Position numbers and translations under genes: made by a program. Positions 1 through 64,000 of a DNA stretch of 64,000 bases are shown here, in pieces; the stretch's first letter is position 1, and the number at the start of each line of letters is the position of its first letter. The stretch lies in NCBI GenBank assembly GCA_020630795.1, contig JAHDIK010000009.1, positions 1 through 64,000 of the forward strand. The letters run 5' to 3'. The notes below the pieces were generated by a model. That model ran no database searches. It saw only the letters and a list, made by a program, of their open reading frames with translations, and was not told the origin of the DNA. The stretch comes from Colwellia sp. (GTDB taxonomy: Bacteria; Pseudomonadota; Gammaproteobacteria; Enterobacterales; Alteromonadaceae).

Positions 1-53
1 GACACCGCCCTTTCACGGCGGTAACAGGGGTTCGAATCCCCTTAGGGATGCCA
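1..53 (+). tRNA. tRNA-Glu (anticodon TTC), 3' part only
   Basis: The 5' end lies outside the window. What remains is the anticodon arm (CCGCC stem, loop CTTTCAC with anticodon TTC, GGCGG), the T-arm with the invariant GTTCGAATCCC type sequence, the acceptor 3' strand and an encoded CCA ending at 53. The anticodon TTC reads Glu codons, and the arm matches the gammaproteobacterial tRNA-Glu sequence. The missing 5' half cannot be checked. Confidence 0.9.
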
Positions 54-81
54 CTTATTTTATAAGTGTAAATTGTGAAAT

Positions 82-109
82 AAAAAAACCGACTTATGTC
101 GGTTTTTTT
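82..109 (+). terminator. Rho-independent terminator after tRNA-Glu
   Basis: Stem AAACCGAC / GTCGGTTT around a TTAT-type loop, followed by a run of T. It is 28 bases after the tRNA CCA, so it ends the tRNA transcript. The left arm is preceded by an A run, so it could also work on the other strand, for tesA. Confidence 0.85.
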
Positions 110-237
110 ATGCCTGAAATTTACGCATTTTAGATATTCAATAATGTTTGACCTTAAAATTAGCCAAAGATCATATTACATTGGCTAATTTATATAGACG
201 ACCGTTACCTGAACTATTTTTATATGAGTTATCTAAG

Positions 238-867
238 TTAATCTTCTGCCGTTTTCATTATTTTCGCTAGTTCTTCTTCCACTAAGTTTGCTATTAATGG
301 TTGGGCTTTAGCGCTGGGGTGAATGCCGTCATCTTGCATCATCCCCGGTTTGAGAATGATGTCTTCAACGAAAAAGGGAAGTAGTGGTATATGTTTTTCT
401 TCAGCAACTGATGTAAAAACAGCTTCAAACATTTTGTTGTAGCGAGGACCATAGTTAGGTGGAATTTTTATTCCAAATAACGAAACTGGAATATTTCGCT
501 TTTCAGCAATGGCGATCATTTGTAACAAATTATTTTTAATTGTTTTTGGTGGTAAGCCTCTTAACCCGTCATTTCCACCTAATTCTATCAGTAAGTAATC
601 AATTTTTTCTTTGTCTAAAATTGCCGAAAGCCTAGATAAACCGCCACTTGTGGTTTCACCACTTACACTTGCATTTACAATGCTGTAAGGTGAATTTTTT
701 AACCTTAGTTTTTCATTTAGTATGTGAACCCAGCCTTCATTTGGTTGCATTCCATAACTTGCACTAACACTATCACCTAATAGTAAAATAGAATTAGTTC
801 CCCAAGCTTTGCTTACTGTGATCAAGTAGCAGAAAAATATTAACGTAATAATTGGATGTTTTTTCAT
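238..867 (-). CDS. tesA: TesA-type multifunctional acyl-CoA thioesterase I / lysophospholipase (SGNH hydrolase)
   Basis: Periplasmic esterase of the GDSL/SGNH family that hydrolyses acyl-CoA, acyl-ACP and lysophospholipid esters. With the start at 867 the product is 209 aa, close to E. coli TesA. Residues 1-22 form a signal peptide (Lys-rich start, hydrophobic core, then AWG). The four SGNH blocks are visible: GDS with Ser33, Gly70, GGND with Asn99, and DGIHP with Asp180 and His183. A longer open frame to 900 exists, but the ATG at 867 is followed directly by the signal peptide, so I chose it. This start codon overlaps that of ybbA on the other strand. Divergent tesA/ybbA is also the E. coli arrangement. 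Confidence 0.93.
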   Translation of the reverse strand: MKKHPIITLIFFCYLITVSKAWGTNSILLLGDSVSASYGMQPNEGWVHILNEKLRLKNSPYSIVNASVSGETTSGGLSRLSAILDKEKIDYLLIELGGNDGLRGLPPKTIKNNLLQMIAIAEKRNIPVSLFGIKIPPNYGPRYNKMFEAVFTSVAEEKHIPLLPFFVEDIILKPGMMQDDGIHPSAKAQPLIANLVEEELAKIMKTAED

Positions 868-1666
868 GAAGGTAAATTCCGAGTCTATATTAAAAGTCAA
901 TGGTTTAACTAAGTCTGTGCAGTTAGAAGGAAAAACATTATCTATATTACAGCCTGTTAATTTGCAGGTAAATGCAGGAGAAACTCTCGCAATTATAGGG
1001 TCTTCAGGTTCAGGAAAAACAACCTTATTGTCTATATTAGCAGGGTTAGATTTACCAACGTCTGGTGAAGTTTATATTAAAAACCATCCATTGCACCAGT
1101 TTAATGAAGAGCAACGAAGTCAAGTTCGTGCTGAACATGTAGGTTTTATTTTTCAGCAATTTTTATTGATTAACAGTTTAACAGCGCTCGAAAACGTAAT
1201 GTTACCTGCTGAATTAGCTAATATTGAAAACCCTAAAGAAAAAGGTATTGAGCTTTTAAAGTTAGTTGGCTTAGAGAACAGGCTTGAACATTTCCCTTCT
1301 CAGTTGTCTGGTGGAGAACAACAAAGAGTTGCGATTGCTCGTGCGTTTATTTCTCAGCCAGATATCTTATTTGCTGATGAACCAACAGGTAACCTAGATA
1401 CTAAAACAGGCAAATACATCGCAGATTTACTTTTTGATTTAAATGACAGGCTTGGTACAACATTAGTACTGGTTACTCATGATCCTAAACTAGCAGACCG
1501 ATGTGCAAGAAAAGTAGAAATGGATAGTGGGGTATTAACGGAAGCTTCAATTACATCTGATAGCGTTGTGAATGCAAATATTGCTAACGATCAAAACGCT
1601 CAAGAAGAACCTAACAACACAACTGCGAACAACGAAAAAGAAGAGGGCGCAGTATGTCCAACTTAA
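866..1666 (+). CDS. ybbA: YbbA-type ABC transporter ATP-binding subunit
   Basis: ATPase of the MacB/LolD-like (FtsX-partner) exporter family, acting at the cytoplasmic face of the inner membrane with YbbP. Of 266 aa, the Walker A is GSSGSGKTT at 45-53, the Q-loop lies near 97, the signature LSGGEQ is at 147-152, Walker B ILFADEP at 167-173 and the H-loop His205. Residues from about 230 onward form an Asn/Glu/Thr-rich tail that lies outside the usual domain. The stop overlaps the start of the permease gene by 13 bases, indicating translational coupling. The substrate is unknown; in E. coli the pair sits beside tesA, as here. Confidence 0.92.
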   Translation: MKVNSESILKVNGLTKSVQLEGKTLSILQPVNLQVNAGETLAIIGSSGSGKTTLLSILAGLDLPTSGEVYIKNHPLHQFNEEQRSQVRAEHVGFIFQQFLLINSLTALENVMLPAELANIENPKEKGIELLKLVGLENRLEHFPSQLSGGEQQRVAIARAFISQPDILFADEPTGNLDTKTGKYIADLLFDLNDRLGTTLVLVTHDPKLADRCARKVEMDSGVLTEASITSDSVVNANIANDQNAQEEPNNTTANNEKEEGAVCPT

Positions 1667-4194
1667 CAGGAAAATGGCTACAACAGTCACTCAGGTTACT
1701 GCATCACGAATTAAGAAAGGGTGAACTAACGATTGTTTTTCTTGCCATTGTTTTAGCAGTAGCTACGGTTTTTTCGCTTACAGGTTTTTCAGAACAGGTA
1801 AAACAAGCGCTAACGACTAACAGTGTTAATACATTAGCGGCAGATCGCGTGTTAAGAACAAGTAGCCTTATGTCGCCTGATATTAAAGCGGAATCTGAGC
1901 GACTAGGTTTTGGCTTTGCAAAAAAAGTATTGTTGAACTCAATGGTTTTTTCTGGTGACAAAATGCTGTTGTCAGACGTTGACGCTGTTACCGATGATTA
2001 TCCGCTACGTGGTGAACTTTTAGTTTCTACTTCAAAAGGCTCACAAGACATTAAGTCAGTAAAATCTCCCAAAGAAGGCACAGTATGGGTTGAGCAAAGC
2101 TTACTTGGGCGAATGGGAATAGCAGTAGGAGACACCGTTGAAATTGGAGTCGCGCCTTTTGTTATTGCAGGCGTTACATCCAACATACCTGATAAGGCTT
2201 TTGGAAGTGTGTTTTCAAATCCTAGCATTATCATGAATATAAACGACTTAGAGAAAACGGAACTTGTTCAACCAGGTAGCCGTATCTTTTATAAATACTT
2301 ATTTTCTGGTGAAAATGATGATTTAAAAGACTTCGATGAGTGGATTAAACCAAAACTTAACGAGTCGCAACGTTGGATTGATATAAAATCAAGCCAAAAC
2401 CGATTAGGTAAAACGCTTGATACCGCTGAAAAGTTTTTATCGTTGGCAAGTATGCTAGGTATTGTACTTGCTGCAATTGCCGTGGCGGTAGCAAGTCGAC
2501 GTTATGGCCAGCGTCATCAACCTACAGTTGCTGTATTTAAAGCCTTAGGTGCGTCGAATAAACATATTCAAAAAGTATATGTGCTTCATTGGTCACTCTT
2601 AAGTTTAATGAGTATATGTATTGGTTTATTGGTAGGTTATGGCTTACTACATTTAGGTATTATGGGGATTGAAAGCTATTTAGCTCTTGATTCAACGTCG
2701 CTAACACTACGACCTATTTTAATTGCGGTTGTTACAGGACTTATCTGTGCTGTAGCATTTGCTATTCACCCTATATCAAAGCTTATTGAAACATCTCCTA
2801 TCGCTGTGATTAAAGGTTTTGAATCGGGTAATAGTAAAAAGCTTAGCTTTTATCACGCAATACCATTAATAGCATTGTTTTTACTTCTTTATATTTTTAG
2901 TACAGACATATTAATGAGCCTTTCGCTGTTACTTGGTGGAGTATTGGTGTCTTTGATCTTGTTGGTTGTTGGTCGCTTTATTATGGGGCTTGGTAGAACT
3001 GCTGGAACAAAAGCTGGTAAGGCGCTTCATTTAGCCTTTGCGAATTTAAAACGCAGGGCAACTGAAAATAGCGTGCAGTTAGTTAGCTTTACTATTGCTA
3101 TAAAGCTATTGCTATTAATCACGGTAATGAAAAGTTCTATTTTATCGGAATGGCAGCAGCAAATGCCTGAAAATACGCCTAATCATTACTTGGTTAATAT
3201 TACCGATGATCAGGTTGGTGCAATATCTAACTTTGCTGAAAAAAATGACGTACCTACTGAAGGCTTTTTCCAAGTTTATCGTGGACGCCTATCAGCTATT
3301 GAAGGTGTGCCGACCATTAAAGTTCAAGATAAACCCAATGCGAGTCAAACGGATGAAGCAGGAGATGAAAAGCCTAAAGGTAGGCGTGGTATGGGCAGAG
3401 AACTCAGTTTAACATGGCGGGATACCCCATCGCCGTTAACTGAAGTGGTGGAAGGAGAGTGGTGGAAGCCAAATGATACTACTCCACAAGTTTCGGTAGA
3501 GAAGGAAGTTGCTGAACGATTAGAAATAAAAATTGGTGACGAACTTACATTTACTATTGGTTCTGATGTTTTCACGGTTCCCGTAACTAGCATTCGAGAT
3601 GTTAACTGGCAGAGTAGGCAGTTAAATTTCATCATGGTATTTAACAAGGCCACGTTGGAAAATTTACCAACTACATCTATTTCCGCATGGAAGGTGGTTC
3701 CTGAGAAAAAAGATTCAGTGTATGCGTTTCTTTCTCAATACCCAAGTGTGTCAATTATCGATGTTGATGCCATTATGAAGCAAGTAACGACCATGGTTGA
3801 CCAAATGACTATTGCAATAGAGCTGATACTTGTTTTGGTTGTTTTAGCAGGTAGTTTGGTATTAGTGGCGCAAGTTCAAGCGAGTATGGAAGAGCGTGAA
3901 CGAGAGCTTGCTATTCTTCGCACCTTAGGTGCAAAAGGTACGTTGTTGAGGAACAGTGTTCTTTTTGAGTTTTTAGCATTAGGCGCTGTTGCAGGGCTTA
4001 TGGCAAGTATTGCCATGGAAATAGCCGTTTTTGTTTTACAAACACAGGTGTTTGATATGACATTTTCGCTTCATCTTGAATTTTGGTTAGTCGGTATTCT
4101 TTCTGGAGCAGGCTTTGTCGGTGTAATAGGTATGTTAAGTTGTTGGCGTTTATTAAATTTATCGAGTGTTACGCTAATTAGACGAACAATGTAG
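1654..4194 (+). CDS. ybbP: YbbP-type ABC transporter permease (FtsX/MacB family)
   Basis: An 846-aa inner-membrane protein with the two FtsX-like halves expected for YbbP: a hydrophobic segment near 25-46, a large periplasmic region, a cluster of membrane helices around 255-470, a second large periplasmic region (about 495-710, containing a charged stretch with GDEKPKGRRG) and C-terminal helices 720-840. The motif ERERELAILRTLGA after a C-terminal helix is typical of FtsX-domain permeases. It overlaps ybbA and forms an operon with it. The role is probably mechanotransmission or lipid-related export; the substrate cannot be read from sequence. Confidence 0.9.
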   Translation: MSNLTGKWLQQSLRLLHHELRKGELTIVFLAIVLAVATVFSLTGFSEQVKQALTTNSVNTLAADRVLRTSSLMSPDIKAESERLGFGFAKKVLLNSMVFSGDKMLLSDVDAVTDDYPLRGELLVSTSKGSQDIKSVKSPKEGTVWVEQSLLGRMGIAVGDTVEIGVAPFVIAGVTSNIPDKAFGSVFSNPSIIMNINDLEKTELVQPGSRIFYKYLFSGENDDLKDFDEWIKPKLNESQRWIDIKSSQNRLGKTLDTAEKFLSLASMLGIVLAAIAVAVASRRYGQRHQPTVAVFKALGASNKHIQKVYVLHWSLLSLMSICIGLLVGYGLLHLGIMGIESYLALDSTSLTLRPILIAVVTGLICAVAFAIHPISKLIETSPIAVIKGFESGNSKKLSFYHAIPLIALFLLLYIFSTDILMSLSLLLGGVLVSLILLVVGRFIMGLGRTAGTKAGKALHLAFANLKRRATENSVQLVSFTIAIKLLLLITVMKSSILSEWQQQMPENTPNHYLVNITDDQVGAISNFAEKNDVPTEGFFQVYRGRLSAIEGVPTIKVQDKPNASQTDEAGDEKPKGRRGMGRELSLTWRDTPSPLTEVVEGEWWKPNDTTPQVSVEKEVAERLEIKIGDELTFTIGSDVFTVPVTSIRDVNWQSRQLNFIMVFNKATLENLPTTSISAWKVVPEKKDSVYAFLSQYPSVSIIDVDAIMKQVTTMVDQMTIAIELILVLVVLAGSLVLVAQVQASMEERERELAILRTLGAKGTLLRNSVLFEFLALGAVAGLMASIAMEIAVFVLQTQVFDMTFSLHLEFWLVGILSGAGFVGVIGMLSCWRLLNLSSVTLIRRTM

Positions 4195-4316
4195 TTATTT
4201 GTATGTACATAAGTACAATGAAACAATAGGTTAAGATCTTTCTTTAAATGTTAGTGATTAATATCATTTACTTTTGAGGCTTAGCCTTTTATTTATTATT
4301 TTTAAAGGTTTATTGC

Positions 4317-5363
4317 ATGAGTGTATTAGGGAAAACAGAAAGAGTTAAGAGTGAAGGTGTACTTAAAGTCTTGTTGGTTACCGCGGCTTTATTTGTAGTA
4401 CTTGCTGGTATTAAAACGGCAGCTAATATTCTCGTGCCATTCTTACTGTCGGTATTTGTCGCTATTATTTGTAATCCATTAATTGTAAAAGCGTCTAAAT
4501 ATAAAATCCCGAAACCTTTTGCTGTGGTCGCAATTATCGCGGTAATTATGCTGATAGCCTTGTCTTTAGGTGGGCTTGTTGGTAAATCGCTTCGAGAGTT
4601 GTCTGAATTGTTACCAGAGTATAAAGCTCAATTGAATGTTCAGTTTGTTTGGTTAACAAACAAATTGGCTGAGTACAATTTCCAAATATCATCTGAAATA
4701 TTGATGGAGTACTTTGACCCAAGTGCTGCAATGGGGTTAGCGGCTGATATGTTAAGTGGATTAGGTGGTGTAATGGCTAACCTATTTCTTATCATCATTA
4801 CGGTAATATTTATGTTGTTTGAAGCATCATCATTACCTAGAAAGTTACACTTAGCCCTAGACGATCCTGAAATGAGACTTCAGCAAATTGATCGCTTCCT
4901 AGAGTCGGTAAATAATTATTTAGCAATAAAAACACTGGTGAGTATTGGAACAGGTTGTTGTGTATCGTTTATGTTGTGGATGTTTGGCCTCGATTTTTAC
5001 TTGCTTTGGGGGGTTCTAGCGTTCTTGCTAAACTATATACCTAACATCGGTTCTATCATTGCGGCTGTCCCAGCAATGTCTTTAGCACTCCTTCAATTAG
5101 GTCCTGCACCTGCTGGTTTAATTGGTTTAGGGTACTTAACAATTAATACAGTGATGGGTAACGTTGTAGAGCCGAGATATTTAGGTAAAGGGCTTGGGTT
5201 ATCAACACTTGTGGTGTTTCTTTCGTTAATCTTTTGGGGCTGGTTATTAGGCACTGTTGGCATGCTACTGTCTGTTCCACTTACCATGATTATAAAAATC
5301 GGACTCGAAGCCTCACAAGAAGGGCGCTGGATTTCAGTGTTACTGTCTGGTGACGAAGACTAA
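4317..5363 (+). CDS. AI-2E family transporter, TqsA-like
   Basis: A 348-aa polytopic inner-membrane protein. Length and N-terminal pattern (three close hydrophobic segments, then a soluble segment about 95-150, then five further helices) match the AI-2 exporter family (TqsA/YdgG, PerM). Typical motifs are NILVPFLLSVFVAIICNPL near the N-terminus and the NYIPNIGSI element in the second half. Family members export autoinducer-2 or act as Na+/H+ antiporters; which applies is not decidable here. It stands alone, 121 bases after ybbP, so it may have its own promoter. Confidence 0.85.
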   Translation: MSVLGKTERVKSEGVLKVLLVTAALFVVLAGIKTAANILVPFLLSVFVAIICNPLIVKASKYKIPKPFAVVAIIAVIMLIALSLGGLVGKSLRELSELLPEYKAQLNVQFVWLTNKLAEYNFQISSEILMEYFDPSAAMGLAADMLSGLGGVMANLFLIIITVIFMLFEASSLPRKLHLALDDPEMRLQQIDRFLESVNNYLAIKTLVSIGTGCCVSFMLWMFGLDFYLLWGVLAFLLNYIPNIGSIIAAVPAMSLALLQLGPAPAGLIGLGYLTINTVMGNVVEPRYLGKGLGLSTLVVFLSLIFWGWLLGTVGMLLSVPLTMIIKIGLEASQEGRWISVLLSGDED

Positions 5364-5525
5364 CTAAGTATTAAATCTTACGTTTACTAACATTTATCAA
5401 CATTTTACCTACGGAACTTTTAGGTAATAGACAACATAATACAATCATTACATTAGAGCATGTTGATCTCTGCAGTATGATTTTTCAGTAGTTTAGTGGT
5501 TGTTTTAACAAGCTAGAATTTATTA

Positions 5526-5569
5526 AATGTGGTTGTCTCCACTTGAATAAGTGATAACGCTGTAAAAAC
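5526..5569 (+). repeat. Dispersed intergenic repeat, copy A (core)
   Basis: Core of a repeat that recurs in opposite orientation at 22445-22487. Both copies read AATGTGGTTGT, a CCAC arm, an A/G-rich stretch with GTG, then TAACGC.GTA; by eye about three quarters of positions agree. The GTGG/CCAC pair can form a short hairpin. It lies in the 389-base gap between the AI-2E transporter and the barrel protein. Weaker resemblance continues to about 5640 (AAGCGCT motifs). I see no open frame or terminator elsewhere in the gap (5364-5752). Confidence 0.5.
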
Positions 5570-5752
5570 AACCAATAAGCGCTGCCCTTTGGGGTCGTTT
5601 AAATGTGATTTACTCTGTGTTGAAGCGCTTTCAATTAGCATAACGATTATTCAATCATTTTGCTGCGATCAAACCATATTTAATTCGAACGAAATTTATA
5701 CTGCAAAGTTCACACGCTCGAGGCTAATTTATCTAAGCTAAAGGGTTGTATT

Positions 5753-6415
5753 GTGTTGTCGAGTCAAAAAAAATCATTTTCTAAGCTGTTTATACCAGCA
5801 GAAAAATCAGCAAAAAACGTACGTTCGATCGAATTTAAATCTGTGTGCATCGTGTTGTTTTTATGTATCACATTTTTTAGCCAAGACAGTAATGCTCATC
5901 AACGAAAAGGCGTATCAATTTATGTTATTAATGAACAAAACGTAAATGATTCTATTATTGGTTTCGGCGTATCGACACTTCATAAAGTAAATAATTCAGA
6001 CTTTGGTTTTGTTGTTGATTCGTCATTGTCTAATGCTGAAGTAGTGGATAATGATGGTTATGAGCAACATTATTTAGCATGGGAGCTCGGGGGGAAGGTT
6101 GGCTACTTTTCCGATGTGTTTTTATATGCTGAATTTGGTTTTGACTTTGGTGAACTAGCTTTTCAAGACCGAGATGAAGAGGAGTATTACACGTACGCGA
6201 GCGATGAAGGTTATTATGATGAATTTGACATCGATTTACGTCCGCGCCGTGATGATTATTCTAACGATATTGACGCTTATATAGGCGTAGGCACTGGAAT
6301 TCAATTAGGTCATATACAATTAACTGCTTATGCACGTTATCGACAAATTGACGGTGAATACTGGAAAGCGAATAATCAAGCATTCACCGGTTTTCGAGCC
6401 GCTATTGTGTTTTAA
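5753..6415 (+). CDS. Putative outer-membrane beta-barrel protein (unrecognised family)
   Basis: A 220-aa protein starting at a GTG with a good ribosome site (AAGGG seven bases upstream). A long basic N-terminus leads into a hydrophobic segment (about 29-44) and a likely signal cleavage site before AHQRKG. The rest is rich in alternating aromatic/glycine strands (for example GYEQHYLAWELGGKVGYF, VFLYAEFGFDFG), and the chain ends in a strand finishing with Phe (FRAAIVF), the classic barrel C-terminus. A strongly acidic, Tyr-rich loop at about 140-178 is unusual. Most likely a small porin-like or adhesion barrel; no function is assigned. Confidence 0.6.
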   Translation: MLSSQKKSFSKLFIPAEKSAKNVRSIEFKSVCIVLFLCITFFSQDSNAHQRKGVSIYVINEQNVNDSIIGFGVSTLHKVNNSDFGFVVDSSLSNAEVVDNDGYEQHYLAWELGGKVGYFSDVFLYAEFGFDFGELAFQDRDEEEYYTYASDEGYYDEFDIDLRPRRDDYSNDIDAYIGVGTGIQLGHIQLTAYARYRQIDGEYWKANNQAFTGFRAAIVF

Positions 6416-6435
6416 TTGAATGCTTATAGTAAAGG

Positions 6436-6876
6436 CTAAGCAACGAGGCGTTTAGCTTTTTGAAAAATCCGGATAATAGGATTTTCAGAAAAGCTAGGTG
6501 GTTGGTATTCATATGGCATAGACAGCATTGTAAAGCGTAATGAAAGTGTAGAACCATGCCCCCAAGGCCACCAAATAGCAACTAATGTTGGTTCGTTATT
6601 TTTAGGTGGAATAGTAAATAATTTCTGTTCTTTGGTAAGTTTTGTAATGTCGCCTAATTCTTCTTTAATTGAATTAGGCACATACTTTATAGAATCTTTG
6701 TCCCAACCGTGCGTAAAGTGAGATTCTAATTCATTCAATACTCTTTCTGCTTTACCGCTCGCAAACTCAGACAACAGCATGTTTTTTGAATCTTCCCATC
6801 GCCATGTAAGTAATTCGTTTAATGGCTCTATGATAGGTGTAGCTTCTTGTCTGATTTGTTTTTCACTGTATGACAT
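6436..6876 (-). CDS. Conserved hypothetical cytoplasmic protein
   Basis: I do not recognise this family. From the ATG at 6876 the product is 146 aa; a GTG at 6888 would add four residues. There is no signal peptide or membrane helix. Charged helices fill the first half (a heptad-like stretch at about 10-50). The C-terminal half contains a Trp/Gly motif, AIWWPWGHG, followed by strands. It converges on the barrel gene, with 20 bases between stops, and lies 30 bases downstream of rlmF, so it may be the last gene of a leftward unit with rlmF and the gene at 7908. Confidence 0.65.
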   Translation of the reverse strand: MSYSEKQIRQEATPIIEPLNELLTWRWEDSKNMLLSEFASGKAERVLNELESHFTHGWDKDSIKYVPNSIKEELGDITKLTKEQKLFTIPPKNNEPTLVAIWWPWGHGSTLSLRFTMLSMPYEYQPPSFSENPIIRIFQKAKRLVA

Positions 6877-6906
6877 TCTAACGATCACTTTTTATTGTTA
6901 TAAAAG

Positions 6907-7872
6907 CTAGCTAAAGCGTGTTTCACACCATAACTGCTTTTCTTGATTTGATAAAAAGCTCCATGCAATAAATCGACTGATTTTTTGTCCTTGTTCCATT
7001 TTTATAACTTTTACATTATTACATTTAGCTTTTTTTAATGCTAATTGCAACGCCTTAACGTGTTCTTTTTTCGACACTAAACTAGTAAACCATAGTACTT
7101 GGCTTTTATAGCGCTTACTTTCATTAATCATCTTTTTAATAAAAGCTAATTCGCCGCCTTCACACCAGAGTTCGTTGTTTTTTCCACCAAAATTGAGGTT
7201 ACTAGAAGATTCTTTTTGCTGGCGTGTGTTTTTATTAAGGTTTTTCCATTTTCGCTCCGTTCCAGAGAGTGCATCGTTAGCTGAACGGTGAAAAGGAGGG
7301 TTACACAAGGTAATATCAAAAATGTCGTTAGGTTGAATAATGTTATTAAATATATATTGTTCGTCAGGTTGTTTAATTATTGTTACATGGTTAGATAAAC
7401 AATTATTCTGTTCAACTATTTTTTGTGCTGAGTTTATTGATTCGGTATTGATGTCGGAACCGACAAAGTCCCATTCGTATTGGCTAGCTCCAATAATTGG
7501 GTAAATACAATTGGCGCCTGTACCTATATCTAGTGCTTTTATTGTTTGTTTATGAGGGATTTTGTTGTTGTTCGTTTCTTTAAGTAAATCAGCTAAATAG
7601 TGAATGTAATCAGCTCTTCCTGGAATTGGAGGGCATAAATACCCCTTTGGAAACTCCCAAAATGTTACACCATAATAGGCCTTTAACAAGGCGCAGTTAA
7701 GGTTTAATACTGCATTCGCGTTGGCAAAATCAATGGTGAGGGTGTTAAATTTATTACGGAAAACATATTGTTTTAACGCTTCATGCGCGGTGCACAATAT
7801 ATCAAAATCGTAACCCGCATTGTGTTTATTTCTTGAATGTAATTTTGGCGTTGACGTAGCTGGTTGAGTCAT
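6907..7872 (-). CDS. rlmF: 23S rRNA (adenine1618-N6)-methyltransferase RlmF
   Basis: Rossmann-fold methyltransferase that methylates A1618 of 23S rRNA using S-adenosylmethionine. It aligns along its whole length with E. coli RlmF/YbiN: the N-terminal HSRNKHNAGYDFD, the CPPIPGRADYIHYLADLL element, the SAM-binding ALDIGTGANCIYP, the catalytic N6-adenine motif NPPF near residue 190, and the LWCEGGELAFIKKM and WFTSLVS blocks. A TTG at 7878 is an alternative start two codons upstream; ATG 7872 follows GAGAGGA by ten bases and was preferred. Confidence 0.95.
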   Translation of the reverse strand: MTQPATSTPKLHSRNKHNAGYDFDILCTAHEALKQYVFRNKFNTLTIDFANANAVLNLNCALLKAYYGVTFWEFPKGYLCPPIPGRADYIHYLADLLKETNNNKIPHKQTIKALDIGTGANCIYPIIGASQYEWDFVGSDINTESINSAQKIVEQNNCLSNHVTIIKQPDEQYIFNNIIQPNDIFDITLCNPPFHRSANDALSGTERKWKNLNKNTRQQKESSSNLNFGGKNNELWCEGGELAFIKKMINESKRYKSQVLWFTSLVSKKEHVKALQLALKKAKCNNVKVIKMEQGQKISRFIAWSFLSNQEKQLWCETRFS

Positions 7873-7907
7873 TAGCAAAAAATCCTCTCATCATTGTGTA
7901 TACAGGA

Positions 7908-8381
7908 TTACGGCTTTTGACCTATTTTAAAGTTACCGTTTGATAAAAACTGCACGGTTTCTTTGCGTTTTTTTCCAATGAGTATTGAACCATCGTCCAT
8001 AAATAAGAAATTTTTCCAACAGCGTTTAAATACATTCCATGTAGTTTCTATTACGTTATTGCGTGCTGTACAGAAGTAGATAACCGTATTGGCATCCCAA
8101 TTAATATGTTCTGCCATTAGTGCTGGTAAGTCGCTTTCTTCGCTGTCCCAACGCTTTTCCCAATTATCGGTTTCTACCCACGTTTCTTTGTTAAATGCCC
8201 AATCTCCCTTTTTAAAAAAGTCAGGATGATCAACTTGCTTACTAATAAAAGTGTCCCACAACGTATTTGCACGAGCAGTGCTCATTGGTTTAATTTTTTG
8301 TAAATCGCTATCAGCAATAGGAAGGCTTTTATGCTTAAAAATCCAAGCATTTTTTAACTCATTAAGCGGTGTGTAGTTCAT
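7908..8381 (-). CDS. Conserved hypothetical protein, resembles DUF2947
   Basis: A 157-aa soluble protein without signal peptide or membrane segment, rich in Trp (KNAWIFKHKSLPI, WDTFISK, NWEKRWDSEESDLP). From memory, the N-terminal pattern (short Tyr-rich start, AWIFKHKSLP, then IKPMS.ARA..LW) matches the small gammaproteobacterial family DUF2947, for which no function is known. The assignment rests on recall and should be treated as tentative. It precedes rlmF by 35 bases on the same strand. Confidence 0.65.
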   Translation of the reverse strand: MNYTPLNELKNAWIFKHKSLPIADSDLQKIKPMSTARANTLWDTFISKQVDHPDFFKKGDWAFNKETWVETDNWEKRWDSEESDLPALMAEHINWDANTVIYFCTARNNVIETTWNVFKRCWKNFLFMDDGSILIGKKRKETVQFLSNGNFKIGQKP

Positions 8382-8594
8382 ATAGTTACGCTGCAGTAGG
8401 AAAGACCTGAGAATTATACAAGGGTAATAGATAAGTGTTAATGTTTATTCTTTCAAGAATGCGTGTTCTTTGTGTTAATCAAATTAAATTTTAGTGAGAA
8501 AATTGCGGTTTGTTTATAAAAAATAAAATATTTTCATTATTTTTTAAATAAAAATGAACTTATTGAAAACATGACGCTCTTATATAACGAGAGA

Positions 8595-8660
8595 CTTATT
8601 TCCCCCTTAGTATTTCATGTTTATTTATAACGCTTACTTTAAACAGTAAGCGTTTTTTTT
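8595..8660 (+). ncRNA. Candidate small RNA ending in an intrinsic terminator
   Basis: A strong rightward terminator at 8629-8660 has no rightward gene before it; the nearest upstream gene on either side is leftward. About 40 bases upstream lies a possible promoter: TATAAC (8583-8588), with TTATTG 17 bases before it or TTGAAA at 14 bases. The predicted transcript of about 65 nt starts near 8595, has a single-stranded TTTCCCCCTT segment and ends in the terminator hairpin, the architecture of an Hfq-type sRNA. The promoter is weak by consensus. Confidence 0.3.
8629..8660 (+). terminator. Strong Rho-independent terminator, rightward
   Basis: Perfect 10-base stem AACGCTTACT / AGTAAGCGTT with loop TTAAAC, then eight T. 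On the minus strand the stem is followed by ATAAAT instead of a T run, so the direction is rightward. It therefore does not serve the leftward GNAT gene ending at 8663. Confidence 0.85.
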
Positions 8661-8662
8661 GT

Positions 8663-9106
8663 CTAAATTTTAGGTTTTCCCGTACTAAAAATTTTAAGGT
8701 TTTTATTTTTCTTTATGTAACTCGAATATCTGCCTTGCATACATTCCGGGATTTCTTCGTTGTTTGTTACATGTAAACCAAGCTTATTGTAAAAAGCAGT
8801 TAGAGATTCGTCTGCGAAGCAAATTACCTCAGTATGAATTTGAAGCACATTGCTGACGAGTTCATACCCTAAATGTTGATTACGGAAACTAGGGCTAATA
8901 AATAAACCATGCAATAGCGCACAGGTATTTGAATCTTCTACGTACGACAAAATAACACTTCCTACTATTTCATTATTATTTAATAACCAATAAGTATTGT
9001 CGTAGCCCATAAAGCTAGCCGAGTAACCGCTTTTTTTATAAAAACGTAATATTGATTTCTTATCCGTTTTTGTCGTTTTGTAAAATGAAAAATTCGGTGA
9101 AAGCAC
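8663..9106 (-). CDS. GNAT-family N-acetyltransferase
   Basis: A 147-aa acetyl-CoA-dependent acetyltransferase. The fold is recognisable from the strand IVGSVILSYVE, the motif A segment ALLHGLFISPSFRNQHLGYELVSNV (pyrophosphate-binding Q..LG turn followed by the helix) and the late ITFADE/ALTAFYNKLGLHV-like region with AFYNKLGLHV, typical of the GNAT C-terminus. The start is a GTG with no clear ribosome site, so the N-terminus is uncertain. The acceptor is unknown. It is a single gene. Confidence 0.75.
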   Translation of the reverse strand: MLSPNFSFYKTTKTDKKSILRFYKKSGYSASFMGYDNTYWLLNNNEIVGSVILSYVEDSNTCALLHGLFISPSFRNQHLGYELVSNVLQIHTEVICFADESLTAFYNKLGLHVTNNEEIPECMQGRYSSYIKKNKNLKIFSTGKPKI

Positions 9107-9227
9107 AACAAGTTTTAGCCAAGTAGTATTAAAGGTTTATTTTAATATAAATTTTAAATAAAAAGAGTTAATTATTTTGCTTTGCGGTCGATACAAATAG
9201 TAATTGGAAGTAAGAGTGTAAATATAA

Positions 9228-9758
9228 TTGGTTGTAACTGAGTCAAAAAACGATCTTCTCGTAAATGAATTGCAGTTAGGTGTTCAACTTAACGAATGTG
9301 TTCACGAGAGTCGTCGGTCACATTTTTCTCTGATGTTAGCTATGCTGACAGACGATGTGCGTGATCACGCTCAATTTATGTTGCCTAAAACTGAACAGGC
9401 TGTTGATACAACTGATGAAGATTCTTTACGAAAATTATTCAATGTTAATCAGCCAGTCTCATTAGGAATTAATAATTTAAAAGATATTGATAATTTTAAC
9501 CAAGCTGACTTGATAGAAAACGATAGATTGAGTGAATTAAGGCTACGAAATGCGTTAACGCCAAACCCTTTAACTTTTCGAGATGATGTTAATCACATTG
9601 ATAGTAACGTATTACAAAATACAAGTGTACATTGCCAACAACGAGCGCTAAATAAAGCTGCCCCTACGGTAAAAAGCCGATTAGACTTTCGTGCTAAAGA
9701 GTGGTTGAACGTTGTTAGTGAAAGTATGTTACGCCAAAATGATTCTTTATTAGCGTAA
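9228..9758 (+). CDS. VC2046/SO_2500-type conserved protein
   Basis: A 176-aa protein without signal or membrane segments. The N-terminal NELQLGVQLNECVHESRR...LMLAMLTDDVRD resembles, from memory, the small gammaproteobacterial family named after VC2046/SO_2500, of unknown function. The start is a TTG at 9228; an in-frame GTG at 9216 is followed at once by a stop, and no ATG occurs earlier than the conserved region. A purine-rich GGAAGTAAGAG lies upstream. The C-terminus ends in charged helices (SRLDFRAKEWLNVVSESML). A bidirectional terminator follows. Confidence 0.7.
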   Translation: MVVTESKNDLLVNELQLGVQLNECVHESRRSHFSLMLAMLTDDVRDHAQFMLPKTEQAVDTTDEDSLRKLFNVNQPVSLGINNLKDIDNFNQADLIENDRLSELRLRNALTPNPLTFRDDVNHIDSNVLQNTSVHCQQRALNKAAPTVKSRLDFRAKEWLNVVSESMLRQNDSLLA

Positions 9759-9776
9759 ATATTTAATTTTATTCAT

Positions 9777-9806
9777 AAAAAAGGTCGATATATTATCGAC
9801 CTTTTT
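9777..9806. terminator. Bidirectional intrinsic terminator
   Basis: GGTCGATA / TATCGACC stem with a TAT loop, A run on the left and T run on the right. It sits between two convergent genes (stops at 9758 and 9831) and can serve both. Confidence 0.88.
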
Positions 9807-9830
9807 TGTTGCTAGTAATTGGCTCTATTA

Positions 9831-10943
9831 TTAGTAATCAAAACCAACGTGTTGATGAATACGAAGAATAAGTTGTTCTTGGTCATTCACAAACTCAAGT
9901 TTCTTAGCTAACGACTCAAGCGTGTCTTCTACTTGGTTCAAAAACTTACCGTAACCATGAGATGTGCGATCGTCTTTAGATGCTACAAATATAAATTGAA
10001 TCTTATCAACAAGTTTGTCAGCAGACCATTTACACGTATAACCGCATGAAGAATGCTCAGGGTTATAACCTAAGTTTTGTAATTCACCATTGGTTGTAAC
10101 AAGCTCTTCTTCAGTTTTTCGCACGATAGGTACTAAACCATTAGCGATAACTGCACCGTTGTTTAATTTGTGCTGTTTTGCTGAATTAATAAATGCGTCA
10201 GCAATTAAGCTGTAAAGCGCATTATAGTTTTCGTTGTCTAAGTCTTCTTTATTAATCAGCTGTTTGATTCTTCTGTTAAACCTAATATCGGCAACAGCGT
10301 AGGTAAGGGCGCTATCGTCTTCAGGCAATTCAACATCGTCGGCTAAGTAACGTTTGCTCAACGGGCGTAATTTGTGAACTTGTAAACCTTCGTCACCTTT
10401 TTCTTTAGCAAATAAATCATAGGTTAAATGTTGGTGGTCACATACGCGGAATCCTTCTTTAGGAATTCCTGTTTTTTCTGCAAACATTGATACTGCTTTT
10501 AATACTTTTTTGTGGAACTTAGCAGAGTCTTGACGAATATCATTACCGTTAGATAAAAATACAAGCGTAATTTTTTTAGCTCTTTTTGAACCATCATAAT
10601 AAGCATGTTCGCTACGATGATATGAAGAGTTATAAAGAAATAATATTTGTTGGTTAGTTTGCGCTGTAATTTTTTCTGGGCTGAAACGAACTCGGGTAAA
10701 TTTGTCGTTACCAACAAATTGTCCGCTATCGATATTTAATTCTTCATTAATCTCAAAAAACAATTTAGACAGCTTTTTATAAAACCCTAAGTAAGGTTTG
10801 TCTGAATTTTTTTCTGAGCTATCAGAAAACTTTGCAAGTAATTCATCTGTTACCGAAAACTTAGCTAACAAGTATTGGTTTTCACGAGCAGACGATGGAA
10901 TAAATACTTTATGTTGAGCACTTCTCATACGAGATCTAGACAT
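9831..10943 (-). CDS. DUF3083-like conserved protein
   Basis: A 370-aa soluble protein with no signal peptide or membrane helix. The N-terminus is basic (SRSRMRSAQHKVFIPS). From memory, length and blocks such as LNIDSGQFVGNDKFTRVRFSPEKI, QILFLYNSSYHRSEHAYYDG and KITLVFLSNGNDIR match the DUF3083 family of Alteromonadales. Function unknown; no catalytic motif is evident. It is monocistronic, with a long (about 390-base) upstream region and a terminator at 9777-9806. Confidence 0.75.
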   Translation of the reverse strand: MSRSRMRSAQHKVFIPSSARENQYLLAKFSVTDELLAKFSDSSEKNSDKPYLGFYKKLSKLFFEINEELNIDSGQFVGNDKFTRVRFSPEKITAQTNQQILFLYNSSYHRSEHAYYDGSKRAKKITLVFLSNGNDIRQDSAKFHKKVLKAVSMFAEKTGIPKEGFRVCDHQHLTYDLFAKEKGDEGLQVHKLRPLSKRYLADDVELPEDDSALTYAVADIRFNRRIKQLINKEDLDNENYNALYSLIADAFINSAKQHKLNNGAVIANGLVPIVRKTEEELVTTNGELQNLGYNPEHSSCGYTCKWSADKLVDKIQFIFVASKDDRTSHGYGKFLNQVEDTLESLAKKLEFVNDQEQLILRIHQHVGFDY

Positions 10944-11336
10944 TAAAAAATCCCTTAGGTAATTTAATTGATTCGATTATAACAAGGTAATTATGGCAAT
11001 TTTTTTACAAAGAAATTTTGTTTTAAATCAACCATAAATTACATGTACTTTGTTCGTTTTAAACCTACCAAATACAAAAGAGGAGCTTATAGCGCCTGTT
11101 TTAATTGGTAAACTTGTAAAAACTAATAGTTAACGTTTGTAAAACTGTATATGAAGATAATACTTCATTTTTATGTCGTTAAAGTTACAGCTAACAATTT
11201 ATACCTAATTTTATTTATGATGTATATAACGAGTGTTTATATGTCTTAGAATGAATATGAATATCATTGCGTTTTATCTATATAATACGAGCACTTATCG
11301 TTTGACTCTATTCTGTAGATGATTTGCTTATGAAGA
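10944..11336. other. 393-base intergenic region with a possible promoter and weak Fur-like dyad
   Basis: No convincing reading frame is present. At 11252-11266 is a 7-1-7 dyad, TGAATAT G AATATCA, agreeing with 11 of 14 arm positions of the Fur consensus TGATAAT.ATTATCA. A perfect TATAAT lies at 11281-11286. If this is a rightward promoter it would read antisense into the 3' end of the gene at 11337-12443, since no rightward gene follows. The half near 10944 must also hold the promoter of the leftward gene at 10943. Confidence 0.3.
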
Positions 11337-12443
11337 TTAATTCACTTCAAAAGGTAACTTGGCAAGAGATTCTCCATTAATCAGTATTTCGATAGCATGT
11401 TCGCCAGGATAGTATTTTCTTGTAGTAATTGGCTTAAATGAAAATGTTTTAGTTAAAGAAATACCTTCACTTTCGGTCAATTTTACGTTTTTACATTTAA
11501 ATACTTTTGCTTGTTGCTTACCGTTAGCTTTTACAAAGTGTATCGCATAATCTACAACAAAATTCTGAATTGATTTGGCGTGTGATTGAATTGACAATGT
11601 GAATGAAATTGATTCACCCATTCTAATTTTACGCTGCGATAACGAAAATTCAGTCTTTTTTATGTTTGGCTTTTTAGTGTATCCCAACAGTGGAAATACA
11701 TCTTTATTTCCAGCCTTTACTAATGTTCTTGTAGCGTGTTTAACAACCCAATCCGTATTAGGCGTTGGTGTTTTTAGCCAATCCTTACAAGCGGTGATTA
11801 CAACTTGGGGATGATCTTTTGCGATATCATTTAAATGGTTTGCGACTGAGCGTCTAACGTAAAGACTTGAGTCGTTATGCAATTCATCGAGTAGTGGAAT
11901 GTTAATGCTCGGATTGTCAACAAAGCATTTTAGTTGTATACCCCACGGAAGTTTTGGTCTGGTTCCTTCGGATACTAATCTACGTACATCACGGCTTTCA
12001 TCGTATACCCACTCTTTAAATGCTTCATGGCATACTTCAGGGTACTTGATAATAAAGGCTCTGATTGCAAACTCTGCAGAGAATAAACTGGTTAATTCTT
12101 TCATTAACTTAAGAGATTCATGAGGGTGCTCTATTCCATAAACCGCTATATAGTCAACGAGAGGCCATGCTGCAAAGCTTCTTAACGGATCTTCTGGAAC
12201 GCCGTAATCCCACACAGGTTTTATTGAAGAAAGTATTAACGAAGCATCTGTAAAATTTTCAGGTAAATATTGATGTAAAACGCTAATTAAATGGGATACA
12301 CGTTCTTTTAGTTCTAATTTTTCTAGGTTTTTTAAGCAGTCTTGTTCAAAACTAGCTTTATTAACGTTAGGTATTACGGTTGAAAGCGCCTCACTTAGTC
12401 GAAGAACGGCTGGCTTTGATAGGCCTGATTTCATTAATTCCAT
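11337..12443 (-). CDS. AlkC-type DNA alkylation repair glycosylase (HEAT repeats plus Ig-like domain)
   Basis: A 368-aa protein of the AlkC/AlkD superfamily, which excises 3-methyladenine (and for AlkC 3-methylcytosine) from DNA using a HEAT-like repeat solenoid. Visible family blocks are DPLRSFAAWPLVDYIAVYG, ESRDVRRLVSEGTRPKLPWG and SSLYVRRSVANHLNDIAKDHP, spanning about 80-245. The remaining ~110 residues (from about 255: KTEFSLSQRKIRMGESISFTLSI...) form a beta-rich Ig-like domain. Established work on AlkC describes such a C-terminal Ig-like domain and links it to its wider lesion range; AlkD lacks it. It is a single gene, so regulation cannot be inferred. Confidence 0.85.
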   Translation of the reverse strand: MELMKSGLSKPAVLRLSEALSTVIPNVNKASFEQDCLKNLEKLELKERVSHLISVLHQYLPENFTDASLILSSIKPVWDYGVPEDPLRSFAAWPLVDYIAVYGIEHPHESLKLMKELTSLFSAEFAIRAFIIKYPEVCHEAFKEWVYDESRDVRRLVSEGTRPKLPWGIQLKCFVDNPSINIPLLDELHNDSSLYVRRSVANHLNDIAKDHPQVVITACKDWLKTPTPNTDWVVKHATRTLVKAGNKDVFPLLGYTKKPNIKKTEFSLSQRKIRMGESISFTLSIQSHAKSIQNFVVDYAIHFVKANGKQQAKVFKCKNVKLTESEGISLTKTFSFKPITTRKYYPGEHAIEILINGESLAKLPFEVN

Positions 12444-12506
12444 TTGTACATATCGAATCTATTAAACAATAGCTGTATTAAAACCAATAAACGTACAGAA
12501 GTCTTC

Positions 12507-13379
12507 TTAAAGTTTCTTTTTGCTTAATATACCTGTAGTTAGTGCAACGCCTGTAAATATTAAACATGTTCCTAGTAACGTCCAATAAGTAACGGTTTCA
12601 TTTAAAAAAATAACGCCCCAAAAAATTCCAAATACGGGTATTAAATAAGTAACAGAAATCGTTTTTGCGGGCCCAATAGCTTCAATTAATCTAAAAAACA
12701 TAATATAGGCGATGCCAGTACAAACCACTCCGAGGGCAATGACTGACAAAACGGCTGATTGGCTTGGCATTACGCTAGGTAAGTAAAAAAAGCTAATAGG
12801 TAGTAACACTATGGTTGCGCTTATTTGGCTGCCTGCAGCTAATGCTAAAGGGCTAATACCTTGAAGATACATTTTGGTGTAATTTGCAGAAAGTCCGTAA
12901 CAAAAAGCGGCAAGCATTACCGCTAATGTAGGTAGGAGAACCGTACTATTTTCTACCATGATTTTGTCAAACATTAAAAAATAAACGCCAATAAACCCTA
13001 TGCAAATACCAATAACAGCAGGAAAACTTAGCTTGTCTTTCAGCCAAAAGTAAGCGATTAAGGCTCCAAACATTGGAGTTGTACCGTTTAATACCGCTGT
13101 GTTTCCTGCTGTAAGGGTGAGTGTTGCCCAGCCAAACAATACAAAGGGGATAGCTGTATTTAATAAGCCTACAATAAATATTTTTTGTCTATGCTCAAAA
13201 AGTACATGTTGTTTCTGGTTGATAAACACTAAAGGTATAAGGAATAAACTGGCTACTAACGTACGCATTGCCATAAACAATATAGGACCAAATTCTGGGC
13301 TACCTATTTTCATGAATATGAAAGAAGCTCCCCAAATAGCTGCTAATAATGGGAGTTCAATAAGTGGTTTGGTTACCAT
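12507..13379 (-). CDS. EamA/DMT-superfamily transporter
   Basis: A 290-aa inner-membrane protein with ten predicted hydrophobic helices in two EamA repeats (RhaT/YdcZ-like drug/metabolite transporters). Characteristic patterns are the N-terminal LPLLAAIWGASFIFMKIG, the ends of each repeat GIGFIGVYFLMF and LIFTGVALTTGIL, and the SVTYLIPVFGIFWGVIFLNE segment of repeat two. I chose ATG 13379 because a GTG 16 codons further upstream adds an atypical polar tail; CGAGA lies just before the ATG. The substrate is unknown, probably an amino acid or metabolite for export. Confidence 0.85.
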   Translation of the reverse strand: MVTKPLIELPLLAAIWGASFIFMKIGSPEFGPILFMAMRTLVASLFLIPLVFINQKQHVLFEHRQKIFIVGLLNTAIPFVLFGWATLTLTAGNTAVLNGTTPMFGALIAYFWLKDKLSFPAVIGICIGFIGVYFLMFDKIMVENSTVLLPTLAVMLAAFCYGLSANYTKMYLQGISPLALAAGSQISATIVLLPISFFYLPSVMPSQSAVLSVIALGVVCTGIAYIMFFRLIEAIGPAKTISVTYLIPVFGIFWGVIFLNETVTYWTLLGTCLIFTGVALTTGILSKKKL

Positions 13380-13490
13380 GTTTAGTCTCGTTGAGTTATA
13401 CAACTTATACAGCACTACCAAAAACACACTAGGTGAAACTCTTGATACGCTGTTTATTTTATTAGGTAAAGATTAACGAGAATTGGCGTG

Positions 13491-14222
13491 TTAGCTATTT
13501 TGTATTTCTACACTGATCACATTAATCGCGGTAAGAGATGTCATTCGCCACTTAATATTTAAGTTGTATAACGACATACCATAAACTTTTTCATCTTTAG
13601 ACTGTTGTTTATATGCAGGACGAGGGTCTTGTTCAAGTATTTGAGTAATAAAAATAGAAAGTTCAGGGTAGGTTTTTTCCAAAGAGTGTAACGTTAACTT
13701 TGCTTGTTCGCTAAAAGTCACTGAGATTGTTGGTGTAGGAGAGTGTTGAGCATAACTGGCTATCGCGTCGGTGTTCGCGTCAGAATATGGAATATAAGGC
13801 TTTATATCGAGCACTGGCGTACCGTCGAGTAAATCTAAACCTGATATATTAAGTGTAACGTGGTTTGTATTTTGCTGTTTTGATATTTCTACACTATCAA
13901 GCTTTACGAGTGACATGCCTATAGGGTTTGGCCTGAAAGTAGAGCGCGTTGCTAACGCGCCAATTTTTTTATTCCCGCCTAAACGAGGTGGCCTAACTAA
14001 CGGGTTCCAACCTTGATGTTGTGTCGCATGAAAAACAAAAATAACCCAAATATGGCTAAACGACTCTAAACCTCTGACGACATCGATGTTGTTAACTTCT
14101 CCAAGTAATCGAATAGAGCCTTTTGCAGACGTAACTAACCCTGGTTGACGAGGAATCGCAAATTTTTCTTTATACGGAGATAAAACCGTTCCAATAATGT
14201 TTAATGTTATGTTATCTAACAT
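13491..14222 (-). CDS. trmO: tRNA (N6-threonylcarbamoyladenosine37-N6)-methyltransferase TrmO
   Basis: Methylates t6A37 to m6t6A37 in ACY-reading tRNA-Thr, using S-adenosylmethionine bound in a beta-barrel (the former TsaA/YaeB family). The 243-aa length fits. Diagnostic blocks are IGTVLSPYKEKFAIPRQPGL at the start, FSHIWVIFVFH, RPPRLGGNKKIGALATRSTFRPNPIGMS, the DLLDGTPVLDIKPYIPYSDA block and the C-terminal DPRPAYK. It follows rcsF by 15 bases on the same strand; the rcsF-trmO neighbourhood is the same as in E. coli. Confidence 0.95.
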   Translation of the reverse strand: MLDNITLNIIGTVLSPYKEKFAIPRQPGLVTSAKGSIRLLGEVNNIDVVRGLESFSHIWVIFVFHATQHQGWNPLVRPPRLGGNKKIGALATRSTFRPNPIGMSLVKLDSVEISKQQNTNHVTLNISGLDLLDGTPVLDIKPYIPYSDANTDAIASYAQHSPTPTISVTFSEQAKLTLHSLEKTYPELSIFITQILEQDPRPAYKQQSKDEKVYGMSLYNLNIKWRMTSLTAINVISVEIQNS

Positions 14223-14237
14223 GTTTTTGATTACCGA

Positions 14238-14630
14238 TTAATGGCTAATATAATAAGCTTTGCCGTAACATACGGTAGTTGTCAGGCATTGTTTGGATGG
14301 ATGAGTATCTTCAACTAATGCGCAACCCGTAAATATAATGGCATTTGCATTGAGCTTATAGGCGGCTTGTCGTGCGTTTGTTCTTGCTATTACTTCGCTT
14401 GGTTTTGCGTGATGTGCTTTACGCTGACAATCTTCCCCTTCCACAATACCTACATATTGGAATGTATCGGTAAACGCTTTCTCAGATTCGTAAATTTTTA
14501 CACTTGTTGATGAGAAGTAATCGGTAAAATTATCTCGGTCTAAATTTGTTTTTGTAGTGAAGTTATTACTGCAACCGAGTAGAGCCAAAAACATGCTAAT
14601 AGATAAAATTAAGCTGTTTTGAGGTTTCAT
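14238..14630 (-). CDS. rcsF: RcsF-like outer-membrane stress-sensor lipoprotein
   Basis: Envelope lipoprotein that senses outer-membrane and peptidoglycan stress and signals to the Rcs phosphorelay in enterics. The 130-aa product has a lipoprotein signal with lipobox LLGC (lipidated Cys20). Four periplasmic cysteines, C68, C103, C115 and C121, reproduce the E. coli RcsF spacing (35 residues for the first pair, 6 for the last two), which form its two nested disulfides. The segment VKIYESEKAF..TFQYVGIVEGEDCQ matches RcsF closely. I chose ATG 14630 over an upstream start because it begins the signal peptide. Whether RcsC/D/B exist in this organism cannot be seen here. Confidence 0.87.
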   Translation of the reverse strand: MKPQNSLILSISMFLALLGCSNNFTTKTNLDRDNFTDYFSSTSVKIYESEKAFTDTFQYVGIVEGEDCQRKAHHAKPSEVIARTNARQAAYKLNANAIIFTGCALVEDTHPSKQCLTTTVCYGKAYYISH

Positions 14631-14693
14631 ATTTTGACAAAGCACCATATTTTAAATGTAATGATGAATAGCAGATTAAGAGGATGGATAAAA

Positions 14694-14719
14694 TTAAGGC
14701 GAACATTTGTTCGCCTTAA
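14694..14719 (-). terminator. Terminator of metG
   Basis: Perfect 12-base stem TTAAGGCGAACA / TGTTCGCCTTAA with a TT loop, ten bases after the metG stop, followed on the minus strand by AATTTTAT. Only a short T tract is present but the stem is strong. Confidence 0.75.
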
Positions 14720-14728
14720 TTTACCTTA

Positions 14729-16798
14729 TTACTTAACTCGCATACCCGGCTGTGCACCTTCTTCTGGATTCAGTATCCAGAGGTCTTTACCGCCAGGGCC
14801 AGCCGCAAGTACCATACCTTCAGACATACCGAAACGCATTTTTCTTGGTGCTAAATTAGCTACCATAACGGTCAGTTTTCCTATTAAATCTTCTGGTTGA
14901 TAAGCGGATTTAATGCCAGCAAATACTTGGCGAGTTTCACCATTTTCGTCAGAATCAAGCGCTAACTCTAATCTAAGCAGTTTATCCGCTTTTTCAACAT
15001 GTTCTGCTTTAACAATTTTAGCAATACGTAAATCTATTTTTGCAAAATCATCAAATTGAATTTCAGGCGAAATTGGGTCGTCAGCTAGCGGGCCAGTTAC
15101 AACTTTTTCTGCTTTCTTGGTTGATGCCAGACTTTCAACCGAGGCTTCAGTCATCGCGTTAATTTTATCCATGTCTACACGCTGCATTAAGGCTTTAAAC
15201 TTATTGATTTTATGATCTGTTAATAGCGTTTTATGACCTTCCCATAAAAGCTCATCGTTTAGAAATGCTTCGGTACTTTCTGCTAGTACAGGCAGTACTG
15301 GTTTTAGGTAGATCATTAACGTACGGAACATGTTAATACCAAGAGAACAAATGTCTTGAACTTCTTGCTGTTTAGTTTCGTCTTTAATTAACTGCCAAGG
15401 TTCTTTTACCGCAATGTATTCATTTACTTTGTCTGCAAGTGCCATTATTTCACGCATTGCACGACCAAAGTCTCTGTTTTCGTAATGCTGTGCAATACTG
15501 TCACCGGCATTCATCACTTCGTCAGCAAGCGCTTGGTCATCTACGTTAGTCGATAACATGCCATCAAAGCGTTTAGTGATAAAGCTTGCACAACGAGAGG
15601 CAATATTAACTACCTTACCAACCAAATCTGAGTTTACGCGTTGTGCAAAGTCTTCAAGGTTTAAATCTAAATCGTCAATTCTACTTGTTAATTTCGCAGC
15701 ATAGTAATAACGCAAATACTCTGGGTTTAGGTGATCTAAATAAGTACGTCCTTTAATAAAGGTACCTTTAGATTTCGACATTTTCGCGCCATTAACTGTA
15801 ACAAAACCATGAGCATATACAGATGTTGGTTTACGGTAACCCGCACCTTCTAACATAGCTGGCCAAAATAAGCTGTGGAAGTAAATGATATCTTTACCAA
15901 TAAAGTGGTAAAGCTCGGCGTCAGAGTCTTTATTCCAAAATGCATCAAAATCAATATTCTTTTTGTCACATAAGTTTTTGAAACTTCCCATGTAACCAAT
16001 AGGTGCATCTAGCCATACGTAAAAGTATTTACCGGGAGCGTTTGGTATTTCAAAACCAAAATATGGAGCATCTCGGCTGATGTCCCATTGTTGCAAACCA
16101 GAATCAAACCATTCGGCTAGTTTGTTTGCCATTTCTTCTTGAAGAGATCCACTGCGCGTCCAATCTTGAAGCATTTCTTCAAAGGCTGGTAAATCGAAGA
16201 AGTAATGTTCTGAATCACGTAAAACGGGTTCTGCACCTGATACAACAGAGCGAGGATTTATAACGTCTGTTGGTGAATATGTTGCGCCACAATTGTCGCA
16301 GCTGTCACCATTTTCATCTTCACTTTTACACTTAGGGCAGGTGCCTTTTACAAAACGGTCAGGTAAAAACATGCCTTTTTCAGGATCGTACAATTGTGAA
16401 ATTGTTTTAACTTTAATATGTCCTGCGGCATGAAGCTTGTTATAAATTTCATGAGAAAACGCTTCATTTTCTTTACTGTGCGTAGAGTGGTAGTTATCAA
16501 AACTAATATGAAAACCAGCAAAATCAGCCATGTGCTCTTCACGAACGCCTGCGATCATTTCTTCAGGTGTTACACCAAGCTCTTGAGCTTTAAGCATGAT
16601 AGGCGTGCCATGTGTATCGTCAGCACATACGAAATATGTTTCATGTCCACGCATTCTTTGAAAGCGCACCCAAATATCTGTTTGGATATGTTCAAGTAGG
16701 TGGCCTAAATGAATAGAACCGTTTGCATATGGAAGCGCACAAGTCGCTAAAATTTTTCGTTTCCCAACAGGTTGCTGAGCAGGAGTTGATACAGACAT
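14729..16798 (-). CDS. metG: Methionyl-tRNA synthetase
   Basis: Class I aminoacyl-tRNA synthetase charging tRNA-Met; 689 aa, like E. coli MetG. Order of elements: HIGH motif as HLGH (30-33) after [12 protein letters not shown], the zinc knuckle [18 protein letters not shown] near 145-165, KMSKS (about 337) in [11 protein letters not shown], the anticodon-binding helical region, and a C-terminal tRNA-binding (EMAP/Arc1p-like) OB domain starting near [20 protein letters not shown]. It is divergent from mrp with 106 bases between starts, the same arrangement as in E. coli. Confidence 0.98.
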
Positions 16799-16904
16799 AT
16801 AAAGTTTACATATTTATGGTGGTAATTATGGGGAGAATGGTACAGAATTTGTGGATACTTTTCATTAATAATTATCGTGTTTATGCGATAAAGTGCGTTA
16901 AATA

Positions 16905-18011
16905 ATGTTCTCTAAGATTTTCCCAAATAAAGCAGTCTCCAAAGACCTTCAAACCATTATTCTTGATTTTCTTTCTAATTATCATTCAGCGTGTTTTCCA
17001 GATGGCTTGTTTTCCATTTGTGGAGAGCCAGAGTTTTCTAAAGATGGTGATTATATTGTTGTTAGTCTCACGTTACCGTTTCCATGCGATGGTGAGTTAG
17101 ATCTGCTTAGTGAGCAGTTATCTGAAAGTGTACAAAAATCTATTATTGTTAATGCAAAATATCAAATTAACCCTGTTCGACAGCATGGCTTATCAGGTGT
17201 AACTAATATTATCGCAGTAACTTCAGGAAAAGGCGGTGTTGGTAAGTCTACCACAGCGGTAAATTTAGCATATGCCCTGATGGAAGAGGGAAGCTCTGTA
17301 GGTATTTTAGACGCTGATATTTACGGTCCGTCAATTCCAACCATGTTAGGACTAAAGGGGCAAAAACCAACGTCTGACGACGGTAAGCAAATGACACCAT
17401 TAGATGCTAATGGCTTGTCTGCAATGTCGATAGGTTTGCTGGTAGATGAAAACGACGCTACTGTATGGCGTGGACCGATGGCGAGTCGAGCATTTAGTCA
17501 GTTACTAAATGAAACGCGTTGGCCTAATGTTGATTATTTGATTGTTGATATGCCACCTGGAACAGGGGATATACAATTAACGCTTTCTCAAAATGTTCCT
17601 GTCGCTGCAGCGCTTGTAGTTACCACTCCGCAAGATATTGCCTTAGCAGATGCCATTAAAGGTATTGCGATGTTCGACCAAGTTAAAGTACCAGTACTTG
17701 GGCTTATCGAAAACATGAGTTATCACCAGTGTGAAAACTGTGGACATCACTCTCATTTGTTTGGCGAAGGTGGTGGAGTCGCGACCGCAAAAGATAAAAA
17801 TATTCCGTTATTAGGCCAATTGCCTTTAAATATTCATATTCGAGAAGACGTAGATGGAGGTAACTCATCGGTTCTGCAAAATAGCACTAGCGATATAGCC
17901 ATGTTATACCGTAAACTAGCGCGCAATGTAGCGTCGGAGCTATTTTATCAGTTAGATAAAAGAAGCCCTAAAACGGTCGATATTTGTATATCTAGTGATT
18001 CGAACGAATAG
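16905..18011 (+). CDS. mrp: Mrp/ApbC iron-sulfur cluster carrier ATPase
   Basis: P-loop NTPase that binds and delivers Fe-S clusters in the cytoplasm. The 368-aa protein has an N-terminal DUF59-like (MIP18) domain (about 1-90), a deviant Walker A GKGGVGKST near 107-115, the Switch I-like LDADIYGPSIPTMLG, the DMPPGTGDIQLTL block and the cluster-binding CENCG pair near 275. It is the first gene of a likely rightward unit with dcd (36 bases between them), transcribed away from metG. Confidence 0.95.
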   Translation: MFSKIFPNKAVSKDLQTIILDFLSNYHSACFPDGLFSICGEPEFSKDGDYIVVSLTLPFPCDGELDLLSEQLSESVQKSIIVNAKYQINPVRQHGLSGVTNIIAVTSGKGGVGKSTTAVNLAYALMEEGSSVGILDADIYGPSIPTMLGLKGQKPTSDDGKQMTPLDANGLSAMSIGLLVDENDATVWRGPMASRAFSQLLNETRWPNVDYLIVDMPPGTGDIQLTLSQNVPVAAALVVTTPQDIALADAIKGIAMFDQVKVPVLGLIENMSYHQCENCGHHSHLFGEGGGVATAKDKNIPLLGQLPLNIHIREDVDGGNSSVLQNSTSDIAMLYRKLARNVASELFYQLDKRSPKTVDICISSDSNE

Positions 18012-18047
18012 ATAAACTGGAATAACCCAAACGGATAGAATTAAGTC

Positions 18048-18641
18048 ATGAGATTGTCTGATAAAGATATAGAGCAATGTTTAAACTCGGGGAAAATTAA
18101 TATTAACCCTATGCCTGATAGTTCAATGGTTTCAGGTGTAAGTGTTGATATTCGTCTAGGGAATGAATTTCGCGTATTTAAAGAACATACTGCGCCGTTT
18201 ATTGATTTAAGTGGTCCTAAAGATGAAATGCAAAAAGCCATGAATTCTGTGATGAGTGACGAGATTCATATCGAAGATGGCGAAGCGTTTTTTCTTCATC
18301 CCGGTGAACTTGCTTTAGCGGTAACGTATGAGTCTGTAACATTACCTGACGATATTGTTGGTTGGTTAGATGGTCGTTCATCGCTTGCTCGTTTAGGGTT
18401 AATGGTGCATGTTACGGCTCACCGCATTGACCCCGGCTGGTCAGGACAAATTGTGTTAGAGTTTTTCAATAGCGGAAAACTTCCATTGGCACTGCGTCCA
18501 AAAATGAAAATTGCTGCGCTAAATTTTGAAACCATGTCGTCAAGTGCATTACGCCCATACAATAAAAGGGAAGATGCAAAATATAAAGGGCAGAAGGGCG
18601 CTGTTGCTAGCCGAATAAGCCAAGACGACGCATCTGAATAG
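18048..18641 (+). CDS. dcd: dCTP deaminase
   Basis: Converts dCTP to dUTP for thymidylate synthesis. The 197-aa protein matches E. coli Dcd (193 aa) throughout: [26 protein letters not shown], the [12 protein letters not shown] strand, and the catalytic/nucleotide-binding [25 protein letters not shown] region, with the conserved Arg-Ser-Ser loop and the catalytic Glu in IVLEFFNSG. It lies 36 bases after mrp. The C-terminal SRISQD tail that closes the active site is present. Confidence 0.97.
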
Positions 18642-18680
18642 CTATAACTACTCGTGTTTAATTAAGGTTTTCCTGACGTA

Positions 18681-20024
18681 ATGTCGTTTAAAAAATTCTT
18701 TAAAATGTTGGGCTGGATATTATTATTCAGCCTTTTTATTTTGATTGTGATCAGCTTTTTTGCATTACAATCTAGTCCTCATATTGTTAACCAACATACT
18801 GTAGATGTTAAAGCGGCTACACAAAGTAAAGTAGCGGCTAAGCGGTTAATTGAGTCAGTAAAAAGTCAACGACAACCTGTCATGCTTGAATTATCTCAAC
18901 ATGAAGCGAATGGCTTGAGTGCGCTGGCAAATAGAGCACTTCCTCAGTTAATTTCAAACGTTTCGATAAGCTCGAAACAAGCTGTTGTAGACATATCTAT
19001 AGCGTTACCTTTTCCAAAAATTGTTCGTTACCTTAATGTGTCTGGTGTTATATCTCCTTCTGAGCAAGGCTTAAAATTAGGTAAGGTCGATATTGGAGAT
19101 TTATCTCTCTCAGGTGATACGTTAGTGTCGATGGCCGCTTGGGTTATTGATATGTTTGTGCAAGATGAGTTAGGTACAAACTTAGTCGAGATGATTCAAT
19201 GGGTTAAGTTGTCAGATGGTAATATCAAAACTAGTTTAGCCGTTCCTCAAGATATGACTAAATTAAACGATGATTCTTCAGCGCTATTAGACTTACGAGA
19301 TAAGTTGTCGTTATTCGGAGATGTTGAACACATTCGTTTTTATTATCGATATCTAGTGAGTTCAATTGACTCATCAGGAGCATACACATCAACAACCTTG
19401 CCTTACTACGTTCAACAAATGTTTTTAGCTGCAAAAAAACAATCTGAATTAAACTTCATACGTTCAGGAGAGTCACTAGCGGTTAAGGAAAATCATGCAG
19501 CACTTATGGCATTGTCTTTATACTTTGGTGCAGATTCATTTGAATTGTTAGTTGGTGATGTTTCTCAGTTAACACCAAAGCAGAGCAGTAAAAGACGAAT
19601 GTTACAAAGTAGTGTAACGCTTAAAAATAGGGTCGACCTGCAAAAACATTTCATGTACTCGGTTGCGTTACAGTTATTTGGTAACACAACGGCTAGCGAT
19701 ACAATTGGAGAGTTTAAAGAGTTTTTAGACAGTAACCCTGGCGGAAGTGGCTTTAGCTTTGCCGATTTAACTGCCGACAGGGCTGGAACTCGGTTAGCCC
19801 AATTGGCAACAGAATCGGAAAACTCTGCAGAAATGGTGCAATTTAAATTAACTCAGAAACTAGAAGAAGAAGACTTTATGCCTGACGTAACAGATATTCC
19901 AGAAGGAATATCTGCAGAGAATTTTGAAAAAGAATACGGAAATGTTAATTCAAGTAATTATCAAACAATGTTGTTCTTTATTGATAGCCAGTTAGCAGGG
20001 TTAACTCTATATGAAACAGAGTAA
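18681..20024 (+). CDS. Conserved hypothetical membrane-anchored protein
   Basis: A 447-aa protein of unknown function. One membrane helix (about 10-29) after a basic N-terminus makes it a signal-anchored periplasmic protein. The remainder mixes beta strands (VSISSKQAVVDISIALPF, LNVSGVISPSEQGLKLGKVDIGDLSLSG) resembling lipid- or scaffold-associated AsmA-like folds, then helices. No catalytic motif is visible. It is 39 bases after dcd and may be the third gene of that unit. Confidence 0.7.
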   Translation: MSFKKFFKMLGWILLFSLFILIVISFFALQSSPHIVNQHTVDVKAATQSKVAAKRLIESVKSQRQPVMLELSQHEANGLSALANRALPQLISNVSISSKQAVVDISIALPFPKIVRYLNVSGVISPSEQGLKLGKVDIGDLSLSGDTLVSMAAWVIDMFVQDELGTNLVEMIQWVKLSDGNIKTSLAVPQDMTKLNDDSSALLDLRDKLSLFGDVEHIRFYYRYLVSSIDSSGAYTSTTLPYYVQQMFLAAKKQSELNFIRSGESLAVKENHAALMALSLYFGADSFELLVGDVSQLTPKQSSKRRMLQSSVTLKNRVDLQKHFMYSVALQLFGNTTASDTIGEFKEFLDSNPGGSGFSFADLTADRAGTRLAQLATESENSAEMVQFKLTQKLEEEDFMPDVTDIPEGISAENFEKEYGNVNSSNYQTMLFFIDSQLAGLTLYETE

Positions 20025-20068
20025 GCTTAGCGGCTTTAAGTGAATTAGTTATATTTTACATTTCAGTA

Positions 20069-20383
20069 TCAATGGTATGTGTTAAACCTTTCTTCACTAT
20101 CAAAAACGATATGTTGTTCTGTTTTTTTAGGTGTAATTGATAAACTTTTTAACGTGTGGATTATATCTTGTTTAATGGTTGATAAATCGCCATTTTGTTC
20201 CGCAACTTGAATGTTTTCATGTGAGTAAAATACGCAAATAATTTTAATGCTTTGATTTAGTTTTGCATAATTAACCGTATGCGTTAGCCACATAAACCCT
20301 TGGATACTTTCTTTAAAGTGTTCACAGTTCACGGTGAGCTTTTTAATAAGTTGTTTTTCTAGCTGTTTATCTTGTTTATTCAT
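20069..20383 (-). CDS. Small conserved cytoplasmic protein, unknown function
   Basis: A 104-aa charged protein with pattern CEHFKESIQGFMWLTHTVNYAKLNQSIKIICVF. From memory, very similar proteins are common in marine gammaproteobacteria and are often mislabelled Fis-family regulators; I see no helix-turn-helix, so I do not adopt that label. It converges with the preceding gene (44 bases between stops) and is divergent from the DUF885 lipoprotein gene. Confidence 0.65.
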   Translation of the reverse strand: MNKQDKQLEKQLIKKLTVNCEHFKESIQGFMWLTHTVNYAKLNQSIKIICVFYSHENIQVAEQNGDLSTIKQDIIHTLKSLSITPKKTEQHIVFDSEERFNTYH

Positions 20384-20523
20384 CTCTTTTTTGTTTCTTT
20401 ATTTTATGATTCTGCTTAATTGTATTATATCAGTGATACAGTCGAAATATGTGCGTTAGCCTGAATTCGTATCTGTTGTCTGTAATAATTACTTTTAAAA
20501 AACATGAAATAAAGAGAGTGTTC

Positions 20524-22296
20524 ATGAAAACATTGATTACCTTTGTACTTTTATTGTTAACTGTGTCGTGTGCAAATCACGAAACGATTACTGACAAGAG
20601 TATAAGTAGCTCAACATCAAAACTTGATGCAATAATAGATAAATACCAACAATACTACGAAAATCAAAGCCCTTTTAACAAGCTCGAAGTAGGCGGGAAT
20701 AACGCAAAATTACCCGATTTAAGCGCAAGTAAGTTAAAGAATGATCATGATGCATTACGCCTAATATATGATGAATTATTGACGATTAAGCCGTTAATCT
20801 TGCCAACCACAAAGCAAATTGATCACTCTGTATTACGTTACAAAATTAAAAACGCTCTCGATAATTACACAAATAAAGAACATTACATGCCGTTAACGGC
20901 TGAATCTGGATTTCATGCGCATATTAGTTTTATTAATCGTATGGTTAGTTTCAAAACAGAGCAAGACTATCTTGATTACATTGCCCGTTTAAATGAAATT
21001 CCACGTTACTTTTCTCAGCAACAGGCATGGATGAAGAAAGGGATAGAAGCAGGAATTACACAACCTAAAGTGGTGCTTGAAGGTTTTGAAGAATCTATTA
21101 AAGCCTTTATTAAAAAAGATGTTACGAAAAGTGCGTATTTTTTACCGTTTAAGCGGTTGCCTGAGTATATAAGTGAAAACGCACGTGCGAATTTAATTTC
21201 ACAAGCAAAAGCAGCATTAGCAAACAGCGTAATGCCAAGCTACCAAAATTATTATTCTTTTTTTGTAAACGAATATAAACCTAATGCACGCGACAATATC
21301 GCGTCTACATCGTTACCCAACGGTGAAAATTATTACAACAACAGAGTTAAACATTATTCAACACTAGCGTTAAGTTATGACGAAATTCATGACATTGGTT
21401 TAAGTGAAGTAAAGCGCATTCGGACTGAAATGAATGAAATAATTAAAGAGGTAGGTTTTATTGGCAGCTTCGCCGACTTTGTTAATTTTTTGCGTACTGA
21501 TCCTCAGTTCTATGCAAAAACGCCAGAAGAATTACTCAAAGAAGCATCGTTCATAGCGAAAAAGATGGACGCTAAATTACCTGCTTTGTTTAAAACCCTT
21601 CCGCGAACACCATACGGTGTTATTGAAGTTCCAGCTAACATTGCTCCTAAATATACTACTGGACGTTATTCAGGCCCTTCAAGAGATGATCAACCAGGAA
21701 ATTACTGGGTGAACACTTATCGTTTAGATCGTAGACCATTATATGTTTTAGAAGCATTAACATTACACGAAGCGGTTCCTGGGCATCATTTACAAAACTC
21801 TATTGCACGTGAAATGAAAGATGTACCTAAGTTTAGAACTCAAACGTATATTTCTGCGTTTGGCGAAGGGTGGGGATTGTATTCTGAGTACTTGGGTGTT
21901 GAAGCAGGCTTTTATCAAAGTCCATATAGTCAGTTTGGGCGTTTAACCTATGAGATGTGGCGAGCATGTAGGCTAGTTGTTGATACAGGAATGCACGCTA
22001 AAGGTTGGTCGCGCGATAAGGCGATGGACTATTTAGCAAGTAATACTGCTTTATCTTTACACAATGTAAAAACTGAAATTGACCGTTATATTTCGTGGCC
22101 AGCACAGGCGCTTTCATACAAATTGGGTGAGTTAACCATTAAAAAGTTAAGAGCAGAAGCTGAAGAAAAACTAGGTGAAAACTTTGATATAAGAGAGTTT
22201 CATGATCGTATTCTCGAAAATGGTTCTATGCCTTTATCTATGCTTGAGCAAGTAATTAACGCGTATATACAAACCGAAGTATCTAAACTTAACTAG
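20524..22296 (+). CDS. DUF885-family metallopeptidase-like lipoprotein
   Basis: A 590-aa secreted protein. Starting at ATG 20524 (AAAGAGAG six bases upstream) it has a lipoprotein signal with lipobox TVSC (Cys17). The DUF885 hallmark LHEAVPGHHLQ occurs near 413-423, an HExxxGH zinc-site variant, with a downstream FGEGWGLYSEYLG carrying the third ligand Glu, as in M32/M3-like gluzincins. An ORF reading upstream to 20449 is open but lacks a signal. Family members are thought to be peptidases of the envelope; the substrate is unknown. It is a single gene. Confidence 0.85.
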   Translation: MKTLITFVLLLLTVSCANHETITDKSISSSTSKLDAIIDKYQQYYENQSPFNKLEVGGNNAKLPDLSASKLKNDHDALRLIYDELLTIKPLILPTTKQIDHSVLRYKIKNALDNYTNKEHYMPLTAESGFHAHISFINRMVSFKTEQDYLDYIARLNEIPRYFSQQQAWMKKGIEAGITQPKVVLEGFEESIKAFIKKDVTKSAYFLPFKRLPEYISENARANLISQAKAALANSVMPSYQNYYSFFVNEYKPNARDNIASTSLPNGENYYNNRVKHYSTLALSYDEIHDIGLSEVKRIRTEMNEIIKEVGFIGSFADFVNFLRTDPQFYAKTPEELLKEASFIAKKMDAKLPALFKTLPRTPYGVIEVPANIAPKYTTGRYSGPSRDDQPGNYWVNTYRLDRRPLYVLEALTLHEAVPGHHLQNSIAREMKDVPKFRTQTYISAFGEGWGLYSEYLGVEAGFYQSPYSQFGRLTYEMWRACRLVVDTGMHAKGWSRDKAMDYLASNTALSLHNVKTEIDRYISWPAQALSYKLGELTIKKLRAEAEEKLGENFDIREFHDRILENGSMPLSMLEQVINAYIQTEVSKLN

Positions 22297-22333
22297 AGTC
22301 TGTTGACCTTTTGAGATTAATTTTTGTTTGACA

Positions 22334-22487
22334 TAAAAGCGTTTTAATCAAAGGAGTAGTATTTAGCCTAGTCATTCTAAGCAAATACTACTTCACGAAG
22401 AGTAAAGCGCTTTTAGCCGAATCCTTCAAAGAGTATTTGTCGATCCTTTCTACTGCGTTACACCTTTTTATGTGGAACAACCACATT
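22334..22487 (-). repeat. Dispersed intergenic repeat, copy B, with nested inverted repeats
   Basis: The 321-base gap between the DUF885 gene and gluconokinase holds a structured element. Outer arms TAAAAGCG (22334-22341) / CGCTTTTA (22408-22415) enclose inner arms AGTAGTATTT (22355-22364) / AAATACTACT (22383-22392). A further hairpin, ATGTGG / CCACAT with loop AACAA (22470-22486), lies in the core 22445-22487, which matches copy A at 5526-5569 when read on the minus strand. There is no T run, so it is not a terminator. A nominal frame over this region looks non-coding. Confidence 0.5.
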
Positions 22488-22617
22488 ATAAAGGCGCGGC
22501 CTTGTATAAATCTCAATCCCTCTTTGAATAATAAAACTATCTTCGTATTAATTTTACGGGTAAATTTAGGTCCTAAATCAAAACGTTTAATGAATCGTGA
22601 TCAAAAAGGTATTTATT

Positions 22618-23133
22618 ATGACCAAGCCAAGTATTATTGTGATGGGCGTATCAGGCTCTGGAAAATCAACTATTGCAGAGCAACTGGCGAATAAGCTTAA
22701 TGTTACGTTTGTTGATGGAGATGACCTACACCCAGAAGAAAATATAAACAAAATGGCGAACGGTACTCCGTTAAACGACGATGATAGAAAACCTTGGTTG
22801 CAAAAAATTCATGACTTAATTGCTGATCACCAAAATACCGGTGAGGGTATTGTTGTAGTGTGTTCGTCACTAAAGAAAATCTACCGAGATCAATTAAGAG
22901 GGACTTCAACAAAAGCTATTGACGGACTACAGTTTGTTTATTTATCTGGTTCTTATGAGTTGATTTTAGGTCGTATGGAAGCTAGAGAAGGACACTTTAT
23001 GAAAGCCGATATGTTGAAAAGCCAGTTTAGTACCCTTGAAATTCCACTCGAAGATGAACCAGACGTAATCACGGTAAGTATTGATAATACTCTTTCACAT
23101 ATTGTTGACGAGGCGTATAACAGGGTTAATTAA
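22618..23133 (+). CDS. gntK: Gluconokinase
   Basis: Phosphorylates D-gluconate to 6-phosphogluconate, feeding the Entner-Doudoroff and pentose-phosphate routes. The 171-aa protein has Walker A GVSGSGKST (10-18), the DGDDLHPEENINKMANGTPLNDDDRKPWL block typical of GntK/IdnK, VVCSSLKKIYRDQLR, and REGHFMKADMLKSQF in the lid. I chose ATG 22618 because AAAAGG lies eight bases upstream; a GTG seven codons earlier is possible. No GntR regulator, permease or dehydratase gene is adjacent, so it stands alone downstream of the repeat element. Confidence 0.93.
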   Translation: MTKPSIIVMGVSGSGKSTIAEQLANKLNVTFVDGDDLHPEENINKMANGTPLNDDDRKPWLQKIHDLIADHQNTGEGIVVVCSSLKKIYRDQLRGTSTKAIDGLQFVYLSGSYELILGRMEAREGHFMKADMLKSQFSTLEIPLEDEPDVITVSIDNTLSHIVDEAYNRVN

Positions 23134-23256
23134 TTGTCTCCCTTATGTATTCTACTTACTTCTCTTCATTCTAGTTATTCAACTGTCTTTTAAGGCTTTT
23201 ATGTCTTAACTGATATTAATCCTAATCTTTGTTTCTTGTGTTATTTGAATCCTCTG

Positions 23257-23273
23257 CTGACAGTAATTGTCAG
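23257..23273. promoter_or_regulatory. Candidate operator, CTGACA-N5-TGTCAG dyad
   Basis: Perfect 6-base inverted repeat with a 5-base spacer, 63 bases before the start of the monooxygenase-fold gene that is coupled to a WYL-type regulator. The right arm contains TTGTCA, which could be a -35 box with a poor -10 (TAGTGT) 17 bases downstream. A repressor bound here would block it. Autoregulation by the downstream regulator is an inference. Confidence 0.4.
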
Positions 23274-23335
23274 TAGGGATCATGAATAATAGTGTTTCTT
23301 GAAGGAGTTTATTAACTAAAACAGTAAGGAATATT

Positions 23336-23662
23336 ATGCAAGTCGTAGAAGTTATTACGTTCAAAGCGAAAGCCGGTGTTACTCAGTTAGATGTGATTGA
23401 AGCCAATAAAGAAGCATTAAACGATCTAGAAAAGCTTAATGGATTTTTATATCGGTCTTTATCGTTTAATCAAGAGTCTGAAACGTGGACTGATGTAGTG
23501 TACTGGGAAAACAAAGAGATAGCTAAAAAAGCTGGCGATCTATTTTTTCAGTCAACAGCATGTCAAAACTTGATGGATATTATTGAAAAAGAATCGACCC
23601 ATATGCAGCTTAGCGATATTCTGTATTCATCGGAATGTAGCGAAAGTAAAAATAGTGGCTAA
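23336..23662 (+). CDS. Dimeric alpha/beta-barrel (antibiotic-biosynthesis-monooxygenase-like) protein
   Basis: A 108-aa protein of the ABM/ferredoxin-like fold: strand VVEVITFKAKAG, helix QLDVIEANKEALNDLEKLNG, strands FLYRSLSFNQESETWTDVVYWEN, then helix EIAKKAGDLFFQS. Proteins of this fold are often small stress enzymes or heme/quinone-related monooxygenases; no specific reaction is assigned. AAGGA lies five bases before ATG. The stop overlaps the GTG start of the regulator gene by eight bases, so the two are co-translated. Confidence 0.75.
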   Translation: MQVVEVITFKAKAGVTQLDVIEANKEALNDLEKLNGFLYRSLSFNQESETWTDVVYWENKEIAKKAGDLFFQSTACQNLMDIIEKESTHMQLSDILYSSECSESKNSG

Positions 23663-24386
23663 AGCGGATCGATTATTAACAATAATTACGTTACTTAAAG
23701 GACGACGCACTGTAATAACAGCGCGTCAACTTGCCGAGGTTGTTGAAACATCAGAAAGAACGATTTATCGCGATATTCAAGTGTTACTTGATACTGGCTT
23801 TCCCATTGAAGGAGAAGCTGGAGTAGGTTATAGATTGCAGCCCGGTTTTGAAATTCCGCCCATCATGTTTACGGCAGAGCAATTGCTCGCCGTGCAACTG
23901 GGTTTAAAGATGGTAAAAGGTTGGACCGATAGAGATTTAGCTTTGGCGGCTGAAGATGCTCGGCTAAAAATTGAAGCGATTTTACCAGAACGGCTCAAGC
24001 AAACTGACCCTGAGAAGAACGTCATTGTTCCGGCGTATTATATTAACTCTCCAGCCTCTGATATTTCACTCGTTATTCGTAAAGCGATTAAAAGTAACAT
24101 GGGATTAACGTTGGAATATACTCGAGCCGATGGTGAGTTTTCCAATCGAGTCGTACAACCGTTAGGTCTTGTGTTTTGGGGACAAAAGTGGACCTTAATT
24201 GCGTTTTGTTTATTGAGGGATGAGTACAGAGAGTTTCGGTTGGATCGTATTCAACACATCAATGTAAATAATCAACCTGCTGTTATCCGAACCGATATTA
24301 GCCTTGATGATTATATTCAAAAAATTAAAGAAAAACATGCGCGAAAAGCGTGCGACAAAACGATTGAAAGCCCAAAAGCAATGTAA
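23655..24386 (+). CDS. YafY-type transcriptional regulator (HTH plus WYL domain)
   Basis: A 243-aa DNA-binding regulator. An N-terminal winged helix (ADRLLTIITLLKGRRTVITARQLAEVVETSERTIYRDI, about 3-40) is followed by the family signature GFPIEGEAGVGYRLQPGFEIPPIMFT and a C-terminal ligand-sensing WYL-like domain (about 135-220: LTLEYTRADGE...RVVQPLGLVFWGQKWTLIAFC...FRLDRI). The GTG at 23655 starts the conserved segment and overlaps the preceding gene; a longer frame to 23583 lies entirely inside that gene and is less likely. It probably controls the preceding gene through the dyad at 23257-23273. Confidence 0.85.
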   Translation: MAKADRLLTIITLLKGRRTVITARQLAEVVETSERTIYRDIQVLLDTGFPIEGEAGVGYRLQPGFEIPPIMFTAEQLLAVQLGLKMVKGWTDRDLALAAEDARLKIEAILPERLKQTDPEKNVIVPAYYINSPASDISLVIRKAIKSNMGLTLEYTRADGEFSNRVVQPLGLVFWGQKWTLIAFCLLRDEYREFRLDRIQHINVNNQPAVIRTDISLDDYIQKIKEKHARKACDKTIESPKAM

Positions 24387-24407
24387 AGGTATAAGTAAAA
24401 TTTGTCG

Positions 24408-25688
24408 TTAGTTTGTACATGGCGTTTTTGCACATATACGGTCTAGGTACTCTTGTCTTGCCTGTTCCATTTGATTTTGAGCTTGTTTAATATTTGGAGA
24501 ATCTAAAAAATTTTTCCAAATGGCGAGGTTTTGTAAGCCAAATGTTTTTTCTACTTCTCGGTCATAAAATAAGGTAAGCCCATCAGCGTCTTTAAGTATA
24601 TCTAACGCTGTTTTTGATGTTCCTTCAATGGCAGTATTTGACTTTACGTTAACGGGTAATTGTTTAATCGCAAAGTTATGAACGGTTTGTACGTCTTTGT
24701 CAGCCATAAAAGCGATAAACTCTTTTGCTGCCACGGGTGATTGAGAGTGCGCAGAAACAGCGATTACATCAATGGGAGAAACCTGAACCTTGGCCTGATG
24801 AGTATTGATCACTGGAAACTCAAAAAAACCAATATCTTTACGTACAAAATCAGGTAAAAAATTCTCATAGCCGCTGCCAGCTAATATTACAGCGGTTTTT
24901 TCTCTGTGTAGCATCGGCAAGCCGCCCGTTAATGTTTTAGTTTTATGGACAGCATTAAAGTACTTAGCGTCTATGAGGCCTTTTAAGTAACTTAGTACCA
25001 TGGCAATTTTTTCATTGTGTCCGCTAATTTGTCCGTTTACAAATCGATTATGGAAGGTCGCACCGTTTAATCTTAAATTTAAGTATTCAAACCAGTTACC
25101 AATTGGCCATGGGTTTTTAGTACCAATAAATATAGGATCGACACCTTTGCTTTTTACTGTTTTTAATAAGGTTAGAAACTGCTCCCAGTTTGTTGGAACC
25201 GACAAATTATGCTGTTCAAAAAACGGTTTTTTGTAGTAAAAACCCCATAAGTAGTATGAAAATGGAACGGCGTAAATATCATTATTATGGGTTACTACGC
25301 GCTGCATTGCTGGCGTAAAATTGTCTGCTAAACGACGATCGTTCCATATATCAGTAATAGGTAATAAGTTTTTATTTGCTACCGCTTGGTTGAGACGTTC
25401 ACCTGCATGCATGATTACAATATCAAAATCACTTTCTTTAGATAAAATATGGTTTAAGTTACGTTTGAATGCTCGGTCGCTTTGCAGTTGTACTTTGATT
25501 TTTATGTTGGGGTAAATAAGCTCAAAATCTTTAGCGATTTTTTGATACGCAGTGTTTATTACGCCGTTTTGTCCGTTTCCGGTTATTTTTAAGGTAGTGG
25601 CTGGGATTGCATATACGTTATTGCAAACAAGAATTGCACTGAGTAGTGATAAGAAAACAGCAAAATCGCTGAAAAGTTTATACAACAT
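24408..25688 (-). CDS. Orphan extracellular solute-binding protein (family 1, sugar type)
   Basis: A 426-aa periplasmic binding protein resembling the MalE/UgpB family. A signal peptide ends at about residue 27 (NNVYA). Family features are the LKITGNGQNGVINTAYQKIAKDFE opening, DFDIVIMHAGERL, AVPFSYYLWGFYYKKPFFEQHNLSVPTNWEQFL and the hydrophobic second-lobe helices. No permease or ATPase gene is next to it, so it may feed a distant transporter or act as a sensor domain partner. It converges with the WYL regulator (21 bases between stops). Confidence 0.85.
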   Translation of the reverse strand: MLYKLFSDFAVFLSLLSAILVCNNVYAIPATTLKITGNGQNGVINTAYQKIAKDFELIYPNIKIKVQLQSDRAFKRNLNHILSKESDFDIVIMHAGERLNQAVANKNLLPITDIWNDRRLADNFTPAMQRVVTHNNDIYAVPFSYYLWGFYYKKPFFEQHNLSVPTNWEQFLTLLKTVKSKGVDPIFIGTKNPWPIGNWFEYLNLRLNGATFHNRFVNGQISGHNEKIAMVLSYLKGLIDAKYFNAVHKTKTLTGGLPMLHREKTAVILAGSGYENFLPDFVRKDIGFFEFPVINTHQAKVQVSPIDVIAVSAHSQSPVAAKEFIAFMADKDVQTVHNFAIKQLPVNVKSNTAIEGTSKTALDILKDADGLTLFYDREVEKTFGLQNLAIWKNFLDSPNIKQAQNQMEQARQEYLDRICAKTPCTN

Positions 25689-25902
25689 ATTTTTCTCAAC
25701 AGAGTGTGTTTGAATATCCCTATAAAGTTTGATTATGTTTAATGGATTAAGTCTAATATAAATATAGCAGCAGAGTGTTAGATTTTCCTTGATGCTTGAT
25801 AATTTTTTAGGTGAAATTTTTTTCGAATGTTATTCAATGTATTAGAATGTGAAAATTAATTTATTGTAACTTTTGTTACGTGATGATTGACATGGGGGCA
25901 GT

Positions 25903-25995
25903 GTGAAGAGGTTAAACAATGAAGCAACTTATGCAGTAATGTTTTATTTTTCTGCTGTGTTAATCATGGGTATTAGCAGAATACCCACTACATAA
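25903..25995 (+). CDS. Possible 30-residue single-pass membrane miniprotein
   Basis: In the 325-base gap between two leftward genes, a GTG-started frame encodes 30 residues: basic start MKRLNNEA, a hydrophobic stretch YAVMFYFSAVLIMGI, and a short polar end. GGGGG lies four bases upstream as a possible ribosome site. A GGGTATT / AATACCC hairpin covers its end (25968-25986). Such a small frame can occur by chance; the hydrophobic profile and the site upstream are the only support. The rest of the gap shows nothing recognisable. Confidence 0.22.
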   Translation: MKRLNNEATYAVMFYFSAVLIMGISRIPTT

Positions 25996-26013
25996 GTTAC
26001 TTATTTTGAATCT

Positions 26014-26634
26014 TTATTGATTCTTAGGCACGTCTTCATACCAGTCTGTCATATCATCGTACATTTCACCTTTCATCAAATAACCTACTGATTTGTGGTA
26101 AATCTTGATATCGTGAAATGGGTCTGTAAGGATTTTGGTAAACCATACTAATCCAGATTGAACACTCATTAATTTAAATAGGTGAACGGTTCTAAATACA
26201 ACAGCTCCAAAGCCAATCACTAACCATAGAATGGCCATATTGTTAATAAAGCTCATTATCTCTGTGTGCTCTTGCATCATGCCAAAGAATGATGGTTCAA
26301 AATACAGAATAACAGGAGTAGCTGCCCAAATTGCAATTAATATAACCTTACGTTGTAAATTGTAACCCACTTTAACGCTTTCTTTGTGTTCATGAGTGGC
26401 TTTGTTCACCTCATCGTATGTTTTTGGCTCAAAAAAGAAGTGACCCGTTTGGCGCAGCACCATTGCCAATAACCAACCTACTAAAGCAGCCGCAGCGGGA
26501 TAGAAGAAAAGCAATACATAACTTGCTAAAAAACAACAAGCGCTAAGTAGGTGTAAAAATTGATTAATGCGGTTGTGGTGATAAAAACGGTGGTCGTCCC
26601 AGCGTTGTTTTTGTAACTCTTCAAAAAATTTCAT
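26014..26634 (-). CDS. Mpo1/DUF962-like small membrane protein
   Basis: A 206-aa protein with about four membrane helices (about 27-45, 47-62, 95-113, 128-150). His-rich motifs, HHNRINQFLHLLS near 18-31 and RQTGHFFFEPKTYDE near 62-76, recall the DUF962/Mpo1 family, in which a yeast member is an iron-dependent fatty-acid dioxygenase. The resemblance is in motif spacing only, so this is tentative; a fatty-acid hydroxylase-like fold is the alternative. It is 79 bases after the decarboxylase-like gene on the same strand and is likely part of that lipid-related unit. Confidence 0.6.
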   Translation of the reverse strand: MKFFEELQKQRWDDHRFYHHNRINQFLHLLSACCFLASYVLLFFYPAAAALVGWLLAMVLRQTGHFFFEPKTYDEVNKATHEHKESVKVGYNLQRKVILIAIWAATPVILYFEPSFFGMMQEHTEIMSFINNMAILWLVIGFGAVVFRTVHLFKLMSVQSGLVWFTKILTDPFHDIKIYHKSVGYLMKGEMYDDMTDWYEDVPKNQ

Positions 26635-26713
26635 AAATATCCTTGTTTAGTCGTGTTATTGGAGCTTGTTAATCGGTCGTTTTATTCAGTAATGTTCTTA
26701 TTTGTTTAACGTG

Positions 26714-27580
26714 TTATGCGTGGCCTGTGAGCAATGCCTCGCCCATGTTTATTCGTTTACCTACTTCGATACCTTCGCAAAGATTATAATTTTCGGTTGC
26801 AAACAATATGATGGTTGAACCGTGTTGGAAGTAACCCATTTCATCTCCTTTTGAGAATCGAGAACTACATTGAATATGGTTAGGGCCTTTGTATTTAATA
26901 TCTAACGGTTTTGGTAGAAAGTTAAATTTCATACACGCCACTAATATGGCTGCTACAGGAACTAGCGTAATGCTGTTACTCGGGTGGTCTGTTTTTAGTT
27001 CTATAACGGCACGCTCATTTTTACAAAATAGGTTTTCTACGCGCTTGAGTGCAATTGGATTTACATTCCATGTATCACCCGATATGTAGTTAACCTTATT
27101 TACTTTGCAATCAATAGGCGCGTGAAACCTGTGGTACATGCTAGATTTTAATCTGAGCGTTACATACATACCGTTTCTGTATTTTTTATTAAGATGAAAG
27201 TCTGGTATTAAGTCACTTAATTCATACGGAAAGCCCTTTGCTTGAAATACTTGCGTACCATTGATTTTTCCACATTCACCAACAATAGCGTCGCATGGGC
27301 TTGTAACAATGTCTGTTGCGGTATTAACAGGTCGTAAGCCGTCTTTAAGCTCTCGAGTAAAACATTCCTGTAAACTGTTAAACGATTGTTTTTTTGCGTC
27401 TTCAAGTTTTAAGTCTTCTGCGAATAATTTCCATACGTTAATTGACGCTTTAGTTAACAGCGGGTTTTCAATTTTGCTATACCAACCCATAAATTGTGTC
27501 AGTAACCTACGTGGAATTCGGTTAGTAACGAGAAAGTTAAGCTGTTCTTTTGGAGTTAAGGTTTGAGTGAGTTTTGTCAT
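26714..27580 (-). CDS. Phosphatidylserine-decarboxylase family proenzyme
   Basis: A 288-aa member of the pyruvoyl-dependent family that decarboxylates phosphatidylserine to phosphatidylethanolamine. The catalytic set is visible: Asp97 (SPCDA), His153 (YHRFHAP) and the self-cleaving Ser255 in QHGSTIILF, where the usual LGST reads HGST. The shorter length (E. coli Psd is 322 aa), absence of housekeeping neighbours and tight linkage (3 bases) to a PHP/glycosyltransferase gene suggest a pathway-specific paralogue, but it could be the main Psd. I leave the symbol empty for that reason. Confidence 0.8.
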   Translation of the reverse strand: MTKLTQTLTPKEQLNFLVTNRIPRRLLTQFMGWYSKIENPLLTKASINVWKLFAEDLKLEDAKKQSFNSLQECFTRELKDGLRPVNTATDIVTSPCDAIVGECGKINGTQVFQAKGFPYELSDLIPDFHLNKKYRNGMYVTLRLKSSMYHRFHAPIDCKVNKVNYISGDTWNVNPIALKRVENLFCKNERAVIELKTDHPSNSITLVPVAAILVACMKFNFLPKPLDIKYKGPNHIQCSSRFSKGDEMGYFQHGSTIILFATENYNLCEGIEVGKRINMGEALLTGHA

Positions 27581-27583
27581 TAA

Positions 27584-30322
27584 TTACGCAACCGTCTTCT
27601 TATTGTGATAAGTCACGGGGATCTCTAAACCTAAGTCGCACATAAACTGGTGCATAATGGGTTCTGCTTGATATTCATTAGCGCGAGTAACAGCGTTTTT
27701 ACGCATGTGTTCTCGATTATTGTTGTCTGCGTAGAACTCAACGATTTTTTCAGCCATTTCATCAATCGTATCAACTAGATAACCATTTACATTGTGCTGA
27801 ATAATGTCTTTAGGTCCTTTACAGTTATAAGCGAGAGTAGGTAACCCGTGAACAAACGACTCTAAAATTACATTCCCAAACGTGTCGAACTTTGACGGAA
27901 AAATAAAAAGGTCTAGCGTTAAATAGAGTTCTGCAAGTTGTTTTTTATTTTGCCATCCTAAAAATATAGCATCAGGTAATTGTTGCTTTAACTCTTCAGT
28001 AGCAGGCCCTTGTCCAGCAATAACTAGCTGTAAGTCAGGGATTGATTGTTTTGCTTTACGCAAGATTTCAGGTAAATCAAAAAGGCCTTTTTCTTTGCTT
28101 ATTCGACATGCAATAAACAAAATAGGGGTATTTTTATTTGCACCTGGAACAATGTCTGACTTTTGAATACGACGTGCATTTAAGTTTCTAGGTTGCGTAT
28201 GGTGAGCTGTTAAAAATACTTTGTTTGGGTCGAGTTGCATTTCGTAGTCAGACAGCCATGCTTTATGCTCGCTGTTGAGGACAAAAACGCCGTCATATCG
28301 GTTATACAACGCACGTAACAAACGTCTAACACGATCACGCTCATACTGCGTTAAATCAGTAGAGTGTTTGATGAAGTCAATCCAGTCGGTATGCATAAAA
28401 AAGTAACTGGGTACATTGAACATTTGTTGGATAAACAAAGATACAAGTGCCATAGGGCCTTCGGTAGAGCATATAATTCGATCGTATCCACCTTCATAGA
28501 ATATTTTCGCAATTTCCATTACGTCAGGAATTCTCAATTCTTGATCGTCGTAATGTGGAACACTAAATTGAGCGATAGGCCTTACAACATGTAAGTGAGA
28601 CTCAGAAGATAGGGTGTCGTGACATACAAGAAAATCAATTGGTAAATCAGCCTTTTGAATTTCTTTAAGTTTGCCGGAAAGTGAATTTGATACACCGTTT
28701 TTGTCTCTAAGCGTATCCGTTAAATACAAGGCTTTATTCTGATGACGATTTTTTCCAATATATCCTGCAAATTCATTTAACAAACGGCGATTTTGATACA
28801 GCACTCGGGTTGAAGCGAGTGAAGCCCCTGCTAGCACGGTGCTAATGAGTAACGGGAATGAAAGGTTATCTAATAGTTGCTCAACTTTCACGTTGCTCAT
28901 GTTGTCTTTTTTAGTGGTATTGCCAAAAAATAATGCCGTGAGTTGGCTTGGTACTTCAAATTTTCGCGTTATTTCTTCGGTTGATATTTTAGTGAGCTGC
29001 GGACCTTTATTAGTACTTATTGCTTCTTCTATTTTGTTAGCCATTAACGTGTTTAAATAATTAAACAATTCACCAATGACTTGATTCACCGTGCTGACAA
29101 ATTCTTCAGGTGATTTATGTTTGCTATCAGCAATATGTTCTAGGTACTCAAAACAAAACCGATAGTTTTTAGAAGTTTTCCATTTAATAAGCTTGTTTGG
29201 TTTTTTCCCTTGTAAAGCGTCATGAATAAATACGAAAAATTTCATCGCTTTTTTATTTTTTTGCATTTCTAACAAAAAGTTACTTACAGCAAAACAGCCT
29301 ATTTTGTCCCACGCAGAACCTCTATGCAGTAAAATACGAAGAAGGCCAGGATCTGTAATTTTGGTTGCAACTTGTGAAAAATAATCGAGCAATGCAATGT
29401 TGAGCTTTTGGTTTTCACCAATTTGACCAAAAGGACTCATGTTGCCTAATTTTATCGCTTCTAAAGCTAGGTCTGATGCTTTTTCTGTTTTAAGTCTTTC
29501 AGCTAAGTTTGGAATGTATAAGTTTGATCCGCATTGTCCTGCAAAAATGCCGGTGTGATCGTCAGACCCTCCAGTAAGTATTTTAGGTTTACTCGGATCA
29601 ACACCAAAATCCGCTGGATTAAGATTATGCTTTTCGGCGTACGATAATACTTTCTGAGTGGTTAAAGATTGCGTCCAATTTAACGTTAATACACTTTGCC
29701 ATAAATCGCGTTGCCCATTTAGCACTTCAAATCGTTGAAACATTACCGCTAGCTTTTCAAATAAACCTAAATCTATTTTTTCATTTTTTGTGTAAAAGTA
29801 GAGTGGGTGAGGCATTATTACGGGAATATCATGAGCCGCTGTATATTTTAAAAAGTCGTATATATTCTGACGCTTTTCATTCAGTTCAATTTCTTGCTGT
29901 TTACTAAAACCATAAGTAAGTACATGAATGAATAATTCATATTCAGGAAAAAAACAGGTGAACTCAGCAGCAACAAGTGTATCAATGCCCTTATCAATTA
30001 ACGCCCAGCATGAACGTGCATTGTTATGATTACTTACCGTTACAACATCCATATTGTTTGATTTAAGTATACGAACTAACTCTTTCGTTTTTAACCACGT
30101 TTCGGGTAACCGAAGAATACGTCCCCATAACTCATCGGGTACATCACTATTGTGGTCATGGCAGTGTAAGTCTACTTTAAGACAATCTTTTTCATCAAAA
30201 CGCGTTTGGGCTTGGCGTGTGTATTCATTAAACTCTTTTGTTAGTGATTCTCTAAACGCACTTTTTACTATGTGTTTGTTAATAGGCTTTACGTAACTGC
30301 TTGTACTGGTGTTATTAACCAT
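27584..30322 (-). CDS. PHP-domain phosphoesterase fused to a GT4-type glycosyltransferase
   Basis: A 912-aa two-domain protein. Residues about 48-300 carry PHP metal motifs: DLHCHDHNSD (51-60), SNHNN (97-101), HPL (172-174) and GGSDDH (251-256). Residues about 540-890 form a GT-B glycosyltransferase, with VFVLNSEHKAWL, then the GT1 domain ILFIACRISKEKGLFDL, LVIAGQGPATEEL, and the nucleotide-sugar site FPSKFDTFGNVILESFVHGLP with the E-x-x-x-x-x-x-x-E pattern. The middle (about 300-540) is helical and unassigned. The start overlaps the aminotransferase stop (TAATG) and it is followed three bases later by the Psd-like gene, so all are co-translated. It probably removes a phosphate from, and glycosylates, a lipid or aminosugar intermediate; this is inference. 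Confidence 0.75.
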   Translation of the reverse strand: MVNNTSTSSYVKPINKHIVKSAFRESLTKEFNEYTRQAQTRFDEKDCLKVDLHCHDHNSDVPDELWGRILRLPETWLKTKELVRILKSNNMDVVTVSNHNNARSCWALIDKGIDTLVAAEFTCFFPEYELFIHVLTYGFSKQQEIELNEKRQNIYDFLKYTAAHDIPVIMPHPLYFYTKNEKIDLGLFEKLAVMFQRFEVLNGQRDLWQSVLTLNWTQSLTTQKVLSYAEKHNLNPADFGVDPSKPKILTGGSDDHTGIFAGQCGSNLYIPNLAERLKTEKASDLALEAIKLGNMSPFGQIGENQKLNIALLDYFSQVATKITDPGLLRILLHRGSAWDKIGCFAVSNFLLEMQKNKKAMKFFVFIHDALQGKKPNKLIKWKTSKNYRFCFEYLEHIADSKHKSPEEFVSTVNQVIGELFNYLNTLMANKIEEAISTNKGPQLTKISTEEITRKFEVPSQLTALFFGNTTKKDNMSNVKVEQLLDNLSFPLLISTVLAGASLASTRVLYQNRRLLNEFAGYIGKNRHQNKALYLTDTLRDKNGVSNSLSGKLKEIQKADLPIDFLVCHDTLSSESHLHVVRPIAQFSVPHYDDQELRIPDVMEIAKIFYEGGYDRIICSTEGPMALVSLFIQQMFNVPSYFFMHTDWIDFIKHSTDLTQYERDRVRRLLRALYNRYDGVFVLNSEHKAWLSDYEMQLDPNKVFLTAHHTQPRNLNARRIQKSDIVPGANKNTPILFIACRISKEKGLFDLPEILRKAKQSIPDLQLVIAGQGPATEELKQQLPDAIFLGWQNKKQLAELYLTLDLFIFPSKFDTFGNVILESFVHGLPTLAYNCKGPKDIIQHNVNGYLVDTIDEMAEKIVEFYADNNNREHMRKNAVTRANEYQAEPIMHQFMCDLGLEIPVTYHNKKTVA

Positions 30323-32148
30323 TATGACGTGACCTTATTTGTTGATTGAGAATTGTCTAATGACGGTATTTTGTTTAACTCAGATTGAGTTTGACTTTGA
30401 CTTTGATTTGGGCTGTTTTTGTTATGAAACGCAGCGTTGTCAGCTCTTCCTCTTAGCGACTGATCAATCAACGGACTTGGAAAAAAATGAGATAACGAAG
30501 GAATTGCGCTTCGTAACATATCAAATAAAAACTGACGTTTAATTGATTTATTTGTTAGGTTTGCAGATTGCCACCACCAACCGTCTTTTTTCATTTGGGT
30601 AGCAGCGTTGATAAAGTGCGAAACTACATCGTCAAATTCATCGTCGGTAAAGTCGAAGCTCATGATCATTCTTCCAGAACCTAACCAACTCAGCTCTAAA
30701 CCCGCTTCGCGTAAATAAAATTGCAGCATCCAGTTGTAACGACTTGGTTTGGTGTAAAGAATAGAGAGCACGGTGTGCATATTGGTTATTTTCAAAGGCA
30801 AGTTGGCTGATTGAAGTTTACGATTAAACTTTTCAACACGAGCGTCCCATGTTTCTTCAATACTTTGATAAATATTTTGAATTTCAGGCGATTGAATTTT
30901 ATTTAAAAATTCATTCATTGTGCCCATTACGTTAGGGTGAGAATTAAACGTGCCTCTAGCGAATGATACGTCGGCCGGAGCGTCATCTTTAAAGCGTTTC
31001 ATAAGATGTGATTGACCCGCAAGAACACCAACGGGTAAACCGCCGCCTAAGGTTTTACCGTATGTTACTAAGTCGGCTTGAATATTGAAGTAACCTTGCG
31101 CACCTCGGTAACCTAACCTAAACCCTGTAAATACTTCGTCAACAATTAGAACAATATTGCGACGGTTACAAATTTCTTGAATGCGTTTTAACCAGCGTGT
31201 GTAACGTTTTTTGTCAAACGCGGTTGTTCTGTCGCTCGCTACTAAGGTTGAGTCTGAACCTGAATCAGAGTTTGGGTGGAACGCTTGCATGGGGTTGATT
31301 AGAACACAGGCAATATCGTGCCTTGTTGCGAGTACGTGCAAGGCTTGTTCACTAAGGTCTTCTAATGTGTATACATCGTTAACTTGTCGTTTGTTGCCTA
31401 CGCCTGGCTGTACGCCATCCCACCAACCATGGTAAGCGCCACAAAACCTAACAAGATGTGTTTTGCCCGTGTGATATCTGGCCAGCCGTACCGCTTGCAT
31501 TACTGCTTCTGTACCAGACATGTGAAACGACACTTCATCTAATCCAGAAACATGTTTGATTAACTCTACATTTTCAGCAATTAACGGGTGATACGCACCT
31601 AACACTGGTCCTAAAGACTTTACCTGCTCAAAGCCTTTATCTATACAGTCTTTGTAAAAATCGTACCCAAAAACATTTACACCATATGAACCCGATAAAT
31701 CGTATCTCCAGTTGCCATCAAGGTCTTTTAGTTTGTTGCCTGATGTTTCGTTGCTAATGGTGCCTAGCTTTAGCGAGTTGGGTAACAGTGCTTTGTATGG
31801 AAAAGGAATACGATAATTGCTCGTGAATTGAATATCTGAAATGCTTGACTCTAATTTACTGCAATAATTCAAAGTATTGGGGCAACTGTCTTCAATTTTT
31901 TTAGACAGTGCTGCTAACGCATTTTGTCTTTTTAAAGCTACGTCGGTAGGCGCGCCGTCACTGCTAAAGTAAGTGAATTCATCATAGCTAAAGTAGGCAA
32001 CCTGTTTTGCAATTTTGCGAGACCATTTGCTATGCCCACGTAAAGAAGGGTGTTTAGCTTTTGACAGCTGAAGTCGAATTTGAATGCGTCGTCCAATATA
32101 CACAAGTAAAACCGCAACTAATGGGTATAAGATAAAGTTGTCAGTCAT
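30322..32148 (-). CDS. Membrane-anchored class III aminotransferase (glutamate-1-semialdehyde-aminomutase-like)
   Basis: A 608-aa PLP enzyme with an N-terminal hydrophobic anchor (about 5-20, FILYPLVAVLLVYIG). The catalytic region resembles glutamate-1-semialdehyde aminomutase and related transaminases: SGTEAVMQAVRLARYHTGKTHLVRFCGAYHGWWDG, LIVDEVFTGFRLGYRGAQGYF, and the PLP lysine in LVTYGKTLGGGLPVG near 363. The true HemL is soluble and about 430 aa, so this longer anchored protein is probably a paralogue acting on a lipid-linked or amino-acid substrate. The C-terminus (about 570-608) is Ser/Asn/Gln-rich. It is the first gene of the leftward unit ending at 26014. Confidence 0.8.
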   Translation of the reverse strand: MTDNFILYPLVAVLLVYIGRRIQIRLQLSKAKHPSLRGHSKWSRKIAKQVAYFSYDEFTYFSSDGAPTDVALKRQNALAALSKKIEDSCPNTLNYCSKLESSISDIQFTSNYRIPFPYKALLPNSLKLGTISNETSGNKLKDLDGNWRYDLSGSYGVNVFGYDFYKDCIDKGFEQVKSLGPVLGAYHPLIAENVELIKHVSGLDEVSFHMSGTEAVMQAVRLARYHTGKTHLVRFCGAYHGWWDGVQPGVGNKRQVNDVYTLEDLSEQALHVLATRHDIACVLINPMQAFHPNSDSGSDSTLVASDRTTAFDKKRYTRWLKRIQEICNRRNIVLIVDEVFTGFRLGYRGAQGYFNIQADLVTYGKTLGGGLPVGVLAGQSHLMKRFKDDAPADVSFARGTFNSHPNVMGTMNEFLNKIQSPEIQNIYQSIEETWDARVEKFNRKLQSANLPLKITNMHTVLSILYTKPSRYNWMLQFYLREAGLELSWLGSGRMIMSFDFTDDEFDDVVSHFINAATQMKKDGWWWQSANLTNKSIKRQFLFDMLRSAIPSLSHFFPSPLIDQSLRGRADNAAFHNKNSPNQSQSQTQSELNKIPSLDNSQSTNKVTS

Positions 32149-32270
32149 GTTCCATCTCGTAAACTTATTTTAAAGCCAGATTAGCAATCAAGTTTGAAAG
32201 ATTTATTTCAGTTATATGTCGTTTGTGTAACAGTATCTAATCATTGTTTTAGGTGAATATAAGAAGAAAA

Positions 32271-32774
32271 ATGAACAACGAAGATTTAACAAAAAACTCC
32301 GTATATCTATTTGATTGGGGCGATACATTAATGAAAGATTACCCTGAGATGAACGGAAAAATGTGCGATTGGGACGTTGTGACAGCAATTGACAACGCGT
32401 TTGAAACCTTAAAGCTGTTGAGTAAACACAATAGTGTTTATATCGCTACGGGAGCGGCTGATTCGTCTGAAGATGAAATTTATCACGCATTCAAACGTGT
32501 AAATCTACATCGTTTTATAGAAGGTGTTTTTTGCCAACAAAATGTCGGATTTATGAAAGGGGAACCAGAGTTTCTTGGGTCAATTATTAAAAAGCTTAGC
32601 GTATCATCGTCAAATATTACGATGGTGGGAGACAGTTTTGAGAAAGATATATTACCCGCACTTAACGCTAACATTTCACCCGTGTGGTTTAATGTAAAGA
32701 ATGTTTCATTAAACCCGGAGTATCGCGGTAAAGTACGTGTGATTCAATCGTTAGCTGAATTAATAGAAAGTTAA
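32271..32774 (+). CDS. HAD-superfamily hydrolase
   Basis: A 167-aa phosphatase-like protein. HAD motif I appears as FDWGDT (nucleophile Asp15, general acid Asp18), motif II as YIATGAA, and motif IV as VGDSFEKDI with its acidic pair. The sequence between motifs is short, with a small helical cap. ATG 32271 follows AAGAAG closely; an in-frame GTG six codons upstream is possible. The substrate is unknown. It is divergent from the lipid-type unit (about 120 bases), so shared regulation is possible but not shown. Confidence 0.8.
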   Translation: MNNEDLTKNSVYLFDWGDTLMKDYPEMNGKMCDWDVVTAIDNAFETLKLLSKHNSVYIATGAADSSEDEIYHAFKRVNLHRFIEGVFCQQNVGFMKGEPEFLGSIIKKLSVSSSNITMVGDSFEKDILPALNANISPVWFNVKNVSLNPEYRGKVRVIQSLAELIES

Positions 32775-32910
32775 AAAATTATAATAGTTTCGCGGTTAAA
32801 TAAGCGCATGATAATCGTTGTACTTTGTTAATTTGTGTTTGGTTTAGTTCTCAAATAGCTTTATTAATTAGGTAGCTACTAAGTGTTTTGAATAAAAGCA
32901 TTTACCCAAT

Positions 32911-32941
32911 AAAAAAGGCTTTTGATTATTCAAAAGCCTTT
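32911..32941 (-). terminator. Terminator of sodB (bidirectional in form)
   Basis: A 12-base stem AAAGGCTTTTGA / TCAAAAGCCTTT with a TTAT loop. On the minus strand it is followed by a T run and lies 30 bases after the sodB stop. Confidence 0.88.
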
Positions 32942-32971
32942 ACACTATTTGGTTACTTAGCAATTGCTATA

Positions 32972-33553
32972 TTAAGCAAAGTTAGCTGAAGCAAAATCCC
33001 AGTTAGCTAATGCCCAGAAAGCATCCATGTAGCTAGGACGTAAGTTACGGTAATCAATGTAGTAAGCATGTTCCCATAAATCTACAGTGATAACTGGAGT
33101 TACACCTTCATCAGTTAATGGAGTAGCAGCGTTAGACGTGTTAACGATTGCTAAAGAACCATCAGCGTTCTTAACTAACCAAGTCCAGCTTGAACCAAAG
33201 TTGTTAATTGCGCTTGCTGTGAATTGTGCTTTAAACTCTTCGAAAGAACCAAAACTAGCAGTAATAGCGTCTGCTAAAGCGCCAGTAGGCTCGCCGCCAC
33301 CGTTAGGGCTTAAGCTGTTCCAGTAGAACGTGTGGTTCCAAATTTGTGCTGCGTTGTTAAAAACACCCGCTGAAGAGGTTTTAACGATATCTTCAAGAGA
33401 CTTACCTTCAAATTCAGTACCCTCGATTAAACCATTAAGCTTAACTACGTAAGTGTTATGGTGTTTACCGTAATGAAACTCTAAAGTTTCTTGTGAAATG
33501 TGTGGTGCTAACGCGTCCATTGCATATGGTAACGCTGGTAATTCAATAGCCAT
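32972..33553 (-). CDS. sodB: Iron superoxide dismutase
   Basis: Dismutates superoxide in the cytoplasm; 193 aa as in E. coli SodB. Metal ligands are His27 (EFHYGKHH), His74 (IWNHTFYW), Asp158 and His162 ([12 protein letters not shown]). Gln70 in AAQIWNH is the Fe-type active-site glutamine, as opposed to the Mn-type position later in the chain. A GGAG-type ribosome site precedes ATG. It is divergent from grxD, a common Alteromonadales/Vibrio arrangement. Confidence 0.97.
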
Positions 33554-33822
33554 TTTTGTCTCCTGGAATTAATTATAAATATTTATTCTTATATATATAA
33601 TAAAGAATTAGTTTGTTTTTACTAAAAACCTAGTAAACTACTCAGGTATTTATAAAGCTTGCCTAGTTTACCGAAATATATAGGGATTAACATCGATTTT
33701 ATCAAGGTTAGTAAGTTTTAATATATAACTATTTTGTTTGTAATATTAATTGCATTGTTAAATACACATTTTCTTCTTAGTTTTTATATAATGCAACGAG
33801 TAAATTAAATATAGAGGTTACC

Positions 33823-34161
33823 ATGGATACTATCGAACGTATTAAACAGCAAATTTCTGAAAATTCAATTTTATTGTACATGAAGGGTTCACCTAAGCTT
33901 CCAAGCTGTGGATTTTCATCTCAAGCGTCTCAAGCGCTAATTTCATGTGAAGAAAAATTTGCTTATGTAGATATTTTACAAGATCCTGAAATTAGAGCAG
34001 AATTACCAAAGTACGCTGATTGGCCAACGTTCCCACAATTATGGGTAGACGGTGAATTAATTGGCGGTTGCGACATTATTATTGAAATGTTTCAACAAGG
34101 TGAATTACAAACGTTGATTAAAGAATCGGCAGCAAAAAATAATTCATCAGAAGAAGCATAA
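33823..34161 (+). CDS. grxD: Monothiol glutaredoxin Grx4
   Basis: A 112-aa CGFS-type glutaredoxin that binds a shared [2Fe-2S] cluster with glutathione and partners BolA-type proteins in iron homeostasis. The active site CGFS is at 29-32 (PKLPSCGFSSQ), the WPTFPQLWVDGELIGGCDI block is intact, and the length is that of E. coli GrxD. AGAGG lies just upstream of ATG. The intergenic region shared with sodB (269 bases) is AT-rich; I see no clear operator. Confidence 0.96.
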   Translation: MDTIERIKQQISENSILLYMKGSPKLPSCGFSSQASQALISCEEKFAYVDILQDPEIRAELPKYADWPTFPQLWVDGELIGGCDIIIEMFQQGELQTLIKESAAKNNSSEEA

Positions 34162-34303
34162 TTTCTTTTAGATTTAGTATTGAAAACTCAAACGTCAGTC
34201 ACAATAACTACTGATGTTCATTACAAAATGCCGAGCGAATTGTTATAAACCTTTATCGTAATAATAGTCGTTAGGTAATAATTTTTTTAATTAGGAGAAT
34301 AAA

Positions 34304-34909
34304 ATGAGTGTATTAGTTGGTCGTCCAGCTCCAGACTTTACTGCAGCAGCGGTTTTAGGTAGTGGTGAGATTGTAGATAGTTTTACTCTATCTGAAGCAA
34401 TCAAAGGCAAAAAAGCAGTAGTATTTTTCTATCCATTAGATTTTACATTTGTTTGTCCTTCTGAGTTATTAGCTTTTGATCACCGTATGGAAGAGTTCAA
34501 AAGCCGTGGTGTTGAAGTTATCGGTGTTTCAATCGATTCTCAATTTTCTCACAACGCGTGGAGAAACACTCCAGTAAACGAAGGTGGTATTGGCCCAGTT
34601 CAATACACTTTAGTTGCTGATACTAAGCACAGCATCTGTCAAGCATACGATGTTGAGCACCCAGAAGCTGGTGTTGCTTTCCGTGGTTCATTCTTAATTG
34701 ATGAAGAAGGTAACGTACGTCACCAAGTAGTTAACGACTTACCATTAGGTCGTAACGTTGACGAAATGTTACGTATGGTTGATGCGTTACAATTCCACCA
34801 AGATCACGGTGAAGTTTGTCCTGCTGGTTGGAACAAAGGTGACAAAGGTATGACTGCTTCTCCAGACGGCGTTGCTTCATACTTAGCGGATAACGCTGAC
34901 AACTTATAA
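34304..34909 (+). CDS. Typical 2-Cys peroxiredoxin (AhpC/Prx1 family)
   Basis: Reduces hydrogen peroxide and alkyl hydroperoxides; 201 aa. The peroxidatic Cys51 is in DFTFVCPSEL, and the resolving Cys172 in GEVCPAGW near the C-terminus. The conserved Arg follows in VAFRGSFLIDEEG. A strong GGAG ribosome site is present, and codon choice is notably biased to frequent codons, which suggests high expression. No ahpF-like reductase gene is adjacent, so thioredoxin is the likely reductant. Confidence 0.94.
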   Translation: MSVLVGRPAPDFTAAAVLGSGEIVDSFTLSEAIKGKKAVVFFYPLDFTFVCPSELLAFDHRMEEFKSRGVEVIGVSIDSQFSHNAWRNTPVNEGGIGPVQYTLVADTKHSICQAYDVEHPEAGVAFRGSFLIDEEGNVRHQVVNDLPLGRNVDEMLRMVDALQFHQDHGEVCPAGWNKGDKGMTASPDGVASYLADNADNL

Positions 34910-34932
34910 TGCTATTGCATTAATGAATAAAT

Positions 34933-34959
34933 AAAGCCGCTATTGTAGCGGCTTTTTTT
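34933..34959 (+). terminator. Terminator of the peroxiredoxin gene
   Basis: A 10-base stem AAAGCCGCTA / TAGCGGCTTT with loop TTG, followed by a T run, 24 bases after the stop. Confidence 0.92.
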
Positions 34960-35011
34960 ATGAGGTTTTTTAGTAAAAATTGATGAAGAAGTTAATGTAG
35001 CTTGGTAAACC

Positions 35012-35689
35012 TTATTCTGACTCTTCGGCAGAGGCTAAAGGCCAACCGCCCATACCTTTCCATTTGTTAACTATAAAGCAAAACAATTCAGCTGTTTTTT
35101 CTGTGTCGTACAAAGCAGAGTGTGCTTCACTGTTATTAAATTCTATATTAGCGGCGATACACGCTTTTGCTAATACTGTTTGCCCTAAAGCCAAACCTGA
35201 TAGAGTGGTTGTGTCAAAGCTTACAAACGGATGAAACGGTGAGCGCTTAATAAGGCATCGTTCAGTTGCAGAGTTAACAAAACCTAAATCGAAAGCTGCA
35301 TTATGTGCAACCATAATCGCACGTTGACAACCCGCGGCTTTCATTTTTTTACGAATTAGTTTAAATATTGCTTTAAGAGCGGTTTCTTCATCAACTGCAC
35401 CACGTAAAGGATTTGTTGGATCTATTCCTGTAAATTCTAATGCTGCTTTTTCTAGGTTAGCGCCCTCGAAAGGATCTACATTAAAGTGAATCGTTTCATC
35501 AAGCGAGAAGTCGCCGTTTTCATCTAAGCTTAGTGTTGTTGCTGCTATTTCTAAAAGCGCATCGGTTTGCGCATTAAAGCCGGCTGTTTCTACATCAACC
35601 ACGACAGGGAAATACCCTCTAAAGCGTTGGGCAAATGCTGATTTGTCAGATTGAGTTACGGTAGAAGCAGGGGATTCAGTAATTGACAT
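35012..35689 (-). CDS. rnt: Ribonuclease T
   Basis: DEDDh 3'-5' exonuclease that trims tRNA CCA ends, 5S and 23S rRNA; 225 aa as in E. coli. Exo I is VVDVETAGF (Asp32, Glu34), Exo II the [12 protein letters not shown] block, and Exo [17 protein letters not shown] with the catalytic His and Asp. The N-terminal [10 protein letters not shown] is typical. It is divergent from motY, the same neighbour pair as in Vibrio and Shewanella. Confidence 0.97.
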
Positions 35690-35867
35690 AAAAATAGAAG
35701 CTTAGTTAATTGCAAATAAAACGTAATTATCTCAGAAAACCGCTAAAATAAGTACGAGGATTTAATTGTTTTTTAATTTTTATCCTTAAATTACAAAATT
35801 GGTGTTAAAGTTATTAACGAACGTGTCGATACAAATATTGTCATTTATAAATCTTGTTAGATTAATT

Positions 35868-36734
35868 ATGAAAAAATTTATTATTCCCGCAGTTTTATTA
35901 TTCTCAGTATGCCAAGCTAACGCTGGTATGAGGCAGTATAGTGCCGACTTAAATAATTCTAATTGGCAGTTGTCGAGCGACTCTCGTTTAGAATGTACGC
36001 TTTCTCATAACATTCCTAATTACGGCGAAGCGCGCTTTTATAGCAAAGCAAATCGTAGAACTAATTTAGAATTTGAATTAGACATGATGCGCCTACCTGA
36101 TAGCTATTCTTTAGCAGAAGTACGTTCGGTTGCTCCTAAGTGGCGACCTGGTGTGTCTGGTTATTCGCTAGCTAACATGAAACTTCATAAACAGTTTGCG
36201 CCAAGCCTTCCTAAAAAAGTTGCTTGGACAATGTTAAACGAGCTCGACCAAGGCATGAGCCCAACGTTTTATTACAATGATTGGTATCGTGATAGCGAAA
36301 AAATATCAGTAGGGTTATCAACAGCTAAGTTTAAAAAAGCGTATCAACAGTTTGTAAGCTGTGTTGGAAATTTACTTGATTATAGCTTTGATGATATTTC
36401 TTACACGGTATTAAATTATCAGTTTGGTAGTGACAGTTTAACAAAGTCGTCTAAACGTAAACTTGCGATGATCGCAGAATATTTAAGTTTAGATACTGAA
36501 CTAGAGTTAGTGCTTATTGATGGTTATACCGACAGCTATGGTCCACGCAATACCAACTACAAAATGTCGCAACGTCGAGCGCAAAGCATTCGAGAACAAT
36601 TTATCAAAGTTGGAATTGACCCAAGTAGAATTGAAGCAAAAGGGTATGGTGAAAAACGTCATGTAGCATCAAACGACACGATTCTTGGTCGAGAAAAGAA
36701 CCGACGTGTTGTGATAAGAATGGACAAGCCGTAA
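35868..36734 (+). CDS. motY: MotY, flagellar stator-ring (T-ring) protein
   Basis: Periplasmic protein of the sodium-driven polar flagellar motor that forms the T ring and anchors PomA/PomB stators. From ATG 35868 the 288-aa protein has a signal peptide (cleaved after QANA). The N-terminal domain RQYSADLNNSNWQLSSDSRLECTLSHNIPNYGEARF and the WRPG element align with Vibrio MotY. The C-terminal OmpA-like peptidoglycan-binding domain occupies about 160-285 (DGYTDSYGPRNTNYKMSQRRA, RIEAKGYGEKR, NRRVVI). The longer frame to 35799 places extra residues before the signal and was rejected. Confidence 0.94.
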   Translation: MKKFIIPAVLLFSVCQANAGMRQYSADLNNSNWQLSSDSRLECTLSHNIPNYGEARFYSKANRRTNLEFELDMMRLPDSYSLAEVRSVAPKWRPGVSGYSLANMKLHKQFAPSLPKKVAWTMLNELDQGMSPTFYYNDWYRDSEKISVGLSTAKFKKAYQQFVSCVGNLLDYSFDDISYTVLNYQFGSDSLTKSSKRKLAMIAEYLSLDTELELVLIDGYTDSYGPRNTNYKMSQRRAQSIREQFIKVGIDPSRIEAKGYGEKRHVASNDTILGREKNRRVVIRMDKP

Positions 36735-36822
36735 AAACATAAAAGTAGAATATATAAGCGTAACTAAAATTTTACTCTAGCTACTTTGTTGTTTTAGTTC
36801 CACACCGCTAAATTAGTTGAAT

Positions 36823-36859
36823 AGGCCTTTAGGTTATCTTAATCTAAAGGCCTCTTTTT
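36823..36859 (+). terminator. Terminator of motY
   Basis: A 10-base stem AGGCCTTTAG / CTAAAGGCCT with an 11-base loop, followed by CTTTTTAT. It lies directly before the peptidase gene and rules out that gene's longer reading start at 36817. Confidence 0.82.
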
Positions 36860-36876
36860 ATATGGAAATAGACCTT

Positions 36877-38724
36877 ATGAAAACAATCTTAAAAACCACA
36901 ATGTTACTTTTTTCATTCGTAACATGTTTGGTCAACGCACAAGTTAAAGACGTTTACACCTACGCAAATTACGACCAAGTACAAACCACTCATATATATT
37001 TAGATCTTGATGTAGATTTTGATAAAAAATCACTTAAAGGCTTTGCTGAGTTATCGTTAAAGTGGGTGTCGAACGACACGAATGTTATTCATCTTGATAC
37101 ACGGGATTTAGTGATTGAGCGTATTATGGCTCAACATGACTCTGGTGCATGGGTGGGCGTACCATTTACATTAGCCGAACGTGATGATGTGCTAGGCTCA
37201 AAACTTACTATTACTCCTAGCTTTAATAGTAAAAAAGTACGTGTATATTACTATTCAACAGAAAAAGCATCTGGCTTGCAATGGTTAGCACCTGAACAAA
37301 CCGCTGGTAAACAGCATCCATTTTTATTTAGTCAAAATCAGGCTATTCATGCACGTTCTTGGATTCCAATTCAAGACACGCCAAGCATTCGAGCAACGTA
37401 TACCGCGCGTATAACAACAGACAAAAACTTATTAGCGGTAATGAGTGCTAATAATGAGCCCAATACGCCACGCGATGGCGATTATTTCTTTTCAATGCCT
37501 CAAGCGATTCCGTCATACTTAATTGCAATTGGTGTGGGAGATTTGCATTTTAAACCAATGAGTAAGCAAACAGGTATTTACGCTGAATCAAATATTATAG
37601 ACGCAGCAGTGGCTGAATTTGACGATACTCAAGCGATGATTGATGAATCGGAAAAGCTTTTTGGCCCATATCGTTGGGGCAGATATGATTTACTCATATT
37701 ACCGCCAAGCTTCCCATTTGGCGGAATGGAAAACCCTAGGCTTTCATTTATTACACCTACTGTTATTGCTGGCGACAAAAGTTTAGTTAACCTTATTGCT
37801 CATGAACTTGCGCACTCTTGGTCTGGTAACTTAGTAACTAATGAAAGTTGGAGAGATTTGTGGTTGAACGAAGGTTTTACTAGCTACGTTGAAAACCGCA
37901 TTATGGAATCTGTTTTTGGTGTTGATAGAGCCGTAATGGAACAAGCATTAGGCGCACAAGGGCTTAATGAAGAAGTCACTCATCTTGCTCCGGGTGATAC
38001 TCAACTTTATATTGATCTGAAAGGAAGAGACCCTGACGATGCGTTCTCAGGTGTTCCGTACGTTAAAGGGCAGTTGTTTTTAATGTATTTAGAAGAGCAG
38101 TTTGGTCGTGAAAAGTTCGATACTTTCATTTTAGATTATTTTAATAATCACGCATTTCAAAGCTTAGGTACAGAAGCTTTTGTGGTTTATTTAAAACAAA
38201 ACTTAACACACAAATATCAAAATATTGTGTCAGACAAGATGTTAAACGAATGGATTTATGGTCAAGGTTTACCAACGGTTGTACCTAAACCAACGTCTAA
38301 TGCGTTTAGTATTATTGATGCAACAACTACTCAATTATTAGCTAACGAATTGGCGCTTGAAGATATTAGAACATCTGATTGGACATTGCATGAGTGGTTA
38401 CATTTTATCAATAACTTACCGCTAGATACGAACTTATCGTTAATGAAGTCGTTAGACAATAGCTTTAATTTAACGCAAAGTACTAATGCTGAAATAGCAC
38501 ATGCATGGTATTTGCTATCAATTAAAGTGGGTTACAAAGACGTATATAGCAATATGGCTAAATACTTAAAAGGTATAGGCCGTCGCAAGCTTATCGTACC
38601 TTTGTATAAAGAACTTGCGAAAACAGAAGAAGGTAAAGCTTGGGCGCTTAAAGTATATAAACAAGCACGTCCGGGTTACCACGGTTTAGCACAAGGTACG
38701 GTTGATGGAATTTTTGCTAAATAA
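36877..38724 (+). CDS. M1-family aminopeptidase (leukotriene-A4-hydrolase-like), secreted
   Basis: A 615-aa zinc aminopeptidase. A signal peptide ([21 protein letters not shown]) starts at ATG 36877. The exopeptidase motif GGMEN precedes the zinc site HELAHSW (309-315) with the third ligand in NEGFTSYVE, 18 residues on. The C-terminal helical domain resembles LTA4 hydrolase ([14 protein letters not shown]...KVGYKDVY...FLKGIGR-type repeats). Active in the periplasm or outside, trimming peptides for uptake. It has its own terminator at 38751. Confidence 0.93.
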
Positions 38725-38750
38725 AGAACTATTGATGAAAATTGAATAAT

Positions 38751-38777
38751 AAAAAAGGAGCTTATGCTCCTTTTTTA
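38751..38777. terminator. Bidirectional terminator after the M1 peptidase gene
   Basis: AAAAAAGGAGC / GCTCCTTTTTT stem with a TTAT loop, A run on one side and T run on the other, between convergent genes (stops at 38724 and 38828). Confidence 0.9.
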
Positions 38778-38827
38778 ATGCGTTGTTGTTAAGTCTTCAT
38801 TAATGATACAACGAATCTACTTAACCG

Positions 38828-39199
38828 TTATCTCACGTTAAATTGCGTAACAATTACATCAACCTGCCTATGATTGTCTTGCTCGGAAATAACTACGCGA
38901 ATGTATTTGTCGTTATGGCTAAACTTTTGCGTTAAACGGCCCTTTAGTCGTTCTGATGAGCTTGGCGCGCCATACTTGTCTCGATAAAAATCAATGATGC
39001 TTTGTTCGCTTTTTTTCGTGTAATAGTTAACAACAGCCGGAATTTCACTGTCGAACTTGGCAAAAACACGAGCATCATTCACCACTTCAATTGATACATT
39101 ACCTGTAGTGGCAGCTAAACTTACTGTGCTTAACAATGTTGTACTAATAGCAGAACATAACATTGAAAATATCAGCGTTTTCTTGATTTTCTTATTCAC
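38828..39199 (-). CDS. Small secreted protein, unknown function
   Basis: A 123-aa protein with a clear signal peptide (basic MNKKIKK, hydrophobic core, cleavage after VSLA). The mature part has strands VSIEVVNDARVFAKF and YIRVVISEQDNHRQVDVIVTQFNV and a helix QSIIDFYRDKYGAP. It has no cysteines and no family I recognise. It lies between the M1 gene (convergent) and cysZ (upstream, same strand, 46 bases), so it may be co-transcribed with cysZ. Confidence 0.7.
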   Translation of the reverse strand: MNKKIKKTLIFSMLCSAISTTLLSTVSLAATTGNVSIEVVNDARVFAKFDSEIPAVVNYYTKKSEQSIIDFYRDKYGAPSSSERLKGRLTQKFSHNDKYIRVVISEQDNHRQVDVIVTQFNVR

Positions 39200-39245
39200 A
39201 GTATTTCCTTATAAATAAATCGATTATGGGCTATTTATACCATAT

Positions 39246-40004
39246 CTATAGGGTGTTTTGAATAAAAGGCTTTCTATAATGATCAACCCATAACTTAGTA
39301 GAGCCACAAATCGCTACAGGCATCACAATTAAGTTAACAATAGGTATCATTGAAAATACTGCAACGGTTATTCCAAAGCTGTAGCTTAATCCTTGCTTTT
39401 CTTTTAGGGCATTTTTCATATCCCTAAACGATATTTTATGGTTGTCGAACGGGTAATCCTTGTACTGAACGGCCATCATCCATGCGACAAATAGAAACCA
39501 GATAATTTGTCCTATTACAGGCAACAACAACATAATGAGAAAAAATCCAATAGCTCTAGGTATGTAGTAATACAACTTTTGCCACTCGCGACCTATAGTG
39601 CGCGGTATGTCTTTAATTATGTCGTTAAATCCGCTTTCAGGGCTTGGTTCACCTGTTAGTATCGATTCAACTTTCTCTGATAATAGCCCATTAAAAGGTG
39701 CAGCTAACCAGTTAGCGGCGGTGCTAAACACAAATGAAAACAGCACAATAACGGTTATCATAATTAACGGCCACAATACTACCGTTAACCAAGAAAGCAT
39801 TTCAGGAAGCCAGTTCGTAAACATGCTCATGTAGTGTTCTAGTTGCAAATACATAAAATAAAACGCAACACTAAAAAGCACTAAATTGATAAATAAAGGT
39901 ACGTAAACAAAACGTTTAATGCCTTTTTTTTGAATAAGATCAAAACCTTTGAAAAAGTAACCAGCGCCACTTGTATTTGGTACAGAGTTTGTTTCGTGAT
40001 TCAT
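39246..40004 (-). CDS. cysZ: Sulfate transporter CysZ
   Basis: Inner-membrane sulfate uptake protein for cysteine synthesis; 252 aa against 253 in E. coli. Matching blocks are GYFFKGFDLIQKKGIKRFVYVPLFINL, FSTAANWLAAPFNGLLSEKVE, IPRTIGREWQKLYYYIPRAIGF, VAWMMAVQYKDYPFDNHKISF and the final MIPIVNLIVMPVAICGSTKLWVD. It is divergent from smc, and smc-zipA-ligA on the other side reproduces the conserved cysZ-zipA-ligA neighbourhood. Confidence 0.96.
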   Translation of the reverse strand: MNHETNSVPNTSGAGYFFKGFDLIQKKGIKRFVYVPLFINLVLFSVAFYFMYLQLEHYMSMFTNWLPEMLSWLTVVLWPLIMITVIVLFSFVFSTAANWLAAPFNGLLSEKVESILTGEPSPESGFNDIIKDIPRTIGREWQKLYYYIPRAIGFFLIMLLLPVIGQIIWFLFVAWMMAVQYKDYPFDNHKISFRDMKNALKEKQGLSYSFGITVAVFSMIPIVNLIVMPVAICGSTKLWVDHYRKPFIQNTL

Positions 40005-40225
40005 CGTTCGAATTTTCGCCTAACTATTTGATATTACACATGTGATTATATGTTGAACTACGCTCAGATAACAGTACCGAAATGTTACAAAGCGCAACAA
40101 CATCTGTTAAAGTTACGCCATATTGATAAGCCTAGTATGAATCTTAATATACTAGAGCTACTTAAACTGTTCGCTAAATTTTAGGTTGTAGAAATAGGTA
40201 TGATAATCAGAGGGTTCTTAGTTAT

Positions 40226-43200
40226 ATGCGTTTAAAGCATATTAAGCTTGCGGGCTTTAAATCCTTTGTTGATCCTACAAAAGTACCATTTGAACAACAA
40301 ATGACAGCGATTGTAGGTCCTAACGGTTGTGGTAAATCAAACATTATCGACGCAGTTCGATGGGTGTTAGGCGAAAGTTCAGCCAAAAACCTTCGTGGTG
40401 ATGCCATGACAGATGTCATATTTAATGGTTCTGCAAGCCGAAAACCTATTGGACAAGCTAGCGTAGAGTTAGTTTTTGACAATATTGATGGCCGTATTCA
40501 AGGGAATATGGCCGATAGAAACCAAATCTCAATTCGTCGTGTCGTAAATCGAGAAAGCACCAATACTTATTTTTTAAACGGTACTAAATGTCGTAGACGC
40601 GACATAACCGACATATTTCTTGGTACAGGTCTAGGTCCTAGAAGTTACGCAATTATTGAACAAGGTACTATTTCTCGTTTAATTGAGTCTAAACCTCAAG
40701 ACTTACGAGTTTTTATTGAAGAAGCAGCAGGTATCTCGAAGTACAAAGAACGACGTAAGGATACCGAAAACCGCATTAGGCATACGCGTGAAAACTTAAT
40801 ACGCCTTAACGACATTCGTTCAGAGTTAAGTTTACAAATAGACAAACTGCATAAACAGGCTGAAGCGGCTAAGCGTTATCGCACCTTAAAAACACAAGAA
40901 AGAAAATACAAAGCAGAGTTAGCAGTATTGCGTTGGCAAGAATTTAACGACCAAAGCAAAGCATTCCAGCAGAAGTATGATACAGCGAATGCTCAAATAG
41001 ATACGTTAACTCAAGAGCAAACAGAAAAAAACATTGAGCTTTTTCAAGCAAAACAAGAAGTCGAGTTAGGTACGTCGTCGGTTTCAGAGCTTCAAAACAG
41101 TAAAATTACACTGACGAATAATATTGCGCGTACCGAACAGAACATTAAGCATTTAAAACAACAAAGCGCGACCATAAAGCAAAATAGTGAACTTACGCAA
41201 CAACAGCTTTTAAATGCACAAGCTACGTTACGAAAAGAACAAGAAAAACAAAAAGTGCTGGCTCAACATTTGTTAGATAAACAGCCTGAGTTAGAGCACA
41301 CTGAAAAACACGTATTAACACTTCAAAATGCGCTTGATAAGCTAACGTTAGAGCGAAAAAGAGTGCAGCTACTTTGGAAAGAAAGTCATGAAAAATCGAC
41401 TGACTCTGCGAGTAAAATAGCATCGATTCAAAGTCAAATAGCACTTGAAACACAAAAACAAAATCAAGCAAAAACTCAGTTAGCCTCGTATAACGAACAA
41501 TTACAACACATTGCACCGCATGTTGAAGGCTTTGCTGAAAACGTTAGCACTCAAGCGTTGCAATTACTTGAAGAGCAATTAGCGCAAGCTAAAAACGAAT
41601 ACGCGACACATAGCGAGTATTTAACAACAATAAATACCCAAATAAATGAAATTAATCACCAGTTGTCTAGTCATTCAGCGTCTATTGATTTATTGAAGCA
41701 AAGTGCTGCGTCCATTGCGGAGCAAATTGACACTAAATCGACGTGGCAAGTTACCCAAAGTAAGGTTATTAGTAAGCTTAGTACGTCACAAGAAAATACA
41801 ATAAGCTTTGTTGCAGATAGTTTGAAAGTGAATGACACGTGGAAAACCGCATTAAGTAGTGTGTTGTCATATTGGCAGCAAGGACAAGTTGTTCAGCAAA
41901 GCCAGCGGGTTATTCATCAGTTAGCTGATTTATCACAAGTTATGTTGATTGACGATTCAATAAGCACCGAAAAACATCAAGGTACACTTGCAGAGCAGGT
42001 AGATGTGTTGCCATTAGCTTTTAGCTTTTTGAACAACATCTTCGTTGCTGAGTCGGTAGATGATGCAGAGAGAATATTGGCAACGTTGCAACCACATCAG
42101 TCGGTAATATGCGCTGATACTCTTTGGGTTGGTGCAGGTTTTGTTCGAAAAGGACAGTTTGACGACGCTAATAGTCATTTGCTCTTGATAGAAAAACAAT
42201 CAAAACTCTCAGCAGATATAAGTGAACTTGAAAAGCTTATTTCAAGTCAATTAAGTCGCTTAAAAGCGTGTGAGCATAAGCGTAGTCAAATTATTAAAGA
42301 GCAAAATTCGGCGTTTGATTTAACGGAAGCCATAAACACTCAAATACAGCAATACAATCAAGAGCATGCTGTTAACACGCAAAACCAGCAAATTTATCAG
42401 AAACAAAATGAACAACTACAAAAGCAAATAACGTCAAATCAGTTCTTTTTACAACAATGCGATAAAGTTATCGAAAAGCTAACAGAAGAACTAAATGCTA
42501 TAACACAAGTTAGTAACAGCGAAGCTGACGCTCAATCTATTAACAATATTGAGCAGCAACAAGCTGTGTTAGAAAAGGAGTTTGATGAACAACAACAACA
42601 ACTTAAATCGTCACTCGATTCAAAACATGTATTAGCGTTGAACGTTGAGCAAATTAAAAATGATAAAGAGCAGAATACTCAAGCAATTCAAAGTACAGAA
42701 CACGTTATTGAACAACTCACTAAGCAACAGAAATCAAACAGTAATGTAATAGAAAACAGTATAGAACCGTTAAAAGTCGATGAACAAAATCTACTTGTTT
42801 GGTTAAAAGAAATGGCTGAAGTAGATGATAAAATTCATAAAATACAATACAACATGGCTGAAACGGTAGCTAAAGCTACAGAACTAGAAAACGCGCAAAA
42901 GAAACGCCAAGAACAAATTTTAGCATTGCGCGAGCAGTCTGCTAAATCACACTTAGACGCTGAAAGCTTTCGACTTCGAGCTGAATCGTCGTTAGAAGCG
43001 TTGCAAGAAACTCAGCTGTCATTGAATGAAGTTATTAATAATATGCCTAAAAATGCCAAAGAAAGCATATGGCAGGCTCATATTATTCGATTGTCTAAAG
43101 ACATAGGTCGACTAGGTGCGATAAATTTAGCTGCAATTGAAGAATATGAAAATCAATTAACAAGAAAACAATATTTAGATGCGCAAAATGACGACTTAAC

Positions 43201-43729
43201 AACAGCAATTGCTACACTAGAAGCGGCAATTGAAAAAATAGATAAAGAGAGTAGGCAGAAATTCAAAAACACGTTTGAACAGGTGAATAAAGACCTTAAA
43301 ACCCTATTTCCTAAGGTTTTCGGGGGAGGTAAAGCATACTTAGAGCTAACAGGAACCGATATGTTAGACACAGGTGTAACAATAATGGCGCAACCACCTG
43401 GTAAAAAAAACAGTACTATTCATCTATTATCTGGTGGTGAAAAAGCGCTGACCGCTTTATCATTAGTATTTGCAATTTTCAGATTGAATCCAGCACCGTT
43501 TTGTATGTTGGATGAAGTTGACGCTCCTTTAGATGATGCTAACGTGAGTAGGTTTTGTAATTTGGTTCGAGAAATGTCTCGTACCGTTCAGTTTATTTAT
43601 ATTAGTCATAACAAAATTGCGATGGAAATGGCTTCTCATTTAACAGGTGTAACCATGTTTGAACCAGGTGTTTCAAAAATGGTAGCGGTTGATATTGATG
43701 AAGCTGTAGCTATGGCAGAATTATCGTAG
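40226..43729 (+). CDS. smc: Chromosome segregation protein SMC
   Basis: A 1167-aa ATP-driven DNA-organising dimer. The N-terminal head has Walker A GPNGCGKSN (31-39) and the R-loop. Long Gln/Glu/Lys-rich coiled coils (about 170-480 and 630-990) flank the hinge (about 490-630, KLSTSQENTISFVADSLKV...AEQVDVLPLAF...ADTLWVGAGFVRKG). The C-terminal head has the signature HLLSGGEKALTALSLVFAI, Walker B FCMLDEVDAPLDDANV and the D-loop. Alteromonadales carry this MukB-independent Smc upstream of zipA; the stop is two bases before zipA's start region, so they are coupled. Confidence 0.96.
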   Translation: MRLKHIKLAGFKSFVDPTKVPFEQQMTAIVGPNGCGKSNIIDAVRWVLGESSAKNLRGDAMTDVIFNGSASRKPIGQASVELVFDNIDGRIQGNMADRNQISIRRVVNRESTNTYFLNGTKCRRRDITDIFLGTGLGPRSYAIIEQGTISRLIESKPQDLRVFIEEAAGISKYKERRKDTENRIRHTRENLIRLNDIRSELSLQIDKLHKQAEAAKRYRTLKTQERKYKAELAVLRWQEFNDQSKAFQQKYDTANAQIDTLTQEQTEKNIELFQAKQEVELGTSSVSELQNSKITLTNNIARTEQNIKHLKQQSATIKQNSELTQQQLLNAQATLRKEQEKQKVLAQHLLDKQPELEHTEKHVLTLQNALDKLTLERKRVQLLWKESHEKSTDSASKIASIQSQIALETQKQNQAKTQLASYNEQLQHIAPHVEGFAENVSTQALQLLEEQLAQAKNEYATHSEYLTTINTQINEINHQLSSHSASIDLLKQSAASIAEQIDTKSTWQVTQSKVISKLSTSQENTISFVADSLKVNDTWKTALSSVLSYWQQGQVVQQSQRVIHQLADLSQVMLIDDSISTEKHQGTLAEQVDVLPLAFSFLNNIFVAESVDDAERILATLQPHQSVICADTLWVGAGFVRKGQFDDANSHLLLIEKQSKLSADISELEKLISSQLSRLKACEHKRSQIIKEQNSAFDLTEAINTQIQQYNQEHAVNTQNQQIYQKQNEQLQKQITSNQFFLQQCDKVIEKLTEELNAITQVSNSEADAQSINNIEQQQAVLEKEFDEQQQQLKSSLDSKHVLALNVEQIKNDKEQNTQAIQSTEHVIEQLTKQQKSNSNVIENSIEPLKVDEQNLLVWLKEMAEVDDKIHKIQYNMAETVAKATELENAQKKRQEQILALREQSAKSHLDAESFRLRAESSLEALQETQLSLNEVINNMPKNAKESIWQAHIIRLSKDIGRLGAINLAAIEEYENQLTRKQYLDAQNDDLTTAIATLEAAIEKIDKESRQKFKNTFEQVNKDLKTLFPKVFGGGKAYLELTGTDMLDTGVTIMAQPPGKKNSTIHLLSGGEKALTALSLVFAIFRLNPAPFCMLDEVDAPLDDANVSRFCNLVREMSRTVQFIYISHNKIAMEMASHLTGVTMFEPGVSKMVAVDIDEAVAMAELS

Positions 43730-43731
43730 GT

Positions 43732-44988
43732 TTGGTGATGGAAGGCGATTTTAGAAATACTCTTATAATAATTAGTGCAGTTGTTATTGCTGCTATTTTT
43801 ATACATGGTTTTATAACAATCAGAAGAAATAAAAACCCGTATAAACTTAAAACAACAAATGAAAAAGTAGAACCGGTAGAAAGAGGTTTTGATGGTTCAG
43901 GGTTCGATCAAGACGGCGTAAGTGAAGTACGCGTGGTTGGTGAACAAAAGCCTGAAGAAGTGAAAGAGACGTTGGCGAATCAGCCTAAAGATCTTATTAA
44001 AGATAGAAAACCAAAACCTCGTCCACAAAAGCCTAGCTTTATTCCTACTATCAATACAGAAATAGATATTGATGATGAGCCTGTAATTGAAGAGTTTGAT
44101 TACTCAGCTGATTCTGATATTTCATCGCAACATAAGCCAGCGCAAAGCGACATAAGCTTAACTGCGTCGGGTGCAAAAGATACTGAAACAGTAGAGCAAA
44201 CTCCATTTGATGAAGTAGGCGACGACATTGATGGATTTGACTACAGTGCAGAATTTAAAGAAGAAGCTGTAGTTGAAAAGCCGGTTATCGAAACTCCGAT
44301 ATATCAAACACCTATCACGCAAGAAAAACCAAGTGTAAGGTCTGAGGCTAAAGCTGAACCTAAAGCAGCTGCTAAGCCTGCAGCTAAAGCAGTACCTAAA
44401 ACACAGAAAAAAACAACGGTCAGTAAAAAAGAAGCAATTAAACGTAATCAGTTTGAGCTTAATTTTGGTGACCCGGTAGACGAAGGTGATATGCCTTCAA
44501 TGAGCGCTTTGGATGAACCTATCTCTACAAAAAGAGAATTAGAGCGCCCTACAGTTGAGCCTGAAGTACTAGCAGTGTCTATTGTAATGCCTGACGGTGA
44601 ATATATTTCAGGTGCCGCGTTACTACCAACGTTACTGACTTTAGGGTTACGTTATGGAGATATGGACATATTCCATCGCCATCAAGATAATGCGGGTAAT
44701 GGTAAAGTAACATTTAGCTTAGCTAATATTATGAACCCAGGTACATTTGACCTTGATGCGTTAGAAAACTTTAACACGCGTGGTTTAACTTTGTTTATGA
44801 CCTTGCCTAACGCAGGTGACCCGTTTGAAGTATTTCAACATATGTTAAATGCAGCTAAACAAATTTCAATTGAGTTTGGCGCGCAGTTACTTGACGACAA
44901 ACGCAGTGTAATGACTAAACAAACCGAGCAGCATTACACGAGTAAAATAAGAGAATTTGAACGTAAAAATAGAATTGCTTACGCTTAA
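43732..44988 (+). CDS. zipA: Cell division protein ZipA
   Basis: Membrane tether of FtsZ at the division ring; 418 aa. An N-terminal out-in helix (about 8-27, TLIIISAVVIAAIFIHGFITI) is followed by a basic patch, a long acidic/Pro/Ala-rich linker (about 45-280, with lysine/alanine repeats near 200-225) and the C-terminal FtsZ-binding domain (about 285-410: VSIVMPDGEYISGAALLPTLLTLGLRYGDMDIFHRH). The possible first codon is the GTG 43732 or the ATG three bases later; the second is equally good. It has its own terminator before ligA. Confidence 0.94.
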   Translation: MVMEGDFRNTLIIISAVVIAAIFIHGFITIRRNKNPYKLKTTNEKVEPVERGFDGSGFDQDGVSEVRVVGEQKPEEVKETLANQPKDLIKDRKPKPRPQKPSFIPTINTEIDIDDEPVIEEFDYSADSDISSQHKPAQSDISLTASGAKDTETVEQTPFDEVGDDIDGFDYSAEFKEEAVVEKPVIETPIYQTPITQEKPSVRSEAKAEPKAAAKPAAKAVPKTQKKTTVSKKEAIKRNQFELNFGDPVDEGDMPSMSALDEPISTKRELERPTVEPEVLAVSIVMPDGEYISGAALLPTLLTLGLRYGDMDIFHRHQDNAGNGKVTFSLANIMNPGTFDLDALENFNTRGLTLFMTLPNAGDPFEVFQHMLNAAKQISIEFGAQLLDDKRSVMTKQTEQHYTSKIREFERKNRIAYA

Positions 44989-45013
44989 AAATTAACACAA
45001 TATAATATATTTG

Positions 45014-45039
45014 AGGCTCTATTCTATAGAGCCTTTTTT
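45014..45039 (+). terminator. Terminator between zipA and ligA
   Basis: Stem AGGCTCTA / TAGAGCCT with a short loop and six T. It sits 26 bases after the zipA stop, 30 bases before the ligA start; some readthrough into ligA is likely. Confidence 0.82.
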
Positions 45040-45056
45040 ATTATCCATATGAGTAA

Positions 45057-47135
<2,079 letters not shown>

Positions 47136-47260
47136 GTTTTAGGTTAATTTTGTCGTTTCAATTCAATTTACCACTAACCTAATATAGAGCGTACGCTTTG
47201 TTTTAGATTTAAATTTAGTTGAGCAATTTTTAGTTAATAATTAATAGCAAAAAGCAAAAC

Positions 47261-47292
47261 AAAAAAAGGAACCTAAATAGGTTCCTTTTTTA
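47261..47292. terminator. Bidirectional terminator between ligA and the OmpA-family gene
   Basis: AAAAAAGGAACCT / AGGTTCCTTTTTT stem with an AAAT loop, 130 bases after ligA and 40 bases before the stop of the convergent gene. Confidence 0.9.
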
Positions 47293-47330
47293 ATCAATAT
47301 ATTAACGTAATTTACATTAATATATAGCGC

Positions 47331-48677
47331 TTATCGTGCGATAGGTGTTCTTTTGTCAACACTCATAGTAGCAATAATTCTGCGGTTTTCAGCGTGCGCA
47401 GCAGCAGTGTTGTCAGTATTTAATAACTTTTCTTCACCGTACCCGATAGCTGATAATCTATCAGCGTCTATACCATGCTTAGTTGTAAGCATACTTACAA
47501 TAGCATCAGCACGTTTTTGTGATAAGAACTTATTGTACGCATCGTTACCTTGCACAGATGCATGGCCTTCAATTACAACATTGATGCTCTTGTTAGCTTC
47601 TAAGAACTGAGCAACTTCTTCTATTTTGTTGAAGTATTCAGGTTCAACAACAGAACTGTTGTTAGCAAAGTTAACTAATAAGTTGATTGATTCAACGTCA
47701 TCAATGTATTTAGTACAGCCAGTTTCGTCTACTGCATACATTGGTGATGAATTTTCACACTTATCTAATGCATCAGCAACGCCGTCTCCGTCAGCATCAA
47801 CCATTTTCTCAGCAGCAAGTTTAGCCATAAATGCACTTCGCTCAGCTGGAGTCATGTTTGCGTAAGCATCTTTTTGTGCTTGTGTCATGTTCGCGTAAAG
47901 CGCTCTTTCAGCAGGCGACATACTTAAGTATAAGCTTCTTTCTTCAGCAGACATGTTTAAGAATGCAGTTCTTTCAGCAGGAGACATTTTTGCAAACGCA
48001 TCTTTCTCATATTGAGATAAGTTAGCGTACGCGTCTTTTTCTGCTTGCGTTAAGTTAGCAAATGCTTGTGTTGCCATAAAACCAGTTGCAACTTTAGCTG
48101 CTTTGCTTTTAGAAGAACTACTTTTGCTATCACCAAAGAAGTAAGTAAAACCTAGTTGTGTAGTAAAGTCGTCATGGTAGTTGTCAAACTGATAATGTGC
48201 TTTTGCTTCTAAGTATAATGCTGTTTTTTCGCTTAGGTAGTGGCGGTAACCTAAACCTAAGTTTGAAGATAACTTAGTATCAACAACATCTAACTGAGAA
48301 AAACCACCTAATAAGTAGAAGTTTTTGGCTGTTGGAAAATATAAAGCATCAAACGCGATAGATGAAGAGTTTGGCTTATCAAATCCACCGTTTTTAGCAT
48401 CAAGGTTAATGTGGCTGTAACCTAATCTAAATTCAGTATTTTCACTAGCACGGTAACCTAATTCTCCACCAAATCCATCACCATTGTTTAATGATGAAAG
48501 AGGGCTAGAGGTTAACCAACGTTTGCTGTCTAAATCGATATGCGTAAGGTGTAATCCACCGTAAGCTTTACCAACTAAATCTGCCGCGTTTGGTTGTTCG
48601 CTTGCCGATACAGTTGCAACAGTAAATAACGATGAAACAGCAAGTGCAACAGCACTACGAATAAATAAGTTTTTCAT
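47331..48677 (-). CDS. OmpA-family outer-membrane protein with an 11-residue repeat linker
   Basis: A 448-aa protein: signal peptide (1-25, cleavage after VSA), an N-terminal eight-stranded-type barrel (about 35-183, AYGGLHLTHIDLDS to TQLGFTYFF), a linker of hendecad repeats (204-287), a short TSP3-like Asp-rich motif DADGDGVADALDKCENS (294-310) and a C-terminal OmpA peptidoglycan-binding domain (about 330-440: EGHASVQGNDAYNKFLSQKRADAIV, RLSAIGYGEEK, NRRIIA). The barrel and C-terminal domain are ordinary; the long repetitive linker is not. It is a single, leftward gene with its own terminator, probably abundant. Confidence 0.9.
   Translation of the reverse strand: MKNLFIRSAVALAVSSLFTVATVSASEQPNAADLVGKAYGGLHLTHIDLDSKRWLTSSPLSSLNNGDGFGGELGYRASENTEFRLGYSHINLDAKNGGFDKPNSSSIAFDALYFPTAKNFYLLGGFSQLDVVDTKLSSNLGLGYRHYLSEKTALYLEAKAHYQFDNYHDDFTTQLGFTYFFGDSKSSSSKSKAAKVATGFMATQAFANLTQAEKDAYANLSQYEKDAFAKMSPAERTAFLNMSAEERSLYLSMSPAERALYANMTQAQKDAYANMTPAERSAFMAKLAAEKMVDADGDGVADALDKCENSSPMYAVDETGCTKYIDDVESINLLVNFANNSSVVEPEYFNKIEEVAQFLEANKSINVVIEGHASVQGNDAYNKFLSQKRADAIVSMLTTKHGIDADRLSAIGYGEEKLLNTDNTAAAHAENRRIIATMSVDKRTPIAR
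47817..48068 (-). repeat. Tandem 33-bp (11-codon) repeat within the OmpA-family gene
   Basis: Residues 204-287 consist of a partial unit (QAFANLT) and seven 11-residue units, for example QAEKDAYANLS, PAERTAFLNMS and QAQKDAYANMT. Conserved positions are Glu/Gln-Lys/Arg in the middle, an aromatic at position 7, and Met/Leu-Ser/Thr at the end. Period 11 is the hendecad, usually a right-handed coiled coil. It links the barrel to the peptidoglycan-binding domain. Confidence 0.85.
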
Positions 48678-48924
48678 GTTTTTTAAGGTCCTTTTTATAT
48701 AGTTGAGCGAATTATAGCGTATTTATTCTAATAACAAAATTTTTACATCTTATTTTGTGTATTTATATGAATGAATACGCCATGTTACAGCGATATTACA
48801 CCTAAACATTGTTTTAGATAGTGCTATTAGAATAGGTTAGTTTGCAGTAAACTGTTGTTGTAGAACTGCAATACTCTTAGTAGGCGTAATTCCCTAAAAC
48901 CCAAATAGGCTGTTTGAATAACAT

Positions 48925-50574
48925 ATGAGCTTTTTTCATTTTTTTCGATATTTGAAATACCACAAAAAAAGTATCTTACTTGTTATTGTACTCATGGTGC
49001 TCGAAAGTCTTGTTAGCTTGAGTGTTCCTTGGTTTGCAGGTCAGTTTTCCAAAAGCTTACTCGAGAACTATGAAATTTATGATTTTGGTTATAAATGGTT
49101 AGCACTTATCTGGCTAATGTTGTTTATTGTCCAAGCCGTGCTTCGTTTTTTCTCTACTTACAAAGTTAACTTTATTGGTGCCCAAATTTTAACGCAGCTT
49201 AGTTGTAGGCTGTATGACCATATTCAGGTTTTACCCGTTCAATATTTTAATAATAATAAAAAAGGCGAAACGTTAGCGCTGTTAAGTAACGACGTTAGTA
49301 TTATTAGTTATTTTCTTTCAGGTATTTTAACGGGGCTTGTTCCGTCGTTACTTATTTTAGTAGGTTCATTAATCTTAATGGCTCAAATTAGCCCTACGAT
49401 CACCTTGCTAATTATGACTATGATTCCCGCTTTTTTTATTGTGCTGAAAGTATTAGGGCGAAGCATAAAGCCTCTGACCGAAAGCATTGTAAAAACACAA
49501 GCTAGCTCGGTTGCTATCGCAAGTGAAAATTTTGGTGTAATTAAGTTGGTAAAATCCTTCTCTAGAGAGAAAGTAGAGTCTGACCGATTTAAAAATAATG
49601 CGTATAAAATACAAGAATTACGCAAAAAACAACTTAAAGTTCAAGCGATATTGTCGCCACTTATTCAATTGTTAGTAACGTCTGGTGTATTGGTTATAGT
49701 CGTTGTCAGTGCTATTCATTATCAAACGGGCAAGCTTTCAATGGCTGAACTTATCACAATACTCATGTACGGTATTTTGTTTGCACGCCCAATGAGTTCG
49801 CTTGCTAATTTATATGGGCAAGTACAGCAAGCTAGAGGCGCATCAACACGCTTGATTAATGTATTTGGTTTATCTCCAGAGCCTATTGAAAATGAGCAAG
49901 GTATTACGGCTGTTCCAAATAATAATATTTCGTTCAAAAACGTTAGTTTTCAGTACAATGAGAATGAAAAACTATTAAATAACGTTAATATCGAAATCGA
50001 CGCTGGTGAAACACTCGTAATTGTGGGCGAAAATGGTAAAGGTAAAACAACTTTGTTTCATTTATTGTTGCGTTTTATCGAGCCTGCCACGGGAGTGATT
50101 GCTGTCGGTGGAATTGATATCAAAGACTATAATTTATCGGCTTTACGCAATCATATAGGCTTAGTGTCTCAAGACATTGCTCTATGTAACGGTTCTATAC
50201 TCGACAATATAGCATATGGTTACCCTCAAGCGACATTAACTGAAATTGAAGAAGCCGCTAAACTCGCGGGCGCTGATGAGTTTGTTACTCAACTTGAGCA
50301 CGGGTATAAAACGCAAGTAGGTGAAAATGGAGTATTGCTTTCAGGGGGGCAACGCCAACGTATTTCTCTTGCCCGAGCGTTATTGCAAAAACCTAAAATG
50401 TTATTATTAGACGAGCCTACGTCAATGATAGATAAAGAAGGAAAGGCGGATTTTATCGTCTTTCTAAAAAGCTTATTACAAAATCATACCGTACTCATAG
50501 TAACTCATGATCCTGAATTAAATGAAATAGCAGACCGTGTTGTGACAATGGATCGTGGTAAACTCAACGAATAA
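48925..50574 (+). CDS. Lasso-peptide ABC exporter (fused permease-ATPase)
   Basis: A 549-aa type I exporter half-transporter, the expected D protein of a lasso cluster, exporting and conferring immunity to the mature peptide. Six membrane helices fill 1-310. The ATPase has Walker A GENGKGKTT (367-375), signature LSGGQRQR (near 472), Walker B KMLLLDEPTSMID and the H-loop VTHD. There is no N-terminal peptidase (C39) domain. An inverted repeat TTGCAGT / ACTGCAA (48842-48871) lies upstream and may be an operator. It is followed after 21 bases by the PqqD-like gene. Confidence 0.85.
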   Translation: MSFFHFFRYLKYHKKSILLVIVLMVLESLVSLSVPWFAGQFSKSLLENYEIYDFGYKWLALIWLMLFIVQAVLRFFSTYKVNFIGAQILTQLSCRLYDHIQVLPVQYFNNNKKGETLALLSNDVSIISYFLSGILTGLVPSLLILVGSLILMAQISPTITLLIMTMIPAFFIVLKVLGRSIKPLTESIVKTQASSVAIASENFGVIKLVKSFSREKVESDRFKNNAYKIQELRKKQLKVQAILSPLIQLLVTSGVLVIVVVSAIHYQTGKLSMAELITILMYGILFARPMSSLANLYGQVQQARGASTRLINVFGLSPEPIENEQGITAVPNNNISFKNVSFQYNENEKLLNNVNIEIDAGETLVIVGENGKGKTTLFHLLLRFIEPATGVIAVGGIDIKDYNLSALRNHIGLVSQDIALCNGSILDNIAYGYPQATLTEIEEAAKLAGADEFVTQLEHGYKTQVGENGVLLSGGQRQRISLARALLQKPKMLLLDEPTSMIDKEGKADFIVFLKSLLQNHTVLIVTHDPELNEIADRVVTMDRGKLNE

Positions 50575-50595
50575 ACGCAAAGCAAGGAAATATCG

Positions 50596-50868
50596 ATGGA
50601 AAACAAGTGCTATCAACTAGCAGAGAATGTACTGTTTCAAAAAGTGGATGATGAAACGGTTTTGTTAGAACCTACCACAGGGCAATATTACACTTTAGAC
50701 CCAGTAGGTACTTTTATGGTTGAGCAACTGATTGAAGGGCATACCTTTGGTGTTGTATTAGAGAAAGTAACAAATACTTATAGCGTTGAACTAAATGAAG
50801 TATCGGCTGATTTAAAAGAGCTTATTACTTCAATGATAGAGCAATCGTTAATTGTAGAGGCTGCTTAA
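50596..50868 (+). CDS. PqqD-family RiPP recognition element (lasso B1)
   Basis: A 90-aa PqqD-like protein that binds the leader peptide and presents it to the maturation enzymes. Typical pattern: LAENVLFQKVDDETVLLEPTTGQYYTLDPVGTFMVEQL, a three-stranded sheet then helix, with later helices VEQLIEGHTFGVVLEK and DLKELITSMIEQSLIV. PqqD-like proteins also occur in unrelated exosortase-linked loci, but with the B2 protease gene ten bases downstream it is read here as split B1. GCAAGGAAATATCG provides the ribosome site. Confidence 0.87.
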   Translation: MENKCYQLAENVLFQKVDDETVLLEPTTGQYYTLDPVGTFMVEQLIEGHTFGVVLEKVTNTYSVELNEVSADLKELITSMIEQSLIVEAA

Positions 50869-50878
50869 TCTGTTATAT

Positions 50879-51334
50879 ATGGTTAATTTATCTAGCGTAA
50901 CGTCGCTAACTATACCGCAATGGAAAGTGTTTATTGAGTCTTGGATAATGTACCTAAAATGGGACATTAAAATTTCCGCGTTTAATTATAACAAATGGAA
51001 AGACAGCATTAACGTAAGTACAGAAGCTCAGCAAAGTGCTGAAGTAGACTTAGACGAAGTTAACCAACTTATAAAAATTAATGAAAAAGCAGGTCGTAAT
51101 CACATTCGCAAAATGAATTGTTTAAGACGGTGTTTATGTCAAAAACAATTATTAGCAAAAAGAAGCATAAATACTAAGCTGCACTTTGGTGTTCAGTTAA
51201 ATAATGGACAGTTATCAGCACATTCTTGGCTTACATGCCAAGGCAGAATTATTAACGACTCAATCGAAGAAACCAGTAAATATAAAGAACTTACAGATAC
51301 AGCTACAATTGATCGCATAAAAACGTTTATTTAG
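50879..51334 (+). CDS. Lasso-peptide leader peptidase B2 (transglutaminase-like)
   Basis: A 151-aa cysteine protease that cuts the leader from the precursor. The catalytic triad expected for this family is visible: Cys81 in NCLRRCL, His115 in LSAHSWL (the AHxW block) and Asp127 in IINDS. The N-terminal half is a helical segment with less conservation. It starts ten bases after the B1 stop, and the Shine-Dalgarno region is weak, suggesting translational coupling. It is the last gene of the D-B1-B2 unit and converges on the cyclase gene (83 bases between stops). Confidence 0.85.
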   Translation: MVNLSSVTSLTIPQWKVFIESWIMYLKWDIKISAFNYNKWKDSINVSTEAQQSAEVDLDEVNQLIKINEKAGRNHIRKMNCLRRCLCQKQLLAKRSINTKLHFGVQLNNGQLSAHSWLTCQGRIINDSIEETSKYKELTDTATIDRIKTFI

Positions 51335-51417
51335 TCAGTTCTCCAGATAAGTTACGGCCCATTAAATCTAATTGTTCTTTATCTATTCTATTATAAATAA
51401 CCACAGGTGCAGAAATT

Positions 51418-53343
51418 TTACGGTGAGCAGAAATGTGTTTGAAACCATGATTGCGTTAAAATGACATAAAGCATATCAACGTTAAGTTGGCTATTTTGGT
51501 GTTCAACTATTCTGTCAAATTGCGCTAATACCTCCTCATTATTAATAAGACCGAGCTCCTGTAATCCTTCATGAGTTAATAACTTTCTAATTTCAGTTTT
51601 ATTACTTTTAACCAAGTTAGCGAAATGATGATCGAATACAACTTTATGTTTATTCCATACAACAGATTCTGGTAAATATTCTTCCATTGTTTTTCTAAGT
51701 AGCCATTTAGGATAACTTCCTTGAATCAACATTTTCTCAGGAATGGCAAAACTGTATTGAACAATGTCAGTGTCGAAAAACGGGTGCTTTACGTTCACGT
51801 CGTATTCATTTGCAAGTTTTTGATAAGACCTCATAGAATTAAATGTAGAAGTTGTATGTAACCCAACATAACGAGCATGTTTAGCTGGTTCAAAAGTGTT
51901 TGAATAAGGATTCGTTAGTGTATCTTGCAAAATGTAATCAATAGCTTCATCAGTTAACCAAGTAGGGTGCTGGTTGTCACTATGTAATTGAGTTGGTTTA
52001 CCTTTCGCAATTCTTAATAAATTCATGATGGTATTCGGGACTATAGGTTTGACGAAAAGGTTTACTAACGAAGCTGCAATTGGCTCGTTTAGCTCCTTAC
52101 ACGCCTCTATTACTTCACTAACAACAGATAGCTCTCCTTTATATAAACGAGAGCGATATGACGCACTGTGTCCCCAACACATTTCATCACCACCATTACC
52201 TGTTAATAACGTGTTCGCGCCCAGAGATTGAATCAGCTTTAATTCTTCACGGTATTTAGGTGACAACACAATTCCAGGGTTGTCAAAGTCGGTAGGGTAT
52301 AACTCACCGAAGCTGCTGTTGTAAAATTTGTCTAATTCAACAAAATGAGCATTATTTAATTTTAATTTATCTATCATGTGCTCAATGTTCATGCTTTCAT
52401 CACAGCTTTCTGTATTTTTGTATGTGTGAGATAACGTATGTAGTGACATATTGCGATCGTTCGCTATTTCATTAGCTAAAGCTGTAATTGAGGTAGAGTC
52501 CATACCACCACTCATTTGTGAAAATACCGGAGAGTTTAAATCGTCGTTACTCATACTGTTATTTACACTTGAGTGCAGCAAACTATAAAAATGTTCTTGA
52601 TAGTTTTTTGTATTGGTATATGAAATGGATTGCTTTGTATTTAGTCCCCAGAATTTACGTACAGTAATTTCACCATTATCATAGGTTAACTCAGATCCTT
52701 GTGGGATCTGATTAATCTCGTTGAACATCGAAGTGTTCGGATCAGGCCTGCCTGATAACCACTTTGATACGGCTTTTTTATTTACGCTAATGTTCAAGTT
52801 TAATAATTTAACTAAAAACTGTGCGTCAGAAGCAATATATAAGGCATTGTTTATCGTTGTATAGAATAAACATCTACTACTAAAAGGTGAAACTACTGCT
52901 TTTAGTTTATTAAGCTTTTCATCCCATAATACAAATGTATAATCGCCTTTAAATCGGCTTAAATAGTTAACAGGATCCTCAACATAAGCGTTATGTAGTA
53001 AATTTTCTAGATTGTTAACGTTATGATCGTCAGGAATTTTTACACTACTTATCTTATAACCATCTCTTATATATATATCACCATTTACTATGGTAGAGGT
53101 TCTTAGGTTACAACCTTTAGTTTCCAAAAGTCGTTGTTCTTCTAAAGTATCCGTTGTTTGGTTAAGGGCATGAATACGGTAGCTTCCAATATTCACATCT
53201 AAATGCTTTTTTGCATTTAATTCTTTTAAATCAGTTGTGTATGGGAAATCTTTTAGGTTATTTATTAGGTGCTTTGCTGAGTTGTCTAAGCCAATAGTCG
53301 CGACTATTCCCTTAAAAAAATTACGTGATTTAAATTTCATCAT
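51418..53343 (-). CDS. Lasso-peptide cyclase C (asparagine-synthetase-like)
   Basis: A 641-aa macrolactam-forming enzyme that adenylates the ring Asp/Glu side chain and joins it to the core N-terminus. The C-terminal ATP-pyrophosphatase domain has the PP-loop SGGMDS (278-283), LTGNGGDEMCWGH and FDTDIVQYSFAIPEKM. The N-terminal glutaminase-like domain (1-230) has lost the catalytic N-terminal Cys (starts MMKFKSRN), as expected for a cyclase that uses no ammonia. It is transcribed opposite to the rest of the cluster; 371 bases of possible divergent promoter separate it from the PEP-CTERM gene. A start three bases later (second ATG) is possible. Confidence 0.88.
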   Translation of the reverse strand: MMKFKSRNFFKGIVATIGLDNSAKHLINNLKDFPYTTDLKELNAKKHLDVNIGSYRIHALNQTTDTLEEQRLLETKGCNLRTSTIVNGDIYIRDGYKISSVKIPDDHNVNNLENLLHNAYVEDPVNYLSRFKGDYTFVLWDEKLNKLKAVVSPFSSRCLFYTTINNALYIASDAQFLVKLLNLNISVNKKAVSKWLSGRPDPNTSMFNEINQIPQGSELTYDNGEITVRKFWGLNTKQSISYTNTKNYQEHFYSLLHSSVNNSMSNDDLNSPVFSQMSGGMDSTSITALANEIANDRNMSLHTLSHTYKNTESCDESMNIEHMIDKLKLNNAHFVELDKFYNSSFGELYPTDFDNPGIVLSPKYREELKLIQSLGANTLLTGNGGDEMCWGHSASYRSRLYKGELSVVSEVIEACKELNEPIAASLVNLFVKPIVPNTIMNLLRIAKGKPTQLHSDNQHPTWLTDEAIDYILQDTLTNPYSNTFEPAKHARYVGLHTTSTFNSMRSYQKLANEYDVNVKHPFFDTDIVQYSFAIPEKMLIQGSYPKWLLRKTMEEYLPESVVWNKHKVVFDHHFANLVKSNKTEIRKLLTHEGLQELGLINNEEVLAQFDRIVEHQNSQLNVDMLYVILTQSWFQTHFCSP

Positions 53344-53635
53344 TAATAGTAAGTATATAGTGCTATGTATATATAGTGATGTAATGACATAATAATGTCA
53401 TGGAAATATTGTAAATTTATTTCAGCTAGAGTTAGTCGCTTTGTTGGTGATTGAGTGATAAATGTTAGTTTAATACAAAAACTGTATGTTAAATGAACCA
53501 CTCTGGTGAAATGTGCACTTACGTTGTGCACCTTTAAAAATGTGCGTGTCAGCTTATTTTACATGTGATGTGCTTAGCTTTGTATTAATTATATATATTT
53601 ACCTTAGTGATTGTTAAATAATACATTTTATATTT

Positions 53636-53651
53636 TGGAATGGTTTTTGCT
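53636..53651 (+). promoter_or_regulatory. Sigma-54 type -24/-12 promoter of the PEP-CTERM/lasso-precursor operon
   Basis: TGGAAT-N5-TTGCT: GG and GC separated by exactly 10 bases, agreeing with the consensus TGGCAC-N5-TTGC(A/T) at 9 of 11 fixed positions. Predicted start near 53662, about 54 bases before the ATG. A perfect 12-base palindrome AATTGCGCAATT (53674-53685) lies in the leader. Sigma-54 promoters with the PrsK/PrsR system are established for PEP-CTERM genes. Nothing else recognisable is seen in 53344-53635, which must hold the cyclase promoter. Confidence 0.65.
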
Positions 53652-53715
53652 TTTGCTTGAACAGATGAATTTTAATTGCGCAATTACAGGAAGCATTCTT
53701 TTAAGGAGAATACAG

Positions 53716-54333
53716 ATGTTGAAAAAATTACTATTAGGTAGTGCTTTACTATCTACAAGCTTATTTTCACAAGCAGGTTATATTAGTGTTATTGACGGTG
53801 CTGATATGGCTGGCATTGAAGTTACTGCTTATTTTGGAAATGGAACAAGTGAAACCCAAACTTGGGCTGCAACATCAGCTGATTCTGGTGCCGCAGCATC
53901 TTCAGACTGGTCATTATCATTAAGTGGAGAAACGTTTGGTAACGTACTTCCATCAGGTGCCTTTGACGGTGTTTGGGTATTAGATAACTTAAACAGAGCA
54001 GATGGAATTATTGGTCTTGAAATTAACGCGGCTATTGCTGATGTATTTTTCGATAATGTTGACACTGTTGAAGAAACTGCTGGTTCTGGCGTTGGTAGAC
54101 CTTTTGTTGCTGACTTACCAAGTGTGGCTAGCTCTTTTAGTGATATGGAAAGTGCACCTGATTTGTTTGGTACATTAAATATTGATTGGACTAACGGTAC
54201 GAATTTAGAGCTGGGTCAAGCACTAAACTTTTTTATCGATACCGATAAGAAAACAGTATCAGAGCCAACCACATGGTTAGTTATGCTTTCTGGTTTAGTC
54301 GCTTTGCTCAGTTCACGCAGAAATAAAGTTTAA
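53716..54333 (+). CDS. PEP-CTERM-type exosortase-sorted protein
   Basis: A 205-aa secreted protein. It has a signal peptide (MLKKLLLGSALLSTSLFSQA) and a C-terminal sorting tail: the motif SEPTTW (a PEP variant), a hydrophobic helix LVMLSGLVALLS and a basic end SRRNKV. The body is Asp/Ser/Gly-rich with beta strands and no Cys, so it is probably a matrix or surface protein. AAGGAGA seven bases before ATG 53716 fixes the start; the longer frame to 53611 overlaps the promoter. It is 25 bases upstream of the lasso precursor gene and in the same operon. No exosortase is in the window. Confidence 0.87.
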   Translation: MLKKLLLGSALLSTSLFSQAGYISVIDGADMAGIEVTAYFGNGTSETQTWAATSADSGAAASSDWSLSLSGETFGNVLPSGAFDGVWVLDNLNRADGIIGLEINAAIADVFFDNVDTVEETAGSGVGRPFVADLPSVASSFSDMESAPDLFGTLNIDWTNGTNLELGQALNFFIDTDKKTVSEPTTWLVMLSGLVALLSSRRNKV

Positions 54334-54358
54334 TTTAGAAAATCATAAGGAAGTTAAC

Positions 54359-54523
54359 ATGAATTCTAACAACGTAGCTCAAGAAAAATCAGTAGAATTG
54401 AAAACTTATTCAAAACCAGTGCTAACAAATGCAGGTAACCTTGCAGAGTTAACTCAAGGCTTTGCTGGGAGTATTCCAGACGAGCAAGGTGGTCATACCA
54501 AGCGTAACCCATTCCAAGGGTAA
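54359..54523 (+). CDS. Lasso-peptide precursor (54 aa)
   Basis: Found by reading the gap after the PEP-CTERM gene; AAGGAAG lies five bases before ATG. The leader carries the lasso-leader consensus Y-x-x-P-x-L-x-x-x-G-x-x-x-x-x-T: Tyr17, Pro20, Leu22, Gly26, and Thr32 at the penultimate leader position, the site read by B2. Cleavage after Gln33 gives a 21-residue core starting at Gly34, with GFAGSIPDE at its start. Asp41 (core 8) or Glu42 (core 9) can close an 8- or 9-residue ring; the tail is QGGHTK... ending NPFQG, with His13, Lys15, Arg16 and Phe19 as possible plug residues. No Cys is present. It is the only such frame in the locus. Confidence 0.88.
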   Translation: MNSNNVAQEKSVELKTYSKPVLTNAGNLAELTQGFAGSIPDEQGGHTKRNPFQG

Positions 54524-54534
54524 TATGCGAATTC

Positions 54535-54565
54535 TTTAACCTGAGTTTTATAGATTCAGGTTAAA
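54535..54565 (+). promoter_or_regulatory. Intercistronic stem-loop between precursor and kinase genes
   Basis: Perfect 10-base arms TTTAACCTGA / TCAGGTTAAA with an 11-base loop, 11 bases after the precursor stop and 15 before the kinase start. No T run follows, so it looks like an RNA-stability or processing hairpin or leaky attenuator instead of a full terminator, raising precursor over kinase levels. Confidence 0.6.
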
Positions 54566-54580
54566 GAGCCTCTAAATAAT

Positions 54581-55579
54581 ATGAATCCTTTATATAAATT
54601 ACCGCTACATGGTGTTTCATGTGGACACTTCGGTGATCTCGGTGAAAATTCACATAATACGCCGTATAAGTTGACAATGTGTCATCATTCGTTAGTCGAT
54701 GACGAGTTTGTTAATACTTCAAGCGTTAAACCTATTTGGATGTTGAGTGATATAGCTAAACGCTATACAACAGAAATTAGTTTATATAATGCTATAAAAA
54801 GTAATGGATACATTTTACAAGTCGATTGCCAGGGAAAAGGGCAATTTCACTTTTCAGAGAATACATGCAACGTATTATGGAACAATGAAGGCACTGATTC
54901 AGCCCATTACTTTCAAACAATTGGTTTAGCATTGTGGCTTGAGTTAAAAGGTATACTTTGTATACACGCTAATGCGATCAGTTATAACAACTCAGCTTTT
55001 GCGTTAATGGCACCAAGCAGAACGGGTAAAACAACCCTGACTACTTATTTGTGTCAAAATGGGTTTCAAGCAATGACTGACGACATGATTGCTATTTACC
55101 CTGATGTAAATAATCAATACAAAGTGTACCCTAGCTGGCCTGTTTCACGCCTATGGCCCGACACGTTAGCAATGTTGTTTGAGCAAGAAGAGTTGCCTGA
55201 TAACACCGAACGAGTACATAAACGTTTCGATAAAAAAAGTGTGAATTTACATAATAATAATTTGTCGTTTTGTACGAGCTTTCAAAAATTAAATACGATC
55301 TATTTACTTAATAGAGTAGAGCAAAAAAACAACGAAAGTTCTTTGAAAAATTCAAATGTTTGTAATATTACAACATTATCATCTTCAAAAGCGGTCATAC
55401 TATTGTTACAAAATAGTGTATTAGGTAATGCTTTTTCCGCATTAAATATTGAACATAAACGCGTATTAGCATTATCAAAACTTGTTTCAAATATTCAAGT
55501 TAAAATGATCACTTACGTGAGCGGACAAGAGTATTTACCTAATATATCTAAAGAAATTATAAAAGACTTAGCTAATTAA
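54581..55579 (+). CDS. HPr-kinase-like protein of lasso cluster (K)
   Basis: A 332-aa protein related to the HprK-type P-loop kinases. Walker A is present in APSRTGKTT (144-152) inside an HprK-like context (CIHANAISYNNSAFALMAPSRTGKTTL), followed by a DD pair (167-168). In characterised Bacillus and Paenibacillus lasso clusters, homologous kinases phosphorylate the C-terminal serine of the precursor. Here the core ends in Gly, so the target is unclear. HprK-like proteins also occur in exosortase-related loci. It is 57 bases after the precursor gene. Confidence 0.8.
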   Translation: MNPLYKLPLHGVSCGHFGDLGENSHNTPYKLTMCHHSLVDDEFVNTSSVKPIWMLSDIAKRYTTEISLYNAIKSNGYILQVDCQGKGQFHFSENTCNVLWNNEGTDSAHYFQTIGLALWLELKGILCIHANAISYNNSAFALMAPSRTGKTTLTTYLCQNGFQAMTDDMIAIYPDVNNQYKVYPSWPVSRLWPDTLAMLFEQEELPDNTERVHKRFDKKSVNLHNNNLSFCTSFQKLNTIYLLNRVEQKNNESSLKNSNVCNITTLSSSKAVILLLQNSVLGNAFSALNIEHKRVLALSKLVSNIQVKMITYVSGQEYLPNISKEIIKDLAN

Positions 55580-55673
55580 AGCTAGATAGCGTAGAATATA
55601 TAATTGTATTTTGTATGCAGTTTTTAACGTTTTGTTAACACATATGTACTACGAATATATACATGGTTGAACG

Positions 55674-55731
55674 GTAATGTTTTTGTAACATTACATATGT
55701 TTAAAGCTGTATGATTAACGTAAGTTAATCA
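55674..55731 (+). promoter_or_regulatory. Two inverted repeats before the exopolysaccharide operon
   Basis: GTAATGT / ACATTAC (55674-55680, 55688-55694) and TGATTAAC-GTAA-GTTAATCA (55712-55731). Neither is followed by T, so they are more likely operators than terminators. They lie 32-89 bases before the ATG of the sugar-transferase gene. The binding protein is unknown. Confidence 0.4.
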
Positions 55732-55762
55732 ATGCCAAGTATTAAAGGATTAATTTGTAAAA

Positions 55763-57166
55763 ATGAATGAAAACAACGGTATTATTAAAAATAACATTAA
55801 TGTGTTTGCCGTAGTTTATCGGTTAATTGACTTAGCTGTTATTCAATTTTTATTGCTGGTGGTACTATTTTTATACGGTGTTGCGTATTCTAAAGAGTAC
55901 TTCGAATTATCACTCATTGCCTCTATTGGTTATTTTCTAACTGCAGAGTCATTCGCATTATACCGATCTTGGCGAGCAGGCTTTTTTAAAGAAATTGTAT
56001 TTTATACTTTTTTAGCTTGGGCTGTGGCCTCCGTATTAGTAATCACTTTTCTTTTTTTCACTAAACAATCAGTGGGTTTTTCGCGCCTATCAGTTGGTTT
56101 ATGGTTCAGCATCACGTTCTTTACATTAATTGCGTGGCGTTATGGTTTTAGTCAATTTTTGGCGAGTATCCGCAAAAAAGGGCGTAACACCCGCAGAGTA
56201 GCCATTATCGGCATAACTAAATCTGGTAAACGACTCGCACAACAAATTTTAGACAACCCAGAAACGGGTTATAGGCTAAACGCCATTTTTGATGACCGCA
56301 TTCCAGAACGTATAGACGCTACATATCATGCATGGCTGCAAGGAACAATTCTAGAAGGCGTTGAACGAGCAAAAAACAATGAGTTTGACGTAATTTATAT
56401 TGCGTTACCAATTACCGCAGAAGAACGCATCAAAGGCATACTGCAGCAGCTAGGCGACACTACAGCTAATGTACAAATAGTACCCGACTTATTTATTTAT
56501 ACCTTAATGAACGCCTCCATGTCGCATGTAGGTAATGTGCAAACTATCAGCGTATACGACAATCCAATGCGTGGCGGTAATGCAGCACTTAAGCGCATCG
56601 AAGATATTATCTTGTCATCTTGTATTCTTGCCATTATTTCAATTCCTCTTATCGCTATTGCAATAGCTGTAAAGGCTACCTCGAAAGGCCCTATCATTTT
56701 TAAGCAAGACAGGTATGGGTTAGACGGTAAAAAAATTCGTGTGTGGAAGTTCCGTTCTATGACCGTAACCGAAAACGCAAACGTGGTTACTCAAGCTAAG
56801 AAAGGCGATGCTCGTATTACGCCATTAGGTGCCTTTTTAAGAAGAACCTCGTTAGACGAATTGCCACAGTTCATTAACGTACTTCAAGGGCGAATGTCGG
56901 TAGTAGGGCCAAGGCCGCACGCCATTGCTCATAATGAAGAGTACAGAAAACAGGTAGACTACTACATGTTACGCCATAAAGTTAGACCAGGTATTACCGG
57001 TTGGGCGCAAGTAAACGGTTGGCGTGGAGAAACTGACACAATAGACAAAATGGAAATGCGTATTAAATACGATCTTGAATATATACGTAATTGGACTTTA
57101 TGGTTAGACGCCAAAATAGTATTATTCACCATCTTCAGATCGTTTAATGATAGAAATGCATACTAA
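55763..57166 (+). CDS. Undecaprenyl-phosphate sugar phosphotransferase (WcaJ/PssE type)
   Basis: Initiates exopolysaccharide repeat synthesis by placing a hexose-1-phosphate, usually glucose or galactose, on undecaprenyl phosphate at the inner membrane. The 467-aa protein has four N-terminal helices (about 15-125), a Rossmann-like CoA-binding-type domain (about 145-260, RRVAIIGITKSGKRLA), a fifth helix (about 280-300) and the bacterial sugar-transferase domain (KVWKFRSM, RTSLDELPQFINVLQGRMSVVGPRPH, RPGITGWAQVNGWRG). It is the first gene of the operon; the ribosome site AAAGGA is 13 bases from ATG, rather far. Confidence 0.92.
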   Translation: MNENNGIIKNNINVFAVVYRLIDLAVIQFLLLVVLFLYGVAYSKEYFELSLIASIGYFLTAESFALYRSWRAGFFKEIVFYTFLAWAVASVLVITFLFFTKQSVGFSRLSVGLWFSITFFTLIAWRYGFSQFLASIRKKGRNTRRVAIIGITKSGKRLAQQILDNPETGYRLNAIFDDRIPERIDATYHAWLQGTILEGVERAKNNEFDVIYIALPITAEERIKGILQQLGDTTANVQIVPDLFIYTLMNASMSHVGNVQTISVYDNPMRGGNAALKRIEDIILSSCILAIISIPLIAIAIAVKATSKGPIIFKQDRYGLDGKKIRVWKFRSMTVTENANVVTQAKKGDARITPLGAFLRRTSLDELPQFINVLQGRMSVVGPRPHAIAHNEEYRKQVDYYMLRHKVRPGITGWAQVNGWRGETDTIDKMEMRIKYDLEYIRNWTLWLDAKIVLFTIFRSFNDRNAY

Positions 57167-57205
57167 TCATTAAATTACAGAATTAGAACTAGGAAAATAG
57201 AAATA

Positions 57206-58558
57206 ATGAAAGTTACTTTTTATGGTATTGGATACGTAGGGTTAGTACAAGCAGCGGTATTAGCAGACGCTGGTCACGATGTATGTTGTATAGATATAGA
57301 TCAAACTAAAATCGACAACCTTAAAAGAGGTATTATTCCAATATACGAACCCGGCTTAACACCATTAGTAGAAAGTAACTACGCAGCAGGTAGATTACAC
57401 TTTAGTACTGACGCTGAGTACGGCGCTAATTTTGGCGAGCTACAATTTATAGCGGTAGGCACACCGCCAGATGAAGATGGCTCAGCAGATTTAAAATATG
57501 TACTTAAAGTAGCTGAAACTATTGCTACGCACATGAATTCGTCAAAAGTTATTATCGACAAATCTACAGTGCCCGTAGGTACAGCCGACAAAGTTAAAGC
57601 ACAAGTTAACAGTGTACTTAAAGAGCGTTTTCCAAATAACGATGCACCATCATTTGCGGTTGTTTCAAACCCAGAATTTTTAAAAGAAGGCTCAGCCGTT
57701 GCCGACTGTAAACGCCCAGATCGTATTGTTATTGGTACCGACAGTGAAAGTGCAGAAGAGCTAATGCGTGAACTTTATGCGCCGTTTAACCGTAATCACG
57801 AAAAAATTATCGTGATGGATATTCGTTCAGCTGAACTAACTAAATACGCAGCTAACTGTATGCTAGCGACAAAAATTAGCTTTATGAACGAAATGGCAAA
57901 CATTGCAGAGCGTGTAGGTGCCGACATTGAAAACGTTCGCCATGGCATAGGGTCAGACCCTCGTATTGGTTACCAATTTATATACCCTGGTTGTGGTTAC
58001 GGTGGTTCATGCTTCCCGAAAGACGTGCAAGCATTGGTGAGAACCGCTGATGGTATCGGCTACGAATCGCAAATTTTAAAAGCAGTAGAATCTGTTAACT
58101 ACGCACAAAAGAACAAGTTATTTGAATACATTTCAAAGCATTTTGGTTTAGCTGAAAACCCTAACGCGATTAAAGGTAAAACCTTTGCGCTTTGGGGCTT
58201 GTCATTCAAACCGAATACAGACGATATGCGCGAAGCTCCAAGTCTAGTATTAATGGAAGCACTCTGGAAAGCAGGAGCTAAAGTACAAGCTTACGACCCT
58301 GAAGCAATGGAAGAAACTCAACGTATATGCGGAAACCGTAGCGATTTATCTCTTATGGGAACTAAAGAAGCAGCATTAAAGGGTGCTGATGCATTAATTA
58401 TTTGCACCGAGTGGCAAAATTTTAAGGCACCTGATTTTAATACAGTTAAAGAAGAGTTAAGCGAAGCTGTTTTGTTCGATGGTAGAAATTTATTTGAACC
58501 TGCCCGAATGAAAGCCAAAGGCTTTTATTATTGGTCTATTGGTCGAATTACAGAATAA
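57206..58558 (+). CDS. ugd: UDP-glucose 6-dehydrogenase
   Basis: Oxidises UDP-glucose to UDP-glucuronate, so the polymer probably contains uronic acid. The 450-aa protein has the N-terminal NAD fold GIGYVG (7-12), the substrate/Thr-Ser motif VGTPPDEDG and [12 protein letters not shown], and the catalytic Cys269 in [12 protein letters not shown]. The C-terminal UDP-binding domain includes [24 protein letters not shown] precedes ATG. The assignment to the UDP-glucose enzyme instead of another nucleotide-sugar dehydrogenase is by overall resemblance. Confidence 0.94.
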
Positions 58559-58567
58559 AGAAAAAGT

Positions 58568-59677
58568 TTGAATATAAGTATTTTTAACAACAAATATAGC
58601 AAAGAAAAAGACGCGGTTTATTGCAGCCTTTTAAAACTTGCATGTGTTAATGATAGTGTTACTTATAATCAATCAGAAATTGCTTTAGCTATTAGAACAT
58701 TAAATCAAGTTGTAGCATATCAAAGTGTACATAAAAGACTGTTACCATTACTTTTAGCTAAAGCAAAAAAACTAAATATTTTTAAACGTTTAAATAAACC
58801 TGTACAAGAGCTTTTACTCAAAAGTACAAAGCTTGGTATTGTTAGTCAATTAGCCAAACAATATCAATTAGACATATTAATTAAAGAGTTCAATGTTCAT
58901 AACGTTCCAATTATATTGCTAAAATCAACAGCTTTTAATAATACGCTATATGCTAATGAGTACCCTAGACTATCTAACGATATAGATATTCTTGTTCAAA
59001 AAAAACATTGGGCAAAAGCGCAAAATATCATGGCAAATGTAATGGATTATAAAGCAAAAATTTTTCCAGATGTTTTCGGTGATGCCTATGAAGTATCGTA
59101 TACGCCCAAAACCAAAGTTGGCGATAATGTTGATTTACATATGGCATTAATTAATCCCATATTATTTGATATTGAAGAAAATTATTTATGGGAAACTAGT
59201 AGTATTCATCCAATATATGAAAACAATAATATAAGACAATTATCGGCAGAATGCTGCTTATTGCATCAGGCTATACATGCGTTTAGTGATATGAATTTTT
59301 GTAAATACAACTTGGTTGATACGCACGAAATACTCACTCAACGTAATCCGAATATAGAGCACGTTATTAATATGGCTAAAAAATGGGGGTGCGAAGTCCC
59401 TTTATATTTTTTACTGAATAATTACCAAAATATCATACAAGATAGTATTGATGAAAAATTGATAAAAAGTGTTAAACCATCAACGATTAAAAACAAAATA
59501 GCGATAAGGTTATTAAACTCAAGATATACTCAACCAGGGATGTTAAAAAAATCAAAGCGATATCGTTTTAATCAACTAACATCATTTTTTGTATTTGTTG
59601 GACGTGTTAAAAATGTATTTAGAATGCTAAAAGTGTTCTTAATACATTATGTAAAAGCGCAATCGAAAAATTACTAG
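58568..59677 (+). CDS. Nucleotidyltransferase-family protein (NTP_transf_5 type)
   Basis: A 369-aa protein of the uncharacterised nucleotidyltransferase family seen in many exopolysaccharide and lasso clusters. The acidic pair Asp138/Asp140 occurs in LSNDIDILVQ, after the LLKSTAFNNTLY segment; a second acidic region follows at DNVDLHM. The start is a TTG at 58568 with an AAAGAAAAAG ribosome site, nine bases after ugd. In the pseudomycoidin lasso cluster a protein of this kind modifies the phosphorylated peptide; in this operon it may equally act on the polysaccharide. Function is not assigned. Confidence 0.75.
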   Translation: MNISIFNNKYSKEKDAVYCSLLKLACVNDSVTYNQSEIALAIRTLNQVVAYQSVHKRLLPLLLAKAKKLNIFKRLNKPVQELLLKSTKLGIVSQLAKQYQLDILIKEFNVHNVPIILLKSTAFNNTLYANEYPRLSNDIDILVQKKHWAKAQNIMANVMDYKAKIFPDVFGDAYEVSYTPKTKVGDNVDLHMALINPILFDIEENYLWETSSIHPIYENNNIRQLSAECCLLHQAIHAFSDMNFCKYNLVDTHEILTQRNPNIEHVINMAKKWGCEVPLYFLLNNYQNIIQDSIDEKLIKSVKPSTIKNKIAIRLLNSRYTQPGMLKKSKRYRFNQLTSFFVFVGRVKNVFRMLKVFLIHYVKAQSKNY

Positions 59678-59748
59678 TTATCTGTATAAAATGAATTACA
59701 GAATAAAATCAATATTAACCTGAAACCTAATAAAAATGGAAATAGGTA

Positions 59749-60702
59749 ATGAATAAAAGTTATGTAATCATTTCTCCGTGTAGAAATGAAGAAAAGTATA
59801 TGCGACAAACGCTTGATACTGTAGTAAATCAAACTGTAAAGCCTACAAAATGGGTAATAGTAGACGATGGTTCTACAGACCAAACACCCGCTATTTTAAA
59901 AGAATATGCTGATCAGTACGACTTTATAGAAATTCTAACTAGAGAAAACCGTGGTCACAGAAGTGTTGGTCCAGGTGTAATAGAAGCTTTTTATGAGGGG
60001 TATAATCAAATAAAAATAGATGATTATGCTTATATCTGTAAATTAGATTTAGATCTAAATCTTCCAGATACCTATTTTCAATTTTTAATGACACAAATGG
60101 ATAAAGAACCAAGATTAGGTACATATAGTGGTAAGCCATATTTTTATCCTGAAAATTCCACAGAATTAGTTCCTGAAGTATGTGGTGATGAATCATCAGT
60201 AGGTGCAACTAAGTTTTATCGTACCCAATGCTTCAAAGATATTGGTGGATTTGTTAGACAGGTTATGTGGGATGGTATTGATAGCCATAGATGCCGAACG
60301 TTAGGGTGGATCTCACGAAGTGATGATAAAGATGAAATTAGATACATTCATTTAAGACCTATGGGATCGAGTCAAAATAACATTATTACGGGTCGCATAA
60401 GGCATGGTTACGGGCAATATTTTATGGGGAGTAGTTTCATTTATTTATTAGCTTCTGTTGTTTATCGTTTAAATAAAAAGCCTTATGTTATTGGAGCATT
60501 AGCTACTTTATGGGGATATGTAAAAAGTGCAATCACAAGAGTTGAACGTTTAGATGACCCTGAAATGAAAAAGCTTTTGAACAAATTTCAGTTAAGTTCG
60601 TTAGTGATTGGTAAAAAGAAGACTGTTGAAAAAATTAATGCAGAGCAAGAAGCAGTCTGGGGTAATACGCCAGTAAAATATAAAATACCTGATCAAAGGT
60701 AA
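59749..60702 (+). CDS. GT2-family glycosyltransferase
   Basis: A 317-aa inverting GT-A enzyme adding a sugar to the growing polyprenyl-linked repeat unit. Motifs are the nucleotide-binding IISPCRNEEKYMRQTLDTVVNQT, the first acidic VDDGSTDQTP, the metal DxD within CKLDLDLNLP, and the late GIDSHRCRTLGW acceptor-site region. Two short hydrophobic segments near 225-235 and 245-260 may associate with the membrane. The donor is unknown. Confidence 0.9.
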   Translation: MNKSYVIISPCRNEEKYMRQTLDTVVNQTVKPTKWVIVDDGSTDQTPAILKEYADQYDFIEILTRENRGHRSVGPGVIEAFYEGYNQIKIDDYAYICKLDLDLNLPDTYFQFLMTQMDKEPRLGTYSGKPYFYPENSTELVPEVCGDESSVGATKFYRTQCFKDIGGFVRQVMWDGIDSHRCRTLGWISRSDDKDEIRYIHLRPMGSSQNNIITGRIRHGYGQYFMGSSFIYLLASVVYRLNKKPYVIGALATLWGYVKSAITRVERLDDPEMKKLLNKFQLSSLVIGKKKTVEKINAEQEAVWGNTPVKYKIPDQR

Positions 60703-60706
60703 GCTC

Positions 60707-61942
60707 ATGCTATTAAATAAAAAAACGTTATATTTAGCACCCGAAATTCCAGCACTTTCAGCCACATTTGTATATAACGAACTTATACAATTAAGAGATC
60801 TGGGGCTTGAAGTATCCGTAGCATCTATCCGCGAGTCTAGCGCAAAAGTAGACTCTGTTACGGAAGAAAAGGTAGGTGATATTTTTGTTTTATATAACAT
60901 TAATTTTGTTATAGCGTTATTTTATTTGTTAAGAGTGTTCGTTTCGTATCCGTTAAATGCAATAAAAACAATTGGCTGGCTGATCAAAGACATATTTAGT
61001 ATTGGCTTGTTTTCAAGAAACGCTGTAGGTTTAATATTTCGATATGTATATTCTGGATCTCTAGCAAGTCATATAATAAAAAACAACATTAAACATACAC
61101 ATGTACACTTTGCTCACATTCCAACAGATATAGCGATGTATGCAGCGTGTTTATCTGGTACTGAATTCAGTGTTACCTCACACGCTAACGATATTTTCCA
61201 ACGTGGTTGGTTACTTAAAGAAAAAATAGAACGCTGCAAGTTTTTTGTTACCATTTCAGAGTTCAATAAAACCTACTTATCCAACATAGCGCCACAAGTT
61301 AAAGACAAAATTAAAGTAGTATATTGCGGTGTAGATATTACAAAGTTTACTTATCGCGAATCAGTAGACAATTCAATTTTTACCTTTGGATTTTTAGCTC
61401 GTTTAGTAGAGAAAAAGGGGGTTGAATACCTTATTAAAGCTTGCCATCAGTTAAAAATTGAACACCCAAATTTTAAAGTGGAAATAGTGGGTGATGGACC
61501 ATTAACCGACTCATTAAAAGCATTAACTACAAACCTTAACTTAGACAGTCATATTTCGTTTTTAGGTCAAATGCCGAATAACCAAGTAAGTAACTGGCTT
61601 AAAAAGCTTAATGCGTTTGTATTACCTTCAGTAAAAGACGCGAACGGCGATATGGATGGTATTCCGGTTTCATTAATGGAAGCAATGGCCAGTGGTGTAC
61701 CTGTTATCTCTACAGATTTGTCGGGCATTAAAGAGTTAGTTATAGACTATCAAACAGGTTTTTTAGCAACATCCGCCTGTGAAAAAGACTTAGCAAAAAA
61801 AATGACTAATATACTTACCGCTGAACAAAGCCAACAACAAACAATAAGTAAGCAAGCACAGCATCATGTAGTAAATTATTTTAACCAAAGAGCCAATGCA
61901 GAAAAAATAGGCTCATTGATCATAATGAACACAGTAAATTAA
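60707..61942 (+). CDS. GT4-family glycosyltransferase (colanic-acid/WcaL-like)
   Basis: A 411-aa GT-B enzyme. N-terminal acceptor-binding half with THVHFAHIPTDIAMYAA; C-terminal nucleotide-sugar half with FGFLARLVEKKGVEYLIKA, VGDGPLTDSL, LPSVKDANGDMDGIPVSLMEAMASGVPVISTDLSGIKELV, where the E-x7-E-like acidic region and GIPVS loop are those of WcaL/AmsK-type enzymes. The start is four bases after the GT2 stop, giving tight coupling. Donor and linkage unknown. Confidence 0.92.
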   Translation: MLLNKKTLYLAPEIPALSATFVYNELIQLRDLGLEVSVASIRESSAKVDSVTEEKVGDIFVLYNINFVIALFYLLRVFVSYPLNAIKTIGWLIKDIFSIGLFSRNAVGLIFRYVYSGSLASHIIKNNIKHTHVHFAHIPTDIAMYAACLSGTEFSVTSHANDIFQRGWLLKEKIERCKFFVTISEFNKTYLSNIAPQVKDKIKVVYCGVDITKFTYRESVDNSIFTFGFLARLVEKKGVEYLIKACHQLKIEHPNFKVEIVGDGPLTDSLKALTTNLNLDSHISFLGQMPNNQVSNWLKKLNAFVLPSVKDANGDMDGIPVSLMEAMASGVPVISTDLSGIKELVIDYQTGFLATSACEKDLAKKMTNILTAEQSQQQTISKQAQHHVVNYFNQRANAEKIGSLIIMNTVN

Positions 61943-61944
61943 TA

Positions 61945-62673
61945 ATGGATATTATCGAAACACGTTTGGTTAACTTACATAACGTAAGTATGGAATCAGC
62001 AATAGATACCGTAAAAAAATTTAGCGAATCTTCAAGGGTAGAAATTGTTGTTACCCCTAATATTGACCATCTCGCACGTATTGTTACCGAAGGCGAGAGC
62101 TCTCAATTAAAAGCTATTTACAACAGGTCATCACTTTGTTTGTGCGACAGTAGAATATTACAAAAACTACTTAAACAAAAAAATAAAATAATAGATGAAG
62201 TAATACCAGGAAGTACGCTAACGCAATTATTGTTCGACCAGAAGCACATGGTCGATAAAAAAGTACTAATTGTTGGTGGCAAGCAGCATGTATTTGACGT
62301 GATTTCTACTAAATACCCTACATTAAACCTTCACCATATAAACCCGCCTATGGGGTTTATTAACAAAGAAGACGAAGTAAATAAAGTTATTGAATTTGCT
62401 GTAACCGTTCAACCCGATTTTCTATTTTTAGCCGTAGGCTCCCCTCGTCAAGAAATATTGGCAGAGCGGTTACAAGCAAAGTTAAGCAAAGGGGTTGTCT
62501 TATGTGTAGGTGCTTCAATTTTATTTTTAGCGGGTGAAGAAAAACGCGCACCACAATGGGTACAGAAATTCCATTTAGAATGGTGCTTTAGAATGTTACA
62601 AAACCCTAAAGTATTGGTTAAACGTTATTTTGGTAATTTTCTAAAACTACAAAAAATCTATAGAAATCTATAA
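61945..62673 (+). CDS. WecG/TagA/CpsF-family glycosyltransferase (GT26)
   Basis: A 242-aa enzyme transferring a hexosamine or uronic-type sugar to a polyprenyl-linked intermediate at the inner-membrane face. Family blocks are VVTPNIDHLARI (usual VTPNxxH), SLCLCDSRIL (usual DG/S..), VIPGSTLTQLL, VLIVGGKQHVFDVIS, and PDFLFLAVGSPRQEILAE plus GVGASI-like CVGASILFLAGEEKRAPQWVQKFHLEWCFRML. It follows the GT4 gene by two bases. Confidence 0.93.
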   Translation: MDIIETRLVNLHNVSMESAIDTVKKFSESSRVEIVVTPNIDHLARIVTEGESSQLKAIYNRSSLCLCDSRILQKLLKQKNKIIDEVIPGSTLTQLLFDQKHMVDKKVLIVGGKQHVFDVISTKYPTLNLHHINPPMGFINKEDEVNKVIEFAVTVQPDFLFLAVGSPRQEILAERLQAKLSKGVVLCVGASILFLAGEEKRAPQWVQKFHLEWCFRMLQNPKVLVKRYFGNFLKLQKIYRNL

Positions 62674-62724
62674 CGATGAATAATCCCTCTTTGATAACTA
62701 CTTTATTTACTAACGGATATTATC

Positions 62725-64000
62725 ATGCCTAATTTGTTTGCTTATGGGGTGATTTTGTTGTGGCCATTAATAGCTATTTTATTATATAAAAAGTTTGATA
62801 CGGTTACCGCCACATTTTGGACCATTGTTGGTGGCTATATGTTTTTACCCGTAAAAACAGCAATTGATTTACCCATGATCCCAGCAATAGGAAAAGATGA
62901 AATAAGTGCAATTGCTGCTTTAATTGGTTGCATTGTAATTAAGAATGAAAAAATTTCATTTTTTGGTATTACTAAAATACATAAAATATTAATTGGGTTA
63001 CTACTCGTAATTCCTTTTGTAAATGTGTTTTTTAATACAGAGCCTATGTATAACAGAGAATTATGGGTACCAGGTCTGTCAATATATGATTCTATATCTC
63101 AAGTACTTGCCCAGTATTTACGATTATTACCTTTTATCATTGCCGTTAATATTGTAAGAAGCGTAAAAGATTTAGAAAGAATCATTCATTTACTAGTTAT
63201 TGCAGGGCTTGGTTATTCAGTTTTAATTTTATTTGAAATTAGAATAAGCCCTCAATTACATACATGGGTGTATGGATTTTTTCCTCATTCGTTCGCGCAA
63301 CAATTTCGTTTTGGTGGTTATAGAGCGGTTGTTTTTATGGGGCATGGCTTATTAGTAGCGACTTTTTGTTTTGTGTGTGTGGGAGCTGCAGCAATTCAGC
63401 TCAAAATTGGCTCTCAAAAAAATAAAGCAAAAAATTTAGCTATTTTAGCCTATCTGCTCTTTGTATTAATCGTATCCAAAACTGTAGGTTCTATATTTTT
63501 AGGCTTGGTAACTGGTTTTAGCATAGTATTTTTGTCTTTATGGCAACAGAAACTTGTTGTTAAAATATTGGTTTTAATTTTTTTATTATACCCAACATTA
63601 TCAATACTAAACGTAGTGCCTTACGACAGTATTATTTCTTTTATTAGAGACTTTAGCGAAGAGAAAGCTGATTCACTTGAATTTAGGTTTACGCACGAAG
63701 TTACGTTAATAACACATGCATTTGAAAAGTTTTTAGTCGGGTGGGGGAGTTGGGGACGTAATTTATTACATGGCAGCATTCCTGACGGTTATTGGGTTAT
63801 TGTTTATGGCCAATATGGTGCTATTTATTTTTATGCGTTATTTGGTTTGTTTATTGCCTCTGGTATTAGTGCGTTATCATCTAATGCAGTACGCCAAAAC
63901 AAACAAATCTACTTAGGCTTAGGGCTTATTTTAGCGTGTGTTTTATTCGATCAAATACCTAATTCTTCACTGGGTTCCAGTTGGTTGTGGTTTTTAAGTG
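62725..64000 (+). CDS. Exopolysaccharide polymerase / O-antigen-ligase-like membrane protein (cut by window end)
   Basis: The frame is open from ATG 62725 to the last base (425 codons), so the C-terminus is missing. It encodes a polytopic membrane protein: helices from residue 5 (LFAYGVILLWPLIAILLY), repeatedly to the end. A large hydrophilic loop around 310-350 includes DSLEFRFTHEVTLITHAFEKFLVGWGSWGRN, resembling the periplasmic loop of Wzy polymerases and O-antigen ligases (a conserved region with Arg and Trp/Gly). It completes the repeat-unit assembly genes. Which of the two activities it has cannot be told. Confidence 0.78.
   Translation, partial: MPNLFAYGVILLWPLIAILLYKKFDTVTATFWTIVGGYMFLPVKTAIDLPMIPAIGKDEISAIAALIGCIVIKNEKISFFGITKIHKILIGLLLVIPFVNVFFNTEPMYNRELWVPGLSIYDSISQVLAQYLRLLPFIIAVNIVRSVKDLERIIHLLVIAGLGYSVLILFEIRISPQLHTWVYGFFPHSFAQQFRFGGYRAVVFMGHGLLVATFCFVCVGAAAIQLKIGSQKNKAKNLAILAYLLFVLIVSKTVGSIFLGLVTGFSIVFLSLWQQKLVVKILVLIFLLYPTLSILNVVPYDSIISFIRDFSEEKADSLEFRFTHEVTLITHAFEKFLVGWGSWGRNLLHGSIPDGYWVIVYGQYGAIYFYALFGLFIASGISALSSNAVRQNKQIYLGLGLILACVLFDQIPNSSLGSSWLWFLS

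Follow-up and report, generated by a model that had tools for sequence, protein, structure and literature searches.

Lasso peptide clusters of the paeninodin type (class II, with split B1/B2 and a kinase) share with the locus described here a YxxPxL...G...T leader, a PqqD-type B1, a B2, an asparagine-synthetase-like C, an ABC exporter and an HprK-like kinase. Unlike them, the present locus offers the kinase no C-terminal Ser, its cyclase gene lies on the opposite strand, a PEP-CTERM-like gene behind a PrsR/sigma-54-type promoter stands before the precursor gene, and the core is near-invariant across genera. The bsf cluster of Bradymonas (BsfA/K/B1/B2/C/D/N), as described in the available part of PMC10368454, contains an HprK-like kinase that modifies the ring residue Ser3, a core that lacks a C-terminal Ser, as here, and a gene for a predicted nucleotidyltransferase. 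According to the same text it differs from our locus in position -2 (Ile, here Thr), in the ring Ser (Ser3, here Ser5) and in its flanks, which encode an FG-GAP protein and ribosomal proteins and are not matrix genes. The psm cluster for pseudomycoidin also has a kinase (PsmK) and a protein annotated as nucleotidyltransferase (PsmN), but there the C-terminal Ser is modified and the host is a Bacillus (accessible text of PMC9266682). The PEP-CTERM/exosortase system with PrsK-PrsR and sigma-54, as far as it is covered by the available portions of PMC1569441 and PMC9850573, resembles the locus in a surface protein with an apparent C-terminal sorting-type signal, the box upstream of a -24/-12 promoter, the presence of PrsR and EpsH in the genome and the exopolysaccharide genes close by; the published PEP-CTERM genes mostly stand alone in their operons, whereas here a RiPP precursor comes after the gene. 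A small-molecule product tied to a PEP-CTERM sorting system elsewhere is a further parallel, but that product is not a RiPP and its chemistry is different.

The lasso pathway is already known; what appears to be new is the conserved core, together with its regulon. None of six core strings occurred in the literature searched (no lasso-precursor collection was compared), and where lasso peptide and PEP-CTERM co-occurred in that literature, PEP-CTERM stood only in reference titles. Exosortase was not mentioned in the 20 of 43 literature matches listed for its combination with lasso, PqqD or HprK, nor was there a title on the lasso family of this locus among the matches listed. What most lasso peptides do in nature is not known, and the same holds for much of the work that exosortase-sorted proteins do in the matrix. 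A constant lasso core that adjoins a PEP-CTERM-like gene, behind the promoter type of PEP-CTERM genes, joins these two questions, and both can be tested in carrier strains.

The locus lies in a stretch of 64,000 nucleotides from Colwellia sp. (the window); its features are listed in Table 1. A preliminary description had read positions 48925-55579 as a complete lasso-peptide cluster with a new precursor, based on an exporter, B1, B2, a cyclase and a 54-aa precursor occurring together. All of these parts were indeed present at that place, and the reading is supported by the lasso machinery and the conservation of the precursor. It had missed, however, the PEP-CTERM-like gene and the kinase gene inside its own coordinates, had left out the opposite strand of the cyclase gene and the exopolysaccharide locus from 55763, and had overlooked both the near-invariant core and the sigma-54 control.

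Table 1 Features of the lasso peptide locus in the window.
Feature	Position	Strand	Evidence
D, ABC exporter (membrane and ATPase domains)	48925..50574	+	Pfam PF00664, PF00005
B1, PqqD-type RiPP recognition element	50596..50868	+	PF05402, 44.3 bits (cut-off 23.4)
B2, leader peptidase, putative catalytic Cys81-His115-Asp127	50879..51334	+	NF033537, 51.5 bits (cut-off 33); PF13471
C, asparagine-synthetase-like macrolactam cyclase	51418..53343	-	PF00733, 112 bits; NF033535, 182 bits (below its cut-off of 525)
TGTC-N6-TTTTACA box, putative PrsR (enhancer) site	53547..53563	+	Motif search, 30 upstream regions
Sigma-54 -24/-12 type promoter TGGAATGGTTTTTGCT, 80 bp before 53716	53636..53651	+	31/35 homologous upstream regions score at least 9/12
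PEP-CTERM-like surface protein	53716..54333	+	AlphaFold; PF07589 below cut-off; alignment of 34 homologues
A, lasso precursor, 54 aa (leader 33 aa, core 21 aa)	54359..54523 (core 54458-54520)	+	NF033521; 41 homologues
Strong hairpin 3' of A, -19.3 kcal/mol, without T-run	54524..54580		Folding
K, HPr-kinase/PEPCK-fold kinase	54581..55579	+	Alignment of 27; Foldseek
WcaJ, undecaprenyl-phosphate glucose phosphotransferase, first gene of exopolysaccharide locus	55763..57166	+	TIGR03023, 533 bits (over cut-off)
NTP_transf_5, uncharacterised nucleotidyltransferase family	58568..59677	+	PF14907, 104.8 bits (cut-off 31.2)

The exporter D has homologues at many related loci, and its Pfam matches did not include a peptidase domain. 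B1 matched lasso-specific NCBIfam PqqD models, all below their curated cut-offs; B2 exceeded the cut-off of the lasso_biosyn_B2 model, and its residues C81, H115 and D127, the Cys-His-Asp set expected of a transglutaminase-like peptidase, were invariant in 20 of 20 aligned sequences. In the cyclase the SGG-x-DS motif was invariant (21/21), the N-terminal part was poorly conserved, and the absence of the glutaminase Cys noted before was seen again: position 2 is not Cys, and none of the 21 rows begins with Met-Cys, the starts being mechanical ORF starts.

The precursor scored above the cut-off of the lasso-leader model NF033521 (27.5 versus 19 bits) and the Tyr, Pro, Gly and Thr(-2) of the leader were invariant in all 41 aligned homologues; they belong to the signature Y..P.L...G.....T proposed for it earlier. 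The core, GFAGSIPDEQGGHTKRNPFQG, comprises 21 residues beginning with Gly, and Asp8 and Glu9, either of which could close the ring according to the preliminary description, are both present and invariant. Gly1, Asp8 and Glu9 were found in 18/18 precursors from cyclase-selected genomes and in 41/41 precursors overall, a set for which Asp8/Glu9 belonged to the search pattern. The C-terminal residue of the core is Gly in all 41, so that there is no C-terminal Ser as required by kinases of the paeninodin subtype. The core is near-invariant, with a median identity of 90% and 14 of 21 positions fixed, while the median identity was only 38% for the cyclase, 39% for the kinase, 36% for the PEP-CTERM-like protein and 47% for the leader. 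Since the enzymes are only about 38% identical and 54% of the codons for the same residue differ, recent spread as the sole source of the core identity was ruled out.

Of 295 family genomes, 17 had the precursor and 17 the close cyclase, and these were the same genomes without exception, which is more than chance; loss of the precursor from relatives with the same genes, which would have spoken against the cluster, was thus not seen (17/17 retained it). A strong cyclase match was present in 11 of 13 further genomes reached through core-bearing loci, and the cluster was borne by 33 stretches from 84,980 collected species genomes; together with the 17 family genomes these exclude a one-off, strain-specific cluster. 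Carriers include Pseudocolwellia agarivorans QM50, Alteromonas lipolytica JW12 and Paraglaciecola algarum G1-23; the lasso core is kept constant across several gammaproteobacterial lineages. In Alteromonas RKMC-009, antiSMASH flagged an unspecified lasso cluster (available part of PMC6588371), which could belong to the same family. Carriage on plasmids was rejected, as none of 72,556 plasmid records gave a cyclase match at E 1e-30. A wider spread was also rejected: the cyclase was found at E 1e-40 in 3 of 321 class genomes, the own genome, G811 and G981. The match in G811 has the same coordinates as that in G681, previously reached through another locus (L057). In G981, B2 and C were seen, and neither a precursor by profile nor a leader-like small ORF was detected in 9 kb of the 12-kb contig. 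A sample of the phylum gave precursor matches in 10 of 398 genomes, two of them own-family genomes with full precursors; the remaining eight were weak (E 3e-4 to 0.009) and most covered the leader only.

A sigma-54 site was found before the PEP-CTERM-like gene at 31 of 35 loci (30 without re-anchored starts), four upstream regions having no qualifying site, and at 0/35 on the opposite strand; shuffled controls gave means of 0.7 (mononucleotide) and 1.5 (dinucleotide, maximum 6) of 35. Upstream of D, B1, B2, C and K the counts were 0-1 and, since the first four mostly lack the site, the machinery may be under other control. The TGTC-N6-TTTTACA box reached 17.7 bits in 30 upstream regions compared to 8.1-8.5 bits in three shuffled sets, and in 29 of the 30 it lay in helical phase with the sigma-54 site (63-64, 73-76, 84-88 or 94-97 nt upstream), the distance classes being spaced by one helical turn. 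For published PEP-CTERM genes a motif 1/motif 2 arrangement is described in the accessible text of PMC1569441; box and sigma-54 site resemble this PrsR/sigma-54 switch at the level of sequence, without transcription data, and the equation of the box with motif 1 rests on TTTACA and the spacing given in that text. The strict box-plus-promoter pattern occurred once in the window, but it also turned up when the window was shuffled (1 of 20 mononucleotide and 8 of 20 dinucleotide shuffles), and therefore its rarity was dropped as an argument; place and conservation carry the weight. In some loci the pattern was found away from PEP-CTERM-like genes, and 8 of 33 core-bearing loci (L047-L079), some of them incomplete, lacked it before the gene. 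PrsR scored above its cut-off in 17/17 lasso genomes and 0/10 exosortase-negative genomes, but also in 20/20 exosortase-positive control genomes without the cluster; it is therefore no marker of lasso genomes and shows that the regulator is available, nothing more.

The PEP-CTERM-like gene ends 25 bp before the precursor gene. Besides the window, it lies immediately 5' of 36 of the 40 precursor copies, the four exceptions all being in genomes with several copies, and the pair occurs twice in L059, L062 and L142. The AlphaFold model of the protein has an N-terminal signal-like helix, a beta sandwich and a C-terminal SEP-helix-RR tail (helix 186-202, pLDDT 90). Its PF07589 score of 15.2 bits is under the Pfam PEP-CTERM cut-off of 20.7, and the place of the Glu in P-E-P is taken by Glu in 16, Ala in 17 and Val in one of 34 homologues. 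A fold assignment is not claimed, since the best matches by Foldseek (CBM3, E 0.007) and VIA-align (beta domains of sugar enzymes, Z 6.3) were below significance. The own genome encodes the exosortase EpsH (197 bits, cut-off 105.6), and an exosortase was found in 16 of 17 lasso genomes, G141 having no match; since 206 of 295 family genomes have one, this enrichment is weak (p 0.016) and is not used as an argument by itself.

Only 30 of 40 precursor copies have K at a distance of 1 kb or less, some stretches being incomplete, and WcaJ comes after K in many loci. His129, Lys150, Asp167 and Asp168 were invariant in 27/27 aligned kinases, and Foldseek matched K to HprK/P (1kkl, E 4.4e-7) and PEPCK (1ylh, E 1.1e-7). 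BsfK is a precedent for phosphorylation of a ring Ser and depends on the first Gly of its P-loop, G163 (both according to the available part of PMC10368454); in K this position is taken by Ala144. Because the core has no C-terminal Ser, ring Ser5 is the likeliest target of K, and we infer that the lasso peptide is probably phosphorylated there.

In sum, with moderate confidence we propose that a lasso peptide is made together with the PEP-CTERM-like protein under a PrsR/sigma-54-type promoter and acts within the matrix; product and role are unproven. Judging from the protein families, B1 would bind the leader, B2 would cut after Gln33 (Thr at -2), C would close the ring between the amino group of Gly1 and Asp8 or Glu9 and D would export the 21-residue lasso peptide, with K presumably phosphorylating the precursor ahead of cyclisation, most likely on Ser5. 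The precursor gene would come second on a likely transcript initiated at the promoter before the PEP-CTERM-like gene, and PrsR is inferred to activate this promoter, which like the box is known here only as a sequence. Since both genes are on this likely shared transcript, their products would be produced jointly whenever the PEP-CTERM/exopolysaccharide programme is active. The best reading, though unproven, is that the surface protein is exosortase-sorted and the peptide is co-made with a matrix protein beside an exopolysaccharide locus. As the core is constant while the surrounding proteins vary, its target must be constant; the peptide may thus act on the producer's own kind, as structural ligand or signal in the exopolysaccharide/PEP-CTERM matrix, and a role as diversifying antibiotic would be disfavoured. 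Conserved core and control switch suggest a matrix or signalling role and not that of an ordinary antibiotic. That the mechanically locked peptide, phosphorylated and perhaps glycosylated on Ser5, is exported with its cognate PEP-CTERM-like protein and bound to that protein or the exopolysaccharide as a fixed matrix part, linker or self-recognition tag is no more than a speculative possibility.

A cell-cell signal sensed by the producer population, e.g. via the PEP-CTERM-like protein or the kinase PrsK, and setting matrix production would overlap with the proposed matrix role. The invariant core and the promoter shared with a surface protein suit a fixed ligand, but no receptor was identified and the PEP-CTERM-like partners, at 36% identity, are more variable than expected for the receptor of an invariant ligand; we regard a signal as possible, if unlikely. 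The peptide could also be an ordinary bacteriocin-like antimicrobial encoded beside an exopolysaccharide locus with a shared regulator, its core conserved through a single conserved bacterial target. The locus has every known biosynthetic part as well as an exporter, and a number of known lasso peptides are antibacterial, as abstracts of reviews also state; nevertheless, this is improbable in view of the linkage of PEP-CTERM-like gene and precursor over large divergence, with doubled pairs, the promoter type, which is that of matrix genes, and the lack of a recognised immunity gene, for which no specific search was made. A bolder form of the matrix model would have the peptide covalently tied to the matrix polysaccharide through sugar, which the NTP_transf_5 protein or enzymes of the exopolysaccharide locus would attach to a phosphate placed on Ser5 by K. 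This form has a precedent in PsmN, which adds hexoses to the phospho-Ser of pseudomycoidin (available text of PMC9266682). An NTP_transf_5 gene is present in the own locus and six loci (L030, L031, L032, L054, L060 and L064) have clear homologues close to the precursor, besides the frequent WcaJ after K. We consider this form quite doubtful, since a single-sequence search did not detect NTP_transf_5 at the remaining loci, some of which are incomplete, PsmN acts on a C-terminal Ser and not on the ring as far as that text goes, and a Pfam family shared by PsmN and NTP_transf_5 is not established. An unthreaded macrolactam, or a core linked to another protein, is very unlikely as the cyclase product: conservation is low in the N-terminal part of the cyclase and there are no topology data, but B1/B2/C with the leader signature are of the lasso pathway type, and neither the synthetase domain nor Thr(-2), Gly1 or Asp8/Glu9 is disrupted.

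Besides the preferred matrix reading, some minor observations were made. Of the stretches 3' of A, 30/41 folded at z < -2 versus mononucleotide shuffles; a uniform hairpin was ruled out, as several resemble plain terminators. Against solved structures, the precursor profile matched four lasso leader/peptide chains (E 0.025-1.3) and two unrelated chains, and the cyclase profile matched asparagine synthetases, a hydroxyamidotransferase, CarA and beta-lactam synthetase.

The preliminary description had listed an exporter (D), a split B1 and B2, a cyclase (C) and a precursor (A). Every one of these open reading frames was found in the window, but the PEP-CTERM-like gene, the kinase (K) and the exopolysaccharide locus had been overlooked. 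Its statement that the cyclase lacks the glutaminase cysteine was borne out, as there is no Cys at position 2; roughly its first 100 residues are poorly alignable between homologues, and the synthetase half is well conserved. The putative catalytic residues of B2, Cys81, His115 and Asp127, are invariant in 20/20 sequences. The cluster passes those features of a lasso pathway that can be tested on sequence, and a threaded product is inferred. In a gammaproteobacterial bin (locus L141, 315-2183), an internal stop interrupts the cyclase gene, whereas the frames of B1, B2 and D remain open.

Features of the lasso cluster and the adjoining exopolysaccharide locus
Feature	Position	Strand	Properties
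Exporter D	48925-50574		
B1	50596-50868		Pfam PqqD above cut-off; lasso models matched below cut-off
B2	50879-51334		Exceeds curated NCBIfam lasso cut-off
Cyclase C	51418-53343	minus	Pfam Asn_synthase above cut-off; lasso model below cut-off
PEP-CTERM-like protein	53716-54333		205 aa; between cyclase and precursor
Precursor A	54359-54523		Leader exceeds curated NCBIfam lasso cut-off
Kinase K	after precursor		332 aa; predicted structure matches HprK/P and PEP carboxykinase
Exopolysaccharide locus	starts 55763		WcaJ, NTP_transf_5, glycosyltransferases, WecG-family protein
Exopolysaccharide locus, continued	further along contig		Flippase-type protein, more glycosyltransferases, Wzz/tyrosine-kinase-like protein, polysaccharide export protein

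The PEP-CTERM-like protein has an N-terminal signal-like helix, a beta-sandwich body and a C-terminal SEP-helix-RR tail (AlphaFold pLDDT 90). Its architecture, its promoter and the presence of an exosortase in the genome fit PEP-CTERM membership, although the Pfam PEP-CTERM model scores below cut-off (15.2 versus 20.7 bits). The gene lies directly 5' of the precursor in the window and in 36/40 copies elsewhere. The four precursor copies without it are from Aestuariibacter, Marisediminitalea, Alteromonas lipolytica and Alteromonas alba, and all four genomes hold other precursor copies with the gene. A kinase gene is found within 1 kb of the precursor in 30/40 copies, several stretches ending early. 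Three loci (L059, L062 and L142) have two PEP-CTERM/precursor pairs each, whose cores are the same and whose leaders differ.

A precursor not conserved in relatives with the same enzymes had been named as what would refute the cluster; conservation was found instead. The cyclase search of 295 family genomes gave 24 genomes with E ≤ 1e-20, 17 of them at E ≤ 4e-120 and the others at E ≥ 3.5e-26, and the precursor profile recovered the identical 17 genomes with E ≤ 1.4e-27, plus one chance-level match (E 0.001) within an 814-aa frame. Across 84,980 species genomes (one per species), the core DNA pattern matched 33 stretches, several loci stopping at contig or stretch ends. Core-bearing genera are Alteromonas, Paraglaciecola, Aliiglaciecola, Glaciecola, Colwellia, Pseudocolwellia, Catenovulum, Marisediminitalea and Aestuariibacter; the core was also found in Reinekea, a Methylothermaceae bin, a Chromatiales bin, two Gammaproteobacteria bins and a bin labelled Flavobacteriales. 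The cyclase was checked in 13 genomes drawn from 14 core-bearing loci: 11 had it with E ≤ 1e-159, among them one copy carrying an internal stop; the Methylothermaceae bin gave a match of just 4e-17 and in one Colwellia bin it was not found. The Flavobacteriales-labelled bin, NORP269 (L049/L144), holds a full block of D, B1, B2, C, the PEP-CTERM-like gene, A, K and WcaJ, which may reflect mis-binning or transfer. At another locus (L139, G981:C177), a cyclase of the same subfamily and B2 adjoin housekeeping-like genes, and no precursor was found in the 9 kb examined.

The 41 precursors (39 pattern matches, the window and L041; none dropped) give the core consensus G[FY][AS]GS[IV]PDE[QNH]GG[HQNS][TA]KRNPF[QTELV]G. 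The DNA search pattern had itself dictated, fully or almost, 10 of the 14 fixed positions, so the 17 cyclase-selected genomes were also examined. Of their 19 precursors, 18 were compared (G243's third copy was omitted); these have the identical 14 positions fixed and a median identity of 90.5%. Median pairwise identity amounted to only 38% for the cyclase, 39% for the kinase, 36% for the PEP-CTERM-like protein and 47% for the leader, and codons for the same residue differed between core pairs in 54% of cases, compared to residue differences of 10.5%. The low identity of the surrounding proteins and the codon differences show strong purifying selection on the core, which is not merely young. 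For a lasso core, this degree of constancy would be unusual.

Control of the PEP-CTERM-like gene was analysed by scoring sigma-54 sites (GG-N10-GC, at least 9/12 matches to the consensus TGGCACRNNNNTTGCW, at most 250 bp upstream). A site was found upstream of 31/35 PEP-CTERM-like genes, with 0 on the complementary strand of these regions and a mean of 0.74 (maximum 4) in 200 rounds of mononucleotide shuffling. With starts left unadjusted it was found in 30/35, versus a mean of 1.54 (maximum 6) in 100 rounds of dinucleotide shuffling. Sites preceded D in 1/13, B1 in 0/17, B2 in 1/17, C in 1/23, K in 1/27, A in 3/39 and WcaJ in 7/21 cases. The score indicates that a site is present, and promoter activity is inferred. 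For comparison, TGGCAC and CTGCTT are given for the pepA promoter (PMC9850573). An unsupervised motif search in 30 regions revealed a box, TGTC-N6-TTTTACA, with 17.7 bits versus 8.1-8.5 in three shuffled sets; five of the 35 regions were excluded (three without an upstream site, one with a distant site and one with too little upstream sequence). In 29/30 regions, the box lies 63-64, 73-76, 84-88 or 94-97 nt from the promoter, distances spaced by one helical turn; the remaining region, L049, includes Ns and its match is off register. Because the loci are related, the 30 regions are not independent cases. For Proteobacteria PEP-CTERM genes, Haft and colleagues describe a motif found via TTTACA, followed by a spacer of 62.8 ± 10.6 nt and a sigma-54 site 71 nt (S.D. 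38.5) from the start codon, and name PrsR as likely activator (PMC1569441). The strict box-plus-promoter pattern occurs once in the window (53548-53650) and precedes the PEP-CTERM-like gene in 25/33 loci (L047-L079), but the pattern alone is not rare, as shuffling the window 20 times by mononucleotides produced 1 hit and 20 times by dinucleotides produced 8. In Catenovulum agarivorans, a box and sigma-54 pattern is also found at the start of D (L031, 13197-13275, minus strand).

PrsR was found above cut-off in the own genome, in 17/17 lasso genomes and in none of ten exosortase-negative genomes among those listed, one 81%-complete genome being skipped. Because 20/20 exosortase-positive genomes without the lasso cluster also have it, PrsR tracks exosortase and not the lasso cluster. 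Exosortase itself was found in 16/17 lasso genomes versus 190/278 others (p 0.016).

In the kinase, His129, Lys150, Asp167 and Asp168 are invariant in 27/27 sequences. PadeK, ThcoK, SyanK and PsmK modify a C-terminal Ser (PMC9266682), a feature of the paeninodin kinase subtype that is absent from the window core, which ends in Gly, as do all 41 cores. Ser5 is invariant (41/41) and Thr14 is present in 40/41; BsfK targets ring Ser3 of a core ending in Asp (PMC10368454). The monoisotopic mass calculated for the dehydrated window core is 2181.035 ([M+3H]3+ 728.019), and 2261.001 (754.674) if a single phosphate is added. A long hairpin (54524-54580) separates precursor from kinase in the window and terminator-like hairpins are found there in many relatives; a high precursor-to-kinase ratio could be a possible effect.

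The exopolysaccharide locus also encodes what is presumably a UDP-glucose-dehydrogenase-like protein, and the link of NTP_transf_5 to precursor loci rests on a single query sequence. Given the site before WcaJ in one third of cases, part of this locus may share the regulator. A second box and sigma-54 pattern is located at its far end (L028, 18704-18807, minus strand; about 80704-80807 of the own contig, C13), ~46 bp 5' of a putative beta-barrel porin gene which precedes the polysaccharide export genes. Given the window shuffles, this may be a chance occurrence.

Genes, motifs, putative catalytic residues, conservation and promoter architecture were observed directly, and the remaining mechanism is taken from the enzyme families or inferred. 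By family, B1 would recognise the leader, B2 would take it off, C would cyclise the core and D would export the peptide. By inference, K most likely phosphorylates Ser5, and the peptide is most likely produced while the PEP-CTERM/exopolysaccharide programme is on and acts together with the matrix or serves as a signal in it. A signal and a covalent link would both be forms of this best explanation, so that confidences overlap and do not sum to one. Floc formation in Aquincola involves an RpoN-dependent PEP-CTERM gene (PMC9850573) and Zoogloea flocs are said to require PEP-CTERM proteins (PMC9012009). The enzymes are known; the constancy of the core and the association of the lasso pathway with the PEP-CTERM-like gene and its promoter appear new. 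The cluster was not described in the literature searched, and its absence from print is limited to those searches.

The protein encoded at 47331-48677 (minus strand), presumably of the OmpA type, carries a series of degenerate repeats such as MSPAER.. / MTQAQKDAYAN.. in its central part.
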